A program made the position numbers and the translations under genes. From positions 1 to 64,000 of the forward strand of contig NZ_CP047045.1 in NCBI RefSeq assembly GCF_009792355.1: DNA of 64,000 bases, in the 5' to 3' direction. Source of the stretch: Terricaulis silvestris (GTDB taxonomy: Bacteria > Pseudomonadota > Alphaproteobacteria > Caulobacterales > Aquidulcibacteraceae). Every line of letters starts with the position of its first letter. Positions within the stretch are counted from its first letter, which is position 1. Positions 1 through 64,000 of the stretch are shown here, piece by piece. The notes beneath the pieces were generated by a model that was given only the letters and a program-made list of their open reading frames with translations, was not told the DNA's origin and did not search any database.

Positions 1-1404
1 ATGGAACGTCATGTTGAGGGAGCCCGCCGGGAAACGGCGGGTGTCGGGGCGGCGCGAGCCTATGAATTGGTCCGGAAGGAGCTGTTTGGCGAGTTCGGTG
101 CGGATTTTTTCCGCTCGTACATCGACCCACTGCGCCTCGTAGCGGAGATGGATGGGGTCCTTCTCTTCCGCGCGGGGTCACAAGTCGCCAAGGAGCGGCT
201 GACGCAGCAAGTCCAGCACCGGCTTGAAGCACGGCTGCGCGCGTACGAACCGCGCGTCAGCGCAACTCAGATTCTCCTGGAACACGAAATTCCAGACGAC
301 GTGCGCGCGCTTGCGCATGCGCGGATCGAAGAAGCGCGTCCGCAGCCGGTTGCTGCGCCGATGCAGGCGCAATCATTTCTGTTCGACACCTTTTGCCAGG
401 ATGGCTCCAATCAACGCGCGTACGCCGTTGCGCAGATGATTGCGTCGGGCGACGGTGAAGCCTTCCCGGTTTGGCTGCTGCATTCAGCGCCCGGCTACGG
501 CAAGACGCATCTTTTAACGGCGATCGCGCGCGAAGCCGCAGTCCGCACGCCCGACCGCAAAGTGCTCATGATGACGGGCCAAGAATATCTCGAACAATTT
601 CAGTCGGCCTTGCACAAGAAACGCGACTCTTCGGCGTTCAAGGAAATGGTCCGCGCGCCTGACCTTCTGCTGATCGATGATTTTCATCGCATCTGCGGTA
701 AGAAGGCAACCGAAGAAGAAGCGTTCGACACCATCTACGAACTGACGCGCCGCGGCGGCCAAGTTGTGCTTGCTGCTAATCATGGCGCCGCCGGCATCGA
801 AGGCTTGGATGACGTGCTGCGTGCGCGTTTGAAGGGCGCGGCGTCGTGCGAAATTCTAGAACCTGATGCGCCATTGCGGCGCCGCATACTCGATATGCGC
901 TTACAGCATCATGCACGCTTGACGCCGGGCTTCTCAGTGGCTTCGGATGCGTTAGACATGATCGCTGAGCGTGTGCACGGGAGTGGTCGTGATTTAGACG
1001 GCGCTCTCAGCCAACTTCTCATCGAATGGAAGATCTCGGGAGGGATACAAGTGACGCTAGAAGCCGCCGCAAATGCTCTGCAGCCGCAATTGTCCGAAGC
1101 AGCGGAGCGACGCATCACCGTTCAGCTGGTGCAAAAGGTGGTCGCCCGTTCGCACAATATGAGTGTGCAGCAGCTGCTTGAGCGAACCCGACGTCATTCG
1201 ATTGCGCGTCCGCGTCAAATCGCGATGTTCCTCGCGTGCCGCATGACCCATGCGTCGCTGCCGGACATCGGCGCGCGCTTCGGTGGTTTTGATCACACAA
1301 CGGTAATGTACGCACGGGATCGCGTCGCCGCTTTGGTCGATCAGGACCCGGCTTTCCGCGCCGAGGTCGAGACCATCGCCCGCGCCATCCGTCGCGAGCC
1401 CTAA
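1..1404 (+). CDS. dnaA: Chromosomal replication initiator protein DnaA
   Basis: DnaA (467 aa) is the AAA+ ATPase that binds DnaA boxes and opens oriC. The first base of the window is its ATG, so the replicon was probably linearised here. The N-terminal domain I is short and the linker small. The AAA+ core has a P-loop reading SAPGYGKT (residues 162-169), where the usual first glycine is serine, and a Walker B LLLIDD. An arginine-finger-like RARLKG and a sensor-2-like GRDLDGAL are also present. The domain IV signature reads FGGFDHTTV (about 427-435), with Phe where most DnaA proteins have Arg. The fold and length are right, so it is probably functional but diverged. A terminator separates it from dnaN. 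Confidence 0.95.
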   Translation: MERHVEGARRETAGVGAARAYELVRKELFGEFGADFFRSYIDPLRLVAEMDGVLLFRAGSQVAKERLTQQVQHRLEARLRAYEPRVSATQILLEHEIPDDVRALAHARIEEARPQPVAAPMQAQSFLFDTFCQDGSNQRAYAVAQMIASGDGEAFPVWLLHSAPGYGKTHLLTAIAREAAVRTPDRKVLMMTGQEYLEQFQSALHKKRDSSAFKEMVRAPDLLLIDDFHRICGKKATEEEAFDTIYELTRRGGQVVLAANHGAAGIEGLDDVLRARLKGAASCEILEPDAPLRRRILDMRLQHHARLTPGFSVASDALDMIAERVHGSGRDLDGALSQLLIEWKISGGIQVTLEAAANALQPQLSEAAERRITVQLVQKVVARSHNMSVQQLLERTRRHSIARPRQIAMFLACRMTHASLPDIGARFGGFDHTTVMYARDRVAALVDQDPAFRAEVETIARAIRREP

Positions 1405-1484
1405 AGCTAGTCATTCCTGGCCGCCGCGCGCCCCAAATCTTGCAAATGGGGCTTGGGGTTCGCGTGGCTTCTGATAGTTTCTCA

Positions 1485-1526
1485 CCCCCTGCGGACCGCG
1501 ACTCAGGCGCGTTCGCAGGGGGTTTT
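1485..1526 (+). terminator. Intrinsic terminator between dnaA and dnaN
   Basis: A perfect 9-bp stem (CCCCCTGCG at 1485-1493 with CGCAGGGGG at 1514-1522) is followed directly by TTTT. It lies 80 nt after the dnaA stop and 54 nt before the dnaN start, so it may end dnaA transcripts or attenuate readthrough into dnaN. A weaker hairpin (GCCCCA/TGGGGC, 1430-1452) precedes it. Confidence 0.6.
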
Positions 1527-1579
1527 CGTATCCGGCCCCCGAGCGGCATGCCTGGCGGGCCGAAGGCCAGGATGATGCA

Positions 1580-2695
1580 ATGCGGTTGACTATCGAGCGT
1601 TCGGCGCTTCTGAAGGCGCTCAACCACGTCCAGAGCGTCGTCGAACGGCGAAATACGATCCCGATCCTGTCCAACGTGCTGATGTCCGCGCAAGGCGATA
1701 GCCTGCGGCTCACGGCCACCGATCTCGACATCGAAATCTCCGAAGGCGCGCCGGCCGAAGTTGAGCGCGGCGGGCAGACCACGGCGCCGGCGAACTATCT
1801 CTACGATTTCGTCCGCAAGCTGCCGGATGGTTCGGCGGTGAAGTTCGACGTTTCGGGCGACGATCCGCGGCTCTTCATCTCCGCCGCCAAGTCGCGCCTT
1901 CACCTTCCGGTCCTGCCGGCCGGCGATTTCCCGTCGATGCCGTCGGATGGATTCGAGACTAAGTTTGAGATCGAGCCGACCGAACTCGCGCGCCTCATCG
2001 ACAAAACCCGCTTCGCCATCTCCACCGAGGAGACGCGCTATTATCTCAACGGCATCTTCTTCCACACGATCGACGCTGGCGGCGCCAAGCTCCGCGCAGT
2101 CGCCACCGACGGTCACCGCCTCGCGCTCGCCGACGCGCCCGCGCCGAAGGGCGCGGCAGGCATGCCCGGCGTCATCGTCCCGCGCAAAACCATCAACGAG
2201 CTGAAGCGCTTGCTCGATGACGCCGCCGACATGGTCGAGATCGCCGTCTCGCCGCAAAAGATTCGTTTCACGCTTGGCGACGCGGTGCTGACTTCGAAGC
2301 TGATCGACGGCTCGTTCCCGGAATACGCGCGCGTCATTCCGAAGGGCAATTCCAAGAAGCTCAAGATCGACAACAAGGCGTTCTCCGAAGCCGTCGATCG
2401 CGTCGCCACCGTCTCCGCAGAGCGCTCGCGCTCTGTGCGCCTCGCGCTGGAGAAGGACAAAGTCACACTCACCGTCAACAACCCGGACGCCGGCGTCGCC
2501 ACCGAAGATCTGCCGGCCGATTATAGCTCCGACAGCATGGAAATCGGCTTCAACGCCAAGTACCTGCTCGATGTGGCCCAGCAGATCGAAGGCTCGGAAG
2601 CGGTGTTCGAACTGGCCGATTCCGGCTCACCGACGTTGGTGCGCGACGAAGCCGACGAAAACGCGCTCTACGTGCTGATGCCATTGCGGGTGTGA
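1580..2695 (+). CDS. dnaN: DNA polymerase III beta subunit (sliding clamp)
   Basis: The 371-aa protein has the length and three-domain pattern of the bacterial beta clamp, the ring that tethers DNA polymerase III and the translesion polymerases to DNA. It opens MRLTIERSALLKALNHVQ, contains NTIPILSNVL and RYYLNGIFFH, and ends with the typical YVLMPLRV, the clamp tail that contributes to the protein-binding pocket. Its stop codon overlaps the GTG start of recF by 4 bp, so the two are probably translationally coupled. DinB, a usual clamp client, is encoded at about 40-41 kb. Confidence 0.97.
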   Translation: MRLTIERSALLKALNHVQSVVERRNTIPILSNVLMSAQGDSLRLTATDLDIEISEGAPAEVERGGQTTAPANYLYDFVRKLPDGSAVKFDVSGDDPRLFISAAKSRLHLPVLPAGDFPSMPSDGFETKFEIEPTELARLIDKTRFAISTEETRYYLNGIFFHTIDAGGAKLRAVATDGHRLALADAPAPKGAAGMPGVIVPRKTINELKRLLDDAADMVEIAVSPQKIRFTLGDAVLTSKLIDGSFPEYARVIPKGNSKKLKIDNKAFSEAVDRVATVSAERSRSVRLALEKDKVTLTVNNPDAGVATEDLPADYSSDSMEIGFNAKYLLDVAQQIEGSEAVFELADSGSPTLVRDEADENALYVLMPLRV

Positions 2696-3837
2696 CGCTG
2701 CACTCCCTTTATGTCTCGCGCCTCATGCTTACGGATTTCCGCAACCACGCTGCGCTCGATCTTGCGCTTGATGCACGGCCCGTGTGTTTGTTCGGCGCGA
2801 ACGGCGCGGGCAAGACCAACATCCTCGAAGCGCTGACCATGCTTGCCCCGAGCCGCGGTTTGCGCGCCGCGACGCTTGTCGATGTCGCGCGCACCGGGGG
2901 AGAGGATCGCGCACAGCCATGGGCAGTGTCCGCGCGCGTTGTGCAAGACGGCGAAGAGTCCGTGTTGGGCGCCGGCGCCGAGCGTACGCCGGAGGGCGGC
3001 GTAAAGCGTGTCGCACGTCGCGACGGCATGCCGGCGACTGCCACGGAGCTCGCGCAAGCCGCTCGCATGACATGGCTGACACCCGCAATGGACCGGCTCT
3101 GGTCCGGCGCCGCAGGTGATCGCCGCCGCTTCTTCGATCGGCTCACGCTCGCGCGCGCATCAGAGCATGGCTCGGCGGCGGCGCAGTACGAGCGTGCCAT
3201 GCGCGAGCGACAACGGTTGCTGGCCGACCGCGTGTTTGACGACGCCTGGCTCGGCGGCCTGGAGCGCGAGATGTCTGCACACGGCGCCGCGATCGCGGCA
3301 GCGCGCGTCGAGACGTTGCAGCGTCTACAGGAGGCCATCGATGCGCGGCCCGACGGCGCGTTTCCCAAGGCGATCCTCTCCCTCGACGGCTTGCTCGAAG
3401 CGCGCTTCGAGCGCGGCGCAAAGAGCGCCGACGTCGAAGAAGATTTCGCCGCCTTGCTGCGTGAGGTGCGCGGGCGCGACGCCGGTGCTGGCCGCGCGCT
3501 CGACGGCCCTCACCGCAGCGATCTGCTCGCGCGTCACGCCGCCAAGGATATGCCGGCCGACCAGTGCTCCACCGGCGAACAGAAAGCGCTCCTCGTCGGT
3601 CTGACGCTGGCGCAAGCGCGCGCGCTGTCGAATGACCCGGGCGCCGGCGCTTCACTGATCCTGATCGATGAAGCTGCCGCACATCTGGATTCGGTCCGCC
3701 GCGCGGCTCTGTTCGACGAATTGCTCGCAAACCCCGGCCAAGCCTGGCTCACAGGTACCGACGAGAACTTGTTCGAAGCCTTCGGCACGCGCGCGCAGCG
3801 ATTCGAGGTAAAGGACGGCGTGGTGAGCGCCGCCTAG
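2692..3837 (+). CDS. recF: DNA replication and repair protein RecF
   Basis: RecF (381 aa) is an SMC-like ATPase that helps load RecA at single-strand gaps. It has the N-terminal LTDFRNH motif, Walker A GANGAGKTN near residue 35, an ABC-type signature region around CSTGEQKALL, and Walker B LILIDEAAAHLD near 325. The start is GTG at 2692, overlapping the dnaN stop as GTGA. The gene ends tail-to-tail with the histidine kinase, the two stop codons interlocking within 4 bp. Confidence 0.95.
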   Translation: MTLHSLYVSRLMLTDFRNHAALDLALDARPVCLFGANGAGKTNILEALTMLAPSRGLRAATLVDVARTGGEDRAQPWAVSARVVQDGEESVLGAGAERTPEGGVKRVARRDGMPATATELAQAARMTWLTPAMDRLWSGAAGDRRRFFDRLTLARASEHGSAAAQYERAMRERQRLLADRVFDDAWLGGLEREMSAHGAAIAAARVETLQRLQEAIDARPDGAFPKAILSLDGLLEARFERGAKSADVEEDFAALLREVRGRDAGAGRALDGPHRSDLLARHAAKDMPADQCSTGEQKALLVGLTLAQARALSNDPGAGASLILIDEAAAHLDSVRRAALFDELLANPGQAWLTGTDENLFEAFGTRAQRFEVKDGVVSAA

Positions 3838-5384
3838 GCGGCGTGGCGCAATTCCGCCATCGGCGCGGGCAGACGCAGCGCAAAGGTCGACCCTTCGCCG
3901 GTCGCACTCTTCACCGTCACGTCACCGCCCATCAATTGCGCGAAGCGGCGTGTGATGGTGAGACCGAGGCCCGTGCCGCCGAACATGCGCGCCGTGCTGG
4001 CGTCGGCCTGGACGAAGGGCTGAAACAGACGCGCGATCTGAGCGTCGTTCATACCAATTCCGGTGTCGGCGACTTCAAACACGAGCCAGTCGCGGGCGTC
4101 GACGCACTCACGACGCGCGTTCAGTACGACGTCGCCGCCCTTGCTGAACTTGATCGCATTCGAGAGCAGATTGAGCAGGCATTGTTTGATCTTGAACGCG
4201 TCGCCGTATCCGGCGTCGAGATCGGACGCCAACACGATGCGTAACCGGGCGTCGCCGGTGACCGCAGCCGGCGCGACCGTGTCGATCGCCTCACGAGCCA
4301 GCGCCGCGACGTCGAACGGCGCCTCCTCCAATTCGACGCGGCCCGCGTCGATCTTCGAAAGATCGAGGACGTCGTTGATGAGAGCGAGCAGGTGCTGGCC
4401 TGCTGTGACGATGCGCTGAGCGTCCTGGCGCGCGCCTGCGTCCTCCAGATCCTCAGAGAGAATTTCGCCGTATCCGATGACGGCGTTGAGCGGCGTGCGC
4501 AGTTCATGACTCATGTCGGCCAGGAATTGCGCCCTGGCTTCGCTCGCGTCCTCCGCACGCCGCGTCAGCTCTTGCTGCCGCTTCGCGAGCGCTTCGAGCT
4601 CCGCGGTCCGCGTGGCCACGGTGTCGCGCAAGCGGAGGTTTTCCAGGCGCTGCCGATCCGAGAGATAGATGTCGGCAAACCCTGCCGCTACCGCCGCGAC
4701 AAGGCACAACAGCACGGCAAATCCGACGACCACGCCCAGCATGGATTGTGAGATGGCGTCGGGGTCGATATCGGCGGTCCCGAACGGCGTCAGCGTCAGC
4801 GCCGCCATCGCCGTAAAATGCAGCGCGCAAATCGCGAGCAGCAGCGCGCCGCCCGCTTGCACAGCACGCCAGACGTTCGTGGAGACGAAGAAGACGAGCA
4901 TGGCGCCGGCCGCGAACAGAATGCTCATCGCCACCGACGCGCCGACGTACGTAGCATCCCATTGCATGAGAGCGGGCGCTTCGACACCGGTCATGCCCAG
5001 GTAGTGCATCGAGATGATGCCGAGGCCTGAGAGGCATCCCGCGAGCGCTTTCCCTTGTAGATTGGCTGCTTTGAAAGCCAGCCAGAACGCGGCGGTCTGC
5101 GCGGCCAGCGAGAGAGCCAGCGAGCCAAAGAGCGGCGCAGCCGCAAAGCTCAGCGGCACGCCCACGTCATAGGCCGTCATTGCCACGAAATGCGTCGCCC
5201 ACACGCCGAGGCCCGCGATCACGCCAGCGCCGATCCCCCACATCCGTCTGACAACGCCAGTGCGGACGGCGGTGCGGCTCAATAACAGGAAGGCGCTCGT
5301 GCTCGTGATCGCGCAGATCAACGCCGCAAGAAACAGGAGCCACAAATTGTGCTCCTGCGTGACGCAACCCAGGACACGCAGCAT
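3834..5384 (-). CDS. MHYT-domain sensor histidine kinase
   Basis: This 516-aa membrane histidine kinase has an N-terminal seven-helix MHYT sensor with its repeated motifs visible as ATHFVAM (63-69), SMHYLGM (125-131) and ALHFTAM (187-193). The family is proposed to sense a diatomic gas or redox signal through metal bound by these residues. A coiled coil (about 240-285) leads to the HisKA box MSHELRTPLN (phosphoacceptor His293), an N box NLLSNAIKFS, and ATP-lid motifs DTGIGM and GGTGLGL. There is no receiver domain and no response regulator next to it, so its partner lies elsewhere. It is convergent with recF and divergent from the P450 gene. Confidence 0.9.
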   Translation of the reverse strand: MLRVLGCVTQEHNLWLLFLAALICAITSTSAFLLLSRTAVRTGVVRRMWGIGAGVIAGLGVWATHFVAMTAYDVGVPLSFAAAPLFGSLALSLAAQTAAFWLAFKAANLQGKALAGCLSGLGIISMHYLGMTGVEAPALMQWDATYVGASVAMSILFAAGAMLVFFVSTNVWRAVQAGGALLLAICALHFTAMAALTLTPFGTADIDPDAISQSMLGVVVGFAVLLCLVAAVAAGFADIYLSDRQRLENLRLRDTVATRTAELEALAKRQQELTRRAEDASEARAQFLADMSHELRTPLNAVIGYGEILSEDLEDAGARQDAQRIVTAGQHLLALINDVLDLSKIDAGRVELEEAPFDVAALAREAIDTVAPAAVTGDARLRIVLASDLDAGYGDAFKIKQCLLNLLSNAIKFSKGGDVVLNARRECVDARDWLVFEVADTGIGMNDAQIARLFQPFVQADASTARMFGGTGLGLTITRRFAQLMGGDVTVKSATGEGSTFALRLPAPMAELRHAA

Positions 5385-5567
5385 GGAATTTCTCGAAGAA
5401 TTTGAACTCAGGTAACGCGCCGGTTAAGCACAAGGGTCGCTAAGATGGCGCTAACGCGCCTGACAATGCGGGTGCTTTCCGCTACGTCGGCTGTCCCATC
5501 TTGGGACGCGCGGCGTGACAAGAGCGCGAAAATTTGGTGCGATGCGCGCCCAGAGAGGCGCTCCCCC

Positions 5568-6839
5568 ATGTCCAACCCAGGTTATGTTAGCCGGCACAAC
5601 GAAGACTACGTCTTCGACTACGATCCGAACGAAGACGCCTGGACGACCGATCTCTCCACGCTGGACATGAGCCGCGGCGAGCGCTTCCGCGATCACACCT
5701 TCTGGCCGTTCTTCGAGCGGCTTCGGAAGGAAGATCCGGTGCACTACTGCCCGGACAGTCTGAACGGGCCGTACTGGTCCGTCACCAAGTACAACGACAT
5801 CATGGCGGTCGATACCGATCACCAGCGCTTCTCGTCCGAGCCTTCGATCGTGCTGTTCGATCCGGAAGAAGATTTTCCGCTGCCGATGTTCATCGCGATG
5901 GACCCGCCGAAGCACGACGTGCAGCGCAAGACGGTCTCACCGATCGTCGCGCCGAACCATTTGGCGCAGATGGAGCCGATTATCCGCGAACGCGCGGGCG
6001 CGCTGCTCGATGCCGTGCCGCGCGGCGAGGTGTTCAACTGGGTCGACAAGATTTCGATCGAACTCACCACGCAGATGCTGGCGACGTTGTTCGACTTCCC
6101 ATGGGAAGATCGCCGCAAGCTGACGCGCTGGTCCGATGTCGCGACGGCTGCGCCAGGGCAGGGCATCGTCGAAAGCGATGAGCAACGCCGCATGGAACTG
6201 ATGGAGTGCCTGCAATACTTCAACGGCTTGTGGGATGAGCGCGCGAAGGCCCCGCCGAAGCCGGATCTGATCTCGATGCTGGCGCACGGCGAAAGCACCA
6301 AGGACATGCCGCGCCAAGAATTCCTCGGCAACCTCGTGCTCTTGATCGTCGGCGGCAATGACACGACGCGCAACTCGATCACCGGTAGCGTCTACGCGCT
6401 GAACAAATTCCCCGAACAGTTCGCCAAGCTCAAAGCCAAACCAGAGCTGATTCCGAACCTGGTGTCCGAGACCATCCGTTGGCAGACGCCGCTGGCTTTC
6501 ATGCGGCGGACTGCCATTGAAGACGTCGAAATGCGCGGCAAACTGATCAAGAAGGGCGACAAGGTCGTCATGTGGTATGTCTCGGGCAACCGCGACGATG
6601 AAGTCATCGCGCACCCCAACGATTTCGACATCGAGCGCGAAAACGTGCGCCGCCACCTCTCGTTTGGCTTCGGCATTCACCGCTGCGTCGGTAACCGTTT
6701 AGGCGAAATGCAGCTGCGCATCGTCTGGGAGGAGATCCTGAAGCGCTTCGACAAGATCGAAGTGATGGGGGAACCCAAGCGCGTCTATTCGTCTTTCGTG
6801 AAGGGTTACGAGAGCCTTCCCGTGCGCGTCGCGAGCTAA
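5568..6839 (+). CDS. Cytochrome P450, CYP153-like alkane/fatty acid omega-hydroxylase
   Basis: The protein (423 aa from the ATG at 5568) is a soluble bacterial P450. I chose this start because AGAGAGG (5552-5558) sits 9 nt upstream; an in-frame ATG at 5445 would add a non-family-like tail. The I-helix reads LIVGGNDTTRN, the ExxR helix region is SETIRWQTPLAFMRR, and the haem loop is FGFGIHRCVGNR with Cys373 as ligand. The stretch KGDKVVMWYVSGNRDDEVI matches what I know of CYP153 enzymes, which hydroxylate terminal carbons of alkanes and fatty acids with a ferredoxin and ferredoxin reductase. No redox partner gene is adjacent, so the substrate is inferred from family only. Confidence 0.85.
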   Translation: MSNPGYVSRHNEDYVFDYDPNEDAWTTDLSTLDMSRGERFRDHTFWPFFERLRKEDPVHYCPDSLNGPYWSVTKYNDIMAVDTDHQRFSSEPSIVLFDPEEDFPLPMFIAMDPPKHDVQRKTVSPIVAPNHLAQMEPIIRERAGALLDAVPRGEVFNWVDKISIELTTQMLATLFDFPWEDRRKLTRWSDVATAAPGQGIVESDEQRRMELMECLQYFNGLWDERAKAPPKPDLISMLAHGESTKDMPRQEFLGNLVLLIVGGNDTTRNSITGSVYALNKFPEQFAKLKAKPELIPNLVSETIRWQTPLAFMRRTAIEDVEMRGKLIKKGDKVVMWYVSGNRDDEVIAHPNDFDIERENVRRHLSFGFGIHRCVGNRLGEMQLRIVWEEILKRFDKIEVMGEPKRVYSSFVKGYESLPVRVAS

Positions 6840-6929
6840 TCGCGTCAGAAATGGCGCAGCTTAATGGTGAACACGCCGTAGGGCAGTGAGCGGCTGGAAC
6901 CTGGCCACAAGCATCGCGTTGGCGGTGCG

Positions 6930-7550
6930 ATGGCTCATTCCGCGTCTTTCCGCGCCGCCGCGCACCCTGACGGCTTGTCGGACGTTTTCGACGAACTGAA
7001 CAACAGCGTGAATCGCGAAAGCGAGACTGAGCACGTCCGCTTCGGCGTGCTGTTGAGCGCGGTCGGACGTCGCTCCTATGGGCCACTTCTGCTCATCATC
7101 GGACTGTTCGCGATTTCGCCCGCAACTATCCTTCCCGGCATGACGACGATCGCCGCGGCCATCACGTTGCTCGTCGCCGGTCAGATGGCGCTTGGTCTGA
7201 AGCGGCCATGGCTGCCGAAATTCGTGCTGAACCTCAAAGTGCCGCGCCGGCCTTTTTTGAAGTTCCTCGACAAGACGCGGCCGACGGTTGAGCGCATCGA
7301 TGGCGTGTGGCTGCGCGAACGTTGGGCGTTCATGACGGTGCCGCTGTTCGTCAACGTCGTTGCGCTCTGCGTGATCGCCGCGGCGATGATCACGTTCCCG
7401 CTTTCGCTCATCCCGTTTGCGCCGCTCGCACCTGGAATCGCTGTCGTGATGTTCGGCCTCGGCATGACGGCGCGCGACGGCGTTTGGCTGTGTGCTGGCA
7501 TCGTCCTCACCGCGGCTGCTTTCTGGCTCGCCGCGCCAATGATCCTATGA
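6930..7550 (+). CDS. ExoD-family membrane protein, copy 1
   Basis: A 206-aa protein of the ExoD family, named after a Rhizobium protein linked to exopolysaccharide production. After a hydrophilic N-terminus it has the family core RRSYGPLLLIIGLFAISPAT, then hydrophobic helices and the motif PLSLIPFAPLAPGIAVVMFGLGM near the C-terminus. About four membrane segments are expected. The biochemical activity of the family is unknown. A paralogue follows 41 bp downstream in the same orientation, so this is a tandem duplication and probably a two-gene operon. The N-terminal part and the loop between helices differ most between the copies. Confidence 0.85.
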   Translation: MAHSASFRAAAHPDGLSDVFDELNNSVNRESETEHVRFGVLLSAVGRRSYGPLLLIIGLFAISPATILPGMTTIAAAITLLVAGQMALGLKRPWLPKFVLNLKVPRRPFLKFLDKTRPTVERIDGVWLRERWAFMTVPLFVNVVALCVIAAAMITFPLSLIPFAPLAPGIAVVMFGLGMTARDGVWLCAGIVLTAAAFWLAAPMIL

Positions 7551-7591
7551 GCGCTGCATTGACGCGCGCGTGTCGCGAGCGTTGATGCCCC

Positions 7592-8179
7592 ATGCCTGCG
7601 CAGACACTCGGCCACGTTCTCGATGAGATCTCCACAAAGGTGCGCGACGATGCGACGCCGGAAACGCTGACGCTCGGCGAAGTGATCGACGCCTTCGGCC
7701 GCCGCTCATACGGCCCACTCCTGCTTGTCATCGGTCTCTTCGCGATCTCGCCTGCCACAATTGTCCCGGGTCTCACCTGGCTCGCCGCCGCGCTGACGCT
7801 GGTGGTCGCCGGCCAGATGGCGTTGGGCCTCAAGCGCATCTGGCTGCCGCGCGGCGCGCTTCAGGCTGAGCTGCCGCGCGACGCCGTGCTGGGCGGCATC
7901 GAGAAGAGCCGGGGCTTCGCCAACCGCATCGACGGCCTCCTAAAGCCCCGCCTGACCTTCCTCAGCGGGCCTCCATTCGTGAATGTCGTCGCTCTCCTGT
8001 GTATCGCCGCCGCCCTCATCACTTTCCCGCTCGGCCTCATCCCGTTTGCGCCGCTCGCGCCAGGCATCGCGGTAGTGTTTTTTGGGCTCGGGATGGTCGC
8101 GCGAGACGGGCTCTGGCTGCTGCTCGGAACGGCCTTTGTCGGCGGCGCGATCTGGCTTGCTATGCAGGTGATTTTATAG
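7592..8179 (+). CDS. ExoD-family membrane protein, copy 2
   Basis: A second ExoD-family protein (195 aa), a paralogue of the gene just upstream. It shares the core RRSYGPLLLVIGLFAISPAT and the C-terminal block LIPFAPLAPGIAVVFFGLGM. About four hydrophobic segments are visible and there is no signal peptide. The start is the ATG at 7592. GyrB begins 105 bp further on with no clear terminator between, so some readthrough into gyrB is possible. Function in polysaccharide production is inferred from the family name alone. Confidence 0.85.
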   Translation: MPAQTLGHVLDEISTKVRDDATPETLTLGEVIDAFGRRSYGPLLLVIGLFAISPATIVPGLTWLAAALTLVVAGQMALGLKRIWLPRGALQAELPRDAVLGGIEKSRGFANRIDGLLKPRLTFLSGPPFVNVVALLCIAAALITFPLGLIPFAPLAPGIAVVFFGLGMVARDGLWLLLGTAFVGGAIWLAMQVIL

Positions 8180-10714
<2,535 letters not shown>

Positions 10715-10758
10715 GAAGCCATCGCTCCGAACTCCGCCCGCAACTCAACGTCATTCGT

Positions 10759-11325
10759 CTACGTTGGTAGGTCGAGGTCAAATTGAAGCTGTGCGCGTTG
10801 CGCGCGATAGAGGTCAGCAACGTCTCTCCCAAGATTGCTTTCCCAACTCAGTGGCAGCGAGTGCAGGCCACCGGGATACGAACGATCTAGTAGCTCCACC
10901 AGACCAGAGATCTTGTACCTCTTCGAGCCAAGCATTTCCTGCTCCGAGAGGAGGATATTTGGAGAACGCGAGGTCATCGACTGCAGGAAGGAGTTCGGCG
11001 ACGCCTCGCATCGCAAGAGGAAAAACTGAAGTTCGTATGCCACAAGATCGCGCTTCGACTGCGAATACACGGGGCCATGCTCAAGCTCGGTAGTAAGCGG
11101 GAACAGGTTGAGCCCCGGCCTTTTTCGCAATTGGGGCACTTCCTCAAGCATTTCTCTATGAGCCGTTCGAGCGAGGCTATCGCGATCACGCTGCTCCTCG
11201 TGCCCACCGACAAAGTTTATGTCGTGCCACTTCTTGCTCCTTCTCATGAGGTAGAGCGCCTCGGTGCCCGCGAGGAATTTTGCGACCACAAAGCCGCACC
11301 GTGACCGTCTTGGTTCGCCGTTCAT
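10759..11325 (-). CDS. Nudix-like hydrolase, second gene of kinase/Nudix operon
   Basis: A 188-aa protein with a recognisable but imperfect Nudix box: GGHEEQRDRDSLARTAH followed by REMLEEVP. The REUxEE core that binds metal is intact, while the preceding Glu is Asp, the spacing from GG is longer and the trailing Gly is Pro. Nudix enzymes cleave nucleoside diphosphates linked to another group. The gene starts 16 nt after the upstream kinase gene stops, on the same strand, so both are probably one transcript. Base composition is lower in GC than the flanking genes, suggesting acquisition. The substrate cannot be told from sequence. Confidence 0.6.
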   Translation of the reverse strand: MNGEPRRSRCGFVVAKFLAGTEALYLMRRSKKWHDINFVGGHEEQRDRDSLARTAHREMLEEVPQLRKRPGLNLFPLTTELEHGPVYSQSKRDLVAYELQFFLLRCEASPNSFLQSMTSRSPNILLSEQEMLGSKRYKISGLVELLDRSYPGGLHSLPLSWESNLGRDVADLYRAQRAQLQFDLDLPT

Positions 11326-11341
11326 CTCGCACCCAAACTCA

Positions 11342-12664
11342 TCACGAAAAAACCGACCTTCCCTTCAGAATCGCACGGGACCAACTTTCTAGCGCAAGTT
11401 CTTCCACCCGGGCATCTAGTTCGTCCCAACTGGTGAATCGACCAGTGAGATCATGCCCTCTGCCGCGTGCCCTACGAAACTCTTTCTTTCGGAGATCAGT
11501 TGCGGTGTGGACGTTGTCGATTTCTACCTGAAAGATGACGCCGAAATGCTTGCTGCTGTGAGGCTCGTCCGGATCCCAACAATATCCCTTCACGTTCGTT
11601 GCAAATTCTCGACTGAGGAATAGAGAGCGCATTAGTCTATCCAGCAATGCAGCCTTAAGTAGAGGTTCTCCGCTTTGGCCGTCCACTTTCGAGACGTGCG
11701 TTCCCTGCCACACGGTGGCCTTGCCAAAGAGCTTCGACTTCGGATCATTCTCCTTACGTTGAAAGATAAAGACGGTGTCTTTCGATGTCAGCACCCCTGC
11801 AGGAATAATTTGAACCACACTTTCCGTATTCTCGGCGTCAGCGCGGCGCATATAGGTGCCGTGTTGCCGAATACACTCAATCGCCACCTCAACGGAACTC
11901 GCGCTGAAGGAGCCGCCATCTTCAAGTGGGATTTTCTCGATCTCTTCCCGTGGCACGACGAGGATCTCGGGGTTTAGAAATTCCTCAAGGCAATCGACAA
12001 TGTTGTTCGCAAGGTCTGCGTTGGACTCTCGGACGCTGCTACTGCCCGACGTATCTAGGCTCAAAATTTTCGGGAAGTCTTTCTCGTACTTGTCGGTCGC
12101 CGTTCGGACAGAACGCGTGATGGCGTTCAGGACGTCTGTATTCATAATGCTGCCGGGCTTCTTTGTAATTCGCTGCGCAACTTCGCGTTTCATCGCGGTG
12201 TCGGCATCAACGCTCATGACAATACTCAAGTCGATCAGCGAGCGCCACCGCTCCAAGAGCAGGAACGCTTCTATCGTGTCCGCCTCTTCTTGAGTCAATT
12301 CTCCTCGCTCTCGTTGGAGGAGTAGCCAGACAAGTGAGTCAAATATCCCTCGGTCGACAATAATGATGTCGGTGTCTGTCTCAATGTTCTCCAGCAACTC
12401 GGCCAACATCGATGTGGCACACCAGGTATTGAAGAAGAGATGCCCCTTCATGGGTATCGGGCACTGAGCCGCTCGCTCAGAGAGAATGTGAACTCGGAAG
12501 TTCTGACGTGAGAAGAAGTGTCGGACTGCCTCAACGGCCGTGCTCTTGCCGGCTTTGGGTGTGCCGGCGAACTCAATCACAAACGCTCTCGCACCGTATC
12601 TGAGATGCGAATGAACTTTGACCGCTTTCGTTTCCAGCGCGGTGACTTTATCGTCGATCGACAT
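11342..12664 (-). CDS. P-loop nucleotide kinase-like protein with C-terminal Nudix-like domain
   Basis: A 440-aa two-domain protein. I start it at the ATG at 12664, with AGAGG 5 nt upstream; an upstream in-frame codon at 12820 adds an unlikely tail. Residues 28-42 form a Walker A (GTPKAGKST), and IIIVDRGIFDS (101-110) resembles the DR motif of thymidylate and deoxynucleoside kinases, with a basic lid-like stretch near 155-170. Residues about 275-410 look Nudix-like (VFIFQRKEN, then WQGTHVSKVDG) but lack the REUxEE catalytic core (DRLMRSL instead). The tail may therefore bind rather than cleave. Lower GC than neighbours (about 52% on one line counted, 12301-12360). Function unknown; a role in nucleotide sensing or modification is inference. 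Confidence 0.65.
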   Translation of the reverse strand: MSIDDKVTALETKAVKVHSHLRYGARAFVIEFAGTPKAGKSTAVEAVRHFFSRQNFRVHILSERAAQCPIPMKGHLFFNTWCATSMLAELLENIETDTDIIIVDRGIFDSLVWLLLQRERGELTQEEADTIEAFLLLERWRSLIDLSIVMSVDADTAMKREVAQRITKKPGSIMNTDVLNAITRSVRTATDKYEKDFPKILSLDTSGSSSVRESNADLANNIVDCLEEFLNPEILVVPREEIEKIPLEDGGSFSASSVEVAIECIRQHGTYMRRADAENTESVVQIIPAGVLTSKDTVFIFQRKENDPKSKLFGKATVWQGTHVSKVDGQSGEPLLKAALLDRLMRSLFLSREFATNVKGYCWDPDEPHSSKHFGVIFQVEIDNVHTATDLRKKEFRRARGRGHDLTGRFTSWDELDARVEELALESWSRAILKGRSVFS

Positions 12665-12881
12665 GGGCGCCTCTGTCTGAACTTGGCATTCAGTACTCCG
12701 ACCCGGTCGTTCTCGCAAACCCCGGCAGACGGCGATAGAGCGATGGGCCGCCGCGGAGTCGAGAAATCTCGATGCATCACGTGTCCCGCGTCGGCGATAT
12801 AGCTCTGCTGCCACATGCACCGAACGCGGGGATAGATTGAAGCCAATCCGACCGGGTCCGCCGCGCGCTTAAGCTCCGCGC

Positions 12882-14375
12882 ATGACTGACGAAATCAAAC
12901 TCAAGGGCACCATCACCAAACGTCTGCATCATAGTCCGGAAGTCTGGGCGCAGGCGAAGCGGGATTATCTTGCGGGCTATACGGCGTCGGCGGTTTCGGC
13001 GCATTACGGCATGAGCGTCGATGCGATCCGGAAGCGCGCGTCGAAGGAGGGGTGGTGCAAGGCGCATCACGTCGCGACGGCTGAGATTCCGCCGCCGCTG
13101 TTTCCGTTTCCGGATGACTCTCAGGCCGTGAAAACGGGGGATTCAGAATTCGCGTCGCGGTGGGATGAGATTGCGCATGCGGCGCAGCGTGCGCCGGCGC
13201 TGCCTTGGTCGACGTGGCTGTTTCAGGGTGGGCGCGGCGCCGGCAAAACGCGCGCCGGTGCGGAGTGGTTGGCGGCGCGGGCTGAGGCGGCGCCTGGTAT
13301 TTTCGCGCTGATCGGTCCGACGCAGCATGATGTGCGCGAAGTGATGGTCGATGGGCCGTCGGGCTTGCGCAATCTGCCGGGGCGGGCGCGGCCTTGGTAC
13401 GAGCGCTCGCGGCGGCGTTTGCTGTGGCCGAATGGCTCGGTGGCGTACGCGTTTTCGGCGGAGGAGCCGGAGCGCTTGCGCGGGCCGCAATTCGAGGCGG
13501 CGTGGGCGGATGAGTTTTGTATCTGGCCGCGTCCGAGCGAGACGCTGGCGATTTTGCGCATGGGGTTGCGGCTTGGCGTGGCGCCGCAGCTGGTGGTGAC
13601 GACGACGCCGAAGCCGCTGGCGGCGTTGCGGGTGCTGCGCGCGGAGGCGTCGTGCGTGATGACGCAGGCGGCGACGGTGGTGAACGCGGCGCATTTGGCG
13701 CCGACGTTTCTCGATGGGCTGCATGCTTTGTATGGCGGCACGCGGTTGGCGGCGCAGGAGCTGGAGGGGCTGCTGGTCGATGGCGATGGCGCGCTGTGGC
13801 GTGCGGGAGACTTGGCGCGGGTGCGTGGGGCGCGGCCACCGGCGTTGGAGCGCGTGGTGGTGGGGGTTGATCCGCCGGCGGGTGCGGGTGGCGCTGCGTG
13901 CGGGATCGTGGTGGCGGGGCGGAGTGGTGCGCGCGCTGTTGTGCTGGCGGATCGAAGTGCTGCGGGGCTGTCGCCGCTTGGGTGGGCGACGCGGGTGGCG
14001 GAGGCGGCGCGGGAGTTTGGCGCGCACGAGATTATCGCGGAGGCCAATCAGGGCGGCGACATGGTGCGCGCGACGTTGGCCTCGGCGGGCGCGCCGTGCG
14101 CGGTGCGGCTGGTGCACGCGTCGCGTGGCAAGCGCGCGCGGGCGGAGCCGATTGCGGCTTTGTACGAGCAGGGGCGCGTGACGCATGCGGGCGCGTTCGT
14201 GGCGCTGGAGGAGGAATTGTTGGCGCTCGGTGTGAGTGAGAGCGAAGGCTTGCTCGATCGCGCCGATGCGTTGGTCTGGGCGCTGACGGCGCTGATGCTG
14301 GGCCCGCCGCCGAGTGAAGGGCCGCGGATACGGGGCTTTGATCTGGCGCCGTTTCCGCGTGGGTTGTCGGGATAG
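12882..14375 (+). CDS. Terminase large subunit, GTA/phage type, with N-terminal HTH
   Basis: A 497-aa DNA-packaging motor. Residues 20-60 look like a helix-turn-helix (AGYTASAVSAHYGMSVDAIR), as in small terminase subunits. The ATPase domain follows, with Walker A GGRGAGKT (116-123) and Walker B AAWADE (D210, E211). The C-terminal RNase H-like nuclease has acidic motifs VVGVDPPAG, IIAEANQGGD and LLDRADALVWA. It resembles terminases of alphaproteobacterial gene transfer agents and related prophages. No portal, capsid or tail gene is near, so it is either an isolated member of a dispersed GTA gene set or a remnant. The coding strand is very G-rich with many GCG, TTG, GTG and GGG codons. Confidence 0.85.
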   Translation: MTDEIKLKGTITKRLHHSPEVWAQAKRDYLAGYTASAVSAHYGMSVDAIRKRASKEGWCKAHHVATAEIPPPLFPFPDDSQAVKTGDSEFASRWDEIAHAAQRAPALPWSTWLFQGGRGAGKTRAGAEWLAARAEAAPGIFALIGPTQHDVREVMVDGPSGLRNLPGRARPWYERSRRRLLWPNGSVAYAFSAEEPERLRGPQFEAAWADEFCIWPRPSETLAILRMGLRLGVAPQLVVTTTPKPLAALRVLRAEASCVMTQAATVVNAAHLAPTFLDGLHALYGGTRLAAQELEGLLVDGDGALWRAGDLARVRGARPPALERVVVGVDPPAGAGGAACGIVVAGRSGARAVVLADRSAAGLSPLGWATRVAEAAREFGAHEIIAEANQGGDMVRATLASAGAPCAVRLVHASRGKRARAEPIAALYEQGRVTHAGAFVALEEELLALGVSESEGLLDRADALVWALTALMLGPPPSEGPRIRGFDLAPFPRGLSG

Positions 14376-14506
14376 GGGGATTGGGCGCGCGTCTATCCCC
14401 GGTTTTTCCGGAGAAAGGCCAAGCCGATCAACGCACGCGCGGAAATCTATCCGACCGAGTTCTGGCTGCGCGCAGACTGCGTGCATTCGAACAGAGGAGA
14501 ACCGGA

Positions 14507-14704
14507 ATGGCGTTGATTGTGGTGCGGGACGTGAAAGCTGATCGTGAGCGGATCATCAACACGGACTACATTTTCCATTGCTACGAAGAAGAGGGCGGCG
14601 TGCGGATCAACTACTCGCAGGGTGTGTCAGGGCGCGACAGCGTCACGATCGCTGGCGGCTTGGATTCGTTTGCGAAGACCGTGGGCGCGCTGAAAGTCGG
14701 GTGA
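14507..14704 (+). CDS. Small conserved-looking hypothetical protein
   Basis: A 65-aa protein (MALIVVRDVK...) starting at the ATG at 14507, with AGGAGA about 8 nt upstream. The in-frame upstream stretch to 14381 has no comparable start. It is rich in beta-prone residues with a pattern of small beta-barrel type (INTDYIFHCYEE, GVRINYSQG), and has no signal peptide or membrane helix. It ends 1 bp before the stop of the convergent TauE-family gene. I do not recognise the family; a loose similarity to small FlbD-like proteins is not enough to name it. Confidence 0.6.
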   Translation: MALIVVRDVKADRERIINTDYIFHCYEEEGGVRINYSQGVSGRDSVTIAGGLDSFAKTVGALKVG

Positions 14705-14705
14705 G

Positions 14706-15473
14706 CTAGCTCAAACTGCGCCACAGCATGTACGCGGCCACCGCGAAGACGACGCCGGCGAACACGCGTTGTAGGACGCCGCGTTGCTTCGAGAGATGCG
14801 TAGCGAAGGTTGCGCCGATGACGCCGCCGATTAGGCCGCCGCCGATGAAGAGGCCGGCGATGCGCCAATCGATCAGGCCGTCGGCGGCGTAGCTGATGGC
14901 GGTGGTCGCGCCAAAGGCGCCGACGGAGAAGAGCGATGAGCCGATGGCTTGGATCATGCTCATGCCGGTGGCGCCGATGAGGCCGGGCACGATGAGGAAG
15001 CCGCCGCCGATGCCGAAGAAGCCGGACATCACGCCGACGCCTTGGCCGTAGAGCAAGAGACGCGGCACCGCGGCTCGGCTGAAGCGCGCTTCGTCGGCGG
15101 GCGTGTCGGCGCGGCGGCGTAGCATGAAAACGCCGGCGATGATCATGACCAGCGCGAACAGCGGCAGCAGCACGTCGGGATTGGTCGCTTTGCCAATGGC
15201 GGCGCCGGCGATGGCGCCGATCACGCCTGCTGCGGCGAAGATCATGGCGTTGCGCCAGCGCACATGTCCGCGTCGGGCGTGGTTGACCAGATTTGCGAAG
15301 GCGTTGACCGAGACGGCGAGCGCGCTGGTGCCGATCGCGATGTGCGGATTGGCGACGCCGACGATGTAGAGCAACGCGGGCGTCGCCAGGATCGAGCCGC
15401 CGCCTCCGATCAGCGCGAGGATCAGCCCGACGGCGGCGCCGCTTAGGATGGCGAGGATGTCGGGCAGGGTCAT
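14706..15473 (-). CDS. TauE/SafE-family membrane transporter
   Basis: A 255-aa integral membrane protein with about eight hydrophobic segments in two halves. Each half carries the family's glycine-rich motif: LILALIGGGGSILATPALLY near the start and SGFFGIGGGFLIVPGLI in the middle. TauE/SafE proteins export sulfite, sulfoacetate or other anions. Nothing nearby points to sulfur metabolism, so the substrate is open. I prefer the ATG at 15473 (MTLPDILAI) to an in-frame TTG at 15530, which would add a Pro-rich tail. Confidence 0.85.
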   Translation of the reverse strand: MTLPDILAILSGAAVGLILALIGGGGSILATPALLYIVGVANPHIAIGTSALAVSVNAFANLVNHARRGHVRWRNAMIFAAAGVIGAIAGAAIGKATNPDVLLPLFALVMIIAGVFMLRRRADTPADEARFSRAAVPRLLLYGQGVGVMSGFFGIGGGFLIVPGLIGATGMSMIQAIGSSLFSVGAFGATTAISYAADGLIDWRIAGLFIGGGLIGGVIGATFATHLSKQRGVLQRVFAGVVFAVAAYMLWRSLS

Positions 15474-15604
15474 CGGCGGCCCGACCGTGGCGTGATTTGG
15501 CGGCGCTGTCTCTTGTGCAGGCGCGAACAATTTGTTGCGAGTCGTTATCCGTTGAGGCGTGCGCGGCGGCGGCGTAAATCAGCGGCGCTGAATTGGGGGA
15601 CATG

Positions 15605-16048
15605 ATGCTCAGAGCTACGATAGTGATTGCTGCATTTGCGGCGCTGTCCGCGTGCGCGCCGCAAGAAACCGCGCCGTTGAGTGGAGACGCGCTGGTCGCG
15701 CGTGGCGATTATCTCGTGAACAGCGTCGTGCTGTGCGGCGATTGCCATACGCCGATGGGACCGCAAGGGCCGGATCAAACGCGTCGCCTGCAGGGTGGGC
15801 CGAACCTCACGACGCCGACTATCGACATTCCGTGGGGCGATGTTGTCCCGAGTATCGCGGGCACTCCCGCGTACTATACTGAAGATCAATTCATCGCGTT
15901 CTTGCAAACCGGCGTGCGTCCTGACGGTACGCATCCGCGTCCGCCGATGCCGCCGTATCGCTTGAACGAAGACGATGCGCGCGCTGTCGCGGCTTACATC
16001 GCGACGCTGCCGCGCGGTGGTGAAGAGCACACCGAAGACTCGCACTGA
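15605..16048 (+). CDS. Lipoprotein monohaem cytochrome c
   Basis: A 147-aa exported cytochrome. The N-terminus is a lipoprotein signal (AAFAALSAC lipobox), and the single haem site is CGDCH, with a distal Met likely in the PPMPPYRLN segment that precedes the last helix (DDARAVAAYIATLP), as in class I cytochromes c. It resembles the small c-type subunits that accompany dehydrogenases, but no dehydrogenase gene adjoins. The ATG at 15605 is chosen over the one at 15602 because it gives usable spacing to a GGGGGA Shine-Dalgarno. Confidence 0.85.
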   Translation: MLRATIVIAAFAALSACAPQETAPLSGDALVARGDYLVNSVVLCGDCHTPMGPQGPDQTRRLQGGPNLTTPTIDIPWGDVVPSIAGTPAYYTEDQFIAFLQTGVRPDGTHPRPPMPPYRLNEDDARAVAAYIATLPRGGEEHTEDSH

Positions 16049-16206
16049 GTAAGCACAATTACGAATGCGCGTGATGTTTTGTCCGTCATGGGCGTTTCGA
16101 TGCGTTCACGTTTTCTGTTCCGAGCTTGACGTTTGGGTGCGCGAGGTATTTCATTTCGCGTGTCGGAAGACATCTGCGCCGTCCGCCGGTTCCCGCTTGC
16201 AATGCT

Positions 16207-16389
16207 CTTGCAGCACACAACACCTGGGCCACGGCGCGCGCATAGTGTCTTCCCGTCCGACGAAATGACCGCGCGCAGCAATGGTGCTGCAAGGGAAGCG
16301 GGCCGCTCATAATCGAGCCGGCGTCAGGAGACGTTTCAGCGCATGGTGATGTAAGCGCGAACAAAGTGGCAACTGAGTTGCCGCTTTTT
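16207..16389 (+). other. Possible structured RNA in a 406-bp gap
   Basis: The gap 16049-16454 has no convincing protein gene. It contains a perfect 10-bp inverted repeat (CTTGCAGCAC at 16207-16216, GTGCTGCAAG at 16284-16293), with GC-rich complementary segments between the arms, then a terminator at 16365-16389. This is what a small RNA of about 180 nt would look like, but I recognise no known family (not 6S, SRP, RNase P or tmRNA). A long 3' UTR of the cytochrome gene is an alternative. Confidence 0.3.
16365..16389 (+). terminator. Intrinsic terminator upstream of thpR
   Basis: A 9-bp stem with one G-U pair (AGTGGCAAC 16365-16373, GTTGCCGCT 16377-16385), loop TGA, runs into five T. It ends transcription 66 nt before thpR and implies a transcript in the preceding gap or a long cytochrome 3' UTR. 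Confidence 0.6.
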
Positions 16390-16454
16390 GCATGTGTTGT
16401 GCTCTGATTTTACGCACGCTTGCATGGCGCGCGTTGCACGCCGATTTTCTAGCC

Positions 16455-17003
16455 ATGTCGCTTCGCTTGTTTGCCGCGCTCGATCTGCCTGACGACATCG
16501 TTGAGCGCGTGATGGCGCTGATGAAAGGCGTGCCTGGCGCCAAATGGCGGCCGCGCGAGAATTTGCATCTAACGCTGCGGTTTTTCGGCGAGGTGACCGA
16601 GCCTGTGGCGGATGATCTGGACGCTGCGTTGTCGTCGACCGCGGATGCGACTGCGCCGTTCGAGCTGCAGCTGAAGGCGGCCGGTTCATTCGGTGGCGCC
16701 GATCCGCACGCGCTTTGGATTGGCGTTGCGGTCGATCCCGCGCTCACAAAGCTCGCCGCCGATTGCGAGCGTGCGGCGCGGCGGGCAGGGCTGAAGGCGG
16801 AGCCGCTGAAATACAAGCCGCATGTGACGGTGGCGTATCTCAGCGCGGCGCCGCTCGATCGCGTGCAGGCGTTCGAGGCGCAAATGGGGTTGTTTCAAAC
16901 GGATGCGTTTCGCGTTGAGCGCTTTGGTTTGTATTCCAGCGTGACGCGGAGGGGTGCGCCGAGTTTGTATCGGCTCGAGGCGGAATATCCGTTGTTGGGT
17001 TGA
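16455..17003 (+). CDS. thpR: RNA 2',3'-cyclic phosphodiesterase
   Basis: ThpR (182 aa) belongs to the 2H phosphoesterase superfamily that opens 2',3'-cyclic phosphates at RNA ends. The two catalytic HxTx motifs are visible: HLTL near residue 44 (ENLHLTLRFFGEV) and HVTV near 125 (YKPHVTVAYL). The N-terminal RLFAALDLPDDI and the C-terminal SVTRRGAPSLYRLEAEYPL are typical. The ATG at 16455 is preferred to one at 16392. A large palindromic repeat follows the stop by 17 bp. Confidence 0.92.
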   Translation: MSLRLFAALDLPDDIVERVMALMKGVPGAKWRPRENLHLTLRFFGEVTEPVADDLDAALSSTADATAPFELQLKAAGSFGGADPHALWIGVAVDPALTKLAADCERAARRAGLKAEPLKYKPHVTVAYLSAAPLDRVQAFEAQMGLFQTDAFRVERFGLYSSVTRRGAPSLYRLEAEYPLLG

Positions 17004-17020
17004 GCACCGAGCGAAGAAAG

Positions 17021-17118
17021 TTGGAGCGCGGGCCTCCTGGCCCGCTATGTGCGCCACGCCAAATCGCATGAGGTTCGCGCTTGAACGTTCCAAGCGGGCC
17101 AGGAGGCCCGCGCTCCAA
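17021..17118. repeat. Palindromic repeat, family A copy 1
   Basis: A perfect 25-bp inverted repeat: left arm TTGGAGCGCGGGCCTCCTGG plus CCCGC (17021-17045), right arm its exact complement (17094-17118), 48-nt spacer. The ends match those of the element at 52912-52970 (shared outer sequence GTTGGAGCGCG), so this is a dispersed repeat. It lies between convergent genes. Confidence 0.8.
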
Positions 17119-17141
17119 CCTGCAAACAACCAACAAAGAAA

Positions 17142-17167
17142 AAGCGCGGACCCGAAGGTCCGCGCTT
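17142..17167 (-). terminator. Intrinsic terminator of the 17192-17713 gene
   Basis: A perfect 11-bp stem (AAGCGCGGACC/GGTCCGCGCTT) with tetraloop TTCG when read on the minus strand, followed on that strand by TTTCTTTG. It lies 24 nt after the lipoprotein stop codon and fits it as terminator. Confidence 0.8.
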
Positions 17168-17191
17168 AAACTTCAGCCGTTGTCGCAGTGC

Positions 17192-17713
17192 TTACGAAAC
17201 CGGCGCGGGCTGCGGCGTTTCCGGGGCAGGCGGCTGGGTTTCGTTGACGAGCGTGGCCGGCGGCGGGTTTGGGCCCATCGCGCAGCAGCGCACTTGCACT
17301 TCGAGCACTTGGCCGTTGTAGCGGCACTCGGTGTCGCTCACAGAACGCAGGATCGCCATGCCGCCAGCGCGCGCGGTGTAGCGCGTTTGCGTGCAGCCGG
17401 TCAGCGTGTAGCCCGGATCGCAGGTGCCGGCGCGGGTGCGATTCACCGTGCGCGTGACGCACACGACGTTGCGGGCCATCGCCTGGTCGGCGGTGGATTG
17501 CGCGCGGTTGGCGACGCCGAACACTTCGGCAATGCGCGAGCCAAGGCTTGAGCGCACTTCTTCGGTGTCAGCGTGTTGCTTGCAGATGTCGGTGTCGGCG
17601 CGACCCGGATCTTGGGCGCACCATTCGGCAATGGTCTGATCGCCGGTGCGGTTGGCGCAGGCTCCGAGGAGCAGCGTCAGCGCGGCGGCGGCAAAGATGG
17701 AAGCAATGCGCAT
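17192..17713 (-). CDS. Hypothetical cysteine-rich lipoprotein
   Basis: A 173-aa lipoprotein with signal MRIASIFAAAALTLLLGAC, cleaved before Cys19. The mature part has paired cysteines (AEWCAQ, DICKQH, VVCVTR, GTCDPGYTLTGC, ECRY, RCC) that probably form disulfides, and a Pro/Ala-rich tail. I do not recognise the family. It is monocistronic: its own terminator lies downstream, and the upstream 290 bp to the next, divergent gene should hold its promoter. Confidence 0.75.
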   Translation of the reverse strand: MRIASIFAAAALTLLLGACANRTGDQTIAEWCAQDPGRADTDICKQHADTEEVRSSLGSRIAEVFGVANRAQSTADQAMARNVVCVTRTVNRTRAGTCDPGYTLTGCTQTRYTARAGGMAILRSVSDTECRYNGQVLEVQVRCCAMGPNPPPATLVNETQPPAPETPQPAPVS

Positions 17714-18004
17714 TCTGGCGCCTTTCCTTGGTTGTCCCCGGCCCCTTCAAGGACCTCAACGGTTACCGCAAAGCGGATGAGGGAAAAAGAATCAAGCCCT
17801 GTCTCGGTTCCGGGGAATCCTGCGTAAGGCGCCATCTTGCTGGCGCAGTTCCCGCCATTGTCCGAAGCCGGACCGACGGGTCGCTAAGATTACGGAAACG
17901 CAAGCGAAAGTGGGCCGCGCGGTCATTGGTATGAGCAGCCGGAACGCAAGCTAGGCGCACCGGGTTTTCTGGCTAAGGTGCGGATCGGAACTAGGGAGCA
18001 CGCG

Positions 18005-18586
18005 ATGTTGGGACGCTTGGCGGCGATTGCCGTGGTTGCCGCGCTGGCCGGATGCGCCGGTATGGAATCGGCCGGACGCAACGCCGCGCGCGATCCTGTC
18101 GCGTCGGCGCCGACGGCGGCGCCCGCGCCTCGTGTTGTGGCAAGCGCCCCGACACCCGCGACTGCGCCGCTGCCGGCGCCGGTCGCGAGTGCGCCGAGAC
18201 CAACACCGGCGCCGATCGTAACGGCGACACCCGCGCCGCCGCCGCCGCAGGCGATCACGCCGCGCACGACCGCCGCGCCGGCAGTCGAAGACGACGAGCC
18301 GGCGCCAGTCGCTATCGACACCGCGCGCCGTTCGGGCAGCGACATCATCGTGCCTGGCGTGCGCGAGCGCCAAGTGCAGCCGCCGCGCGGCGATCCGCGT
18401 TCGACCTCGGAGCGTATGGAAGACATTCGCGCCTGGGACCAATGCGTGACGCGTGTGCAGGCTGCGTTCGAGAGTGATCCGATGAGTCCGCAGCTCGATT
18501 CACCGGAAGAATATTGCAGCCAGTCGCTGGGTATGGCCGAGCGCGACGCGGTGCCGCTCAGCCGCGGCGAGCGCCGGCGCAACTAG
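18005..18586 (+). CDS. Hypothetical Pro/Ala-rich lipoprotein
   Basis: A 193-aa protein with lipoprotein signal MLGRLAAIAVVAALAGC, then about 70 residues of low-complexity Ala-Pro-Thr linker, the kind that spans periplasm or peptidoglycan, then a small C-terminal domain (GSDIIVPGVRERQ, RAWDQCVTRVQAAFESDP, EEYCSQSLGM) with two cysteines. The ATG at 18005 is used because GGGAG stands about 8 nt before it. The 290-bp stretch before this gene holds only the divergent upstream regions; I see nothing else in it. Function unknown. Confidence 0.75.
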   Translation: MLGRLAAIAVVAALAGCAGMESAGRNAARDPVASAPTAAPAPRVVASAPTPATAPLPAPVASAPRPTPAPIVTATPAPPPPQAITPRTTAAPAVEDDEPAPVAIDTARRSGSDIIVPGVRERQVQPPRGDPRSTSERMEDIRAWDQCVTRVQAAFESDPMSPQLDSPEEYCSQSLGMAERDAVPLSRGERRRN

Positions 18587-18656
18587 CAGGCGCTCACCAT
18601 CGCGTGAGCGCACCAGGCTTCAGCAAGATAGTGCAAGCGGCGCGCGACATTGATGC

Positions 18657-19019
18657 GTGACCATCCCTGGCATCGACAGCAGGGAAGAGATCATCGAGTT
18701 CAGAGTGTCAGCGCCGGTCTTCTGCGCATTGTTTATCTGTATCGCGCTCGATATCGCGCCGACGGCGCACGCAACGCCGGAGAGCAAAACGGTGCGCGTC
18801 GATGATCTCAACCGGTACAGCGAAGCAGGCGCACATGAGTTGCTCCGGCGGATCGAACGCGCCGCCAGCGAAGTGTGCGGTGAGAGTTTTGCGCGACGCT
18901 ACATGGCGGCGCGCCGGACTTACATGGAGTGTCGGCGCACAACGATATTGACGACTGTCGATCGTGTGGACGATGAGCGGCTGAACGCCGCTTACATCAC
19001 GCGCTACGGCGCGTTCTAA
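18657..19019 (+). CDS. UrcA-family protein
   Basis: A 120-aa protein with one hydrophobic N-terminal segment (VFCALFICIALDIAPTAHA), probably a signal peptide, followed by the UrcA pattern: a beta strand KTVRVDDLNRYSEAGAHELLRRIERAASEVC and a second Cys in YMECRRT. UrcA proteins are small secreted proteins common in Caulobacterales and Sphingomonadales, with no known function. The start is GTG 18657. The gene ends tail-to-tail with the metallopeptidase, with a 4-bp stop overlap. Confidence 0.75.
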   Translation: MTIPGIDSREEIIEFRVSAPVFCALFICIALDIAPTAHATPESKTVRVDDLNRYSEAGAHELLRRIERAASEVCGESFARRYMAARRTYMECRRTTILTTVDRVDDERLNAAYITRYGAF

Positions 19020-19411
19020 TCCGCTTGCTCAAGGATCGCGTCCATCGCTTCGTCGCTTAGGCCGAAGTGATGGCCGATCTCGTGCACGAGGACGTGCGAG
19101 ACAAGCTCGGCCAGCGTGACGTCGCCGCGCTCGATCCATTCGTCGAGAATGGCGCGCCGGTAGAGGAAGACCATCGGTTGCGTCGGCGCCGGGTCCATAA
19201 TCGATTGCTGGGTGAGATCGACGCCGTGATAGAGCCCGGTCAGCTCGAATGGGTCCTCGATCTCCATGTCCGCGAGAATCTGCTCGTCGGCAAAATCCTC
19301 GATACGAATCAACACCTCGCCGGCCATGGCGCGGAATTGCTTGGGCAGTGCGGACCAGGCGTCTTGGGCGAGACGATCAAAATCGTCGAGAGAGGGGGCG
19401 AGGTGGCTCAT
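19016..19411 (-). CDS. Minimal zinc metallopeptidase-like protein
   Basis: A 131-aa cytoplasmic protein of the small zincin family found widely in Alphaproteobacteria and Actinobacteria. Near the C-terminus it has HEIGHHFGLSD, that is HExxH plus a downstream His and Asp that can complete the zinc site. The rest is acidic and helical. Proteolytic activity of this family is not well shown. It has no signal peptide. Confidence 0.85.
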   Translation of the reverse strand: MSHLAPSLDDFDRLAQDAWSALPKQFRAMAGEVLIRIEDFADEQILADMEIEDPFELTGLYHGVDLTQQSIMDPAPTQPMVFLYRRAILDEWIERGDVTLAELVSHVLVHEIGHHFGLSDEAMDAILEQAD

Positions 19412-19467
19412 CGGTGCGGCTTCGAGTAACCTAGGCGCGGGCGGGCGCCAACGCGGAGGTTAGTCTC

Positions 19468-19923
19468 ATGCGTCTCGTCATGCTCGCGCTCTTGTTCACA
19501 ACTGCTGCTTGTTCGCCGGCCGCGGGGCCGCCGGCGGAAGAGCCTGCGCCTGTTGAAGCCGCTGCGCCTGCATCGGTTGATCTCGGACCCTACACCAACA
19601 GCTGGGACGCGGCGGAGTTCTCGCACTTCCGTCACACGTTGCAGGCTTCGGCGCCCGGCGCGCAGACGCTGACATTGCAAGCGCAGACAGATTCGCCGGG
19701 CGGCGAGACCGTGGCGGTGTATCCGATCGGCCCGGATGGCGAACGGCGCACTGTGCGCATCGTGTTCGTGATCGCGGACGGTGACGGCACGAGTGAGGAC
19801 GCGACGGTGGACGTGCCGGCGGAAGGTTTGCCGGTCGAAGTGATTGTCGAAAACGCGGGCGGGCGCCGTCACGCCGGCAATTACACGATCACGCTCACGC
19901 CCGCGGCGACGCCCGCGCCGTGA
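19468..19923 (+). CDS. Hypothetical lipoprotein, beta-sandwich-like
   Basis: A 151-aa lipoprotein with signal MRLVMLALLFTTAAC and Cys15 at the lipobox. After a Pro/Ala/Glu linker, the domain of about 110 residues is rich in alternating Thr/Val strands (TLTLQAQTDSPGG, TVRIVFVIADGDG, YTITLTPAA) like a pre-peptidase C-terminal or other beta-sandwich domain. No catalytic motif is seen. It precedes another small exported protein by 55 bp, possibly one transcript. Confidence 0.7.
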   Translation: MRLVMLALLFTTAACSPAAGPPAEEPAPVEAAAPASVDLGPYTNSWDAAEFSHFRHTLQASAPGAQTLTLQAQTDSPGGETVAVYPIGPDGERRTVRIVFVIADGDGTSEDATVDVPAEGLPVEVIVENAGGRRHAGNYTITLTPAATPAP

Positions 19924-19978
19924 CGGCGATCACGGACACTCAAGCAATATTCAGTTTTCATGCTTCGAGGAGGCATCG

Positions 19979-20410
19979 ATGCGTTTCATCCTATGCGCGC
20001 TCGCGCTTGCCGGGATTACGGCGACGGCGTCGGCGCAGACTTATCAAGTGCAGCCGAATGCAGTGCTGCAGGTCCAGCGCGCCAATATTCTCGACGGGGT
20101 CTGGAATGTTGGCGGCCTAGGGCAGCTCAGCCTCACGACGCGCCCGGAGGGCGCGCTGGAGGGTCAGCTCGCGGGCAAAGCGTGCCACGGCCAGTATCAG
20201 GGCAACGCATTCTCGCTCCTCTGCATGAGCGACGACCGCGGCCCGTACCTGATCTCGGGCGCGGCTTTTGAAGAACCGCCGGTGGCTACCACGGCGCGGG
20301 CGCGGATCGTGGCCCAGCCAGCGCGGATGGGCGGGCAGATCCACCAGACCTATCTGACCGCGCGCGGCCACACCGAAGAGGTCGCCCAGCTCAACGGAAC
20401 ACGACAGTAA
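19979..20410 (+). CDS. Hypothetical secreted protein
   Basis: A 143-aa protein with a clear signal peptide (MRFILCALALAGITATASA, cleavage before QTYQVQ). The start at 19979 is fixed by GAGGAGG (19967-19973) 5 nt upstream. The mature protein has two cysteines (KACHGQY, LLCMSDD) and a compact strand-rich pattern (DGVWNVGGLGQLSLTTRPEG). I do not recognise the family. Confidence 0.75.
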   Translation: MRFILCALALAGITATASAQTYQVQPNAVLQVQRANILDGVWNVGGLGQLSLTTRPEGALEGQLAGKACHGQYQGNAFSLLCMSDDRGPYLISGAAFEEPPVATTARARIVAQPARMGGQIHQTYLTARGHTEEVAQLNGTRQ

Positions 20411-20524
20411 ACAGTAAGTTGACGCCCCCGTCATTTTTCTTGATTGCGGCGTTTCCCTCAGCTAGGGTGGGGAAATCAGAACAATGCCGCCAGAAATGGG
20501 CGGCTGACCGGGAGAGACGACGCG

Positions 20525-21697
20525 ATGGCCGACTCCGCCGCCCTGAACTCAAGCATCCGCCAGATCACCAAGGACGAAGTCTACGACGCGGTGCCGCCGG
20601 ACGATTTCAGCCAGATGCTGGAGATCGATCGCCACCTGAACCGCTCGTCCGCGTTCGACAAGATTATCTCTGCGACCCACGACCACTTCTGGGACCCGCT
20701 CGACAAGAAATACATCGACTTCGAGTCAGAGCCCTGGGATCTCGACACCATGGATCTGCAGCCGGACGAAATGGTCCCGGCGTTGCTGACCGACTACGTG
20801 CAGGCTCACTTCGAGAAGCATCCCGAGCTGCGCATCCGCTTTAAGAATGAGATCGCGCGCTGGTCGATGTCAGCCATTCTGCACGGCGAGCAGGGCGCGT
20901 TGAACCTTTCCGCTTCGCTCTGCCACGTGTTGCGCGATCCGGGCGCACAGGAATACGCCGCCAACCAAACGCGCGAAGAAGGCCGTCACGTCACGGCGTT
21001 CGCGAAATACATCATCGCGCGCTGGGGTTCGCCGCTGCCGTGCGGCTCAGTGCTTGCGGACTTGCTGCAAGAGATCGTGCACGCGCCGGAGGTCTATAAG
21101 AAGATCATCGGCATGCAGATGCTGGTTGAAGGCCTCGCCATGGGCGCGTTCGCCACCATCTATCAGCGCTGGAACGACCCGCTGGCGAAGAAGCTGACGC
21201 AGCTGGTGATGACGGACGAGGCGTTCCACCATAAGTTCGGGAAAATCTGGGCCGATCGCACCATTCCGAAGCTTTCGGAAGAAGAACACAACATCGTCGA
21301 AGATTGGGCCGCGCACTGCTTCCAAACGCTGCTGTTCAATCTCGTCGCGCCGCACCAGATGAAGGACATCTACGTCCGCTTCGGGCTCGATCCGGACAAG
21401 GTGATGGAAGGCTTCCAAGCCGTCGCCACCGACGAAGCCCGCCGCGAGCAGATGAAGGAAAGCACCAACATCTTCCGCGTGCTGGTGAAGACGCTCTGGA
21501 ACGCCGGCATCATCACGCCGCGCACGGCTTCGTTCTACGCCATGTATGTGAACTTCGATGAGTTCAAAGCCGAAGGCGACGAAATGGTCGGCGATGCGAT
21601 CGCCGATGAAGGCATCCAATATCTGAAGACCATCAATTTCGGCATCAACACCGGCGCATTGGACGACGTGAAAGCCTCGGCGATCGCGGCGGAGTAA
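20525..21697 (+). CDS. Ferritin-like di-iron protein, function unknown
   Basis: A 390-aa helical protein with a full set of di-iron ligands in ferritin-like order: Glu122 (LHGEQ), Glu152xxHis155 (EEGRH), Glu202 (MLVEGLAM) and Glu232xxHis235 (DEAFH). This is the arrangement of di-iron oxygenases and desaturase-like enzymes such as AurF-type N-oxygenases. The long N- and C-terminal extensions, the latter ending in an all-helical region (about 300-390), go beyond a simple ferritin. ATG 20525 is chosen over an in-frame codon at 20444. The gene has its own strong terminator and no partner, so it is a single-gene unit. The substrate is unknown. Confidence 0.75.
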   Translation: MADSAALNSSIRQITKDEVYDAVPPDDFSQMLEIDRHLNRSSAFDKIISATHDHFWDPLDKKYIDFESEPWDLDTMDLQPDEMVPALLTDYVQAHFEKHPELRIRFKNEIARWSMSAILHGEQGALNLSASLCHVLRDPGAQEYAANQTREEGRHVTAFAKYIIARWGSPLPCGSVLADLLQEIVHAPEVYKKIIGMQMLVEGLAMGAFATIYQRWNDPLAKKLTQLVMTDEAFHHKFGKIWADRTIPKLSEEEHNIVEDWAAHCFQTLLFNLVAPHQMKDIYVRFGLDPDKVMEGFQAVATDEARREQMKESTNIFRVLVKTLWNAGIITPRTASFYAMYVNFDEFKAEGDEMVGDAIADEGIQYLKTINFGINTGALDDVKASAIAAE

Positions 21698-21717
21698 CGG
21701 CATTCCGCGCAAAACGA

Positions 21718-21749
21718 AGAGCCCGCCGATCGCTCGGCGGGCTCTTTTT
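21718..21749 (+). terminator. Intrinsic terminator of the di-iron gene
   Basis: A perfect 12-bp stem (AGAGCCCGCCGA 21718-21729, TCGGCGGGCTCT 21734-21745), loop TCGC, running into TTTTT. It sits between convergent genes, and its minus-strand reading (TCTTCGTTTT) may also serve the lipoprotein gene. Confidence 0.85.
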
Positions 21750-21763
21750 GTTTGTCGGCATAC

Positions 21764-22591
21764 TTAGCCGCGCGGATCAGGCGCTTGTTGCGGCGCGGCG
21801 GGCGCGCCGGTGACGCTGTCGAGCTGCTCCATGTTTTCACCGACGGCTTGTGCGGCGCCTTGCGGATCGATCAGCGCATAGCCTTGCGGCACGCCGAACA
21901 GCGAAGCGTCTTGCTCGCCGCGTTGCAGCGAGGTGGCTTCCCAGAGCGTGCGGCCGCTTTCGGTGACGCGCAGCACGATGCCGTCTTCGGTGATGCAGGC
22001 GACGCGGTCGACGCCCGGGGCAGGCGCTTCCTTCGGCGTCCATTCGCGGCCGGATTCGCCGGCGACTTCGCAGCGGCCCGTGGAGCGAGCGTTATCCGCG
22101 CCGAGTGCTGCCCATGCGGTTTCGAGCGGTTGCGGTGCGTCAGCGTCTTCAATGCGCACCGCGACGCCAGAGGCGGCAGTCGTTAGCGCAGGTGCTGCGG
22201 CTGTCGTGCCCGGAGCTGGTGTGGTTGTGGTCGGGGCCGCAGCAGGTGCCGCCGCTGGCGCAGCAGCTGGTGCGTTTGGCGATGTCGTTGCTGACGCAGC
22301 GGCGGGCGCACCGGAAAATGCAATGCCGGTCGGGTTCAGCACGTAAGCGGCGTTGGTGGATTCGTCGTAAACAATCGTGGCCTGACCGTAGGTCGGCAGC
22401 ATCGCCTCAACGCGCATTTTCGGGCCGTCGCGATAGATCACGGTTTGAGTGCCCGCTCCGCCATTGGCGTCAGCGGTCGTGCCTTCGATCCGGTAGGAGA
22501 CTTCGCCGAATGTGGGATAGCTCGGCGCGCCAATGCCGCAGCCGGCCAAAAGTGCTGCAGAAGCGGCAGCCGCGAGGAACATCATGCGCAT
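21764..22591 (-). CDS. Hypothetical lipoprotein with low-complexity Ala/Pro/Thr insert
   Basis: A 275-aa lipoprotein: signal MRMMFLAAAASAALLAGC, then a domain that looks like a periplasmic substrate or polymer reader (YRIEGTTADANGG, VIYRDGPKMRVEAMLPTYGQ, TIVYDESTNAAYVLNP), an Ala/Pro/Thr-rich linker (about 95-145), and a second strand-rich part (CEVAGESGREWTPK, ITEDGIVLRVTESGRTLWEATSLQRG). The last part resembles DUF4412-type domains in which a dye- or lipid-like ligand is bound, but this is weak. ATG 22591 is used; GGGAGA precedes it. Confidence 0.65.
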   Translation of the reverse strand: MRMMFLAAAASAALLAGCGIGAPSYPTFGEVSYRIEGTTADANGGAGTQTVIYRDGPKMRVEAMLPTYGQATIVYDESTNAAYVLNPTGIAFSGAPAAASATTSPNAPAAAPAAAPAAAPTTTTPAPGTTAAAPALTTAASGVAVRIEDADAPQPLETAWAALGADNARSTGRCEVAGESGREWTPKEAPAPGVDRVACITEDGIVLRVTESGRTLWEATSLQRGEQDASLFGVPQGYALIDPQGAAQAVGENMEQLDSVTGAPAAPQQAPDPRG

Positions 22592-22680
22592 GGGAGAGAA
22601 TCCTTTGTTGTGATGCCAGCGAACGCGGCGCTGCGGTGCGCAGTTCCGCCCGCTTGTTCCCGGGCGCGTGGAGTGAGAAA

Positions 22681-23118
22681 ATGCGGGCCATGGATGCGCT
22701 GCCGCTGCCACGTCCGGACGTCACCGCGCTGCTCGCGCGCGGCGTGACGCGTATGCTGCTGGATCATGGGCTTACGCCAATCCTGGAAGTTCCCCTCGCC
22801 AACGGCCGTCGCGCCGATGTGATGGCGCTAACGCCGCACGGTGAGATCTGGATCGTCGAAACCAAGTCGTGCTTGGCGGACTATGCGTGCGATGAGAAGT
22901 GGCCGGACTATCTTGAGTATTGCGATCGGTTCTTCTTCGGCGTGACGGAGACGTTTCCGCGCGATCACATTCCGGAAGAGGTCGGGCTGATCGTCGCTGA
23001 CGGATTCGGAGGCGCGATTTTGCGGGAAAGTGTTGTGCGTCCGCTCGTGGCCGCGCGGCGCAAGGCGGTGACGCTGTTGTTCGCGCGGTTGGCGGCGCAA
23101 CGGTTGAGCTTGCTGTGA
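22681..23118 (+). CDS. mmcB: MmcB-family DNA repair protein
   Basis: A 145-aa protein of the MmcB family, known in Caulobacter from sensitivity to mitomycin C. It has a PD-(D/E)xK-like core (GRRADVMALTPHGEIWIVETKS), then YACDEKWPDYLEYCDRFFFGV and a long C-terminal helix. The nuclease-like Asp, Glu and Lys are all present. The ATG at 22681 is taken as start; Met4 is an alternative. Its stop overlaps the GTG of the AraC-type gene, so the two are coupled. No LexA box is seen upstream. Confidence 0.85.
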   Translation: MRAMDALPLPRPDVTALLARGVTRMLLDHGLTPILEVPLANGRRADVMALTPHGEIWIVETKSCLADYACDEKWPDYLEYCDRFFFGVTETFPRDHIPEEVGLIVADGFGGAILRESVVRPLVAARRKAVTLLFARLAAQRLSLL

Positions 23119-23798
23119 GCGTGCATGAGACCACCCACGCGCGCGGCGATCGCATCGCGCCGCATCGGCATGAGTTGGGTTATGCGGCGCTGGTGTTGGA
23201 GGGCGCGTACGAGGAGTTAAGCGCTGACGGCGTTTGGCGCGTCGAGGCCGGCGACCTCATCGTGCATCCGGCGTTTCACTTGCATCTGAACCGGTTCGAG
23301 ACGCGCGGCGCGCGCGTGCTCAACATCACGTTGCCGCATGCGCTGGCGCGCGCGCTCGACGCGCGGCGCTACGGCATTCTGCGCGCGCGCGATCCCGATC
23401 GTCTGGCGCGGCGCGCGACGAAGAATTCTGCCGATGCTGTCGGTGAGGCGCTTGCGGAAGCTGCGGCACGCTCGCCCGTGCCCGCGCGGGATTGGCTTGA
23501 TCGGCTGGCGTCCGATCTCAGCGCGCAGCCGCAGCGGCGCATCAACAGCCTGGCGCGGCGCCACGGCGTCAGCGCTGAGCACGTGTCGCGCGCGTTTGCC
23601 CGCCGCTTCGGCATGACGCCGGCGCGGTTTCGCGCGGAGCAACGGCTCCAGACTGCCTTGCAGGCGCTGACCGAGAGCGCGTTGTCGCTGGCGCAGATCG
23701 CGGTGCAGGCTGGTTACGCCGATCAGGCTCATTTCTCGCGGGCAATTGCCGCAGCGACTGATATGCCGCCGGCGCGGCTGCGCGCGGCGCTGGCCTAA
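23115..23798 (+). CDS. AraC-family transcriptional regulator
   Basis: A 227-aa regulator. The N-terminal cupin half (IAPHRHELGYAALVLEGAYEE, VEAGDLIVHPAFHLH) probably binds a small molecule or metal. The C-terminal half (about 125-225) holds two helix-turn-helix motifs, with the family signature ALSLAQIAVQAGYADQAHFS followed by RAIAAATDMPPARLR. The start is GTG, overlapping the mmcB stop by 4 bp, so it is co-translated with mmcB. Targets are unknown. Confidence 0.85.
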   Translation: MSVHETTHARGDRIAPHRHELGYAALVLEGAYEELSADGVWRVEAGDLIVHPAFHLHLNRFETRGARVLNITLPHALARALDARRYGILRARDPDRLARRATKNSADAVGEALAEAAARSPVPARDWLDRLASDLSAQPQRRINSLARRHGVSAEHVSRAFARRFGMTPARFRAEQRLQTALQALTESALSLAQIAVQAGYADQAHFSRAIAAATDMPPARLRAALA

Positions 23799-23847
23799 GA
23801 TCAATTCTGTTCAAGAACCCGCGCCCAAGGCTCCCGACAATGGGGCC

Positions 23848-24987
23848 ATGACAAACCTTGTCCGCTTCCTGGCTGCCAGTGCGGCGCTGTTCCTATTCGC
23901 CGCACCCGCCGAGGCCCAGCGCACCAACTGGCAGGTTCGTGGCGCGGAGGGGTTGGATGCGCTGTTGCTGATCGGGGCGGCGTCCGGCGACGTGATGCAG
24001 GCGACGCAATATCCGGACGAAATCGCCTGGGTGCGGAGCAATTTCTCGCCTGAGGGACTCGCGGCGCTCGACGCGTTGGATCGTGGCTTGCGCCAAGCCG
24101 ATGGTACGCTGACGGGGCCGCGCCTCGTTCTGTATTTTTCCGCTGGGCCGTTCGACACGGTGGATGACGTGCTGGCGTCGGCGCGAGCGCCGGCGGAACG
24201 ATTGCGCCCGAATTTGGAGCCGACACCGTATTGGGATGACGCGGATTGGTCAGCGACGATGGCGCTGATGCCGGCGGTGGAGACCGCGTTGCTGGAGTTG
24301 CGGCGCATCGGTTTTGAGCAGCGCTACGAAACCGAATGGGTGGGCGAGATCAATGAGGGGATCACGCGCAACCGCGTCGCGGTCGAACCTCATGACGTTG
24401 TCCCAGAGCAGGAACGCTTGTTGGGGCGCACCTTGGACCGAACGCTGGAAGTCCTAATCCTGCGGTTTTGCAAGCCATACGGCATACGCATTACTGGCCA
24501 GCGCTTCATCACGCACGAAAGCTATCCGGCGGAAACGCAGCTGCGCGTGGCGGCGCATGAAGTGTTTCATCCGCCGTTCGATGTTGAAGATTGGCGCTTC
24601 GTCGCGCGGTTCGCGCGGCTGCGCGACGATCCGTGGATGCGCGCGGTGGTCGAAACCCACAATCCGCAGTTCGGCTATAACTCGTTCGACGGCATCATCA
24701 ACGAAGACTCGACACAGGCGCTCGATCAAATCGTTTCAGAGCGCATGGGCTTCGGGCGCGATCCGGGCGATCGGTGGCGGCGTTCGGACGGCGGCATGCA
24801 TATGCTGGCGGCGGCGCTTTACCACGCCATGAAGGAAGACGGTTTTGATCGGCGTGGCGGGCGTTACGAGGACTGGCTCCTCAGCGCGTTCGATCGGGGC
24901 TTGCTGACGCCGGACGAAGTGCGCCGCCGTGCGCGCGCGGTTGTCGGCGCTGAAACGGTGGATCGCTGGACTCCCGCCGCACCCTAA
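23848..24987 (+). CDS. Exported zincin-like putative metallopeptidase
   Basis: A 379-aa exported protein: signal MTNLVRFLAASAALFLFAAPAEA, then a mainly helical domain. It contains AAHEVFHPPFD near 235-245, matching HExxH, and INEDSTQALDQIVSERM about 50 residues later, which could give the third zinc ligand. No named peptidase family is obvious, so the enzyme call is tentative. It starts at ATG 23848 and converges with the DUF1254 gene through a 4-bp stop overlap. Confidence 0.6.
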   Translation: MTNLVRFLAASAALFLFAAPAEAQRTNWQVRGAEGLDALLLIGAASGDVMQATQYPDEIAWVRSNFSPEGLAALDALDRGLRQADGTLTGPRLVLYFSAGPFDTVDDVLASARAPAERLRPNLEPTPYWDDADWSATMALMPAVETALLELRRIGFEQRYETEWVGEINEGITRNRVAVEPHDVVPEQERLLGRTLDRTLEVLILRFCKPYGIRITGQRFITHESYPAETQLRVAAHEVFHPPFDVEDWRFVARFARLRDDPWMRAVVETHNPQFGYNSFDGIINEDSTQALDQIVSERMGFGRDPGDRWRRSDGGMHMLAAALYHAMKEDGFDRRGGRYEDWLLSAFDRGLLTPDEVRRRARAVVGAETVDRWTPAAP

Positions 24988-25514
24988 GACGCTGGCGTCA
25001 AGCTCGCGACGCTGGCGCAGACGTCTTCGCGCGCGACTTGCGCGGCGGCGTTGTAGTTTCCTAGATCGGGCGCGAGGCGGCGGATTAGCGCGATGCCGCG
25101 TCCGCTGGGGCTTTCCACCACCATTGACGCGCCTTCCGGATGCGGCCGGCCTGCGCGCACCACTGTGATCTCGGCCCCGTACCGCGCTTCACGATCGTCG
25201 ATGACGAAGAAGTTGTCGCTGTTGTCGGCATAAAGCGAGAGCGACCAATAGGCGTTCCAGGGCGTTGCGGTGATCACAACCGGCCCGTCGCTCAGATCGT
25301 ATGAGCAAGCGGAGTACGCAAAGTCGGGCGAGGGGCGTACGATCTGGCGCGACAGCGGCGTGACGCGGTCGGCGAACTGCCACTGATTGGCGCCCGCGCC
25401 GCTGACCCGCTTGATCGCGACATTCATCATCACGCGCGGCGCGGCGTGGATGAAAGCGAAATGGCTGATCACCGCGATGGCGAGCGCCGCCCAGATGTAC
25501 TTGCCGATGTTCAT
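24984..25514 (-). CDS. DUF1254-family membrane-anchored protein
   Basis: A 176-aa protein with one N-terminal membrane or signal segment (IWAALAIAVISHFAFIHAAP) and a strand-rich domain (VVITATPWNAYWSLSLYADNSDNFFVIDD). It pairs with the upstream DUF1214 gene, whose stop it overlaps by 4 bp (ATGA). In larger relatives DUF1254 and DUF1214 occur fused in one protein; here they are split, as in Caulobacter relatives. Cell-envelope location is likely; the activity is unknown. Confidence 0.7.
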   Translation of the reverse strand: MNIGKYIWAALAIAVISHFAFIHAAPRVMMNVAIKRVSGAGANQWQFADRVTPLSRQIVRPSPDFAYSACSYDLSDGPVVITATPWNAYWSLSLYADNSDNFFVIDDREARYGAEITVVRAGRPHPEGASMVVESPSGRGIALIRRLAPDLGNYNAAAQVAREDVCASVASLTPAS

Positions 25515-26092
25515 GCCGCTTCTCCCGCACAGGAGATGCGGGTGAGCTGCGGCAGCGTTTCTTCATTGGGCCGGAAGTCTCGCTGCGGATTGTAGACGCG
25601 GAGCGTGAGTGAGAAATTGCGCCGCGCCTCGCGGGAGGAGAGCCAGTACGTCGCGTCGCCGCGCACCGGCGCTATGCGCGCGCTCCAGCGGCCGGATGGA
25701 ATGTGCGAGGCGTCGATCGAGGCGGCGTGGTCGCTGTTTTGCGCGAGGTAATTGTCATCAGCGTAGAGCGTGACCGACCACCAGCGTGCGTCGAGTTCAC
25801 GTCCGGTAAGCTCGTAGATACAGCTTTCGCTGAGCGGCTCGCCGCGATCGTCACGGTCGAGGTTGAAATAGATCGCCTCGCGCGACGACAGCGCCAGTAA
25901 GCCGACGCGCGCGACGATGGCGCGTGTATAGGGATCAGCCGCAGTCGAGCCCGTGGCGCGATTGGTTGTCCATTGGCCGACCTCTTGGCCAAAGCTTGCG
26001 CCGCCAATCGACATCGCGCCCCACGCCGACGCCGCGCCAAGCGCTACGCCGGCGAGCACCGCCGCCATCCATGCCAGGACGCGCCGAAGCAT
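25511..26092 (-). CDS. DUF1214-family membrane-anchored protein
   Basis: A 193-aa protein with an N-terminal anchor (RRVLAWMAAVLAGVALGAASAWGA) and the DUF1214 pattern CIYELTGRELDARWWSVTLYADDNYLAQNSD followed by WSARIAPVRGDATYWLSSREARRNFSLTLRVYNP. It is the first gene of a two-gene unit with the DUF1254 gene. The shared motif of both (a Trp-rich strand plus LYADN) suggests that they derive from one ancestral fold. Function unknown. Confidence 0.75.
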   Translation of the reverse strand: MLRRVLAWMAAVLAGVALGAASAWGAMSIGGASFGQEVGQWTTNRATGSTAADPYTRAIVARVGLLALSSREAIYFNLDRDDRGEPLSESCIYELTGRELDARWWSVTLYADDNYLAQNSDHAASIDASHIPSGRWSARIAPVRGDATYWLSSREARRNFSLTLRVYNPQRDFRPNEETLPQLTRISCAGEAA

Positions 26093-26127
26093 GCCCTTTG
26101 TCCCCGCTCTTTCGGCGCCGCCTGTTC

Positions 26128-26427
26128 TCAGGCGGAACCTGCCTCAGCGGGTGTTTTGAGGTCGAGCGAGAGCGCATGCAAGCCCGTGTCGAACTCTTCA
26201 TGGAGCGCCTGGTAAACAAGCCGTTGCCGCGCGACGCGGTTCAGCCCTTCGAAAGCTGTGGAAACGAGCGAAAGCTTGTAGTGCGTTTCGCCGCCTGGGC
26301 TTGCGCCGGCGTGGCCCGCGTGAAACCGCGATTGGTCCTGTAATTCGAACACACTTGGCGTGAACGCAGTTTTAAGCAGCGTTTCCATGCGCTCGAAGCG
26401 CGAAAGATGCGTTTTGTTGTCTGTCAA
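26128..26427 (-). CDS. bolA: BolA-family protein
   Basis: A 99-aa BolA protein. The core HAGHAGASPGGETHYKLSLVS carries the conserved His and Gly residues, and LNRVARQRLVYQALHEEFDTGLHALSL is the typical C-terminal helix-strand. BolA proteins partner with monothiol glutaredoxins in Fe-S trafficking and respond to stress. The start is TTG 26427; an internal ATG at 26388 would cut into the first helix. It is divergent from the J-domain gene with only 42 bp between, so promoters overlap there. Confidence 0.9.
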   Translation of the reverse strand: MTDNKTHLSRFERMETLLKTAFTPSVFELQDQSRFHAGHAGASPGGETHYKLSLVSTAFEGLNRVARQRLVYQALHEEFDTGLHALSLDLKTPAEAGSA

Positions 26428-26469
26428 TTCCTTGTCCGCTTAACACTTGGCGCCCATACTCGCCCTCTC

Positions 26470-27093
26470 ATGGCAGAGACCTTCGCCTATCGCCCGAAGT
26501 TCGTCGACATCCGCGTCAAGAAACCTGGCGCGGGTGCGGTCGCGCGCGAGCCGGCCGAGCGGCCTTGCGACCATGTAGGATGCAAGCACGTCGGCAGCCA
26601 CAAGGCGCCCAAGGGCCGCGATCACGAAGGTCAGTTCTGGCACTTCTGTGCGTCGCATGCGGCCGAGTACAACAAGCGCTGGAACTACTTCCAAGGCATG
26701 AGCGACGCCGAGCTCGCCGATTACAGGAAGAAGGAAGAGACAGGCCATCGCCCGACCTGGACCTTCCGTGGCGGACGGGGCGATCGGCTCGCCGCGGCCA
26801 CGCGCGGCTTCCAAGCCGGACGGAAGGCAGATCCGTTCGGCATGTTCGGCAGCGGCGCGGCAAGCGCCGGCCCGGCCCCGAAAACCCGGCGCCGTTTGAC
26901 GCGGCTGCAGGCACTGGCGCTTGAGGCGATGTCGTTGGACGAAAATGCCGACCAGGCCGCGATACGGGCGAAGTACGCCGAGCTGGTGAAACGCTGGCAC
27001 CCTGATTCCAACGGTGGTGACCGTGGGGCAGAGGTGAGCCTGCAGAAGGTGCTGAAGGCGTACCAGACGCTGAAAGCCGGCGGGCTGGTCTGA
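26470..27093 (+). CDS. J-domain protein with N-terminal Cys/His motif
   Basis: A 207-aa DnaJ-like protein of a type usually encoded beside cobS and bolA in Alphaproteobacteria. The N-terminal half has Cys and His residues that could bind zinc ([13 protein letters not shown] and [13 protein letters not shown]). The J domain is C-terminal (about 155-205) with the HPD triad in [11 protein letters not shown], so it can stimulate a DnaK ATPase. ATG 26470 is used. A role in chelatase assembly is only a guess from position. Confidence 0.85.
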
Positions 27094-27169
27094 CCCCCGT
27101 CAATTCGCCGCTTTTCTCCGGATGCTGCGGCGCGGTAAGCTAGAGCTTATTCCCAGCTATCGAGACCAC

Positions 27170-28153
27170 ATGACAGCCGCCGACGACCTTTTGACCGCCA
27201 AGCCTGACAAGACGGTCTCCGCCCGTACGTTCGGCGTCGAATCCGACATGAAGATTCCGGCCTTCTCGAAGAAGACCGAGTACGTGCCGGAGCTGGACGA
27301 CGCCTACCGCTTCGATCCGCAGACGACGTTGGCGATCCTGGCGGGCTTTGCGCACAACCGCCGCGTCATGGTGCAGGGCTATCACGGCACCGGCAAATCC
27401 ACGCACGTGGAGCAGGTGGCCGCGCGGCTGAACTGGCCGATGGTGCGGATCAATCTGGATAGCCACGTCAGCCGGATCGATCTCGTCGGCAAGGACGCGA
27501 TCGTGCTGAAGGACGGCAAGCAGGTTACCGAGTTTCGCGAAGGCATGCTGCCGTGGGCGCTGCAGCGGCCGGTGGCGATTTGCTTCGACGAATACGACGC
27601 CGGCCGGCCGGACGTGATGTTCGTGATCCAGCGCGTGCTGGAAGCGAGCGGCAAGCTCACGCTGCTCGATCAGAACCGCGTCATCAGCGCCAACCCATTC
27701 TTTCGTCTGTTCTCGACGACGAACACGATCGGCTTGGGCGACACCACCGGCCTCTATCACGGCACACAGCAGATCAACCAAGGCCAAATGGACCGTTGGT
27801 CCGTTGTGACGACGCTGAACTATCTCGATCACGACGCTGAAGCGGAAATCGTGACGGCGAAGGCGCCGGCCTACAACACGCCGGAAGGCAAGCGCACGAT
27901 CATGGCGATGGTGCGGGTGGCTGACATGACGCGGAACGCGTTCATGAATGGCGACATCTCGACGGTGATGAGCCCGCGCACCGTGATCACGTGGGCGCAG
28001 AACGCTGAGATTTTCGGCGACGTCGGCCTGGCGTTCCGGATGACGTTCTTGAACAAATGCGATGAACTGGAACGGCCGACGGTGGCTGAGTTCTATCAGC
28101 GCGCCTTCGGCGCCGACCTGCCGGAAGCGGCGACACGGGTGAAGGTGGCTTAG
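27170..28153 (+). CDS. cobS: Aerobic cobaltochelatase subunit CobS
   Basis: CobS (327 aa) is the AAA+ ATPase of the CobNST complex that inserts Co2+ into hydrogenobyrinic acid a,c-diamide in the aerobic cobalamin pathway. Walker A is YHGTGKSTH, Walker B is [14 protein letters not shown], and the sensor region is [22 protein letters not shown] 27170 is the start; an upstream in-frame codon at 27122 is less likely. CobT is 2.8 kb downstream on the same strand, split from cobS by an inserted gene block. CobN is not in the window. Confidence 0.93.
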
Positions 28154-28174
28154 ATCGTCGCCGGGAGCGGGGCT

Positions 28175-30307
28175 ATGGCTGACGACTTTCAAATAGGCAT
28201 CGCGGGGACGTTCGATCTTCAGAACTTTGGAGATCTGCTGTTTCCGTTGGTCGCGGAAGCGGAGCTGAGCAAGCGCCTCGGCGCTGTAAAAATTCGCCCA
28301 TTTGCGTACGCTGCGAAGGCCAGGCCCGAATGGCCATTCGATGTCGCCTCGGTCGTTGATCTTCCCGATGCGGTCGCCGACCTCGACGCCATGTTGATCG
28401 GCAGCGGCCATATCGTTCGCTTCGACAAATCGATCGCACCGAACTACGCGCCACCCAACGCTGATGTGCATCATCCGACAGGTTATTGGCTGATGCCGGC
28501 GCTTATGGCGCAGCAACATGGCGTGCCGGTGGTGTGGAATGCGATTGGGTCCTATGGCCCCACGCCGGCATGGGCCGAGCCGCTGATGCGCACGGCGCTG
28601 GACGAAAGCGCCTACATCGCCGTGCGCGATGAGGATGCCTTCAATACTTTGGCGCCACTGGTGAACGGCAAGACGATCAGTCGCGTGCCGGATACGTGCT
28701 TTGGCGTTTCCGCTCTCGTGGATGGCGCGCGGCGATCGCCAGAGTACGAAGCAATACGCGAAGCGCTCGGCCTCGATGAACCTTATATTTTTGTGCAGGC
28801 AACGAACCGTCTCGAAGCGTTCGGCGCGTTCATGCGCCAGCACGGCGATCGGTTGAGCGTGAAGAAGGCAATCGCCGTTCCGGTCGGCCTGGTGTTGGGC
28901 GACAGCAACGATCAGGTCGGCCGATTGTTCGATGGCCTGATGACGTTGTCGCATTGGCCTTCACCGGTGGCGCTCGCGGAACTCATTGCGGACGCACGAG
29001 CGGTCGTCGGCACGAGCATGCACATGGCGATCACGGCGCTTTCGTTCGGCGCGCCGGTATTTCGTCCGGCCAGCGCGTGGGGCAAGTACGCTGTACTGTC
29101 GCAGCATGATTCCGTTTTTGAGTTTCCCGAGACGGGCGTCATCGATCCAGATTGGTTTGAGGCCTGCCTCCAGCGTAGAGGACCCGGCGCCAAAGCGCTC
29201 GCGAACAAACTCGCACTCGAGCGATATTGGGATCACGTCGCGTCTATCGTGAAGCGGCCACGTGATACGTCGAAACGAGCGAATGCCGTGCTTAGCGGGT
29301 TCGGTCCACGTTTGCCGTTCGCCTTGGAGCTTCAAGCTGATCTCGAGCGCGGACTTGAAGCTGCGCGAGCGGATCTTGTAGGCGCCCTGGCGGGACTTGA
29401 AGGCACGCAGCAGGCCGTTGAAGCCGCGCAGGAGAATGCACGCGCCCTTGAGGCAGCGATTCAGGAGTTCGCGAGTCGCCTGGAGGCGCAAAGCCTCGAG
29501 GTTGGCAGGCTCAATCGCGAAGCCGAGGCGTTGCGCGCGCGTGCCGCCGCGGATGCGGCCTATTTGGCCGCCATGCAGAAGTCGACCTCGTGGCGCGTTA
29601 CGGCGCCGCTGCGGTGGGCGAAGTCGAGGCTCGACGGCTCGGTGGGCGCCGAGAGCTCCATTCTGAAGTTTTCGGCGATTGCGGAGGAGCAGCTGAAGCG
29701 CGATCCGTTCGATTGGGCGTTCGCTAACAATGTGTTCGCCAGCTCGGATGCGCGTGCGCTCGCGCAGAGCTATCCGCACGACCAATTCAAAACAGTGAAG
29801 GGCTATGACGGCGAGAAGGGCTACGAGTACGAAGCCCGCGCGCTGATTCATATGGGACAGGACGAAATCGCGTTTGCCGATGGGCTCAGTGCGCAATGGC
29901 GCCGACTGGCGCGAGACCTCCTGTCGCCAAACTACCGCCAAGCTGTCAGTTCGCTGACGGGGCGCGATCTGACGTCTGCGCCAATGGAAGCTTACGTCTG
30001 CCATTTCGGCGCCGGCGCCGCTGGGCCCGCACGTGGACCTTCGCGAGAAGATCATGACCCATGTATTTTACTTCAACGAAGTTTGGGATTCAGAGGATGG
30101 CGGGTGCCTCAACATCCTGCGTTCGAAGGACATGAACGATCGAGTCGCGGAAGTGGCGCCCATCGTGGGCAACACTTCGATTCTCGTGCGGTCAGACACG
30201 TCGTGGCACGCGGTTTCGAAGGTGAAGCCGGGGACGGCCTCGCGCCGCAGCATGAACGTCATATTCTATCGCGATGGCGCGGTGAGTACAATGTGGCCGC
30301 CGGGTGA
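28175..30307 (+). CDS. Polysaccharide pyruvyl transferase-family protein, C-terminal frameshift
   Basis: A 710-aa reading frame starting 21 bp after cobS. Residues 1 to about 330 are a pyruvyl-transferase-like domain (GIAGTFDLQNFGDLLFPLV, IGSGHIVRF, VGTSMHMAITALSFGAPVF), a family that adds ketal pyruvate to cell-surface glycans. Residues about 370-490 are coiled coil, then STSWRVTAPLRW, a motif seen near glycosyltransferase domains. From about 500 it enters a 2-oxoglutarate/Fe(II) oxygenase-like domain, but near 30017-30023 the frame is lost and the last 95 or so residues are out-of-frame. The real C-terminus continues in the +1 frame. Either a natural mutation or a sequence error in the GC-rich run explains this. 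Confidence 0.7.
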   Translation: MADDFQIGIAGTFDLQNFGDLLFPLVAEAELSKRLGAVKIRPFAYAAKARPEWPFDVASVVDLPDAVADLDAMLIGSGHIVRFDKSIAPNYAPPNADVHHPTGYWLMPALMAQQHGVPVVWNAIGSYGPTPAWAEPLMRTALDESAYIAVRDEDAFNTLAPLVNGKTISRVPDTCFGVSALVDGARRSPEYEAIREALGLDEPYIFVQATNRLEAFGAFMRQHGDRLSVKKAIAVPVGLVLGDSNDQVGRLFDGLMTLSHWPSPVALAELIADARAVVGTSMHMAITALSFGAPVFRPASAWGKYAVLSQHDSVFEFPETGVIDPDWFEACLQRRGPGAKALANKLALERYWDHVASIVKRPRDTSKRANAVLSGFGPRLPFALELQADLERGLEAARADLVGALAGLEGTQQAVEAAQENARALEAAIQEFASRLEAQSLEVGRLNREAEALRARAAADAAYLAAMQKSTSWRVTAPLRWAKSRLDGSVGAESSILKFSAIAEEQLKRDPFDWAFANNVFASSDARALAQSYPHDQFKTVKGYDGEKGYEYEARALIHMGQDEIAFADGLSAQWRRLARDLLSPNYRQAVSSLTGRDLTSAPMEAYVCHFGAGAAGPARGPSREDHDPCILLQRSLGFRGWRVPQHPAFEGHERSSRGSGAHRGQHFDSRAVRHVVARGFEGEAGDGLAPQHERHILSRWRGEYNVAAG

Positions 30308-30344
30308 AACACCCTCGCTTCATGACTATCGGCCAGCGGCATGA
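30021..30344 (+). pseudogene. Displaced C-terminal half of 2OG-Fe(II) oxygenase domain
   Basis: This frame carries what the upstream gene lost: PHVDLREKIMTHVFYFNE, with the HxD iron motif, then GGCLNILRS, the distal His in TSWHAVSKV, and the 2-oxoglutarate Arg candidate in SRRSMNVIFYRDG. It ends at 30344. Its own first Met codons fall inside the domain and have no good Shine-Dalgarno, so it is unlikely to be made alone. One extra base in the run at about 30011-30023 would restore a single protein of about 720 aa. Confidence 0.65.
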
Positions 30345-30377
30345 TGAGCGCCGAGGTCTCAGCGCTCATCACACAAT

Positions 30378-30797
30378 CTACCGCGCTGCTAGCACAGCTT
30401 CCGCGTCACGCAGCTCTTCAGTGCGATCTTCGATTTGTTCCAGCAAGCAGCCACGCACCAGGGACTGGCGCATGCGCGATCCAACGTCTTGTTGCGTCAG
30501 GTAGCGGCATTCGGCGTCGCGGAACGTGATCCACGAGCGTTCGCTGACGCGGAGTGCTTCTTCCTGACCATACCAGCCACGGACGCGTCGATCGTTGCGA
30601 TCATCGGCGCGGGCATCGGCGATGCGACGCTGGTACACTTGGTTCAAGCGGCGGTCAGCGGCAGCCAGTTGGGCGGCGGTCGCAGGGCCGAATTCGTCGG
30701 CGCCGCGGCCACGGCGATTGTCCTGGGCTTGGGCGCCTACGGTAAGAGCGCCGCCGAGCAGGGCGACGGCGACCAGCGTCGAGAATGTCTTGCGCAT
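30378..30797 (-). CDS. LprI-like (lysozyme inhibitor-like) exported protein
   Basis: A 139-aa exported protein with signal MRKTFSTLVAVALLGGALTVGAQA and an LprI-like domain: ATAAQLAAADRRLNQVYQRR, then EEALRVSERSWITFRDAECRYL and RGCLLEQIEDRTEEL. The cysteines are placed as in that family, which is named after a mycobacterial lysozyme inhibitor. AAGGAG lies 8 nt before the ATG. It sits opposite to its neighbours inside the cobS-cobT interval. A related domain occurs in the 49590-50666 protein. Confidence 0.75.
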   Translation of the reverse strand: MRKTFSTLVAVALLGGALTVGAQAQDNRRGRGADEFGPATAAQLAAADRRLNQVYQRRIADARADDRNDRRVRGWYGQEEALRVSERSWITFRDAECRYLTQQDVGSRMRQSLVRGCLLEQIEDRTEELRDAEAVLAAR

Positions 30798-30917
30798 GTG
30801 AATTTCTCCTTCGTGGAGCCAACGCCGCGTCAACCGGCGCGTTCCGATCACAAGCGCGACACCAATTCGCGCACGGCGCTGTTCCCGGCGTGCGCGTAAC
30901 GGGCTAAGCAGAAATCG

Positions 30918-32807
30918 ATGTCCGCGAAGGAAACCCCGGCCGAACTGTTCAAGCGCTCGCTGGCGCAGACCACACGCGCGTTGGCGGGGGCGGAGGACGA
31001 GTTGGAAGTCACGTTCGGCGCCGAAGGGCCACGCTTGTCGCCGGGCAAGATCGTGTTGCCGCATCCGCCGCGTGTGATCTCGGACCCGGAAGCGGAGCGT
31101 CTGCGCGGGCAGGCCGATGCGTTGGCGTTGCGCGTCGCACACCACGATGAGGCCGCGCACAAGCGCTTGTCGCCGGTGCGCAACGTCGATGCGCGCGCGG
31201 CGTTCGACGCGATGGAGGAGATGCGGCTGCAGGCGCTGGGCGCCAATGCGTTGAAGGGCGTGTCGAACAATCTGACGGCAGTGCTGGCGGATCAGTATTC
31301 GCGCAAGGTGCAGGCGTCGGCGAAGGGCATGCCGCTCACCGATGCGCTGGCGCTGTTGGTGCGCGAACGGCTGACGGGACTGAAGCCGCCGGCCTTCGCG
31401 GCGGAAGCCGTTGACCTATGGCGGCCTGAGATTGAAGCCAATGCGGGCCAAGTGCTGAACACGCTCTCCGGCGCCGCGGAAGATCAAGAAAAATTTGCGC
31501 GCATCGCGCATCAGGCACTGCGCGATCTGCATCTGATGGAGAAGGACGTCGAAGGCGACGACGATCCTGACGACGACAGCCAAGGCGGAGAGAACGAACA
31601 ACCGCCGCCGCAGGCCGATAATTCCGAAGGCCACGACGAGCAGGAGCAAGACGCGCCGTCCGATGTCGAAATGCTCGACAGCGATGTCGATATCGACACC
31701 GACCGCACCGTTTCGGTCGAGACCGATATGGATTCCGACGAGCAGGACGAGTCCGACCAGGATGATCCCGGCGATAAACCGATCCGGCCCAAGATGCGCA
31801 ACGAGCCGGAAGATCCGAACGCGCACTACAAGGTGTTCACGCGCACGCACGACGAGATGATCACGGCGGAAGAGCTCTGCGACGGCGAGGAGTTGGCGCG
31901 GCTGCGCGCCTATCTCGATCAGCAGCTAAAGCCGCTGCAAAGCGTCGTCGGCCGGCTCGCCAACCGGCTGCAACGGCGGCTGATGGCGAAACAGAACCGC
32001 GCCTGGAGCTTCGATCTGGAAGAGGGCGTGCTCGATACGGCGCGGCTGACGCGCATCATCGTCGATCCGATGTCAGCGCTCACGTTCAAGCAAGAAGAGG
32101 ACATGCCGTTCAAGGATACGGTTGTCACATTGCTGCTGGATAATTCGGGCTCGATGCGCGGCCGGCCGATCATGGTGGCGGCGCTCTGTGCGGATATTCT
32201 CGCGCGCACGCTGGAGCGCTGCGGGGTGAAGGTGGAAATCCTCGGCTTCACGACGCGTGCGTGGAAGGGCGGGTCGTCGAAAGAGAATTGGCTGCAAGCC
32301 GGGCGTCCGCCGCAGCCGGGGCGGCTGAATGATTTGCGCCACGTGATTTACAAAAGCGCGGACGCGCCGTGGCGGCGCGCGCGGCGCAATCTCGGTTTGA
32401 TGATGCGCGAGGGGTTGTTGAAGGAGAACATCGATGGCGAAGCGCTGTTGTGGGCGCATGATCGCCTGATCGGACGACCTGAGCAGCGGCGCATCCTAAT
32501 GGTGATCTCGGACGGCGCGCCGGTGGACGATTCAACGCTGTCGGCCAATCCCGGCAACTATCTCGAACGCCATTTGCGCGCCGTGATCCATTGGCTGGAG
32601 ACGCGTTCGCCCGTCGAGCTGATCGCCATCGGCATCGGCCACGATGTCACGCGATACTACAAGCGCGCCGTCACCATCACCGACGCCGAGCAACTCGGCG
32701 GTGTGATGACTGAAAAGCTCGCGGAACTGTTCGACGAACCCGCCGGCGAGGATCGTCCGCCGCCGCGTTCGCCGCGAGAGCAACGCCAGCGCATGCAGGT
32801 GGCGTAA
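30918..32807 (+). CDS. cobT: Aerobic cobaltochelatase subunit CobT
   Basis: CobT (629 aa) joins CobS in the AAA+ chaperone ring that drives CobN cobalt insertion. The middle (about 210-300) is a strongly acidic Asp/Glu linker, and the C-terminal half is a von Willebrand A domain with MIDAS motif [11 protein letters not shown] near 415 and [11 protein letters not shown] further on. The N-terminal [14 protein letters not shown] is typical. Its TAA overlaps the ATG of the phytase-like gene (TAATG), so that gene is translationally coupled. Confidence 0.93.
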
Positions 32808-33796
32808 TGCGCGCGCTTGTGCTGGCGCTGCTGCTTTCCGCGTGCATGCAATCGAGCGCGATCACCGTGCCGGAGCAATGGCGGGCGTTGCAGATCACCG
32901 CGACGCCGATCGATCTCGGTGTCGAGCAAGTCGGCCGTCTGCGTTTTCGCGGCGGTTTGGTGCTGACGTCAGAAGACGCCGAGTTGGGCGGCCTTTCCGG
33001 CATCGAGGTACTCGACGGCAATCGCGTGCTGATTCTGAATGACGACGCTGAGTGGTTCGAAGCGCAGTTGGTGCTCGATGAATCCGGCACGCTCGTGGGG
33101 TTCACCGATCTGCGCTACGCGCTGGCGCTGAACGAACGCGGCGATTGGTTTCTGAACGAGGACACCGGCGATTCCGAAGGGCTGACGCAATTGCTCGATG
33201 GGCGTTTCGCGGCGAGCTTTGAAGGCACGCAATCGATCCGCATCTTCGATATGAATCGCGATGGCCCGTTCGGGCCATCGGGCTTTGGCCCTCCGCTCGC
33301 GGGCACGGAAGGCTTGCCGGCAAACGCCGGTCTGGAAGCGATTGCGACATTGTCGGATGGTTCGTTGCTCGTCGGCGCCGAAGGCGGTGAACGCGCCCCG
33401 ACGCCGCTGTGGCGCGTGCCGCTCGATGCGACCACACCGGCAGAACCGCTGATCGGCTTTCCGCTGGAGTTCGGCTATTCGCTCACGGGACTAGATCGCA
33501 TGCCGGGCGGCGGCATCGTCGCGTTGCAGCGTTTCTATGCACCCGTCATCGGCGCCCGTGCCCGCATTTCTTACTTCCCCGAGAGCGCGTTGAACGCACG
33601 CGGGGAGACTCTGCCGGAGGTGGAAGAGTTGGGCGTGATCGCGCCGCCGATACCGGTCGACAATTTCGAGGGCATCGCCACGGCGCGGATGCCGGATGGA
33701 ACGACGCGCATCTACATTGTGTCGGATGACAACTATAACAGCCGCCAGCGCACGTTGATCTACGCGTTCGACGTGGTGTCCGAAGCGCCGCGCTGA
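32807..33796 (+). CDS. Esterase-like/phytase-like beta-propeller lipoprotein
   Basis: A 329-aa lipoprotein (signal [13 protein letters not shown]) of the esterase-like phytase family. The domain reads GGLSGIEVLDGNRVLILNDDAE, LNEDTGDSEGL, GLEAIATLSDGSLLVGAEGGER, YSLTGLDRMPGGGIVALQRF and VDNFEGIATARMPDG, a run of propeller blades with Asp/Glu residues able to bind calcium. Substrate unknown. It follows cobT with overlapping stop and start, and its 3' end overlaps the convergent site-2 protease gene by 37 bp. Confidence 0.8.
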   Translation: MRALVLALLLSACMQSSAITVPEQWRALQITATPIDLGVEQVGRLRFRGGLVLTSEDAELGGLSGIEVLDGNRVLILNDDAEWFEAQLVLDESGTLVGFTDLRYALALNERGDWFLNEDTGDSEGLTQLLDGRFAASFEGTQSIRIFDMNRDGPFGPSGFGPPLAGTEGLPANAGLEAIATLSDGSLLVGAEGGERAPTPLWRVPLDATTPAEPLIGFPLEFGYSLTGLDRMPGGGIVALQRFYAPVIGARARISYFPESALNARGETLPEVEELGVIAPPIPVDNFEGIATARMPDGTTRIYIVSDDNYNSRQRTLIYAFDVVSEAPR

Positions 33797-34479
33797 CGAT
33801 CGTATTGTGCCGCTCGCAGCTCGGCCCAGGCTGCGAGGCCCAGCAGGCCGGCGATGAACACAGTCCAGAGCAATTCCTGCCAGATCGCGTAGGCGATCAA
33901 CGCCGCCGCTAGGAGCAGGCCGGTGATAGCGGTGACGATGCGCGCGGTGTTGCGCTGCATGATGTAGCTCAGCGCCGCGCGCAGGATGTGGCCGCCATCG
34001 AGCGGAAAGCCGGGGAGCAGATTGAACAACCCAAGCATCAGGCTGATGACGCCGAACGTGTTGAGCGCGTTGAGAAACCCAATGCCCTCCGGCGCCATTG
34101 TCGGCGCGAGCAATGGCAGCAGTGACGCAACCAGCACGTAGCTCGCCAGATTGGCGCCTGGTCCAGCGGCTGACACCGCGATCTCCTGCCAGCCATGTTT
34201 CGGCTGGCTCGCGAACTGCACGTAGCCGCCGAAGAACGTGAGCACGATGCGACGGCTCGGAATCTTGAGCGCCGCCGCCATCGCGGCGTGACCGAACTCG
34301 TGAATGATGATCGCCGCGAAGATAACGCCGACGAAGATGAGCGCGCTGACAAACTCGCCAGCGCCACCACGCAGTACAGCGGAGCCGACGACATAAAGCG
34401 CCAGCAACAAAAACGTCGGTTCAACTAAGACAGGTGCGCCGGCGAACGAGCCGATGCGAAGGCCGCTCTCGCGCGCCAC
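33760..34479 (-). CDS. Site-2 protease family (M50) membrane metalloprotease
   Basis: A 239-aa intramembrane protease with about six membrane segments. The zinc motif HEFGHA lies in a helix near residue 62, and the second motif NLLPGFPLDGGHILRA near 155 supplies the Asp ligand. There is no PDZ domain, as in the short SpoIVFB-like subgroup. It starts with GTG directly after the rpmB stop, so it is read from the rpmB transcript. Substrates are unknown. Confidence 0.88.
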   Translation of the reverse strand: MARESGLRIGSFAGAPVLVEPTFLLLALYVVGSAVLRGGAGEFVSALIFVGVIFAAIIIHEFGHAAMAAALKIPSRRIVLTFFGGYVQFASQPKHGWQEIAVSAAGPGANLASYVLVASLLPLLAPTMAPEGIGFLNALNTFGVISLMLGLFNLLPGFPLDGGHILRAALSYIMQRNTARIVTAITGLLLAAALIAYAIWQELLWTVFIAGLLGLAAWAELRAAQYDRQRGASDTTSNA

Positions 34480-34776
34480 CTAGGCGGCGACGGTTTCGCT
34501 AAGCTTCTTCTTCAGATTGCGGCGGATCTTGGCAGCGCGCGTGGAGAGCTGCTCTTCCTTCGCCTTCAGCAGATAGCCGTCGAGGCCGCCGCGGTGATCA
34601 ACCGAGCGGAGCGCCGCTGCGGTGATGCGGAGCTTGTAGGATTGGCCCAGCGCATCGCTCGACAGCGTGACGTCGACGAGGTTCGGCTTGAACTCCCGCT
34701 TGGTCTTGATGTTGGAGTGGCTGACTTTGTGGCCAATCTGGCGATTGACGCCGGACAGCTCGCAGCGGCGGGACAT
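34480..34776 (-). CDS. rpmB: 50S ribosomal protein L28
   Basis: L28 (98 aa) is a small basic large-subunit protein. It has [21 protein letters not shown] followed by [33 protein letters not shown] and a Lys-rich C-terminus ([10 protein letters not shown]). Its length is typical of alphaproteobacteria. The neighbour downstream is the M50 protease with no gap; upstream lies the divergent DUF3108 gene, 192 bp away. Confidence 0.97.
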
Positions 34777-34968
34777 GGGATTACGCTCTCAAACGCGGAA
34801 AAATGAAGGGCGGACGCTTACGGGAAAGGCCGCCCAGGGTCAAGGCGGCCTAGCGGTAGGGGGTGGCTTCCACGAAACAGCCCCAATTGGTTCATGGCGG
34901 GATCACAAGCGGGGGGTTAGGTGTTGCCGCTGCCTAAGCCGTATGGGCGGAAAAACAGGGTTGTTTCC

Positions 34969-35760
34969 ATGAGATCGCTGGCCGTCGCTTTGGCCCTAGG
35001 ATTGGCCGCGCTGGCGGGCTCCGCCTCGGCGCAGAGCGCTAACCGCACGTTCGTGGGCCAGTATGACGTCCACGCCCGCGGCGTTCTGGCCGGCCGGTTC
35101 GACTACCGGTTCACTCAGACCGGAAATAGCTACACGGCGACGGCCAATCGCGAAATGACAGGCTGGGTCGGGGCCGCGCTCAACCGCAGCCAGGACTATC
35201 GCTACGCCGTGCGTGGTACGATTGGCGCCAACGGCGCGCTGCGTCCGAGCGCTTATGAACACCAAGGCGGACGGCGCCGCGATGACCGGCCGAATGGCCG
35301 ACTTATCCGCGCAGCCTTCACCGCAGATGACGTCGTGACGACGGCTCAACCCGGCAATCCGAACATGGGCGACCCGCCGGCCACAGCTGCCCAGCGGCGC
35401 GGTGTTGTTGATCAGCTCAGCGCCATTGCGACGCTTCTGACCTCGTCCGCGGACCCATGCTCGCGCACTTTGAATGTCTACATGGACGGTCGCGCGCGCT
35501 TCGACTTCGTGCTTTCGCCGAATGGCACGGTGAACGTCAATTCCGCGGCCTATCGCGGGCAAGCGGTGCGCTGCAGCGTCCAATTCCGTCCGATCGCCGG
35601 GTTCGGCGAGCCGCCGGAAGCTGCGACGCTGACCTTCCTGTTCGCCCGCACGACGAGCGGCATGTACGCGCCGCTGACCATCGAAATGCCGGCGGACGGT
35701 GTTGGGGTGGTGCGGCTCGAAGCGCGCCGCCTGACCGTCAACGGCACGGCGCTGCGCTAA
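34969..35760 (+). CDS. DUF3108 exported protein
   Basis: A 263-aa exported protein: signal MRSLAVALALGLAALAGSASA, then a strand-rich DUF3108 domain (FVGQYDVHARGVLAGRFDYRFTQTGNSYTA, GWVGAALNRSQDYRYAVRG, ADPCSRTLNVYMDGRARFDF). The genes rpmB, DUF3108 and a Suv3-like helicase are often neighbours in Caulobacterales, which supports the call. ATG 34969 is used rather than a codon at 34921. A terminator follows at 35786. Function unknown. Confidence 0.8.
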   Translation: MRSLAVALALGLAALAGSASAQSANRTFVGQYDVHARGVLAGRFDYRFTQTGNSYTATANREMTGWVGAALNRSQDYRYAVRGTIGANGALRPSAYEHQGGRRRDDRPNGRLIRAAFTADDVVTTAQPGNPNMGDPPATAAQRRGVVDQLSAIATLLTSSADPCSRTLNVYMDGRARFDFVLSPNGTVNVNSAAYRGQAVRCSVQFRPIAGFGEPPEAATLTFLFARTTSGMYAPLTIEMPADGVGVVRLEARRLTVNGTALR

Positions 35761-35785
35761 GGCTCGTTGGCCTCAAGAAATGAAG

Positions 35786-35816
35786 GGCGCGCTGGCTTAC
35801 CGCCGGCGCGCCTTTT
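35786..35816 (+). terminator. Intrinsic terminator of the DUF3108 gene
   Basis: A 10-bp stem with one G-U pair (GGCGCGCTGG 35786-35795, CCGGCGCGCC 35803-35812), 7-nt loop, then TTTT, 26 nt after the DUF3108 stop. Confidence 0.75.
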
Positions 35817-35868
35817 GGTCTTGTGTGCTACTTAAGTGTTAACCACTAGATGTGGCCGTGAACGAGCG

Positions 35869-35910
35869 AAGAACGAATCAAACACAGTGATTCGCGATTG
35901 ATTCGTTCTT
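35869..35910. repeat. 13-bp inverted repeat upstream of the Suv3-like helicase gene
   Basis: AAGAACGAATCAA (35869-35881) and its exact complement TTGATTCGTTCTT (35898-35910) flank 16 nt. The left arm overlaps a GAAC-N7-GAAC match (35860-35874), the alphaproteobacterial LexA pattern. It could be a regulator site for the helicase gene starting at 35987, or an RNA hairpin in its leader. Confidence 0.5.
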
Positions 35911-35986
35911 GTTCCCTTCTGCTCACCGTTTGTCCTGAGCTTTACTCACCGGCTCCCCACCAGCGGAGCTTCGGCTTGAAATAGCC

Positions 35987-38530
35987 GTGAGACCGACCCA
36001 TCGTTTTACCATGGCTGCGCGCGCCCGAGGCCGGGCGAACATCAAAGCGGTGTTGGGTCCCACCAACACCGGCAAAACCCACCTCGCGATCGAGCGCATG
36101 CTCGGCCACGCCAGCGGCATGATTGGTCTGCCGCTACGGCTGTTGGCGCGGGAGGTTTACGACCGGGTCGTGAAGGCCAAGGGCGAGACGGTCGCGGCGC
36201 TGATCACCGGCGAAGAGAAGATCGTCCCCGAGACCGCGAAGTATTTCGTCTGCACCGTCGAAGCGATGCCGCAGGACCGCGCGGTGGAGTTCGTCGCCAT
36301 CGACGAAATCCAAGTCGCGCGCGATCTCGACCGCGGTCACGTCTTCACCGACCGCATTTTGAACGCGCGCGGCTTTGGCGAAACCATGCTGCTGGGCGCC
36401 GACACCATGCGACCGATGGTGAGGAAGCTGTTGCCCGACGCAGAGATCACGCGACGCGAGCGGATGTCGACGCTGAAATATGTCGGCGCGCGCAAGATCA
36501 CCAAGCTGCCGAAGCGCTCTGCCGTCGTCGTGTTCTCGGCGGAGGAGGTTTACGCCATCGCTGAGCTGTTGCGACGCCATCGCGGCGGCGCGGCCGTGGT
36601 GATGGGCGCGCTTAGTCCGCGCACGCGGAACGCGCAGGTGGCGCTCTATCAGAGCGGAGAGGTGGATTTCCTCGTCGCGACCGATGCGATTGGCATGGGC
36701 CTGAACATGGACGTCGATCACGTCGCCTTCGCTTCGCGGCGCAAGTTCGACGGCCATTCCTGGCGCGATCTGCGGCCTGACGAAATCGCGCAAATCGCCG
36801 GACGCGCGGGGCGGTTCACGCGGGATGGGGATTTTGGGGAGACCGGTGAGTGCGAGCCGTTCGATGAGGAAATCGTCGAGCGGGTGGAGAACCATGAGTT
36901 CGAGACCATCGAGGCGGTGCAGTGGCGCAGCGATACGCTGAACTTCAGCACGGTGCCTGCGCTGATCGCGTCGCTGGAAACGCCGCCGTCGCAACCTGGG
37001 TTGCTGCGGGTGCGCGGCGCTGATGACGAAATGGTGCTGCGCCGCTTGGCCGACGATCTCGATATGATGGATCACGTGCGCGGGCCGGATGATGTGCGCC
37101 GTTTGTGGGAAGCGTGCCAGCTGCCGGATTTCCGCAAGCTGTCGAAGGACGAGCACACGCAGCTTGCGGCGCGCATTGCGGGCTACATCGTCGTGAAGAA
37201 GGGCCGTGTGCCGAGCACGTGGATCGCGGCGGAGCTCGATAAGCTCGATCGCGCCGAAGGCGATCTCGACGCGCTGCAGGCGCGCTTGGCGCAGGTGCGG
37301 ACTTGGACGTATGCCGCGAGCCGTTCCGATTGGCTCGAAGACGCCGACGAATGGCGCATGCGTACGCGCGCCGTGGAAGACAAGCTCTCTGACGCGCTGC
37401 ACGAGGCGCTGACGCAACGCTTCATCGATCGCCGTACGTCGGCGCTGCTTAAGGGATTGAAGCGCGAGGACGCGCTGCTCGCCGGCGTCTCGGAAGAGGG
37501 CGAGGTTACCGTCGAGGGGCACTTCGTTGGTCAGCTCGAAGGCTTGGAGTTCAGGCCCGACCCACGCGCGAACGGTCTCGAAGGCCGGGCGCTTCGCAAC
37601 GCTGCGCTTCGTGCGCTGCGGCCGGAAGTGTCACGCCGTCTCGCGCGGATCGCGGCGGCTGCGGACGCCGACATCAGTTTGGGCCGCGACGGGCGTGTCT
37701 GTGTTGATGGCGCGGCCGTGGCGCGCCTGGCGCCGGGGCAGCCGGTGCTGAAGCCGCGCCTGGTCATGATCGGCGCGGATACAGCGGGCGGCGTTGAGCG
37801 CAACGCGGCGCACGAGCGGCTGGAATTGTGGCTGGCGCAAACAGTCGCCGCGGATCTGCGGCCGCTGGTGGCGTTGGAGACGGCTTGGCGGGAAGGGCGC
37901 TTGCCGGCCAACGCGCGTGGCTTGGCGTTCCGCTTGATCGAAAACGCCGGCGCGCTGGATCGCGTCACCGAGGACATTGAGATCGACGCTGAGGCGGAGG
38001 CTGTTCTGAAGCGCTACGGCGTTCGTGTTGGCCGACATTCGGTGTTCATGCCGCAACTGGTGCGCCCGCGCGCGGCGGCGACGCTCGCGGTGCTTTGGCA
38101 TTTTGCGCACCCCGGCAAAACCCAGTCCGTGTTCCTGGCGCGGCCTGGCGCGCTGTCTGTACCGTTGGAACGGCCACGCTCGTGGGGCGAGTGCGCTGCT
38201 GCCGGTTTCCGCGCCTGTGGCCATGTCGCGGTGCGGCTTGATCTGGTCGAGCGGCTGGCGGAGTCGATTGAGCAACAGCCGGACCAGCTGGAGCCGATGC
38301 TTGCGCGCATTATTGGTCGCCCGGCGCGCGAGCTCGGCGGCGTGCTGATGGCGCTTGGCTATCATAAAGCGCCACCGGTTGAGGGCGCGCCGTCGCAGTG
38401 GCGGCATGCTTTGCGCCGCCGCAAGCGCAAGCCGCAATCAGCACAGCCTGACAATGCCTTTGCTGAACTCGCCAACCTGTTGCCGCCATCCGAAGCGCCG
38501 CCGCGCCGGCGGCGGAGTAAGACCGCATGA
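35987..38530 (+). CDS. Suv3-like DEAD/DExH-box RNA helicase
   Basis: An 847-aa helicase related to the mitochondrial Suv3 group. Motif I is LGPTNTGKTHLAIERML, motif II is VAIDEIQ, and the second RecA-like domain has VMGALSPRTRNAQVALYQSGEVDFLVATDAIGMGLNMDVDHV and the motif VI QIAGRAGRF. A long C-terminal part (about 350-847) contains repeated helical segments and a basic tail ([21 protein letters not shown]) suited to RNA binding. I keep the GTG at 35987; an ATG at 36011 is equally possible. It overlaps the S4-domain gene by 4 bp, and the two are commonly paired, with likely roles in RNA or ribosome metabolism. Confidence 0.88.
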   Translation: MRPTHRFTMAARARGRANIKAVLGPTNTGKTHLAIERMLGHASGMIGLPLRLLAREVYDRVVKAKGETVAALITGEEKIVPETAKYFVCTVEAMPQDRAVEFVAIDEIQVARDLDRGHVFTDRILNARGFGETMLLGADTMRPMVRKLLPDAEITRRERMSTLKYVGARKITKLPKRSAVVVFSAEEVYAIAELLRRHRGGAAVVMGALSPRTRNAQVALYQSGEVDFLVATDAIGMGLNMDVDHVAFASRRKFDGHSWRDLRPDEIAQIAGRAGRFTRDGDFGETGECEPFDEEIVERVENHEFETIEAVQWRSDTLNFSTVPALIASLETPPSQPGLLRVRGADDEMVLRRLADDLDMMDHVRGPDDVRRLWEACQLPDFRKLSKDEHTQLAARIAGYIVVKKGRVPSTWIAAELDKLDRAEGDLDALQARLAQVRTWTYAASRSDWLEDADEWRMRTRAVEDKLSDALHEALTQRFIDRRTSALLKGLKREDALLAGVSEEGEVTVEGHFVGQLEGLEFRPDPRANGLEGRALRNAALRALRPEVSRRLARIAAAADADISLGRDGRVCVDGAAVARLAPGQPVLKPRLVMIGADTAGGVERNAAHERLELWLAQTVAADLRPLVALETAWREGRLPANARGLAFRLIENAGALDRVTEDIEIDAEAEAVLKRYGVRVGRHSVFMPQLVRPRAAATLAVLWHFAHPGKTQSVFLARPGALSVPLERPRSWGECAAAGFRACGHVAVRLDLVERLAESIEQQPDQLEPMLARIIGRPARELGGVLMALGYHKAPPVEGAPSQWRHALRRRKRKPQSAQPDNAFAELANLLPPSEAPPRRRRSKTA

Positions 38531-38820
38531 ACGGCGAGGCGCGGCAACGCGTCGATGTCTGGCTGGTTCGCGCGCGGTTCGCCAAGACGCGCGCCGCCGC
38601 TGCGCGGCTCATCACTGAAGGCGGCGTGCGGCTCGAGCACAACGGTCAGCCGCGCCGGATTGAAAAGCCAGCGGTCGAACTCGCGCCCGGCGATATTCTG
38701 GTTTTGCCGCTACGCGGCGCGCTGCGAGCCATTCGCATCGAAGCGCTCCCAGCACGCCGCGGCCCCGCCGCCGAAGCGCGCCAGCTTTACAGCGAACTTG
38801 ACGCAGAGCGGCTCGCTTGA
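38527..38820 (+). CDS. S4-domain RNA-binding protein, HslR-like
   Basis: A 97-aa protein whose N-terminal 60 residues form an S4 RNA-binding domain ([31 protein letters not shown]). HslR (Hsp15) of E. coli rescues stalled 50S subunits carrying peptidyl-tRNA; the same role here is inferred from family. The start overlaps the helicase stop (ATGA), so it is coupled to it. The tail is short and charged. Confidence 0.85.
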
Positions 38821-38872
38821 CGCTGCGCGCGCCTCCAGCCATGTCAGCCGCGCGGAAATTGGAACCCGGGCA

Positions 38873-39214
38873 ATGACCTACATCGTCACCGACGCGTGCG
38901 TGAAATGTAAGCTCATGGACTGCGTGGAAGTCTGCCCGGTCGATTGCTTCTACGAAGGCGAGAACTTCCTCGTCATCCACCCGGACGAATGCATCGATTG
39001 CGGCGTGTGCGAACCCGAGTGCCCGGTCGACGCCATCAAGCCGGACAGCCAGGACGAACCCGACGGCAAGTGGCTCAAGGTGAACACCGAGTTTTCCAAG
39101 ACCTGGCCGAACATCGTCGTCAAGGGCACGCCGCCCGCGGACGCGGATAGTTTCCGGGACGAAAAGGGTAAGTTCGAGAAATACTTCTCAACCGAGCCCG
39201 GAAGAGGCGACTGA
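38873..39214 (+). CDS. fdxA: Seven-iron ferredoxin FdxA
   Basis: A 113-aa FdxA-type ferredoxin carrying one [3Fe-4S] and one [4Fe-4S] cluster. Cluster motifs are [17 protein letters not shown] near residues 9-24 and [13 protein letters not shown] near 40-51. The C-terminal half ([16 protein letters not shown]) is the standard extension. ATG 38873 is used. It is found beside carD and the helicase in other alphaproteobacteria. It could in principle donate electrons to the P450 at 5.6 kb, but that is speculation. Confidence 0.95.
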
Positions 39215-39269
39215 TCGAGCCCCGGCTCGCGGCCTTCCGAAACGCCTAAAACTGTGGTATACAATGCCC

Positions 39270-39378
39270 CAGAACAGGGACGCGCCCGTCGTGTCCGGCA
39301 GTTGGATCGCTTAGCCGCGCCAAAATCAGTGCTTCGCAGAGGAAAATGAGGTCGGACAGGCCAGATCTGTCCGTTTTT
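39270..39378 (+). ncRNA. Possible small RNA between fdxA and carD
   Basis: A weak promoter (TTCCGA at 39235-39240, 17-bp spacer, TATACA at 39258-39263) is followed about 110 nt later by an intrinsic terminator. The enclosed sequence has no good reading frame. It may instead be the fdxA 3' UTR or an attenuated carD leader. I recognise no known RNA family. Confidence 0.25.
39353..39378 (+). terminator. Intrinsic terminator upstream of carD
   Basis: Stem CGGACAG (39353-39359) with CTGTCCG (39367-39373), 7-nt loop, then TTTTT. It lies 77 nt before carD. Confidence 0.65.
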
Positions 39379-39454
39379 CATTCGTGCGGGCTGAATTGAC
39401 GCAGGGGAAGCCCCATCTGTGACAACAACAAGATTGGGACCAGGAGTTCACCGC

Positions 39455-39982
39455 ATGCAAACCGCCACGACGCCGAGTTCTTTCCGACCGGGTGACCATA
39501 TCGTCTATCCGGCGCACGGCGTTGGCCGCGTCATGGGCGTGGAACAGCAATCGGTGGCTGGCTTGGCGCTGGACGTGTTCGTGATCTCGTTCGAGCAGGA
39601 CAAGATGACCCTTCGGGTTCCCACCGCGAAGGCGAAGTCCTGCGGCATGCGCCCGCTCGCCTCCGGCGAAGTGGTCGATCAAGCCATGAAGACGCTGCAG
39701 GGCCGCGCCCGCATTAAGCGGACGATGTGGTCGCGCCGCGCCCAAGAATACGAAGCCAAGATCAACTCGGGCGACTTGGTGTCGATCGCCGAAGTGGTCC
39801 GCGACCTTCACCGCGCTTCCGACCAGCCGGAGCAATCCTATTCCGAGCGCCAACTCTATGAGAGCGCGCTGGACCGGATGGCTCGCGAACTGGCGGCCGT
39901 GGAAAAGGTCAGCCGCGATGACGCGGTGCTGAAGGTGACGAACTCGCTGGCGTCGAAGAAGCAAACCGCCGCCGCCGCCTAA
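39455..39982 (+). CDS. CarD-family transcriptional regulator
   Basis: A 175-aa CarD-like protein that binds RNA polymerase beta subunit and stabilises promoter complexes at rRNA and other genes. The N-terminal RNAP-interaction domain has FRPGDHIVYPAHGVGRVMGVEQQ, and the helical DNA-binding part includes WSRRAQEYEAKINSGD and SERQLYESALDRMARELA. The ATG at 39455 has AGGAG (39442-39446) upstream, and is preferred to the GTG at 39419. It has a terminator right after it. Confidence 0.93.
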   Translation: MQTATTPSSFRPGDHIVYPAHGVGRVMGVEQQSVAGLALDVFVISFEQDKMTLRVPTAKAKSCGMRPLASGEVVDQAMKTLQGRARIKRTMWSRRAQEYEAKINSGDLVSIAEVVRDLHRASDQPEQSYSERQLYESALDRMARELAAVEKVSRDDAVLKVTNSLASKKQTAAAA

Positions 39983-40004
39983 GCCGCGCGACAAAGCTCA
40001 TGCG

Positions 40005-40032
40005 AAAGGCCGGACGAGAGTCCGGCCTTTTT
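40005..40032 (+). terminator. Intrinsic terminator of carD
   Basis: Perfect 11-bp stem (AAAGGCCGGAC 40005-40015, GTCCGGCCTTT 40020-40030), loop GAGA, T-run. It lies between convergent carD and dinB and may work in both directions. Confidence 0.85.
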
Positions 40033-40043
40033 GCTTTTGTGGC

Positions 40044-41288
40044 TCAGAGATCCTTCTCGGCCAGGCTGCGGAAGTCATCCGGCACTGAGCTCAGCGAGCC
40101 GAGCGCCGCTGACGCATACGTCACCGCCTCCGCGCCGAAGCGATCGCGGATCGCGTCCATGGCGCGATCGGCGCGGCCGCGCGCCATGCCCTTGCGCGTG
40201 CCGGGGCGCAGGCCGTCGTCGGCGAGCTTGAAGGGAAGCTCCAGCTGCAAGACGGACTCGCCGAGATGCGAAGCGGAGATGGCGAGGAGGGAGATAGTCC
40301 GCTCGTCGGGATAGTCGCGCAGCACGCTGCCGACGAGGTCGATCGCGATCTCGGCCAGCATGGTCGTTGCCGAAATTGGCGCCGGCAACGTGATGGCGCG
40401 TGTGACGGCGCGCATATCGGCAAATCGCACGCGCACGGTCACGGTGCGGCACGGGCGATCTTTCGCGCGCAAGCGTCGCGCTATGCGCTCTGCCAAATGG
40501 AGCAAAACGGGCCGAAACACCTTCTCCGTTGCCGGTTTTCTACCCAGCGCGGATTGCGCGCCGGCGGATGTGGCGCGGCGATGGGTTTGGATTTCGCGCG
40601 GGTCTTTGTTCCAGGCGAGCGCGGTGAGTTTCCGGCCAACGGCTTTGCCGAGCAAGCGCTGCATCGCTTGCGGTGAGGATTGCGCGAGTTGACCAATTGT
40701 CTCGATGCCGTTGGCGGCGAGGCGCTCCTTGGTCGCTGGCCCCACGCCCCACATCAGCTCGACGGGCAAATTGTGCAGGAATTCGAGTTCGGTGTTGGGA
40801 TCGACGATCACCAAGCCATCGGGCTTCGCGACTTGCGAGGCGATCTTCGCCAGGTGCTTGGTGCGCGCGACGCCGATCGATATCGGCAAGCCGAGCTCAG
40901 CACGGACACGCGCGCGAACGGTCTTTGCAATTTCGCCGGGCGCACCAAACAGCTGCGTTGATCCGCCGACATCCGCGAACGCTTCGTCGATCGAAATGCG
41001 CTCAACATCCGGCGTGTAGTCGCGCAACACGTCGATCGCCGCGTCGCCGAGGCGTTGGTATTCGGTGAAATGTCCACCGGTGAAGATGAGGTCGGGGCAA
41101 AGCTCCCGCGCGCGCCGGCCCGGCATGCCGCTCCGCACCCCGAACGCGCGCGCTTCGTACGACGCCGCCAGCACAACGCCGCCGCCGACCGCGATCGGCT
41201 TGCCGCGCAGCGCCGGATTGAGCAGCTGCTCGACCGATGCGTAAAACGCGTCCAAGTCCGCATGCAGGATGGCGCTGACGACTTCCAT
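40044..41288 (-). CDS. dinB: DNA polymerase IV
   Basis: DinB (414 aa) is a Y-family translesion polymerase. Visible motifs: ILHADLDAFYASVEQ with the first catalytic Asp, SYEARAFGVRSGMP, ERISIDEAFADV with the second acidic pair, GVARTKHLAKIAS, and the helix-hairpin-helix region WGVGPATKERLAANGIETIGQLA. The C-terminus contains LQLELPF, a plausible clamp-binding motif. ATG 41288 with AGAGG upstream is the start. A LexA box 21 bp upstream says that it is SOS-induced. It converges with carD. Confidence 0.93.
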   Translation of the reverse strand: MEVVSAILHADLDAFYASVEQLLNPALRGKPIAVGGGVVLAASYEARAFGVRSGMPGRRARELCPDLIFTGGHFTEYQRLGDAAIDVLRDYTPDVERISIDEAFADVGGSTQLFGAPGEIAKTVRARVRAELGLPISIGVARTKHLAKIASQVAKPDGLVIVDPNTELEFLHNLPVELMWGVGPATKERLAANGIETIGQLAQSSPQAMQRLLGKAVGRKLTALAWNKDPREIQTHRRATSAGAQSALGRKPATEKVFRPVLLHLAERIARRLRAKDRPCRTVTVRVRFADMRAVTRAITLPAPISATTMLAEIAIDLVGSVLRDYPDERTISLLAISASHLGESVLQLELPFKLADDGLRPGTRKGMARGRADRAMDAIRDRFGAEAVTYASAALGSLSSVPDDFRSLAEKDL

Positions 41289-41308
41289 GACGCCTCTTTT
41301 CGAGATCG

Positions 41309-41323
41309 GAACATAAAGAGAAC
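41309..41323 (-). promoter_or_regulatory. LexA (SOS) box of dinB
   Basis: Read on the minus strand: GTTCTCTTTATGTTC, an exact GTTC-N7-GTTC direct repeat, the alphaproteobacterial LexA consensus, with an AT-rich spacer. It lies 21 bp before the dinB ATG, where LexA would block the promoter. Confidence 0.8.
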
Positions 41324-41484
41324 ATCGTCTCGCAGTCAACCGCGTCGCCGCTCATCGCAATCACTGCGCGCGGACCCTGTTTCCTTGGCGCCATCGGGCT
41401 ACCTCATGCGTTTCCACCCTTGCGGGGCGGCATCTGCCGCAGCCGGCGCATGAACCTGTCGCGGGCTCGCACGTAAGGGACCAT

Positions 41485-42369
41485 ATGGCGCTCACCGAAA
41501 CCCTCGATCTCCGCCGTGGCTCACAGCGCTTCATGCGCGCCGCGATGAAAGCGCCGCTGCTGGCCGCCGATCACGAGCGCGATCTAGCGCTGCGCTGGCG
41601 CGATTTCGGTGACGAGCGCGCGTTGCACGAGCTGATCACAGCTTATCTCCGTCTCGTCATCGCCATGGCCGCGCGCTTCCGCCACTACGGCTTGCCGATG
41701 AGCGATCTTGTGCAGGAAGGCAGCGTTGGCTTGATGCAAGCTGCGGCGCGGTTCGAGCCGGAGCGTGAAGTGCGGTTCTCGACGTACGCGACGTGGTGGA
41801 TTCGGTCGGCGATGCAGGATTTCGTGCTGCGCAATTGGTCGATCGTGCGCACCGGCACGACGTCGGCGCAGAAATCGCTGTTCTTCAATCTCCGCCGCTT
41901 GCGCGCAAAGATCGGCGACATTGGCGATAGCGGCATTAGCGCCGACGCGCGCACGCGCGTCGCGCATGCGCTGAACGTGCCTGAGCACGATGTTGAATCG
42001 ATGGCCGCGCGGATGTCGGCGCCCGACCGCTCGCTCAACGCGCCGCTGACGGAAGAGGGCGATGGCGAATGGCAAGACTTGCTCGCCGCAGAAGGCGCCG
42101 ATCCTGAAGCCGAAACCATGATCGCGCATGACACCATCGCGCGCGCCGATCTTGTCCGCGAAGCTTTGTGCGATCTGTCTGACCGCGAACGTCTCATCAT
42201 CCGCGAGCGCAAGTTGGAAGAAGAGAGCGTGACGCTGGAAGCGCTGGGCGCTCGGCTCGGTATCTCTAAGGAGCGCGTGCGCCAGATCGAAGGCAACGCG
42301 CTGGAGAAACTGCGTCGCGCACTGATCGCACGCGTTGGCGATCCGGTGGCCGCGGGGTACGTCGGTTAG
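41485..42369 (+). CDS. rpoH: RNA polymerase sigma-32 factor
   Basis: RpoH-type heat-shock sigma factor (294 aa). Region 2 has YLRLVIAMAARFRHYGLPMSDLVQEGSVGLMQAA and VRFSTYATWWIRSAMQDFVLRNWS. The RpoH box reads QKSLFFNLRRLRAKIG. Region 4 is VTLEALGARLGISKERVRQIEGNALEKLRRAL. Alphaproteobacteria often have two RpoH proteins and I cannot tell which this is. The 145-bp upstream region is GC-rich and I see no clear promoter. A strong promoter for the next gene starts right after its stop. Confidence 0.92.
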   Translation: MALTETLDLRRGSQRFMRAAMKAPLLAADHERDLALRWRDFGDERALHELITAYLRLVIAMAARFRHYGLPMSDLVQEGSVGLMQAAARFEPEREVRFSTYATWWIRSAMQDFVLRNWSIVRTGTTSAQKSLFFNLRRLRAKIGDIGDSGISADARTRVAHALNVPEHDVESMAARMSAPDRSLNAPLTEEGDGEWQDLLAAEGADPEAETMIAHDTIARADLVREALCDLSDRERLIIRERKLEEESVTLEALGARLGISKERVRQIEGNALEKLRRALIARVGDPVAAGYVG

Positions 42370-42372
42370 TGC

Positions 42373-42416
42373 TTGACAGCGTGTAACCTCTAGGTATCAT
42401 ATCACCCGTAGGTTAC
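42373..42416 (+). promoter_or_regulatory. Sigma-70 promoter with palindromic operator
   Basis: TTGACA (42373-42378), 16-bp spacer, TATCAT (42395-42400): near consensus. An inverted repeat GTAACCT (42383-42389) / AGGTTAC (42410-42416), centre spacing 20 bp, covers spacer, -10 and start site. The XRE regulator encoded two genes on is the likely binder, giving autorepression. Confidence 0.7.
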
Positions 42417-42427
42417 ATGGGTGAACG

Positions 42428-42844
42428 ATGAACAATCCTGAGAAAACAGTGACGCGGCGCCGGCGCGCCGTCACCGCGGGGGCGGCCGTTCTGCTCGCCG
42501 TGTTCGCGACGGCGATGACGGTCGCGCCCGCGGAGACATTGCGCAATGTCGATATCGTTCGCACCATCGGCTTTGTCGTTCTGGCGCTTGTGCTCGCTGT
42601 GCGCTCAACAACAGCGTTCAGCTTTGTCGGCCGCAATGCCGTGTTGGATGACGAACTTACCCGCGCCAACCGTGCCAGCGCTGCGCTCGTCGGTTTTTGG
42701 TCGATGTTCGTCGCCGCGCTTGCAGTGCTGGTGGCGAGCTTCTTCGAAACGGTGGCGCCGATGCAGATCATCCCGGTGATCATCGGCATTGGGGCCGTCA
42801 CGGCAGCGTTGCGGTTTGTCGTGCTGGAGGGGCGGGGTGGCTGA
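42428..42844 (+). CDS. Four-TM hypothetical membrane protein paired with XRE regulator
   Basis: A 138-aa protein with four hydrophobic segments (about 14-36, 42-58, 78-102, 108-132) and few polar residues between them. It has no catalytic motif that I recognise. The downstream gene encodes a short Cro/XRE-type regulator whose GTG lies 8 bp inside this reading frame. The arrangement of a small membrane protein followed by an XRE regulator is widespread in bacteria, and the pair here shares a strong promoter with an operator. Function unknown. Confidence 0.75.
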   Translation: MNNPEKTVTRRRRAVTAGAAVLLAVFATAMTVAPAETLRNVDIVRTIGFVVLALVLAVRSTTAFSFVGRNAVLDDELTRANRASAALVGFWSMFVAALAVLVASFFETVAPMQIIPVIIGIGAVTAALRFVVLEGRGG

Positions 42845-43043
42845 GCCAGGGCTCGGCAGCAAACTCAAAGACGCGCGCTCGGCGGCAGGCCTTACACAAG
42901 CTGAGCTGGCCGAGCGTGTCGGCGTTTCGCGCAAGACGATCAATACGGTCGAGAACGGGGTGTTCATTCCGTCGACCTTGCTGGCGCTGAAGTTGGCCAA
43001 GGCGCTAAAATGCAAAGTCGAGGATTTGTTCTATCTCGATTGA
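42837..43043 (+). CDS. XRE-family helix-turn-helix regulator
   Basis: A 68-aa one-domain regulator: LKDARSAAGLTQAELAERVGVSRKTINTVENGVFIPSTLLALKLAKALKCKVEDLFYL, the compact YozG-like class. The HTH recognition helix is SRKTINTVE. It starts with GTG 42837 inside the membrane-protein gene, so the two are coupled. It probably binds the inverted repeat at 42383-42416. Its 3' end overlaps the convergent nuclease-like gene by 13 bp. Confidence 0.88.
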   Translation: MAEPGLGSKLKDARSAAGLTQAELAERVGVSRKTINTVENGVFIPSTLLALKLAKALKCKVEDLFYLD

Positions 43044-43870
43044 CCGACGGGCAGCACTTCGAGCTGCGACGAATGATCCAGGCAGAGCTGCGGCTCGTCG
43101 CGGAAAACGCCGAGCGGCCCGCGTACGCGGATGCGGGCGCCGGTGAGCGAGGCAAGCGCGGGACCATCCCATCGCGCGAAGCTTTCGCCGAACACGACGA
43201 CGGAGAAGGGCGTCTCCGCCGGCGCGCCCTGCAACCGCAGAGAAGCGCGCCGGTCGAACACGCGCGCGTCGGCCACTTCCGCATCCACGATCCGATAGGG
43301 CGCCGCGCCACGCAGACAAGAGATGTCGGCCGCGATCGCTTGCGCTGCCGCCGCGCGCGCCGAGAGCGCGCTGTACTCGCGCCGACCCCAAAGCCCGCGC
43401 TCGGCTTGGCGCGCTTGCGCTTCCAGCGCTATCAGCTCGGCGCTGCGCGCATGATTGTCGTGACGGGGGCGCACGAACGCAGCGCCACGCGACACCATTT
43501 CGTGCTGCAACCAAAACCAGCGCCCGCCCTCGCTCTTCACGAACACATGCGCGATGGCGGCCTCGTCTGGGACTTCGGTTTGTCCTTCGCGCGGGCGAGG
43601 GACCCAGCGCCGCGCCCCGCCATAAGCCAGCAGCACCTCGCGGTGCAACGCCAGCGCTTCCAGTTCACCTTGCGCCTGAGCCGCGTAAGCATCCTCACCG
43701 CGCGGCGCGTCCATCTCCGCCAAGAACACGCGCAGTCCTGAGTCCAATTCCAGCGTATCGCCCGCATAAGCGCGCACGACGCGCCCCGTTTCTCCGCGTT
43801 CGAGCGGCCCGAGTTGTGGCCCGCACGCTGCGAGCAACACAAGCACGGCAATAGCAATCGCCTTCCGCAT
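43031..43870 (-). CDS. Staphylococcal nuclease-like (SNase) domain lipoprotein
   Basis: A 279-aa lipoprotein (signal MRKAIAIAVLVLLAAC) with an SNase-type OB-fold: GRVVRAYAGDTLELDSGLRVFLAEMDAPR, the later AFVRPRHDNHARSAELIALEAQARQAERGLWGR, the segment that normally carries the catalytic Arg and Glu. The first Arg of the canonical active site seems replaced by the FLAEMDAP sequence, so activity is uncertain. A second beta-rich domain follows. ATG 43870 is used. The tRNA-Arg gene lies just upstream on the same strand. Confidence 0.75.
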   Translation of the reverse strand: MRKAIAIAVLVLLAACGPQLGPLERGETGRVVRAYAGDTLELDSGLRVFLAEMDAPRGEDAYAAQAQGELEALALHREVLLAYGGARRWVPRPREGQTEVPDEAAIAHVFVKSEGGRWFWLQHEMVSRGAAFVRPRHDNHARSAELIALEAQARQAERGLWGRREYSALSARAAAAQAIAADISCLRGAAPYRIVDAEVADARVFDRRASLRLQGAPAETPFSVVVFGESFARWDGPALASLTGARIRVRGPLGVFRDEPQLCLDHSSQLEVLPVGQSR

Positions 43871-43917
43871 CGTGACTCCCCGCGTGGCCTGCCACCCGAA
43901 GCCTGAAGGGCGAAGGG

Positions 43918-43994
43918 TGGCGACCCCGGAGAGATTCGAACTCCCGACCATCTGCTTAGGACGCAGCAGCTCTATCCAGCTGAGCTACGGGGCC
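43918..43994 (-). tRNA. tRNA-Arg (anticodon CCT)
   Basis: Read on the minus strand, the 77-nt gene has acceptor GGCCCCG / CGGGGTC, D-arm GCTC/GAGC with AGCTGGATAG, anticodon loop GTCCTAA (anticodon CCT), T-arm around GGGAGTTCGAATCTCTC, discriminator G, and an encoded CCA at 43918-43920. It reads the rare AGG codons. One G-A mismatch sits at the outer pair of the anticodon stem. The downstream neighbour is the SNase-like gene. Confidence 0.93.
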
Positions 43995-44111
43995 AACCGT
44001 GGCGGAGAGCTAGGGAAAACGCAGGCTCCTCGCAACCAGTTTGACGCTGGACGCGTACAAAGGGGCGGACCATCATGGGCCGCCGCTGGGGACGCCGGGG
44101 AGAGCCAAGAA

Positions 44112-45941
44112 ATGGCGCATCGTTACGCCAATATGTGGTCGCGGGTGGCGTCAAGGCTCACCGCAATCGCGCATACGCGCGCCGGCGCGTTTCGTTGGGG
44201 CGTGTTTGTGGTGCTGTCGCTGATCTGGATCGGCGGCGGGCTGTATTACTGGCGCGATCAGGGCGTGCTGGAAGCGCTCTACCTCACCGTCAGCGCCGTG
44301 GGCATGTGGGACCAATATTTCGGCGCGCGGGACGTAACGCTGCAAGTGGTGCGCTACGCCGCGCTGGCGGTGCCCGTCGTCGGCTTGCTGTTTGCGTTCT
44401 CAGGCCAGCTTGGCCGTTCGTTGGCGCGGCTGTTCAATCTGGGCGCCGCGCATCACATCGTCATCGCCGGCGATAGTCCGGCGGCGCTTTCGCTGGCCAA
44501 CGATTGCCGGCGCTACAAAGACAGCGTGATCATCGTCGCGGAGGATCTGCCGAGCGAAACCGCTTTGGCTCTTCGCCGCAAGGGCGTCACCGTGCTCGAG
44601 GGCGACGCCAGGCAAATCGAAACGCTGCGCTCGGCGCGCGCCCATCACGCGGCGCACGTCATCGCGTTCGAGCCGGACGACACCGCGAACCTTCAGATCG
44701 AAGCATGCGTGCGGCGCCTGGTCGGCGATCAGCGCCGCAAGCCGCCGATTGGCGTCCACGTGGCGACACGGTCACCGATGCTGCTGAAGGAAGCCCGCGA
44801 AATGCGCTCGGCGCAAACACGCAAAGCGAAGAACGCGGTGGCGCCGCCCGTCGATCCCAAGCCGTTCTCGCTGGAAGAGATCGGCGCGCGCGCGCTGGTG
44901 CAGGCACAAAGCCAAACGATTCTTTCGTTGGCGAAGCAGCTCAACCAAGATCGCGTGCACATCGTCTTCTTCGGCTTCGACCAGGGCGGGGAGGCCGTCG
45001 CCGAGCGCATCCTGGTCAGCTTGTGGTCGGCGCACTTCGAAGCGCCGCGCATCACCGTGCTGGCGCCAAATCCGGAAGCTGTCGGCGCAGGCTTCCGTGC
45101 GCGCCACCGCGAGGCGTTTGCGCATCCGGACGTCTGGGCCGCCGATGTCGCTTTCATGCCGTTCGACTGGGACGCCGCCTCGATTGGCGCGGAACTGCTG
45201 GATCAAGTCGAAAGCCAACGCGGTAAGCCGACGGCGATCGTCGTCTCCACCGGAGCCGATCCCGGGAATATTCATCTTGCGCTTGCGCTGAAGCGGGCCT
45301 GCAACCGCGGCCTGCGCTGGCCCGCGCCGATCTTCATGCACGAGTCGAGTCAGTCCGAGTTCTCGCAGCAATACGCCAAGGGCGACGAGACCGAGGAGCT
45401 CGACGCATATCTGCAGGCGTTCGGCGCGCATCAAACCACGGCCACGCGCGCGCGCATCATCGAGGGCAATCTGGATCGCGGCGCGGCGGTTGCGCACGAG
45501 CATTACAACAAGGGCCTCGGCAAGCGCGACGCCATGAGCATGAAGGAGCTGCAGTCGGCAATGCGTGATTGGAGCGACGTGCTCGAAACCTATCGCGCCG
45601 CCAATCGTGCCGTCGCTGACGCCGCGATGACGAAAGCGTGGGACGCGGGCTGGCGGCCGGTGAAGAAAGGCGAGAAGGGCGATACGCAGCCCGCCGTCGC
45701 GCCCGAACTGATCGACCGCATGGCGCGGCGCGAGCATGATCGCTGGATGGCCGAGCGCTTGGTCTCAGGGTGGCGCCCGACGGCGAACGGCGAAGCGCGC
45801 GACAACGAGCTCATGATCCACAACAAGATTGTGCCATGGGAAGCGCTCAACGAGGACGATAAGAACAACGACGTCGTTCAAGTGCGCGCCGCCATGGACG
45901 TCGCGCGCATCATGCACAAGGACGGCTTCGCGCGGCGCTAA
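44112..45941 (+). CDS. Two-TM channel-like protein with RCK (TrkA-N) domains and C-terminal RyR domain
   Basis: A 609-aa membrane protein. Two hydrophobic segments (about 29-48 and 81-102) flank a short loop with ALYLTVSAVGMWDQYFG, like a two-TM ion channel pore region without the TVGYG filter. A TrkA-N/RCK Rossmann domain follows (HHIVIAGDSPAALSLANDC), then a second Rossmann unit near 290-430 (VHIVFFGFDQGGEAVAERIL). The last about 80 residues are a RyR-type domain (MARREHDRWMAERLVSGWRP, NELMIHNKIVPWEALNEDDK). A ligand-gated ion conduit is inferred, not shown. ATG 44112 has GGGGAGAG upstream. It is convergent with phoX. Confidence 0.8.
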   Translation: MAHRYANMWSRVASRLTAIAHTRAGAFRWGVFVVLSLIWIGGGLYYWRDQGVLEALYLTVSAVGMWDQYFGARDVTLQVVRYAALAVPVVGLLFAFSGQLGRSLARLFNLGAAHHIVIAGDSPAALSLANDCRRYKDSVIIVAEDLPSETALALRRKGVTVLEGDARQIETLRSARAHHAAHVIAFEPDDTANLQIEACVRRLVGDQRRKPPIGVHVATRSPMLLKEAREMRSAQTRKAKNAVAPPVDPKPFSLEEIGARALVQAQSQTILSLAKQLNQDRVHIVFFGFDQGGEAVAERILVSLWSAHFEAPRITVLAPNPEAVGAGFRARHREAFAHPDVWAADVAFMPFDWDAASIGAELLDQVESQRGKPTAIVVSTGADPGNIHLALALKRACNRGLRWPAPIFMHESSQSEFSQQYAKGDETEELDAYLQAFGAHQTTATRARIIEGNLDRGAAVAHEHYNKGLGKRDAMSMKELQSAMRDWSDVLETYRAANRAVADAAMTKAWDAGWRPVKKGEKGDTQPAVAPELIDRMARREHDRWMAERLVSGWRPTANGEARDNELMIHNKIVPWEALNEDDKNNDVVQVRAAMDVARIMHKDGFARR

Positions 45942-47998
45942 TCGCCGATGCGGCCGCCATCATCGCGGGTGACGATCACGACTGCCGAACGCGGCCACGA
46001 ATCGCCACCGTCCGGAAAGTGCGACGTCGCCGGTTCGCCGAGCCAGCGCAATTGTGAGAAGTCCGTCCCGGCGACATCGTTGGCGCCGGGATGTTGCACC
46101 GCGCAGAGGAATGCACGCTCATCCGGGGCCATCAGCGGCCCGCAGATCTCGCTGCCTACTGGACCGACGAGGAAGCGCTTCATGACGCGCGGTCCTTCGG
46201 CGTTCACCGGTGTGCAGAGCACGCTATCGTTACAATCGGCGAAGACGCTATCGCCGCCGTCGGTCGCGATCCAGACGCGATGGGTAGAGTCGATGAAGAT
46301 GTTGTCGGGGCAAGCGAAGCGATCGCCTGAGATGGTCGGCGCGCCTTTGTAGGCGGTGGAGACGTGCGCCAGTGGTCCGCCGCGCGTCCGCGCCGTCAGC
46401 GCCATTGAGTTGGGATCGCCGGCCATGACGAACACATCCCAGAGGAATGCCTCCGCGGCGCAGTCGCCGCCGGCTTCGTCGATGCGCAGGATGTGGCCGG
46501 TGAGATTGTTCTGCGCGCTCGTCGGACGATCGCTCTCGCGGCGTGGACTGCCGGGATGTTCGAATCCGCGCTCAATATTGTTGGTGCACACGATCAGCAC
46601 GGGGCCGAGCCCGCGCCAATTGGCGTCGCACACGGCTTCGACATCCTCAGGCCGGTCCATCGGCGTCGCACCGAGCAGCCGCGCTGCATCGCGGACGCGC
46701 ACCAAAAGATCGCCCTCGTCGCGAAAGCGGATCGGCGATTCTTCGCGCTCGGCCGCGGCGTTCGCCGCCTCCAGCGTGATCGCCAGCCAGCGGCCTTGGC
46801 CGTTTTCGAGGAATTGCGCGCAGTAAAGCTGCCCATCATCGAGCAGATTCATATTGGCGCGCCGGTCGGCAGGGTTGAAACGTCCGCGCGAGACAAACTT
46901 GTAGACGTGCTCGTCGCGTTGATCGTCGCCCATATAGACGGCGACGCGCCCATCGGCGGCGAGCGCGGTCGTGGCGCATTCGTGCTTGCAGCGCCCGAGC
47001 GCGGTGCGTTTCTTCGGCGTGCTGCTGGAATCGTAGGGGTCGATCTCGGTCACCCAGCCATAGAGCGACGGCCCGCGCGGATTTTCCGCGATGTTGAACT
47101 GGCGCGGCGCGAGCGCTGCGGGAAAGCCGCCGGCGGGATAGGCGAACGAGCTTTCATCGAGCGCGAAGGCCGGGTCGTCAAAGCGCAACGGATCAAGCCC
47201 GCGCGAGGAGCCGACGAAGAAACCGTCGAAGTTTTCTTCCGCAGTGAGATAGGTTCCCCACGGCGTGTAACCGCCAGCGCAGTTCGCCATGGTGCCGCAG
47301 CGCACCGCGTCAGTGGGTGCGCCGCCTGGGTCAGGTTCGTTGGCGTTGACGATCCGCGCGGCTTCCGCGATCCACGGGTGCCGCGCCGCTGGGCCGGAAA
47401 ACTGCACCGGCGTGAACGGCGTGATGCGTCGGTTTCGTCCAGCGCCTGGCGTCGCGTTGGTGATCGCGCGCCAACCTTCGCTGCGGCGCTCCAGTTCCAC
47501 CACGCTCACGCCGACGGCAGCGTAGATCGCCGACACGTGCTCGGCGGTGAAGGCGCTCGGCGCGGTGATGGCCGGGTACATCAAGTCCGGCGTCGCGTAT
47601 TCGTTGTTGGCGCAGAGGATCATGCGATCCTGGTCCTTCGCCGGCGGAAACGCGTAGGTCGCCGGAAATAGCGCCAGCATGTCGTTGTTTTGGCCGAAGC
47701 GCTGCTCTTGTTCGGCGCGCGTCAGCGTGTTCGGGTCGAACACCGGCGCCGCCGTATCGAACAACCGATCACCCCACGCGATCAGCTTGCGCCAGGAATA
47801 ACCAGGCGGCAGCGAGATCGTGTCGGCGTTGGTTGCCGCCACCGGCGCGAAAGCGGGCGTCGTCGCGACGGTTGATGCGGCGCCCACGGCTGTCGGCGTT
47901 GTGCAGCCAGGCAGCGCGAGCAGCGGCGTTGCCACGAGCCCGCCAAGCACCGTGCGACGCGACGCCACGATGTCGTTGAAATGCTTGGCACGGCTCAT
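45938..47998 (-). CDS. PhoX-family alkaline phosphatase-like protein
   Basis: A 686-aa exported protein of the PhoX family, six-bladed propeller enzymes with calcium and iron that hydrolyse phosphomonoesters. The N-terminus has a Tat motif SRRTVLGG and a lipobox LPGC. Family signatures include GGYTPWGTYLTAEENFDGFF, LGRCKHECATTALAADGRVAVYMGDDQRDEHVYKFVS and FACPDNIFIDSTHRVWIATDGG. Such genes respond to phosphate limitation through PhoB; I see no clear pho box. It is convergent with the RyR gene, stops overlapping by 4 bp, and follows selO. Confidence 0.88.
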   Translation of the reverse strand: MSRAKHFNDIVASRRTVLGGLVATPLLALPGCTTPTAVGAASTVATTPAFAPVAATNADTISLPPGYSWRKLIAWGDRLFDTAAPVFDPNTLTRAEQEQRFGQNNDMLALFPATYAFPPAKDQDRMILCANNEYATPDLMYPAITAPSAFTAEHVSAIYAAVGVSVVELERRSEGWRAITNATPGAGRNRRITPFTPVQFSGPAARHPWIAEAARIVNANEPDPGGAPTDAVRCGTMANCAGGYTPWGTYLTAEENFDGFFVGSSRGLDPLRFDDPAFALDESSFAYPAGGFPAALAPRQFNIAENPRGPSLYGWVTEIDPYDSSSTPKKRTALGRCKHECATTALAADGRVAVYMGDDQRDEHVYKFVSRGRFNPADRRANMNLLDDGQLYCAQFLENGQGRWLAITLEAANAAAEREESPIRFRDEGDLLVRVRDAARLLGATPMDRPEDVEAVCDANWRGLGPVLIVCTNNIERGFEHPGSPRRESDRPTSAQNNLTGHILRIDEAGGDCAAEAFLWDVFVMAGDPNSMALTARTRGGPLAHVSTAYKGAPTISGDRFACPDNIFIDSTHRVWIATDGGDSVFADCNDSVLCTPVNAEGPRVMKRFLVGPVGSEICGPLMAPDERAFLCAVQHPGANDVAGTDFSQLRWLGEPATSHFPDGGDSWPRSAVVIVTRDDGGRIGD

Positions 47999-48056
47999 CG
48001 AGAACTCACGGAATTTGCGGCTGGCTTATTCAGCCCACACGACAAATGCGTGACAT

Positions 48057-49472
48057 CTAGCGGAGTGCATCCCGCAGTTCGTCGATTTGCCGCAGCTTGG
48101 CTTCGAACAGGGACCAGTCGTCGCGCTCCGCGATCGCCGCCCACAGCGTTTCGACCTCGTCGATCACCATCGTTGTTGGTGTTGGACGCTGGAAGTAGGG
48201 GCGCGACAGGAACTCAGCGTTGCCGTCGCCGGTGCGCGCTTCCAGTCCTTCACGGATCGGTAGGAACGTCTCGTCGGCATAGAGCGCTGCCTGCGGGCTC
48301 GCCTTGGCGCGATCCACGCTGCCGCCGCCGCAAGACCAATCATGGAAGAATTGGTCATAACCGGCTTGGCTTGCCGTCAGCCAGTCGAACACGGTTTGCA
48401 GAAAGCGCAGGTCCGCGTCGAAATCTCCCGCGACCAGATTCAAGCGATCGAACATGCTGTGGCGCAGGCCTTGCTGGTACGCTGGCGCAAAGCGAATTAG
48501 CTCCGCCTCGAGCAATGACGCCCCGCACACGAGGCTCAACGCGCTGCCGAGTTGCGCCAACGCCCAAGACACGGCCTCCGGCTGGCGACCGAACGCGTAG
48601 AGCCCGCTCTCGTCGAAATACGCAGCAGTGAAGTCTGGTTGGCTGGTCGGGTTGAAGCGCCACGGGCCGTAGTCGAAGCTTTCACCGGTGACGTTGAGGT
48701 TATCGGTGTTCAACACGCCGTGGACGAACCCCGCCGCCATCCAGCTGGCGCAGAGCCGCGCATTGGCCTCGATGATTTCGCCAAACACCGCCGCCACGCG
48801 CGCCTCTCCAGCGAGATCGAGGTGTTTCGGATAGTAACAAGAACTGACATGTTCGATCAGCTGATGGATCAGGTCCGGTCGCTCGAAGAAGGCGAGCCGC
48901 TGGAACGTGCCGAACCGGATGTGGCTGTGTTGCAGCCGCACCAGCACCGAGGAGCGCGTCGGCGATGGCTCGTCGCCCCGGGTCAGCGCCTCGCCGGTCT
49001 CGAAGAGCGAGAACGCCTTCGACGTGTAGACGCCCAGCGCATCCAGCATCTCCGCCGCCAGCACCTCGCGCACGCCGCCCTTCAGCGTGAGCCGGCCATC
49101 GCCGAAGCGTGAATAGGGCGTCTGGCCCGAGCCTTTGGTGCCCAAATCGAGCAGCCGGCCGCGATCATCCCGCAGCTGCGCGTAGAGAAAACCGCGCCCG
49201 TCGCCAATCTCGGGATTGTAGGTGCGGAACTGGTGTCCGTGGTAGCGCATCGCCAGCGGCGCGTTCATGTTCCCTGGCAACTGCTCGAAGCGCGCGAAAT
49301 ACGCTTCCCACTCGGCATCGCTCAGCGTGTCGAGCCCGACGTGCGCGGCCCAGACCTGATTTCGCCGTCGCAGCACGTGCTGTGGAAATCGCGCCGGCGC
49401 CACAGGATCGGCGAACTCGGCCCCTAGCCTCTCGAAGGCAGGATCGGGCTGATAATTCGGCGCGATAGGCAT
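48057..49472 (-). CDS. selO: Protein adenylyltransferase SelO
   Basis: SelO (471 aa) is a pseudokinase-fold enzyme that transfers AMP from ATP to Ser, Thr or Tyr of proteins and is linked to redox stress. Motifs: AMRYHGHQFRTYNPEIGDGRGFL, DLGTKGSGQTPYSRFGDGRLTLKGGVRE with the ATP-binding Lys, and FVHGVLNTDNLNVTGESFDYGPW with the metal-binding Asn and Asp. The length is right and no C-terminal Cys or selenocysteine motif is seen. The phoX start codon is 58 bp downstream. Confidence 0.92.
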   Translation of the reverse strand: MPIAPNYQPDPAFERLGAEFADPVAPARFPQHVLRRRNQVWAAHVGLDTLSDAEWEAYFARFEQLPGNMNAPLAMRYHGHQFRTYNPEIGDGRGFLYAQLRDDRGRLLDLGTKGSGQTPYSRFGDGRLTLKGGVREVLAAEMLDALGVYTSKAFSLFETGEALTRGDEPSPTRSSVLVRLQHSHIRFGTFQRLAFFERPDLIHQLIEHVSSCYYPKHLDLAGEARVAAVFGEIIEANARLCASWMAAGFVHGVLNTDNLNVTGESFDYGPWRFNPTSQPDFTAAYFDESGLYAFGRQPEAVSWALAQLGSALSLVCGASLLEAELIRFAPAYQQGLRHSMFDRLNLVAGDFDADLRFLQTVFDWLTASQAGYDQFFHDWSCGGGSVDRAKASPQAALYADETFLPIREGLEARTGDGNAEFLSRPYFQRPTPTTMVIDEVETLWAAIAERDDWSLFEAKLRQIDELRDALR

Positions 49473-49589
49473 GAATCATCCTAGGCGCGCGAGAGCTGCG
49501 CGTCATGCGGCCGCGATACGCGACGGGCCGTGACGCCGCCACACTTATGTGGCAATACCCGCGAGGGGCGCGGAGAGGACAAACTGGCG

Positions 49590-50666
49590 ATGTCGGCTCG
49601 CGGTGTCGGACATCTTTTTGCAGCCGTAGCGACGCTCGCGCTTTGCGCGTGCGGCGACAGCGCTACGGGTTCAAGCAAGACCGAACAAAGCTCCGCCGAG
49701 CGCATCTCCGCGGGCCTCGACGTGTGCGCCCAGGGCAGCAACGAATTCGCTCAGCGCGTGTGCGAGAACCGCTCGCTGGCCGCGCTCGACAATCAAGTGC
49801 GCGAAACTTTGGTGACCGAGTCCGCCAGCGTCTCCGACGCCGGCGCCGCCATGCTGGTGCAGAACCAAACGCGTTGGCGCGAAGCGCAGCGCATCTCGTG
49901 CGGCATCATCGATCCGGACGCGCAGCCGACGACAGAACAGCAGCAATGCCTGGAAGCTGAATTCCGCGCCCGCGCGCAGGACGCAACCAACGCGGTGCAG
50001 GACGTCGGTGGCTACACCTTCCAGCGCATGGAGCTGGTGGACGCGACACCAGTGACGGCGGAGATCGCGGAAGCCTCAGGGCTTGGCGACGGCGCGCCGA
50101 ACGCTGTCGTCCGCAACATCCGCTTCCCGCGCATTGATGGCGAACAGACGCCGGAGATCCGCCGCTTCAACGAGCTGGTGGCGCAAGAGCCGCAATTCCG
50201 GTTGTCGGACGCGACCAACGAAAGCGTCGATTACACCATCGCCTACGCCGGCCCCGAGCTGATTTCGGTGCGCTTCATCGTGAGCCAAGACACTCTGGGC
50301 GCCGCGAACGTCACCAACACGGTGAAGGCTGTCACCGTGCTGATGAACGAGGGCCGCGCACTTCTCGCTACCGACGTGTTCCGCGCCGGCACGCGCTGGG
50401 AAGATTTCATCACCACGCGCGCGGTGCAGACTATTGCGCGCCAATACGCGGACTATCCCAATTTCCCACCGCGCCGCGACGTCTATGAAACCGCGACCAA
50501 GCCGCATTTGTGGCTGATCACGGAGCAGGGGTTGTTGCTGTTGTTTCCGCCGCTTTCGTTCGGCGGCTCGCACGCCGATGGCGGCACCGAAGTGACGATC
50601 CCGTGGGCGGACCTGCGGCCATACCTGAACCCGGCCGCGCCGACGCCGATCCGTCCGAGCGCGTAG
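49590..50666 (+). CDS. Lipoprotein with LprI-like N-terminus and DUF3298 C-terminus
   Basis: A 358-aa lipoprotein: signal MSARGVGHLFAAVATLALCAC. Residues 35-130 resemble the LprI (lysozyme inhibitor-like) domain with paired Cys (LDVCAQG, RVCENRSLAALDNQVRET, QRISCGI, QQQCLEAEF). Residues about 135-350 resemble DUF3298 domains as in RsiV-type anti-sigma factors (GYTFQRMELVDATPV, PRIDGEQTPEIRRFNEL, WLITEQGLLLLFPP). RsiV binds lysozyme directly, so both halves could relate to lysozyme. ATG 49590 is used rather than the in-frame codon at 49530. Start choice is moderately sure. Confidence 0.75.
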   Translation: MSARGVGHLFAAVATLALCACGDSATGSSKTEQSSAERISAGLDVCAQGSNEFAQRVCENRSLAALDNQVRETLVTESASVSDAGAAMLVQNQTRWREAQRISCGIIDPDAQPTTEQQQCLEAEFRARAQDATNAVQDVGGYTFQRMELVDATPVTAEIAEASGLGDGAPNAVVRNIRFPRIDGEQTPEIRRFNELVAQEPQFRLSDATNESVDYTIAYAGPELISVRFIVSQDTLGAANVTNTVKAVTVLMNEGRALLATDVFRAGTRWEDFITTRAVQTIARQYADYPNFPPRRDVYETATKPHLWLITEQGLLLLFPPLSFGGSHADGGTEVTIPWADLRPYLNPAAPTPIRPSA

Positions 50667-50706
50667 GCGAAGTCACTCCGACAATAGGAACGTAGGTGAC
50701 GGGCGA

Positions 50707-50746
50707 ATTGCCCTATTGCCCTGCTGCCCTACTGCCGTACTGCCGT
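50707..50746 (+). repeat. 8-bp tandem repeat before the MFS gene
   Basis: Five 8-bp units in a row: ATTGCCCT, ATTGCCCT, GCTGCCCT, ACTGCCGT, ACTGCCGT (50707-50746). The array ends 4 nt before the ATG of the MFS gene and occupies the place of its Shine-Dalgarno and much of the promoter region. Copy-number change by slippage could alter expression. Confidence 0.8.
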
Positions 50747-50750
50747 TCAG

Positions 50751-51941
50751 ATGGGTTCGCGGGGATCATTGGCGGCGCTGGTTGGCGTTGTGCTGATCGG
50801 CATGACGGGGTTCGGCATCTTCCTGCCGATCTTCCCGTTTCTCGCGCTTGAACTGGATGCAACGCCAACGGCGACAACCATCGCGATGGGCGCGTATTCG
50901 TTGGGCCAGTTGATGTCGTCGCCGTTTTGGGGCCGCTTGAGTGACAAGGTTGGCCGCAAGCCGATCCTGATCGCCGGCCTGATCGGCGGCGTCTTCTCCT
51001 ATCTCTGGATCGCCCGTGCCGGCAGCGTCGAGGAACTTGGCGCCGCGCGGCTTTTTGGGGGCCTGATGGCGGGCAATATTGGCGCTGCGTTTGCCGCCGC
51101 CGCCGATCTCTCCGACGACCGCACCCGCGCGCGGAACATGGGGCTGCTTGGCGCGGCCGTTGGCTTTGCCTTCATCGCCGGCCCCGCTCTCGGCGCTTTC
51201 CTGATCGGTGCAGAACCAACGCGCGCTGAGTTCGCGCGCGTGTGCATAATCTCCGCCGCGCTTGCCGCCGCTGCCGCGCTCGTGGCGTTGCTGCTGTTTC
51301 GCGAAACGCTGCCAGCGCATGCGCGCACGCAATCCGAACACGATCGTCCGCGCCGCGTCGCCATGCTGATGTCGCGCCCGGCGCTGACGCGCTTCGTGGG
51401 CGTGATGTTTCTGATGATCGCCGCGCAAGCGCTGATGGAAACGACGTTCGGCCTCTGGGCCGATATCGAACTCTCCTGGGGCCCGCGTGAGGTGGGCTGG
51501 ACGTTGGCCGCGCTCGGCTTTGGCGCTGTGTTGCTGCAGGGCGGCGGCGCGGGCGCGGCGTCACGCGCCATCGGCGAACGCATGACGCTGCTGATCGGCC
51601 TGGTGCTCTTCGCCGCCGGCTTGGGCGGGCTCTCCGTCTCGCACGAGCCCGCCACTATGGCCGCATCGCTCACCGCTCTAGTCATCGGCCTTGGTCTCGC
51701 AACGCCCGCGCTCAACGCACTGATCGCCGCGCAAGCTGCGGAGACCGAACGTGGCGCGGTGATGGGCTTATCGCAATCGGCGTCGGCGCTTGGCCGTGTC
51801 GCCGGTCCGCTTGGCGCCGGCGCGATCTTCGATGTGTGGGGTTCAGGAGCACCGTTCGCGGCGGCGGCGTTGCTGATCTTGGCGGCGTTGTTTGTGGCGC
51901 TGACTGAGCCGGCCAAGGAAGCGTTCGGCCGGACGCCTTAG
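50751..51941 (+). CDS. MFS transporter
   Basis: A 396-aa 12-TM transporter. Motif A GRLSDKVGRKPIL follows TM2, and a matching block (GAGAASRAIGERMTLLIGL) marks the second half. The N-half has GFGIFLPIFPFLALELDATPT, as in multidrug or sugar-efflux MFS members (DHA1-like). The substrate is unknown. No Shine-Dalgarno is visible because the 8-bp tandem array abuts the start. It converges with epmB by a 4-bp stop overlap. Confidence 0.88.
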   Translation: MGSRGSLAALVGVVLIGMTGFGIFLPIFPFLALELDATPTATTIAMGAYSLGQLMSSPFWGRLSDKVGRKPILIAGLIGGVFSYLWIARAGSVEELGAARLFGGLMAGNIGAAFAAAADLSDDRTRARNMGLLGAAVGFAFIAGPALGAFLIGAEPTRAEFARVCIISAALAAAAALVALLLFRETLPAHARTQSEHDRPRRVAMLMSRPALTRFVGVMFLMIAAQALMETTFGLWADIELSWGPREVGWTLAALGFGAVLLQGGGAGAASRAIGERMTLLIGLVLFAAGLGGLSVSHEPATMAASLTALVIGLGLATPALNALIAAQAAETERGAVMGLSQSASALGRVAGPLGAGAIFDVWGSGAPFAAAALLILAALFVALTEPAKEAFGRTP

Positions 51942-52987
51942 TCTTCGTAGTCGCGCCAAACGCCGTTGCGATCGCGGACTTCGTAGCCCTTATCCGTTTC
52001 ACGCAAGCTCGGCGCAGCCAGCGGCGCCTTGCCGTGGCCGCCGGGGATATCGAGGATGTAGTTCGGTTGCGCCAAACCTGACGCGCGTTCGTGCAGCGCT
52101 TGCGCCAATTGTTGGCCCTCCGCGATGGTGCAGCGGAAGTGCGACGTGCCAGGCGCCTTGTCCAAGTGATGCAGGTAGTACGGCTTCACCCGAAGCTCGA
52201 CTAAGCGCCGCATCAGCGCTTCAAGTGAATCGGCGTCATCGTTGACGCCCTTCAGCAGCACGGTCTGCGACAGCATCGGCACGCCGCCGTCGACGATTCG
52301 TGCAATGGCGGCGCTAGCGTGCTCAGTCAGCTCGCGCGCGTGATTGGTGTGCAGAACAACATAGGTCGTCGCGCCATCCAGTCGCAGCGCCTCGACCAGA
52401 TCCGGCGTGACTCGCAGCGGATCGACCGCCGGCACGCGCGTATGCCAGCGGATAATCTTGACGTGCGGAATCGCCGCCAGCCGCTCGGTGATCTCCCGCA
52501 CGCGCCGCGCCGAGAGCAAGAACGGATCGCCGCCGGTCAGGATCACTTCCCAGATCTCATCGTGCGCGGCGATGTAGGCGAGCGCCGCATCCAGCTCGGC
52601 GCCATTGAGGGTGCCATCGCCCTCAGGACCCACCATTTCGCGCCGGAAGCAGAAGCGGCAATAGACCGGGCAAACATGCACCAGCTTTAGTAGGCAGCGA
52701 TCACGATACCGATGCACCACGCCTTTTACCGGCGTATGCGCATCGTCGCCAATCGGGTCGCTCAGCTCGTCCGGCGCAATCTCCAGCTCGCGCGCGTCGG
52801 GGCGAAACTGCGCCGCAATCGGATCGCCTGGATTGGTTGGATCGATCAGCGCCTCCATCGCCGGCGTGATCGCCACCGCATAGCGGCTCGCGACGTCAGC
52901 TAAAACGTCGGCAGGTTGGAGCGCGGGCCTCTGGCCCGCATGCGCGCCGGGAGGCGCGCGCTCCAACCTGTTTGCGTCAGCACTCAT
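51938..52987 (-). CDS. epmB: EF-P (R)-beta-lysine-forming lysine 2,3-aminomutase
   Basis: A 349-aa radical SAM enzyme that converts lysine to beta-lysine for EF-P modification. The cluster motif is CPVYCRFC (Cys106, 110, 113), the SAM site is ILTGGDPF, and the PLP-binding PGGHGK motif lies near the C-terminus. EpmA and EF-P are encoded within 3 kb, which supports EpmB over a catabolic KamA. The first about 28 residues (LERAPPGAHAGQRPAL) are encoded by palindromic repeat family A, so this end is not native to the family. The GNAT gene lies 2 bp upstream, same strand. Confidence 0.85.
   Translation of the reverse strand: MSADANRLERAPPGAHAGQRPALQPADVLADVASRYAVAITPAMEALIDPTNPGDPIAAQFRPDARELEIAPDELSDPIGDDAHTPVKGVVHRYRDRCLLKLVHVCPVYCRFCFRREMVGPEGDGTLNGAELDAALAYIAAHDEIWEVILTGGDPFLLSARRVREITERLAAIPHVKIIRWHTRVPAVDPLRVTPDLVEALRLDGATTYVVLHTNHARELTEHASAAIARIVDGGVPMLSQTVLLKGVNDDADSLEALMRRLVELRVKPYYLHHLDKAPGTSHFRCTIAEGQQLAQALHERASGLAQPNYILDIPGGHGKAPLAAPSLRETDKGYEVRDRNGVWRDYED
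52912..52970. repeat. Palindromic repeat, family A copy 2, inside the epmB 5' end
   Basis: Outer 14-bp inverted repeat CAGGTTGGAGCGCG (52912-52925) / CGCGCTCCAACCTG (52957-52970). Inside are two hairpins: GCGGGCC/GGCCCGC and GCGCGCC/GGCGCGC. The ends match the 17021-17118 element. It is read in frame as part of EpmB residues 6-25. Confidence 0.8.
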
Positions 52988-52989
52988 AA

Positions 52990-53481
52990 CTACAACCCAA
53001 ACGCTTTCGCGTAACGCAGCTTGCCGCCTTGCTTCAGCGCGCCGGGTTTCAGCTCCAGCGCCATGAAGTGCGGACCTGAGAACGGAGCTTCCAATGATTC
53101 GGCCAGCGACGCCGAGAACCCAAACTTCGGATAATAAGCCTCGTGCCCAAGCACCACGATCGCGTCCAAGCCTAGCTCGGCGCAGCGCGCGTTGCCGGCG
53201 CGGATCAATGCGCTGCCGATCCCGCTTTTCTGAAATGCTTTCAGCACCGAAACCGGCGCCAACGCCGCGGCCTTGATCGTGTAGTCCGGTCCTTCGATCG
53301 CGAGCGGCGAATAGAAGATGTGGCCTTGGATCGCGATATCGCTCGCCGCAACAAGCTCCACCAACACGTCGCCATCGGCGCGCAATTTCTCGACCAGGTT
53401 CGCTTCTTCGGTCTGGCCGAACGCATGGCTAATAACGGCGCGAATGGCGGGATAGTCGCTGGGGGCTGCGTCGCGGATCAC
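52990..53481 (-). CDS. GNAT family N-acetyltransferase
   Basis: A GNAT acetyltransferase (163 aa from GTG 53481). The fold begins VIRDAAPSDYPAIRAVISHAF, the acetyl-CoA-binding region is LAPVSVLKAFQKSGIGSALIRAGNARCAELG, and the end has VVLGHEAYYPKFGFS, like YhbS-type members. An ATG at 53547 would extend it by 22 residues, but overlaps the divergent lipoprotein start, so I prefer 53481. It is upstream of epmB by 2 bp and probably shares its transcript; the substrate is unknown. Confidence 0.8.
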   Translation of the reverse strand: MIRDAAPSDYPAIRAVISHAFGQTEEANLVEKLRADGDVLVELVAASDIAIQGHIFYSPLAIEGPDYTIKAAALAPVSVLKAFQKSGIGSALIRAGNARCAELGLDAIVVLGHEAYYPKFGFSASLAESLEAPFSGPHFMALELKPGALKQGGKLRYAKAFGL

Positions 53482-53529
53482 GGGCTGTTGCCTAGACGGA
53501 TCGGGCGGTTTCCGCCAGACAAACACTGC

Positions 53530-54360
53530 ATGAGCCGTCGCCTCCATCGCGCAATGGTCCTATCGCTCGCCCTCGCCGCATGTGACCGGGATGTGGCGGA
53601 GCAGAGGATTTCGGACGACGCAAACGTTGAAATGTCCGTGCGTCTTCCGCCTTCGGACGCCGCTTTCGCCGATGATCAATCGCTGCCGCCGGACGAGCGC
53701 GTTCGCGCCGCCATCGAGGGCTATCGACTGAGTTACGCATATGATGGCCCGCCGCCGCATGACGCCGCAACAGGTGAGTTGTTTTCATGCGGGGATGATT
53801 GGAGACGAGACGGCGGACGCGGCGGCCAAATCGGCACATACCGCATCGATGGCGACACCATCTGCATCGAGGAATCGCGTCGCAGTGATCGCAATGTTTG
53901 CCGTCGCTTCATTCGCCGCGAAGGTGATCGCGTTTTTCTCGACGACCCCGAAAGGGGCGAGATCGAGTATCTCGCGCGGCGGCAGGCATATTGCGCCCCC
54001 GATCCCGCCGGCGGACCATCGCTGGACGCGACGGGTATTGATGTGCGCGAACGCGACAACCTCAGCAACGCTGAACTTCGCGCCCTCGTGCGCGGGTCGA
54101 CATTCTTCACGCCCAGGAGTGGCCTGGCGAGCAACCAGACTTTCAGCTGCGATGGGCGTTGGAGAGGTTCGGCGCCAGACCTTCGTGGGCGCTATCGAAT
54201 CCAGGACGATCAGCTCTGCTTGGAGATTGGTCCGCGCAGCGGATGCCAGAAGCTCTTTCTTGTCGACGGCGACTACTACGCGGCCCCTTTGCTGCCTGAT
54301 GAAAGGGCGATAAGCGCGTTGCGTTTCGAAGTCGTAGAGCGAGGCGCGTGTCCGCGTTAG
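53530..54360 (+). CDS. Hypothetical lipoprotein with two internal repeats
   Basis: A 276-aa lipoprotein (MSRRLHRAMVLSLALAAC; Met9 is an alternative start at 53554). The mature protein contains the same about 55-residue module twice: FSCGDDWRRDG...GTYRIDGDTICIEE...CRRF (about 85-140) and FSCDGRWRGSA...GRYRIQDDQLCLEI...CQKLF (about 205-260). Each has three cysteines and a strand-rich pattern, so it looks like a duplicated small disulfide-stabilised domain. No family is recognised. It ends tail-to-tail with epmA. Confidence 0.7.
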   Translation: MSRRLHRAMVLSLALAACDRDVAEQRISDDANVEMSVRLPPSDAAFADDQSLPPDERVRAAIEGYRLSYAYDGPPPHDAATGELFSCGDDWRRDGGRGGQIGTYRIDGDTICIEESRRSDRNVCRRFIRREGDRVFLDDPERGEIEYLARRQAYCAPDPAGGPSLDATGIDVRERDNLSNAELRALVRGSTFFTPRSGLASNQTFSCDGRWRGSAPDLRGRYRIQDDQLCLEIGPRSGCQKLFLVDGDYYAAPLLPDERAISALRFEVVERGACPR

Positions 54361-55280
54361 CCCTGCGGGGTCCAGAGCACGTCGTTGATGTGACGCGCCC
54401 CTGTCGCTAGCATCACAAGCCGGTCAAATCCCAGCGCCACGCCACTTGACGGCGGCATATGCGCTAACGCTGCTAGGAATTCTTCATCGATCGGCCAGCG
54501 TTTGCCATAGCGCTTCTGCTTTTCCTCCATCGCCGCAACCAGCCGCCTGCGCTGTTCCACCGGATCAGTTAGCTCGCCAAACCCATTCGCCAGCTCCACG
54601 CCGCACGCATAAAGCTCGAACCGCTCGGCCACGCTCGCGTCGTGCGGGCAGGGCCGCGCTAAAGCCGCTTCGGCGATTGGGTATTCCGTCAGCAACGTCA
54701 GCGCGCCGTCTCCAAGATTCGGCTCGACATGCTTCACGATCGCCGCCGAGAACGCATCGCCATCCGACGGCAGTTCGATCGGCGAAAGCTCGGCAAATGC
54801 CTGACGCACCGTGATGCGCTCCGCCGCCGTGAATGGATCGCAGCTTTTGTCACGCCATCGGAGCATCGCTGCATTGGCCGCCCGCGCCGCCACGCGCGCG
54901 ACTTCAACGCAATCGTCCATGATCGCTTCGTACGGCGCGCCGGCGCGATACCATTCCAGCATGGTGAACTCTGGCGCATGCAACGGCCCCGTCTCACCGC
55001 GCCGCCACGTCTTGCCGAGATAGAAAATGCGCGTCTCGCCGGCGGCCAGCAGCCTCTTCATCGCGAATTCGGGGCTGGTGTGGAGGTAGCGGCCATCAAC
55101 CTCGAACGCTTCGATATGCGTCTCAGCACCGGGCGAGGCGACCAGCATCGCCGGCTCCACCTCCGTGAAACCCTGCCCCGCGAACCAGTCCCGCACCGCG
55201 CGCAAAATCGCGGCGCGCGCGTCCAGGAACGGCTTTCTGTCGGCGTGGCGGGCTTTGTCCCACCAGGGGGAGGGCGTCAT
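54357..55280 (-). CDS. epmA: EF-P lysine aminoacylase (EpmA/GenX)
   Basis: A 307-aa lysyl-tRNA synthetase-like protein lacking the tRNA anticodon-binding domain. It ligates (R)-beta-lysine to EF-P. Class II motifs: [19 protein letters not shown]-like motif 1 region, motif 2 [21 protein letters not shown], motif 3 [12 protein letters not shown]. Its length matches EpmA. It is divergent from efp, with 136 bp between. The set epmB, epmA and efp is complete in 4 kb. Confidence 0.9.
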
Positions 55281-55416
55281 GACGCTGCCCCGCTACAGGG
55301 CTGAGGCTTGGCCGCAACGGCAAATCTGGCTAGAGAAGCCCCCAATTCCGGTCCTTTCGACTGATTATGAGGCCCGCCGGCCAAAAACGTATTGGGCGGC
55401 GGCAAGTGAGGGTTAC

Positions 55417-55992
55417 GTGGTCAAAGTCATCGCCAGCGACGTCCGCAAAGGCAACGTGCTCGAGCACGAGGACGGCAAGCTTTACGTCGTCATGAGCCAC
55501 GAAACCTTCCGCCCCGGCAAGGGCACGCCGACCACCACGATCATTATGCGGCGCATCGTCGACGGCGTGAAAACCACCGCCGTGCACAAGACCTCCGACG
55601 GACTGGAAAAGGCGTTCGTCGAACAGGTCAAACACACTTTCCTCTTTGACGATGGCGATGCCGGTCTCGTCTTCATGAATCCCCAAAGCTACGAGCAAGT
55701 GCATCTCTCGCGCGACATGGTCGGCGATTCCGCGGCGTACCTGCAGCCGGAAATGGTGGTCGATCTCACCATGTACGAAGGCCAGGCGCTCTCCATCGAA
55801 CTGCCGCCGCGTATCACCGCGACAATCGAAACCACCGAGCCCGTGGTGAAGGGCCAAACCGCGTCCTCGTCCTACAAGCCGGCGATGCTCGACAACGGCA
55901 TCAAGACTATGGTGCCGCCGCACATCGGCCCTGGCACGCGCGTTGTGATTTCGACCGAGGACAATTCCTACGTCGAGCGCGCGAAGGATTGA
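55417..55992 (+). CDS. efp: Translation elongation factor P
   Basis: EF-P (191 aa) relieves ribosome stalling at polyproline. It begins GTG 55417 ([14 protein letters not shown]) with GAGGG about 5 nt upstream; longer in-frame starts to 55165 are not family-like. The loop [11 protein letters not shown] puts the modified lysine at Lys35, suited to beta-lysylation by EpmA/EpmB encoded nearby. Domains II and III follow with PQSYEQVHL and the C-terminal [40 protein letters not shown]. The aac(3)-like gene follows by 9 bp. Confidence 0.95.
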
Positions 55993-56001
55993 TCGCGCGC
56001 C

Positions 56002-56463
56002 ATGGCGGACGGCTTCACCATCCGCAGGCTTGAGCCAGCCGACACCGCGCTTTTCCGCGCGCTGAACGCCATGTTCGGCAAAGCGTTCGATGACGCCGAA
56101 GCCTACGCTGGCGCGCCGCCGAGTGACGACTATCTCGAGTCTCTGCTGCGCAAGGATCACATCATTCCGCTAGTTGCGCTCGCGGATGACGCCGTGATCG
56201 GTGGCCTCGTCGCTTACGAACTCGACAAGTTCGAGCAGGCGCGGAGGGAGATCTACATTTACGATCTCGCGGTTGCGGAAACGCATCGCCGTCAGGGCGT
56301 CGCGGCTGCGTTGATCAAGCACCTGGGCGAGATCGCTTCTCGTCGCGGCGCTTGGGTGATCTATGTGCAGGCCGATTACGGCGACGACCCCGCCATCGCG
56401 CTTTACACCAAGCTCGGCCGCCGCGAGGACGTCATGCACTTCGATATCGATCCGGCGGAGTAG
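56002..56463 (+). CDS. AAC(3)-I-like aminoglycoside N-acetyltransferase
   Basis: A 153-aa GNAT protein that matches the AAC(3)-I pattern well: FGKAFDDAEAY, IGGLVAYELDKFEQ, REIYIYDLAVAETHRRQGVAAALIK, GAWVIYVQADYGDDPAIALYTKLGRREDVMHFDI. AAC(3)-I enzymes acetylate gentamicin-type aminoglycosides at N3; chromosomal members often have lower or different activity. It follows efp by 9 bp and precedes bla by 3 bp, so efp, aac, bla and arsC form one likely operon. There are no integron or IS signs. Confidence 0.8.
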   Translation: MADGFTIRRLEPADTALFRALNAMFGKAFDDAEAYAGAPPSDDYLESLLRKDHIIPLVALADDAVIGGLVAYELDKFEQARREIYIYDLAVAETHRRQGVAAALIKHLGEIASRRGAWVIYVQADYGDDPAIALYTKLGRREDVMHFDIDPAE

Positions 56464-56466
56464 GCG

Positions 56467-57378
56467 ATGCAACGAAGCGTTGAACTCACACGCCGCGCCA
56501 CGCTTGTCGGCGGCGCCGCGCTCGCAGCCTGCGCCCCAATGGCGCCTGCCGATCCGCGCGAGAGCTACGTCCCACCGCCGGACGATCAGCGCTTTGCAGC
56601 GATCGAAGCGCGCATTGGCGGCCGTGTCGGCGTGGCCGCGTGGAACACCGGCACGGATGCATGGCTCGGCCATCGCCGCAATGAGGCGTTCGCCATGTGC
56701 TCCACCTTCAAGTGGGCGTTGACGGCGGCCGTGCTGCACACCGCCCAACGTGCCGGCGGTCCCCAGCTCAATGAGATCGTATGCTACAACCAATCCGACA
56801 TGCTCTCGCACGCGCCGGTCACCAGCCAGCATCTCGAGCGCGGTTGGATGACAGTGGAAGAATTGTGCGCGGCCGCCGTTATCACCAGCGACAATCCCGC
56901 CGCCAATCTGCTGCTCGAGTTGCAATTCGGGCCAGAGGGTTTCACGCGGTTCCTCCGCGCCAACGGCGATGGCGTTACGCGTCTCGATCGCACCGAGCTT
57001 GCGCTCAACGAAAACCTGCCCGGCGACCCGCGCGACACGACGACGCCCGATGCGATGGCGCGCACGCTGAAGCGCTTTCTGCTCGAAGACGGCGTGCTCA
57101 ACGCCGCCTCACGCGAGAAACTCACCGGCTGGATGGAGACGTCCACCACCGGCCTGAGCCGTTTGCGCGCGGGCCTGCCCGCGGGCTGGCGCGTTGGCGA
57201 CAAAACCGGCACCTCCACCGCCGAGCACAACGCCACCAACGATGTTGCCATCGCCTGGCCGCCTGGCCGCGCTCCGATCATCATCACGAGTTATTTGAGC
57301 GAAAGCATGGTCGAGCTCGATGCGCGCAACGCCGCGCACGCCGAGATCGCGCGCATCATTGCGGGAGAGTGGGCCTAA
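56467..57378 (+). CDS. bla: Class A beta-lactamase
   Basis: A 303-aa exported serine beta-lactamase. The N-terminus has a twin-Arg signal with lipobox (RRATLVGGAALAAC), so it may be a Tat-exported lipoprotein. Active-site motifs: STFK (Ser70-Lys73) in MCSTFKW, SDN (130-132) in VITSDNPAANLL, omega-loop ELALNENLPGD with Glu166, and KTGT (234-237) in VGDKTGTSTAE. Cys precedes Ser70, as in CTX-M and carbapenemases, but position 238 is Ser, so the carbapenemase disulfide is absent. It is coupled to the ArsC-like gene by TAATG. Spectrum unknown. Confidence 0.9.
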   Translation: MQRSVELTRRATLVGGAALAACAPMAPADPRESYVPPPDDQRFAAIEARIGGRVGVAAWNTGTDAWLGHRRNEAFAMCSTFKWALTAAVLHTAQRAGGPQLNEIVCYNQSDMLSHAPVTSQHLERGWMTVEELCAAAVITSDNPAANLLLELQFGPEGFTRFLRANGDGVTRLDRTELALNENLPGDPRDTTTPDAMARTLKRFLLEDGVLNAASREKLTGWMETSTTGLSRLRAGLPAGWRVGDKTGTSTAEHNATNDVAIAWPPGRAPIIITSYLSESMVELDARNAAHAEIARIIAGEWA

Positions 57379-57734
57379 TGGCGAAGCGTGGTTTCATCAT
57401 CTACCACAACCCGAAATGCACGACGTCGTGCAACGTCCTCGCCATGATCGAGGAAGCGGGCGTTAAACCCACGATCATCGAGTATCTGAAAACCGGCTGG
57501 ACCAAACAACAGCTCAAGGATCTGTTCGCCGCTGCGGGCGTCACGCCGCGCCGCGCGCTGCGCGCCAAATCCAAGGAAGCCGAAGAGCTCGGTCTGCTCG
57601 ATCCGAAAATCAGCAGCGCAAAAATCCTCGACGCAATGATCGCGCATCCCGCGCTGGTCGAGCGACCGTTCGTGACGGCGCCCAAGGGCACACGGCTCTG
57701 CCGGCCGAAGGAAATGGTGAAAGAGCTGCTCTGA
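57378..57734 (+). CDS. ArsC-family reductase-like protein
   Basis: A 118-aa thioredoxin-fold protein of the glutaredoxin-linked ArsC/Spx/YffB superfamily. The catalytic region reads IIYHNPKCTTSCNVLAMI, with the Cys of the usual NPxCSTSR motif, but the Arg is replaced by Cys. Downstream it has RRALRAKSKEAEELGL and VERPFVTAPKGTRLCRPKE, as in ArsC. Arsenate reduction is therefore uncertain. The start overlaps the bla stop, so it is translated with it. Confidence 0.8.
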   Translation: MAKRGFIIYHNPKCTTSCNVLAMIEEAGVKPTIIEYLKTGWTKQQLKDLFAAAGVTPRRALRAKSKEAEELGLLDPKISSAKILDAMIAHPALVERPFVTAPKGTRLCRPKEMVKELL

Positions 57735-57744
57735 TCATCGCCTC

Positions 57745-57844
57745 AATATGGACCGCCGGCGCCCTCGCCGGCATTCGCACGAACGACCAAGCGCTAGCGT
57801 TCGTGTTGACGAAGAAGCCGGCGAGGGCGCCGGCGGTCCATATT
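57745..57844. repeat. Long perfect inverted repeat, family B
   Basis: A 28-bp perfect inverted repeat: left arm 57745-57772 (begins AATATGGACCGCCGGC), right arm 57817-57844, with a nested stem CACGAACG/CGTTCGTG in the 44-nt loop. It fills the whole space between convergent arsC-like and M61 genes and overlaps the M61 stop by 2 bp. It may act as a two-way terminator or be a mobile repeat. Confidence 0.8.
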
Positions 57845-59777
57845 AGCGCGAACGCGGCGCCAGGATCGCCCGGAGCCGATCCGTCGTCCCGCTCACGCGC
57901 TCCAGATGCGCGTAACGCAGGCCGCCGTGGTAATCGAGCTCAACGGTCCGGTACTGATCGCCGTTCTTCACCAACAAGTGGATCGGCTCGGCGCTATCCT
58001 TCGCCGCTGTGATCGAGCGTCGCAGCACATCGGCGCTGTAGGCCACATCATTCACCGCCACGACTTGCGTGCCGATCGTGATGCCCTGGTTGAAGGCTGG
58101 GCTGTCCCACTGCACAGCGCTGACGTTGCCGCCGTCGCCGAAGCTCAGACCGATCGAATAAGCAAAGCTTGCGTTCTTGTTGAGCGATTCAGAGTCGCGC
58201 TGATAGTCGCTGCGCTCTTCGGTGTAGACGAGGCGATAGCCGCCGCGCGTAATGCCATCGAGCGGCGGCTCTGTGTTGATACCTTCGATCCGCGTGCGCA
58301 GGAACGTCGCCCAATCGTGGCGATAGACCGCGTTCAATCCGGCAACGATGTCATCGAACGTGTAAGTCTCTGGAACTTGCCATTCTCCGTTGCGCACACC
58401 GAAGAAGGCGCGGGAGAAGTCGTCGAGCGAACGGCGGTTGCCGGTGCCTTCGCGGATCAGCGTGTCAGCGTCGAGCCAGATCAGCAGGCCTTCGGAATAA
58501 TAGTCTTCGTTGCGCTGCCAGCTCCGCCACGGCGAGGGCCGCCGCGCGGATAGCACCGGATCCATCGTGGTATCGGCAACCGAGCGCCATTCCCGGCCTG
58601 ACATGTTCTGATACGTCGCCGCCGTCAGCGCGAGCGAGTCGAGCGCTTGCTCGCGCGTCCAAAGGCCCGAGCGCGCCGTGAGGATTGTGCCCCAATATTG
58701 CGTCATGCCTTCATAGACCCAGAGCAGGCTGCCCTGCTGTGGCACCTCGTAGTTCGGCGTCCACATGTCGGCGGGACGGCGGAATTTGCCGTTCCATGAA
58801 TGCACCATTTCGTGCGGCAACAATCCGCGCTCTGACGCTGAGCTATCCCAGTCGGTGAAGTATCCCGGATCAACACCATTCTCGCTCGAACGGTGGTGCT
58901 CGATGCCGACGCCACCCATGCGGTCACTCAACGAGAATAGGAAATCGTAGTGATCGTAGTGTTGCGAGCCGAACAGGCGATAGGCTTGGCGCACCAGATT
59001 ACTATGCGCTCGAATTTGCTCCTCGCTGGCTTCGAGGAGGCGCGCCTCGTCGGCGACGACGTTCAGATAAACCGGCAGTCGCGCGCCGGGATCGAGATCG
59101 ATGCGGCGGAAGTATCGGCCCGCGAACATCGGAGAATCCACCAGCGTTTCGAGATCGACTTCGGCAAAGCGCGTCACCGCGCCCTGCGTTTCCGCGCCAT
59201 CAAGCGCCACCGCGAATTGCCAGTCCTCCGGCAGCGTGATGCTGGGGCGGAAACGAATCTGTCGCGCATAGTGGCCCGACGGATAGAGTAGTAGCGTTTC
59301 CCAGTTCAGGTTGAACATCTCGCGCGTCGAGACGATGCGGCCTTGCGCGGTCGCCGTCGGTGACACGAACTGATGCCGCGCCTCGATCTCGGTGACGCCA
59401 GCCGGGATGTCGAGATGGAACGCGAACACATTCACCGGATCGCGCCGCCACGGCAGCAGCTCGCCGTTGGCGCGAAACTCAAGGCCGGCGAACAGATTGA
59501 TCGGCCCGCGCGGCGAATGCTTGCCTGGAATCCACTCGGCATAGAGCAGCGTCATTGGCCCCGGCTGCACCGGGATCACCTCACGCGCTGTCCAAATGCC
59601 GCGCAGCGTGTCCGTCGCGTCCACCTCAAGTGTGATCACGCCCGGGTAGGCGACGTCCTGCGGCGTTGCGACCGGCGGCGGCAGTGGTGCAAAATTCTGC
59701 GCCGAAGCCGGGATGAAACCCGCGCCAAACAAAGCGGTGGCCATCGCCGCGCCGCGCATTATGCTGGTCATGATCAA
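57843..59777 (-). CDS. M61-family metallopeptidase with PDZ domain
   Basis: A 644-aa exported aminopeptidase of the M61 (glycyl aminopeptidase) family. After signal MRGAAMATALFGAGFIPASA comes the beta-rich N-terminal domain (YAEWIPGKHSPRGPINLFAGLEF), then the zinc motif LLPHEMVHSWNGKFRRP and WVYEGMTQYWG with the third ligand Glu. A PDZ domain occupies about 555-625 (DSPAFNQGITIGTQVVAVND). Substrates are small N-terminal residues, by family. The next gene upstream is divergent behind the cobalamin riboswitch. Confidence 0.9.
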   Translation of the reverse strand: MIMTSIMRGAAMATALFGAGFIPASAQNFAPLPPPVATPQDVAYPGVITLEVDATDTLRGIWTAREVIPVQPGPMTLLYAEWIPGKHSPRGPINLFAGLEFRANGELLPWRRDPVNVFAFHLDIPAGVTEIEARHQFVSPTATAQGRIVSTREMFNLNWETLLLYPSGHYARQIRFRPSITLPEDWQFAVALDGAETQGAVTRFAEVDLETLVDSPMFAGRYFRRIDLDPGARLPVYLNVVADEARLLEASEEQIRAHSNLVRQAYRLFGSQHYDHYDFLFSLSDRMGGVGIEHHRSSENGVDPGYFTDWDSSASERGLLPHEMVHSWNGKFRRPADMWTPNYEVPQQGSLLWVYEGMTQYWGTILTARSGLWTREQALDSLALTAATYQNMSGREWRSVADTTMDPVLSARRPSPWRSWQRNEDYYSEGLLIWLDADTLIREGTGNRRSLDDFSRAFFGVRNGEWQVPETYTFDDIVAGLNAVYRHDWATFLRTRIEGINTEPPLDGITRGGYRLVYTEERSDYQRDSESLNKNASFAYSIGLSFGDGGNVSAVQWDSPAFNQGITIGTQVVAVNDVAYSADVLRRSITAAKDSAEPIHLLVKNGDQYRTVELDYHGGLRYAHLERVSGTTDRLRAILAPRSR

Positions 59778-59894
59778 TCCCCGAACACTTGGTCGGCCAA
59801 TAACAGCGAGCGGCGTCGCTCAGGTCAATGCCACAACCCTAAGCGGCGAGGCATCGAGCGCTGGTTTGCGATGAATGGCGCAACATCGGCGGCG

Positions 59895-60085
59895 GATCGT
59901 CTTGGTTCCATGCAATTGCTTCGTGCGGATATTGCCGGTAAGCCGCTCGCGTCGGTTAAGGGAACGCGGTGCAAATCCGCGGCTGCGCCCGCAGCTGTAA
60001 GCGGCGAGCATCGAACCAAGCGCCACTGGAGCGATCCGGGAAGGCGGTTCGGCGCATCGACCCGTGAGCCAGAAGACCTGCCGAC
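59895..60085 (+). promoter_or_regulatory. Cobalamin riboswitch
   Basis: Leader of btuF with the standard cobalamin-riboswitch elements: helix CTTGGTTC (59901-59908) / GAACCAAG (60013-60020), core GGGAACGCGGTGCAAATCCG, GCAGCTGTAAGCGGCGAG, CCACTGG, GGGAAGGCG, and B12 box GTGAGCCAGAAGACCTGCC (60064-60082). The box lies 45 nt before the TTG start, so control is probably of translation, shutting uptake when cobalamin is plentiful. Exact 5' edge uncertain. Confidence 0.93.
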
Positions 60086-60127
60086 GGAGACGCCTGGGTC
60101 CGGGATCGTGGCCGTTGGAGGCACGCG

Positions 60128-60934
60128 TTGCGGTGGTTGATCTGTGCGATGGCGCTTGCATGCGCGCTCCCGGCGCACGCTGAACCGCGCCGTATCGTGT
60201 CGCTGGACTATTGCGCCGACCAATTCGTGCTCGCGCTCGCCGACCGCAACCAGATCGCCGCGCTCTCACGCGGCTCGCTGCGCGACGATTCCTATTTTCG
60301 CGATCGCGCGCGCGGCATCCGCCAAACACGCGGAACGCTAGAAGAGGTGCTGGCGCTGCGTCCCGATCTCGTCGTCCGCAATTGGGGCGGGCCGTGGGAT
60401 GCGGAGGCGGTCTACGGCCGCTTTGGCGTGCCGGTGCTGCAAGTCGGCGACACGCCGGACTTCGTGACGGCGAGCGCGGATCTGCGCGACGCGGCGCGCT
60501 CGCTCGGCCACGCCGATCGGGGAGAGGCTATCGCCCGCGATCTAGACTCGCGTTTATCGCGCCTCGCGGATTCGGCGCCGCATCAGCGTAGCGCCGTTAT
60601 GTACCTCTCCGCGGGCGGCGCAGTCGCAGGCTCGGGCACGATGATGGACGCGATCATCACCGCCGCTGGCGGGCGCAATCTGCGCACCGATGCGAGCTGG
60701 GCGGTGATGCCGCTTGAACGCCTGGTGGAAACACCGCCCGCGCTCATCGCGCTCGGCTTCTTCAACAGCGGCCGCGAGCAGGTGAACGCATGGTCGCCAT
60801 CGCATCATCCAGCGTTGCGCCGCGCACTGCGTGAAGCGCGCACGGTCCAGCTGCCGACCGCAGCGATTTCATGCCAAGCCTGGTACGCCATCGACGCCGC
60901 CGAAACCATCGCCGCTGCGTTGCGCGCGCCATGA
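60128..60934 (+). CDS. btuF: Cobalamin ABC transporter substrate-binding protein BtuF
   Basis: A 268-aa periplasmic binding protein of the BtuF/FhuD class: signal MRWLICAMALACALPAHA, then RRIVSLDYCADQFVLALADRNQIAALS, EEVLALRPDLVV and the long central helix connecting the two lobes. The start is TTG 60128, with GGAGG (60117-60121) at ideal spacing; ATG 60149 would cut the signal. It is the first gene after the cobalamin riboswitch and its stop overlaps the btuC start (ATGA), so cobalamin or a corrinoid precursor is the likely ligand. Confidence 0.9.
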   Translation: MRWLICAMALACALPAHAEPRRIVSLDYCADQFVLALADRNQIAALSRGSLRDDSYFRDRARGIRQTRGTLEEVLALRPDLVVRNWGGPWDAEAVYGRFGVPVLQVGDTPDFVTASADLRDAARSLGHADRGEAIARDLDSRLSRLADSAPHQRSAVMYLSAGGAVAGSGTMMDAIITAAGGRNLRTDASWAVMPLERLVETPPALIALGFFNSGREQVNAWSPSHHPALRRALREARTVQLPTAAISCQAWYAIDAAETIAAALRAP

Positions 60935-61893
60935 ACGCATCGCTCCGCGCGTCGTTCGTGTTGGCGTTGATCGGCGCCGTCGCACTCGCTGCCGGCCTCG
61001 CGCTCGGCCCTGTCGCCACTAGCATCCTTGCTACCGACGAAACCTCCCGCGTCATCGTCTGGGAGATTCGCTTTCCGCGCTCGCTGACCGCCTGGCTCGT
61101 TGGCGCAGCACTCGGTCTCTCGGGCGCGGCGCTGCAGGGTTTGTTGCGCAACCCGCTCGCGGATTCCGGCGTGCTCGGGCTTTCTGGGTTTGCCGCGCTC
61201 GGCGCTGTGATCGCTTTCGCCTTCGGCTTCGCCGCGTTCGCTCCGCTGCTCGCGCTGCTGTTCGCGCTTCTGGCCGCAATGCTGGTGACTACCCTCGGCT
61301 GGGCCGCGCGCGGGCCGGCGAGCTTGGTGCTGATCGGCGTCGGCCTCTCCAGTTTCGCCGGCGGGCTAATCGCGCTCGCGCTCAATCTGGCGCCTAACCC
61401 CGGCGCGTTGGCCGACCTGGTGAATTGGACGCTCGGCTCCGTGGAAGGCCGTTCGCTCGAACACGTCGCGTTGGTTGCCGGATTTCTCGTCGTCGGCGCA
61501 GCGTTCATTTTCGCTGCCGCGCGCGGCTTGCAAGCACTCACGCTCGGCGAAGAAGCCGCCGCCGCGATCGGCGCAAATCTCACGCGCACGCGCACGCTCG
61601 TCGTGCTCGGCGCCGCCGCTTGTACGGGTGGCGCGACGGCTGTCGCTGGCGTGATTGGCTTTGTTGGCATTGCCGCGCCGCATCTGGTGCGCGCGCTCGC
61701 GGGCCACGACCCAGCGCGTTTGCTGTTGCCGAGCGCGCTGGCCGGCGGCGCCATGCTCGTGTGCGCTGACGTCGCGGTGCGATTGTTGCCGACGGATACC
61801 GAACTCAAACTCGGCGTCGCCGCAGCCCTGATCGGCGGGCCGGTGTTTGCGTTGATCGCGGCGCGCCTCGCTTCGCGGGGAGGCGATGCATGA
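60931..61893 (+). CDS. btuC: Cobalamin ABC transporter permease BtuC
   Basis: A 320-aa FecCD-type permease with about ten membrane segments. Signatures: RFPRSLTAWLVGAALGLSGAALQGLLRNPLADSGVLGLSGFAALG, and PHLVRALAGHDPARLLLPSALAGGAMLV. ATG 60931 overlaps the btuF stop; the gene overlaps btuD by 4 bp. A riboswitch upstream of the operon makes cobalamin the likely cargo. Confidence 0.92.
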   Translation: MNASLRASFVLALIGAVALAAGLALGPVATSILATDETSRVIVWEIRFPRSLTAWLVGAALGLSGAALQGLLRNPLADSGVLGLSGFAALGAVIAFAFGFAAFAPLLALLFALLAAMLVTTLGWAARGPASLVLIGVGLSSFAGGLIALALNLAPNPGALADLVNWTLGSVEGRSLEHVALVAGFLVVGAAFIFAAARGLQALTLGEEAAAAIGANLTRTRTLVVLGAAACTGGATAVAGVIGFVGIAAPHLVRALAGHDPARLLLPSALAGGAMLVCADVAVRLLPTDTELKLGVAAALIGGPVFALIAARLASRGGDA

Positions 61894-62657
61894 GCGCGTT
61901 GATAGAACTCGTAGGCGTCAGTGTATTTCTCGGCGGCCGTCTGGTCGTCGAGGAAATCTCACTCGCTATCGAACGTGTACAAATCGTTGCGCTGCTCGGC
62001 CCAAATGGCGCCGGCAAAACGACATTGATGCGCGCCGCACTCGGTCTCGCGCCGATCGAGTTCGGCGCAGCGCAGCTGATGGGCGACGATCCGATGCTGT
62101 TGTCGGCGCGCGCGCGCGCCTTGCGCGCCGCGTATTTGCCACAGCGCCCGCAGTCGATCTGGCCTATCAATGTCGAACACCTCGTAGCCCTCGGTCGTTT
62201 CGCGCACGGCGCCGCGCCCGATCGCTTGTCGCCGCCGGATCAAGCCGCCGTCGATGCCGCGCTCGAGGCGTGCGCGCTGACGCCGCTGCGCGCGCGCCGC
62301 ATGGACGAGATCAGCGGCGGCGAGAAGGCGCGCGCACATCTTGCCCGCGCGCTCGCCCAGCACGCGCCGCTCTTGGTGTTAGACGAGCCGACTGCCGGAC
62401 TCGATCCGGCGCAAGCGCTGAGCGTCGCCGATATTCTCACGCGACACGCCGCAAGCAGCGGCGCCGTTCTTTTCTCCACCCACGACGTGGCGCTCGCTGC
62501 GCGCATTGCGCATCAAGTCGTTCTTTTGCGTGAAGGCCGCGTCATCAGCACGGGCGCGCCGCGCGAGGCGCTGACGCCGCAATCGCTCGAAGCAGCTTAC
62601 GCGCGCAAGGGCAGGTTGGAGCAAATCGGCGACACATTGGTCGCCGTGTTCGACTAA
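61890..62657 (+). CDS. btuD: Cobalamin ABC transporter ATP-binding protein BtuD
   Basis: A 255-aa ABC ATPase: Walker A LLGPNGAGKTTLMRA near residue 37, Q-loop AYLPQRP, signature ISGGEKARAHLARALAQ, Walker B LLVLDEPTAGLD, and switch His in LFSTHDVALAA. It completes btuFCD, all coupled by 4-bp overlaps. Its stop interlocks with that of the convergent acyl-CoA synthetase gene. With cobS and cobT in the window, the cell seems able both to make and to import cobalamin. Confidence 0.93.
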   Translation: MSALIELVGVSVFLGGRLVVEEISLAIERVQIVALLGPNGAGKTTLMRAALGLAPIEFGAAQLMGDDPMLLSARARALRAAYLPQRPQSIWPINVEHLVALGRFAHGAAPDRLSPPDQAAVDAALEACALTPLRARRMDEISGGEKARAHLARALAQHAPLLVLDEPTAGLDPAQALSVADILTRHAASSGAVLFSTHDVALAARIAHQVVLLREGRVISTGAPREALTPQSLEAAYARKGRLEQIGDTLVAVFD

Positions 62658-64000
62658 AGCTTGAAGCCGCCGCTCTGAATCTTCGCGTATACCTCCGGCG
62701 TCACGCGGATATAGGTGTGCGTTTCCGGGCAATCGAAATAGAGTTCCTGCTCGATCTTAGCCGGATCGAAGCCGTCGCGCACCAGATCGACCTTGCGATA
62801 CTTGAACGTGCCGGTCGTTTCGATCGCTGGCGTCATGCGAATGAAGAGCGGTCGCGCATAGTTCGGCAGCTCGCGCATCAGGAAGTCGCGCAAGCCGTCA
62901 AGCTTGAACTCCGCGCCGGGCGTGATCGCCGCCATGCCGGCGCGGCCGTCGATGCGATCGATTTTCACACCGTAGACGTTCGCTTCGTCAACGCCGGGAT
63001 AGCGCGCGATCACTTCGGCCACCTCTGTGGTGGAAACGTTCTCGCCCTTCCAGCGGAACGTGTCGCCGATGCGGTCGACAAAATAGAAATAGCCCTCCGC
63101 GTCCTGGCGCATCAGATCGCCCGTGCGGAACCAGGCATCGCCAAGTTCGAACACGTCGCGCAAGACCTTGCGTTCTGAAGCGGCCTTGTCGGCGTAGCCG
63201 CTATAATTGTGACGGGCGTCGTCCTTGATCAGACCAATCGCTTCGCCTGGTTCGCCCACATCGGTCAGCAGGCAAAGGCCGTCCGGCCCACGCACGGGCG
63301 CCTCCGCTTCAACGTCGAACTTCACCAGACGCACCGCGAAACTACCACGCAGATAGCCGGGTATGCGCCCGATCGCGCCGGGTTGCCCGTCGAAGTTGAA
63401 CATCGAGACGTTGCCTTCGGTCGAGCCATAGAACTCGAGAATGTTCTTCACGCCGAACCGCTCTTGAAACTCGGTCCACACCTCGGGGCGTAATCCGTTG
63501 CCGAACGCGAGCTTCAGCCGATGCGCGCGCTCTTTCGGATGCGGCGGCTGATTGACCAGGTAGCGGCAGAGTTCGCCGATATAGACAAAGATCGTGCAAT
63601 CGTTGTCGGCGACGTCATCCCAGAAATGAGTCGCGGAGAACTTGCGCCGCAGCACCAGCGTGCCGCCATTCAGCAGCGCCGCGCCTACGCCGCACAAACC
63701 GCCCGTCGAATGATAAAGGGGCAGCGCGCAATAGACCTTGTCTTCCGCGTTGGAATTGGTCGCGCCCGCGAACGCCCGCATATAGAGCTGCGCCCGCGTG
63801 TGCGTGATCTTCGCCGCTTTCGGCATGCCGGTGGTGCCGGAGGTATAAATGTAGAGCGCGACATCGCGCGCCTTCAGGCCGGCGCGACGTCCGCGCGATG
63901 GGCGCTCCGGCGGCAGCTTCGGTTCGTGCAGATCGAGCTTGCGCCGGCTCTCGCCTTCGTCTTCGCCATCGATCACCCAATAAGTGAGCGGCTTGGCCAG
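62654..64000 (-). CDS. FATP-type long-chain acyl-CoA synthetase (5' part outside the window)
   Basis: The last 448 codons of an adenylate-forming enzyme; the frame is open to the window edge, so its start lies beyond 64000. AMP-binding motif YIYTSGTTGMPKAAKITH, then FYGSTEGNVSMFNFDG, WFRTGDLMRQDAEGYFYFVDRIGDTFRWKGENVSTTEVAEV, and the C-terminal lid FKYRKVDLVRDGFDP. The FYGSTEG variant and the WKGENVSTTEV motif match the FATP/FadD6 group that couples uptake and activation of long or very long fatty acids. It might link to the CYP153-like gene in fatty acid use, but they are 57 kb apart. Confidence 0.88.
   Translation of the reverse strand: MAKPLTYWVIDGEDEGESRRKLDLHEPKLPPERPSRGRRAGLKARDVALYIYTSGTTGMPKAAKITHTRAQLYMRAFAGATNSNAEDKVYCALPLYHSTGGLCGVGAALLNGGTLVLRRKFSATHFWDDVADNDCTIFVYIGELCRYLVNQPPHPKERAHRLKLAFGNGLRPEVWTEFQERFGVKNILEFYGSTEGNVSMFNFDGQPGAIGRIPGYLRGSFAVRLVKFDVEAEAPVRGPDGLCLLTDVGEPGEAIGLIKDDARHNYSGYADKAASERKVLRDVFELGDAWFRTGDLMRQDAEGYFYFVDRIGDTFRWKGENVSTTEVAEVIARYPGVDEANVYGVKIDRIDGRAGMAAITPGAEFKLDGLRDFLMRELPNYARPLFIRMTPAIETTGTFKYRKVDLVRDGFDPAKIEQELYFDCPETHTYIRVTPEVYAKIQSGGFKL

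Follow-up and report, generated by a model that had tools for sequence, protein, structure and literature searches.

A 64,000-nucleotide stretch of Terricaulis silvestris DNA (contig NZ_CP047045.1, positions 1 to 64,000), hereafter called the window, carries two adjacent genes on its minus strand. Gene 1 (11342..12664) encodes a 440-residue protein predicted to join a P-loop kinase, resembling deoxynucleoside/thymidylate kinases, to a catalytically degenerate Nudix-fold tail. Gene 2 (10759..11325) encodes a separate Nudix protein of 188 residues. An earlier note, made from the letters of the window, had described the genes as a two-gene module. Both ORFs were confirmed at these coordinates with a spacing of 16 nt, and the pair was recovered from two other genomes, which establishes the module as real.

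The GC content of the pair stretch was 0.537, compared with 0.638 in its flanks, and was the minimum of the whole stretch when 1906-nt windows were taken every 50 nt (median 0.641). In third-position GC, the two genes ranked only second and sixth lowest among 54 long ORFs, a set that includes non-gene ORFs. No Rfam element was found in the interval of the pair. Scans of the same interval for promoters (three promoter-like sites for 0.9 expected, none of them upstream of gene 1) and for terminators (one terminator-like site for 2.4 expected) were uninformative.

An apparent insertion between gyrB and terL

The pair is flanked by gyrB (stop at 10714) and terL (start at 12882), both names being assigned by eye. 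When compared by blastn with nine congeneric stretches, the segment 10715..12827 (no strand assigned) had no match in any of them. In the seven congeners holding both gyrB and terL, homology stopped at 10707-10715 and restarted at 12827-12911, and the gyrB-terL interval contained no counterpart of the pair; in L047 and L051, the restart fell at an incomplete copy of the beginning of terL. The other two stretches of the nine had terL and no gyrB. Furthermore, gene 1 was absent from the 29 other genomes of the genus that were searched. The composition and the seven intervals without the pair agreed with the suggestion that the pair is unlike its flanks and was acquired, and it is apparently a rare module of foreign appearance.

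The earlier note had placed the module between gyrB and an isolated terminase gene, and the position was correct. A link of the pair with the terminase was rejected, as terL adjoins gyrB without the pair in seven of the nine congeneric stretches. The terminase is a resident of this spot in the congeners and lies outside the module. A TerL gene also adjoins the relative on the viral contig L059, and this is treated as a coincidence because it is of the phrog_15 type and in the opposite orientation.

In congeners, the gyrB-terL spot holds other cargo, including an FRG protein similar to the PADLOC candidate PDC-S15 (E 3.7e-20). This was the only good match when six cargo proteins from the congeneric spots were submitted to PADLOC; one of the others matched over a SEC-C motif only and four gave no match.

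Domains of the two proteins

The kinase domain of gene 1 (residues about 1-225; 11990..12664, minus strand) was recognized by a Pfam AAA_28 match below the cut-off and by Foldseek matches to 2jat and thymidylate kinases. The Walker A motif GTPKAGKST (residues 34-42; 12539..12565, minus strand) and the D104-R105 pair were both present, as had been read before, the latter within a DRGxFD motif (residues 104-109; 12338..12355, minus strand) kept in all seven kinase domains aligned. Across the same seven domains, the window's included, GxPKxGK, E63 and D104-R105 were invariant. We take the Walker A motif, E63 (the acidic residue after strand 2) and the DR motif to have their respective kinase roles. 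A family signature, CPIPMK...FNTW (residues 68-81; 12422..12463, minus strand), was delineated from the alignment, with C68, P69, I70, K73, F78, N79 and W81 conserved across six kinase-Nudix fusions including that of the window.

Gene 1 scored below the curated family values, both for AAA_28 (21.2 against a cut-off of 27 bits) and for the dTMP kinase profile (13.3 against 83.25 bits). Its structure model was weak (mean pLDDT of 57). When it was compared with the PDB by Foldseek, deoxyadenosine kinase 2jat and thymidylate kinases (3hjn) were among the fold matches; polyphosphate kinase 2 (3czp) outranked the deoxyadenosine kinases, but with an rmsd of 20.9 Å. The matches of gene 1 in Pfam, NCBIfam and the PDB included no adenylyltransferase domain.

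The second domain of gene 1 is a TM1382-like tail (residues about 232-434; 11363..11971, minus strand), located by profile search and Foldseek. The earlier note had proposed a Nudix-like tail without REUxEE and had named the lack of a Nudix fold as evidence against its proposal. The tail was found to match the Nudix structure of TM1382 (3e57), by phmmer (E 6.7e-4), by profile search (E 6.7e-8 with four rows and 1e-13 with five) and by Foldseek on a model of low confidence (E 1.4e-6); it also matched phrog_8902 (E 3.5e-13). In its degenerate Nudix box (residues 321-348; 11621..11704, minus strand), GTH stands for GGH and DRLMRS occupies the REUxEE columns. The REUxEE core was absent from the tail of all four type A (close) members, the window's included, in which two of the three catalytic-glutamate positions hold mostly basic residues. 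Conversely, the catalytic residues were retained by all 16 outside records checked, namely two kinase-Nudix fusions, 12 stand-alone phage or plasmid records (nine distinct match parts) and two HARE-HTH fusions. Judged by these residues, the gene 1 tail is a catalytically degenerate Nudix domain.

Gene 2 retains the REMLEE motif, 16 nt from gene 1 as previously described, within a Nudix box GGHE...REMLEE (residues 40-62; 11140..11208, minus strand) whose core is intact: R57, E58, E61 and E62 were invariant in the three gene 2 members, including that of the window. The GG-to-RE spacing exceeds by two residues that of the canonical Nudix box, which we took as the reference. Gene 2 lies narrowly above the PF00293 gathering score (22.7 against 21.1 bits); two of the three members matched PF00293 at E up to 0.1, and none of the three matched NCBIfam. 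When the gene 2 model (mean pLDDT of 61) was compared with the PDB by Foldseek, no entry reached E 0.001, and weak Nudix entries ranked further down. Searches for a gene 2 homologue in 336 other genomes of the class, and by tblastn among plasmid and phage records, found none. The idea that gene 2 is a close copy of the tail was unproven at an hhalign probability of 3.6 (a match on the Nudix box) and a BLASTP E of 0.013.

Relatives of the pair and their surroundings

The two genes were adjacent in two other genomes, both MAGs, the gene 2 homologue being directly downstream of the gene 1 homologue at 13 nt in L002 and with a 4-nt overlap in L003. Since the genes stand side by side in these genomes, their pairing is beyond chance. 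The proposed check on homologues gave the same answer, as the genes were paired in both genomes where both were visible; in the genome of L004, whose contig ends inside gene 1, gene 2 was not found.

Two distant fusions, L057 and L059, have an intact tail, and no Nudix gene was seen beside either of them. A predicted membrane protein is encoded next to each, and these membrane proteins share 31% identity; a search with the membrane protein recovered L059 only. The viral contig of L059 measures 11.8 kb and also carries genes for an integrase, a head protease, a portal protein, TerL, TerS and replication. On another viral contig, L060, a kinase-only homologue stands in a row with an HD protein and a protein predicted to have a single membrane segment. 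The HD protein is alarmone-hydrolase-like (best match 7qoe, E 1.4e-43; MESH1, E 1.8e-13). A dead tail with a gene 2 partner and an intact tail without an adjacent partner appear to be complementary architectures, in few cases, since only these two intact-tail fusions and this one kinase-only operon are known. This relation had not been foreseen by the earlier note.

A hydrolase of some form was encoded with the kinase in the window, L002, L003, L057, L059 and L060, which are all the loci with readable surroundings. Such constant company, together with the tight two-gene operon and the patchy occurrence, would suit a toxin-antitoxin system in which the action of the kinase, through a toxic product or the depletion of a nucleotide, is countered by the Nudix protein as an enzymatic antitoxin. 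We consider this improbable: L057 and L059 have kinase and hydrolase in one protein, and the persistence of a dead tail should be unnecessary.

The occurrence of the family is patchy and foreign-looking, with carriage by viral contigs. All six loci measured (L004 left out) were AT-richer than their surroundings, L057 having a GC content of 0.369 against 0.714. Carriage by mobile elements or in variable spots, as for anti-phage defence systems, was seen in the viral contigs and in the variable gyrB-terL spot. In viral contigs, nothing was found with the type A kinase, gene 2 or L057 protein queries, and tblastn with either the intact fusions or the kinase-only protein as query gave no match in plasmid or phage records. 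Foldseek against viral models returned, for example, A0A898KBM6 at E 5.9e-8.

The presence of relatives on viral contigs of two kinds might also indicate that phages and satellites use the module for counter-defence or superinfection, by destroying or modifying a host immune nucleotide; the chromosomal copies would then be what is left of former elements. Phage Nudix domains have been proposed to degrade immune signals (PMC9503650). However, the ORFs of the chromosomal copies are open, with no phage genes inserted alongside when inspected by eye (for the pair, the flanking ORFs of 8.0-15.5 kb were read in this way), and degrading a signal needs no kinase. This explanation seems quite improbable.

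Possible functions and comparison with known systems

In a PADLOC-DB dating from 2023, gene 1 had a single match at E 1 or below, to LeoC over 32 residues of the P-loop (E 0.0099), and gene 2 had none. A PADLOC-listed defence system (CBASS, Clover or other) was rejected, the signature proteins not being matched. The opinion that no system of this layout had been described was in agreement with this result, and no kinase-Nudix fusion system was present in the titles and abstract openings among the literature matches listed. The pair resembles a nucleotide-handling system of a kind not yet described, which may serve in phage conflicts.

We tentatively favour, at somewhat less than even confidence, a small, horizontally moving kinase-plus-hydrolase module, based on a single P-loop kinase family, that would serve as a nucleotide writer and eraser in mobile-element conflicts. 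The substrate that the kinase phosphorylates is probably a nucleoside or a nucleotide, and the co-encoded pyrophosphate-cleaving hydrolase probably removes its product or a related nucleotide. The eraser would be a Nudix tail or a separate Nudix protein, its place being taken in one viral relative by an HD protein resembling alarmone hydrolases. In the version of the window, gene 2 would have taken over the erasing, leaving the original tail as a pseudoenzyme whose most likely role is to control the kinase by binding the ligand or gene 2. Phage infection might upset the balance, stopping growth or phage replication, and the likely effector in relatives would be the small membrane protein. This reading was drawn from the recurrent pairing, the apparent loss of catalysis in the tail compared with intact tails elsewhere, mobility, the kinase-plus-hydrolase theme and the cargo of the variable spot. 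Against it count the absence of the membrane protein gene from the version of the window, the scarcity of PADLOC matches for the pair and for the cargo of the congeneric spots, the L004 genome in which gene 2 was not found, the weak structure models and the small number of cases behind the complementarity.

Plain nucleotide metabolism is a serious rival, although we regard it as somewhat unlikely. The kinase would salvage an unusual nucleoside and the Nudix enzyme would clear damaged or unwanted nucleotides, with a metabolic benefit and no conflict role. The kinase domain is closest to deoxynucleoside/thymidylate kinases. In addition, tblastn of gene 1 in plasmid and phage records recovered tail relatives only (five plasmid and seven phage records), as did further tblastn in plasmid/phage collections (two records), and these stand-alone relatives have genes of nucleotide metabolism as neighbours: in one phage, genes for dUTPase and guanylate kinase lie close by, and in all five Bacillus plasmid records the relative comes directly after nrdF. 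Such a context fits this rival and speaks against the conflict reading; because of the nrdF position, slightly less weight was given to the latter and slightly more to metabolism. Simple salvage would not, however, be expected to show patchy occurrence, pairing with a retained but dead tail or, among the relatives, a predicted membrane protein.

The writer/eraser module might be narrowed to a new phage-conflict family, in which the P-loop kinase writes a nucleotide signal that a Nudix or HD enzyme erases, with the tail as pseudoenzyme sensor and a second Nudix gene as eraser in one lineage, and a membrane effector elsewhere. This version is rather unlikely. If true, a kinase-made nucleotide signal would be added to those of phage defence, and a loss of catalysis in a fused domain, with the activity reappearing in a separate neighbour, would be traceable while sister forms with the intact fused domain are still visible. 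If false, the pair would still be an uncharacterised, patchy set of nucleotide enzymes barely recognised by current family libraries.

With deoxynucleoside/thymidylate kinases (2jat, 3hjn; AAA_28), gene 1 has in common the fold match and the P-loop/DR layout, but it differs by its sub-cut-off AAA_28 score, its own CPIPMK...FNTW segment and its Nudix fusion. Similarly, TM1382 (PDB 3e57, a putative Nudix hydrolase) and phrog_8902 are relatives of the tail in sequence and fold; TM1382 is stand-alone, with REVNEE intact and without a kinase, whereas the gene 1 tail is fused and has lost this core. COG4112 is presumably linked with tail relatives of the TM1382 type, and a literature search on TM1382, COG4112 and phrog_8902 found no paper.

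Among defence loci, nucleotide-kinase domains have a precedent in DefensePredictor and DndF (PMC13092281, PMC10853773), both main texts being without the word "Nudix". Clover (PMC12265719) is a two-gene phage defence in which the CloA dGTPase and the CloB nucleotidyltransferase act via activating and inhibiting nucleotides; its enzymes differ from those of the pair, and its main text contains neither "kinase" nor "Nudix". The NUDT9H domain of TRPM2 (PMC4974056) is a Nudix-homology domain too: it binds ADP-ribose, gates an effector and, as the title of that paper states, has no hydrolase activity; unlike the gene 1 tail, it belongs to an animal ion channel and its partner is unrelated. Finally, in NAD salvage, NadM joins an adenylyltransferase to a Nudix domain and NadR an adenylyltransferase to a P-loop kinase (PMC9503650), which offers a precedent for synthesis and Nudix breakdown, or a P-loop kinase, within one protein. 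Gene 1, in which no adenylyltransferase domain was found, differs in that the kinase and the Nudix domain are joined directly.

The gene pair and its relatives

Between gyrB (8252-10714) and a terL gene (12882-14375, plus strand), the space is taken up by two minus-strand ORFs, gene 1 (11342-12664, 440 aa) and gene 2 (10759-11325, 188 aa), the latter starting 16 nt downstream of the former. When checked, the ORFs, coordinates, spacing, motifs, low GC and gyrB/terL flanks reported in the earlier note were all confirmed.

Residues 1-225 of gene 1 form a P-loop kinase, with a weak Pfam match to AAA_28 (E 3.6e-4, under the gathering score). Its AlphaFold model, of low confidence (mean pLDDT 57, from a 4-row alignment), matched deoxyadenosine kinase 2jat (E 2e-4) and also thymidylate kinases (3hjn, E 5.6e-4); polyphosphate kinase 2 stood above 2jat by E, but its superposition was poor. 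The Nudix fold proposed earlier for the tail (residues 232-434) was upheld by matches to the putative Nudix hydrolase TM1382 with phmmer (E 6.7e-4), with profile searches (E 6.7e-8 with 4 rows, 1e-13 with 5 rows) and, on the low-confidence model, with Foldseek (E 1.4e-6). The same residues matched phrog_8902 (E 3.5e-13). Gene 2 passed the Pfam Nudix threshold by a narrow margin and its structure model gave no significant match. R57, E58, E61 and E62 are invariant in 3/3 members, window included, and its catalytic core is kept, as had been claimed.

In order to find relatives, an 84,980-species collection was scanned once with six exact 8-residue patterns, which are strict, so that the three long gene 1 homologues found are a lower bound. 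All three come from MAGs, whose names can be wrong: L002 (named Afipia sp., 58% identity), L003 (RBG_13_61_14, 54%) and L004 (named Alphaproteobacteria, 50%). Together with the window they are referred to as type A. The search for the pair in other genomes, which the earlier note had proposed, found it in L002 (gene 2 homologue directly downstream, 13 nt on, 38% identity) and in L003 (39%, 4-nt overlap). No gene 2 homologue was found in the L004 genome at E <=0.001; the contig ends inside gene 1, a break that weakens the result, which still counts against universal pairing.

In overlapping genome samples, whose counts are not to be summed, gene 1 was detected in 2/385 class genomes (own and one tail-only match), 1/398 phylum genomes (own), 1/61 relatives (own) and 0/29 other same-genus genomes. 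Around the homologues, it was present in 1/29 genomes of the genus of L002, 1/3 of the phylum of L003, and 1/14 and 1/383 around L004 (each time the locus itself), and in 3/351 of the family of L002 (the locus itself, a distant homologue of full length and a match to the tail only). Gene 2 was found in 1/337 class genomes (own).

Loss of the Nudix box in the fused tail

Two fusions with an intact Nudix box (type B), 48% identical to each other, were also recovered. L057, from the family search, is a 464-aa protein (32% identity to gene 1; GGH, REVKEE), adjoined, possibly with overlap, by a gene for a 179-aa hydrophobic protein; no Nudix gene was found beside it in the adjacent stretch. L059, an 11.8-kb viral contig (29% to gene 1) obtained by a viral-contig scan with a widened alignment, carries both genes as well: its fusion is intact (GGH, RELKEE), and its hydrophobic protein is homologous to that of L057 (31% identity). 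By a plain hydropathy window, the hydrophobic protein of L059 has four predicted membrane segments and that of L057 two. When 8 of the 13 non-overlapping L059 ORFs were scanned with PHROGs, the fusion was recognised via its tail, along with integrase, major head/protease, portal, TerL, TerS and replication initiation; no phage tail gene was found among these eight. We take this gene set (1-11846), on a contig that may be incomplete, to resemble a capsid-forming phage satellite.

Type C is represented by L060 and L061, identical 20.6-kb viral-contig stretches from two metagenomes, in which the other ORFs are phage-like by eye and the kinase homologue (226 aa) has no Nudix tail. On one strand of L060 an HD protein comes first, then a protein predicted to span the membrane once, and then the kinase, which overlaps the preceding gene by 8 nt. 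The HD protein best matched 7qoe, an HDc-domain protein (E 1.4e-43), then alarmone hydrolase/synthetase entries (7qoc, E 4.9e-26; MESH1, E 1.8e-13). This single instance is thin evidence that kinase, pyrophosphate hydrolase and membrane protein may recur together with another hydrolase fold.

Eleven tails were aligned: four of type A, two of type B, three stand-alone (two phages, a plasmid) and two fused to a HARE-HTH domain, as assigned by Pfam. GGH and REUxEE are both lost in 4/4 type A tails (DRLMRS, KRIARS, DHIARY, GRIAQS; glutamate columns R/R/H/R, R/R/R/Q, S/S/Y/S), which bears out the earlier description of the tail as degenerate, and both are kept in the seven others. The nine remaining stand-alone records keep GGH and RELEEE, so that the box is intact in 16/16 outside records (the 12 stand-alone ones being 9 distinct match parts). 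Because all outside relatives have intact boxes, loss in type A is the simpler direction of change. In an unrooted FastTree of seven kinase domains, the four type A members stand apart from types B and C (support 1.0).

The three type A members that are complete all have a full-length tail, so its retention probably serves a purpose other than hydrolysis. A dead tail goes with a separate Nudix gene at 3/3 loci where this is visible, window included, and an intact fused tail goes without an adjacent one at 2/2 (L057, L059); this split points to a transfer of hydrolysis to gene 2.

The HARE-HTH fusions to an intact TM1382-like Nudix domain lie at L005:1486-2442 and L058:780-1778, the former next to an ORF whose membrane-like product matched nothing in Pfam; they are possibly another conflict-related architecture of this family. 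The 12 stand-alone phrog_8902-like records (L007, L008, L009, L064-L072) come from phages and Bacillus plasmids.

Composition and cargo of the gyrB-terL spot

The lower GC claimed for the pair was borne out: over its 1906 nt GC is 0.537, the lowest among windows of that size (step 50 nt, median 0.641), and its genes rank second and sixth lowest in third-position GC among 54 long ORFs. At each of the six loci measured, L004 being left out, GC lies below that of the surroundings: window 0.537/0.638, L002 0.453/0.619, L003 0.400/0.618, L057 0.369/0.714, L059 0.463/0.620 and L060 0.551/0.629.

A terL match is present in 23/30 same-genus genomes, own included. Nine congeneric stretches around the best terL match were fetched, own genome not among them; in seven, gyrB and terL occur together, separated by 0.9 to 4.6 kb. 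Homology of the window to these seven breaks off at the stop codon of gyrB (10707-10715) and begins again at 12827-12911; in L047 and L051 the point of return is a partial copy of the start of terL. The intervals contain trypsin-like/OmpA and Y1-transposase (L045), SEC-C (L047), Y1-transposase (L048), FRG (L049) and PIN and Y1-transposase (L051) genes. From this varied content it was concluded that the spot takes up cargo, of which the pair is an example. With homology broken at both ends and the loci AT-rich, the pair looks acquired, as the earlier note had proposed. Among six cargo proteins scanned with PADLOC, FRG was a good match (candidate PDC-S15), one matched over the SEC-C motif only and four had no match; defence spot is a candidate label at most.

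The FRG-domain protein is apparently split into two ORFs (L049:5299-6290). The terL copy at 12882-14375 is isolated, its gyrB linkage recurring in the same 7/9 stretches, and may be domesticated. A second copy in this genome (L042, 54% identical) precedes an ORF that is portal-like by eye, an order like that of gene-transfer-agent or prophage clusters.

Partial copies of neighbouring gene ends (gyrB 3' end, terL start) accompany cargo at these spots (L045:921-1026, L046:4660-4689, L045:3596-3726, L047:5755-5892, L051:5175-5328). In L002, a small two-ORF cargo adjoining the kinase pair is bracketed by a 137-nt duplication (9097-9233 and 9764-9900; 88%), derived from the 3' end of what by eye is a carboxylase-like gene. 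These copies hint at an insertion route restoring the gene end.

Possible roles and known systems

The earlier interpretation stands in part: what is shown is a kinase-hydrolase module that recurs, appears to be mobile and has a Nudix tail of degenerate catalytic sequence, in an assembly absent from the sources searched. Its use as a writer/eraser module in phage-host conflict is put forward tentatively, as the leading reading. The kinase would make a phosphorylated nucleotide, the Nudix or HD protein would remove it, the dead tail may sense it or dock gene 2, and the outcome would matter in the conflict. Neighbours of tail relatives count against this: nrdF directly precedes the relative in 5/5 Bacillus plasmid records, and that of a Geobacillus phage (L007) lies near dUTPase and guanylate kinase genes. 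Both fit plain nucleotide metabolism, a serious alternative that we rate somewhat less likely. That the two genes act as toxin and antitoxin is unlikely, and a counter-defence function slightly more so.

The pair as a system was absent from the family libraries searched, and no description of it was found in the literature searched. For parts of the proposed scheme, TRPM2 offers a precedent for a sensor Nudix domain (PMC4974056), Clover for a phage defence of two genes under the control of nucleotides (PMC12265719), and other defence loci for nucleotide kinases (PMC13092281, PMC10853773). NAD salvage uses P-loop kinases as well as breakdown by Nudix enzymes, arranged differently (PMC9503650, PMC7824862). 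The kinase-Nudix pair layout is not described in the available parts of these papers. The domains are of known kinds; put together in this way, they are new to every source searched.
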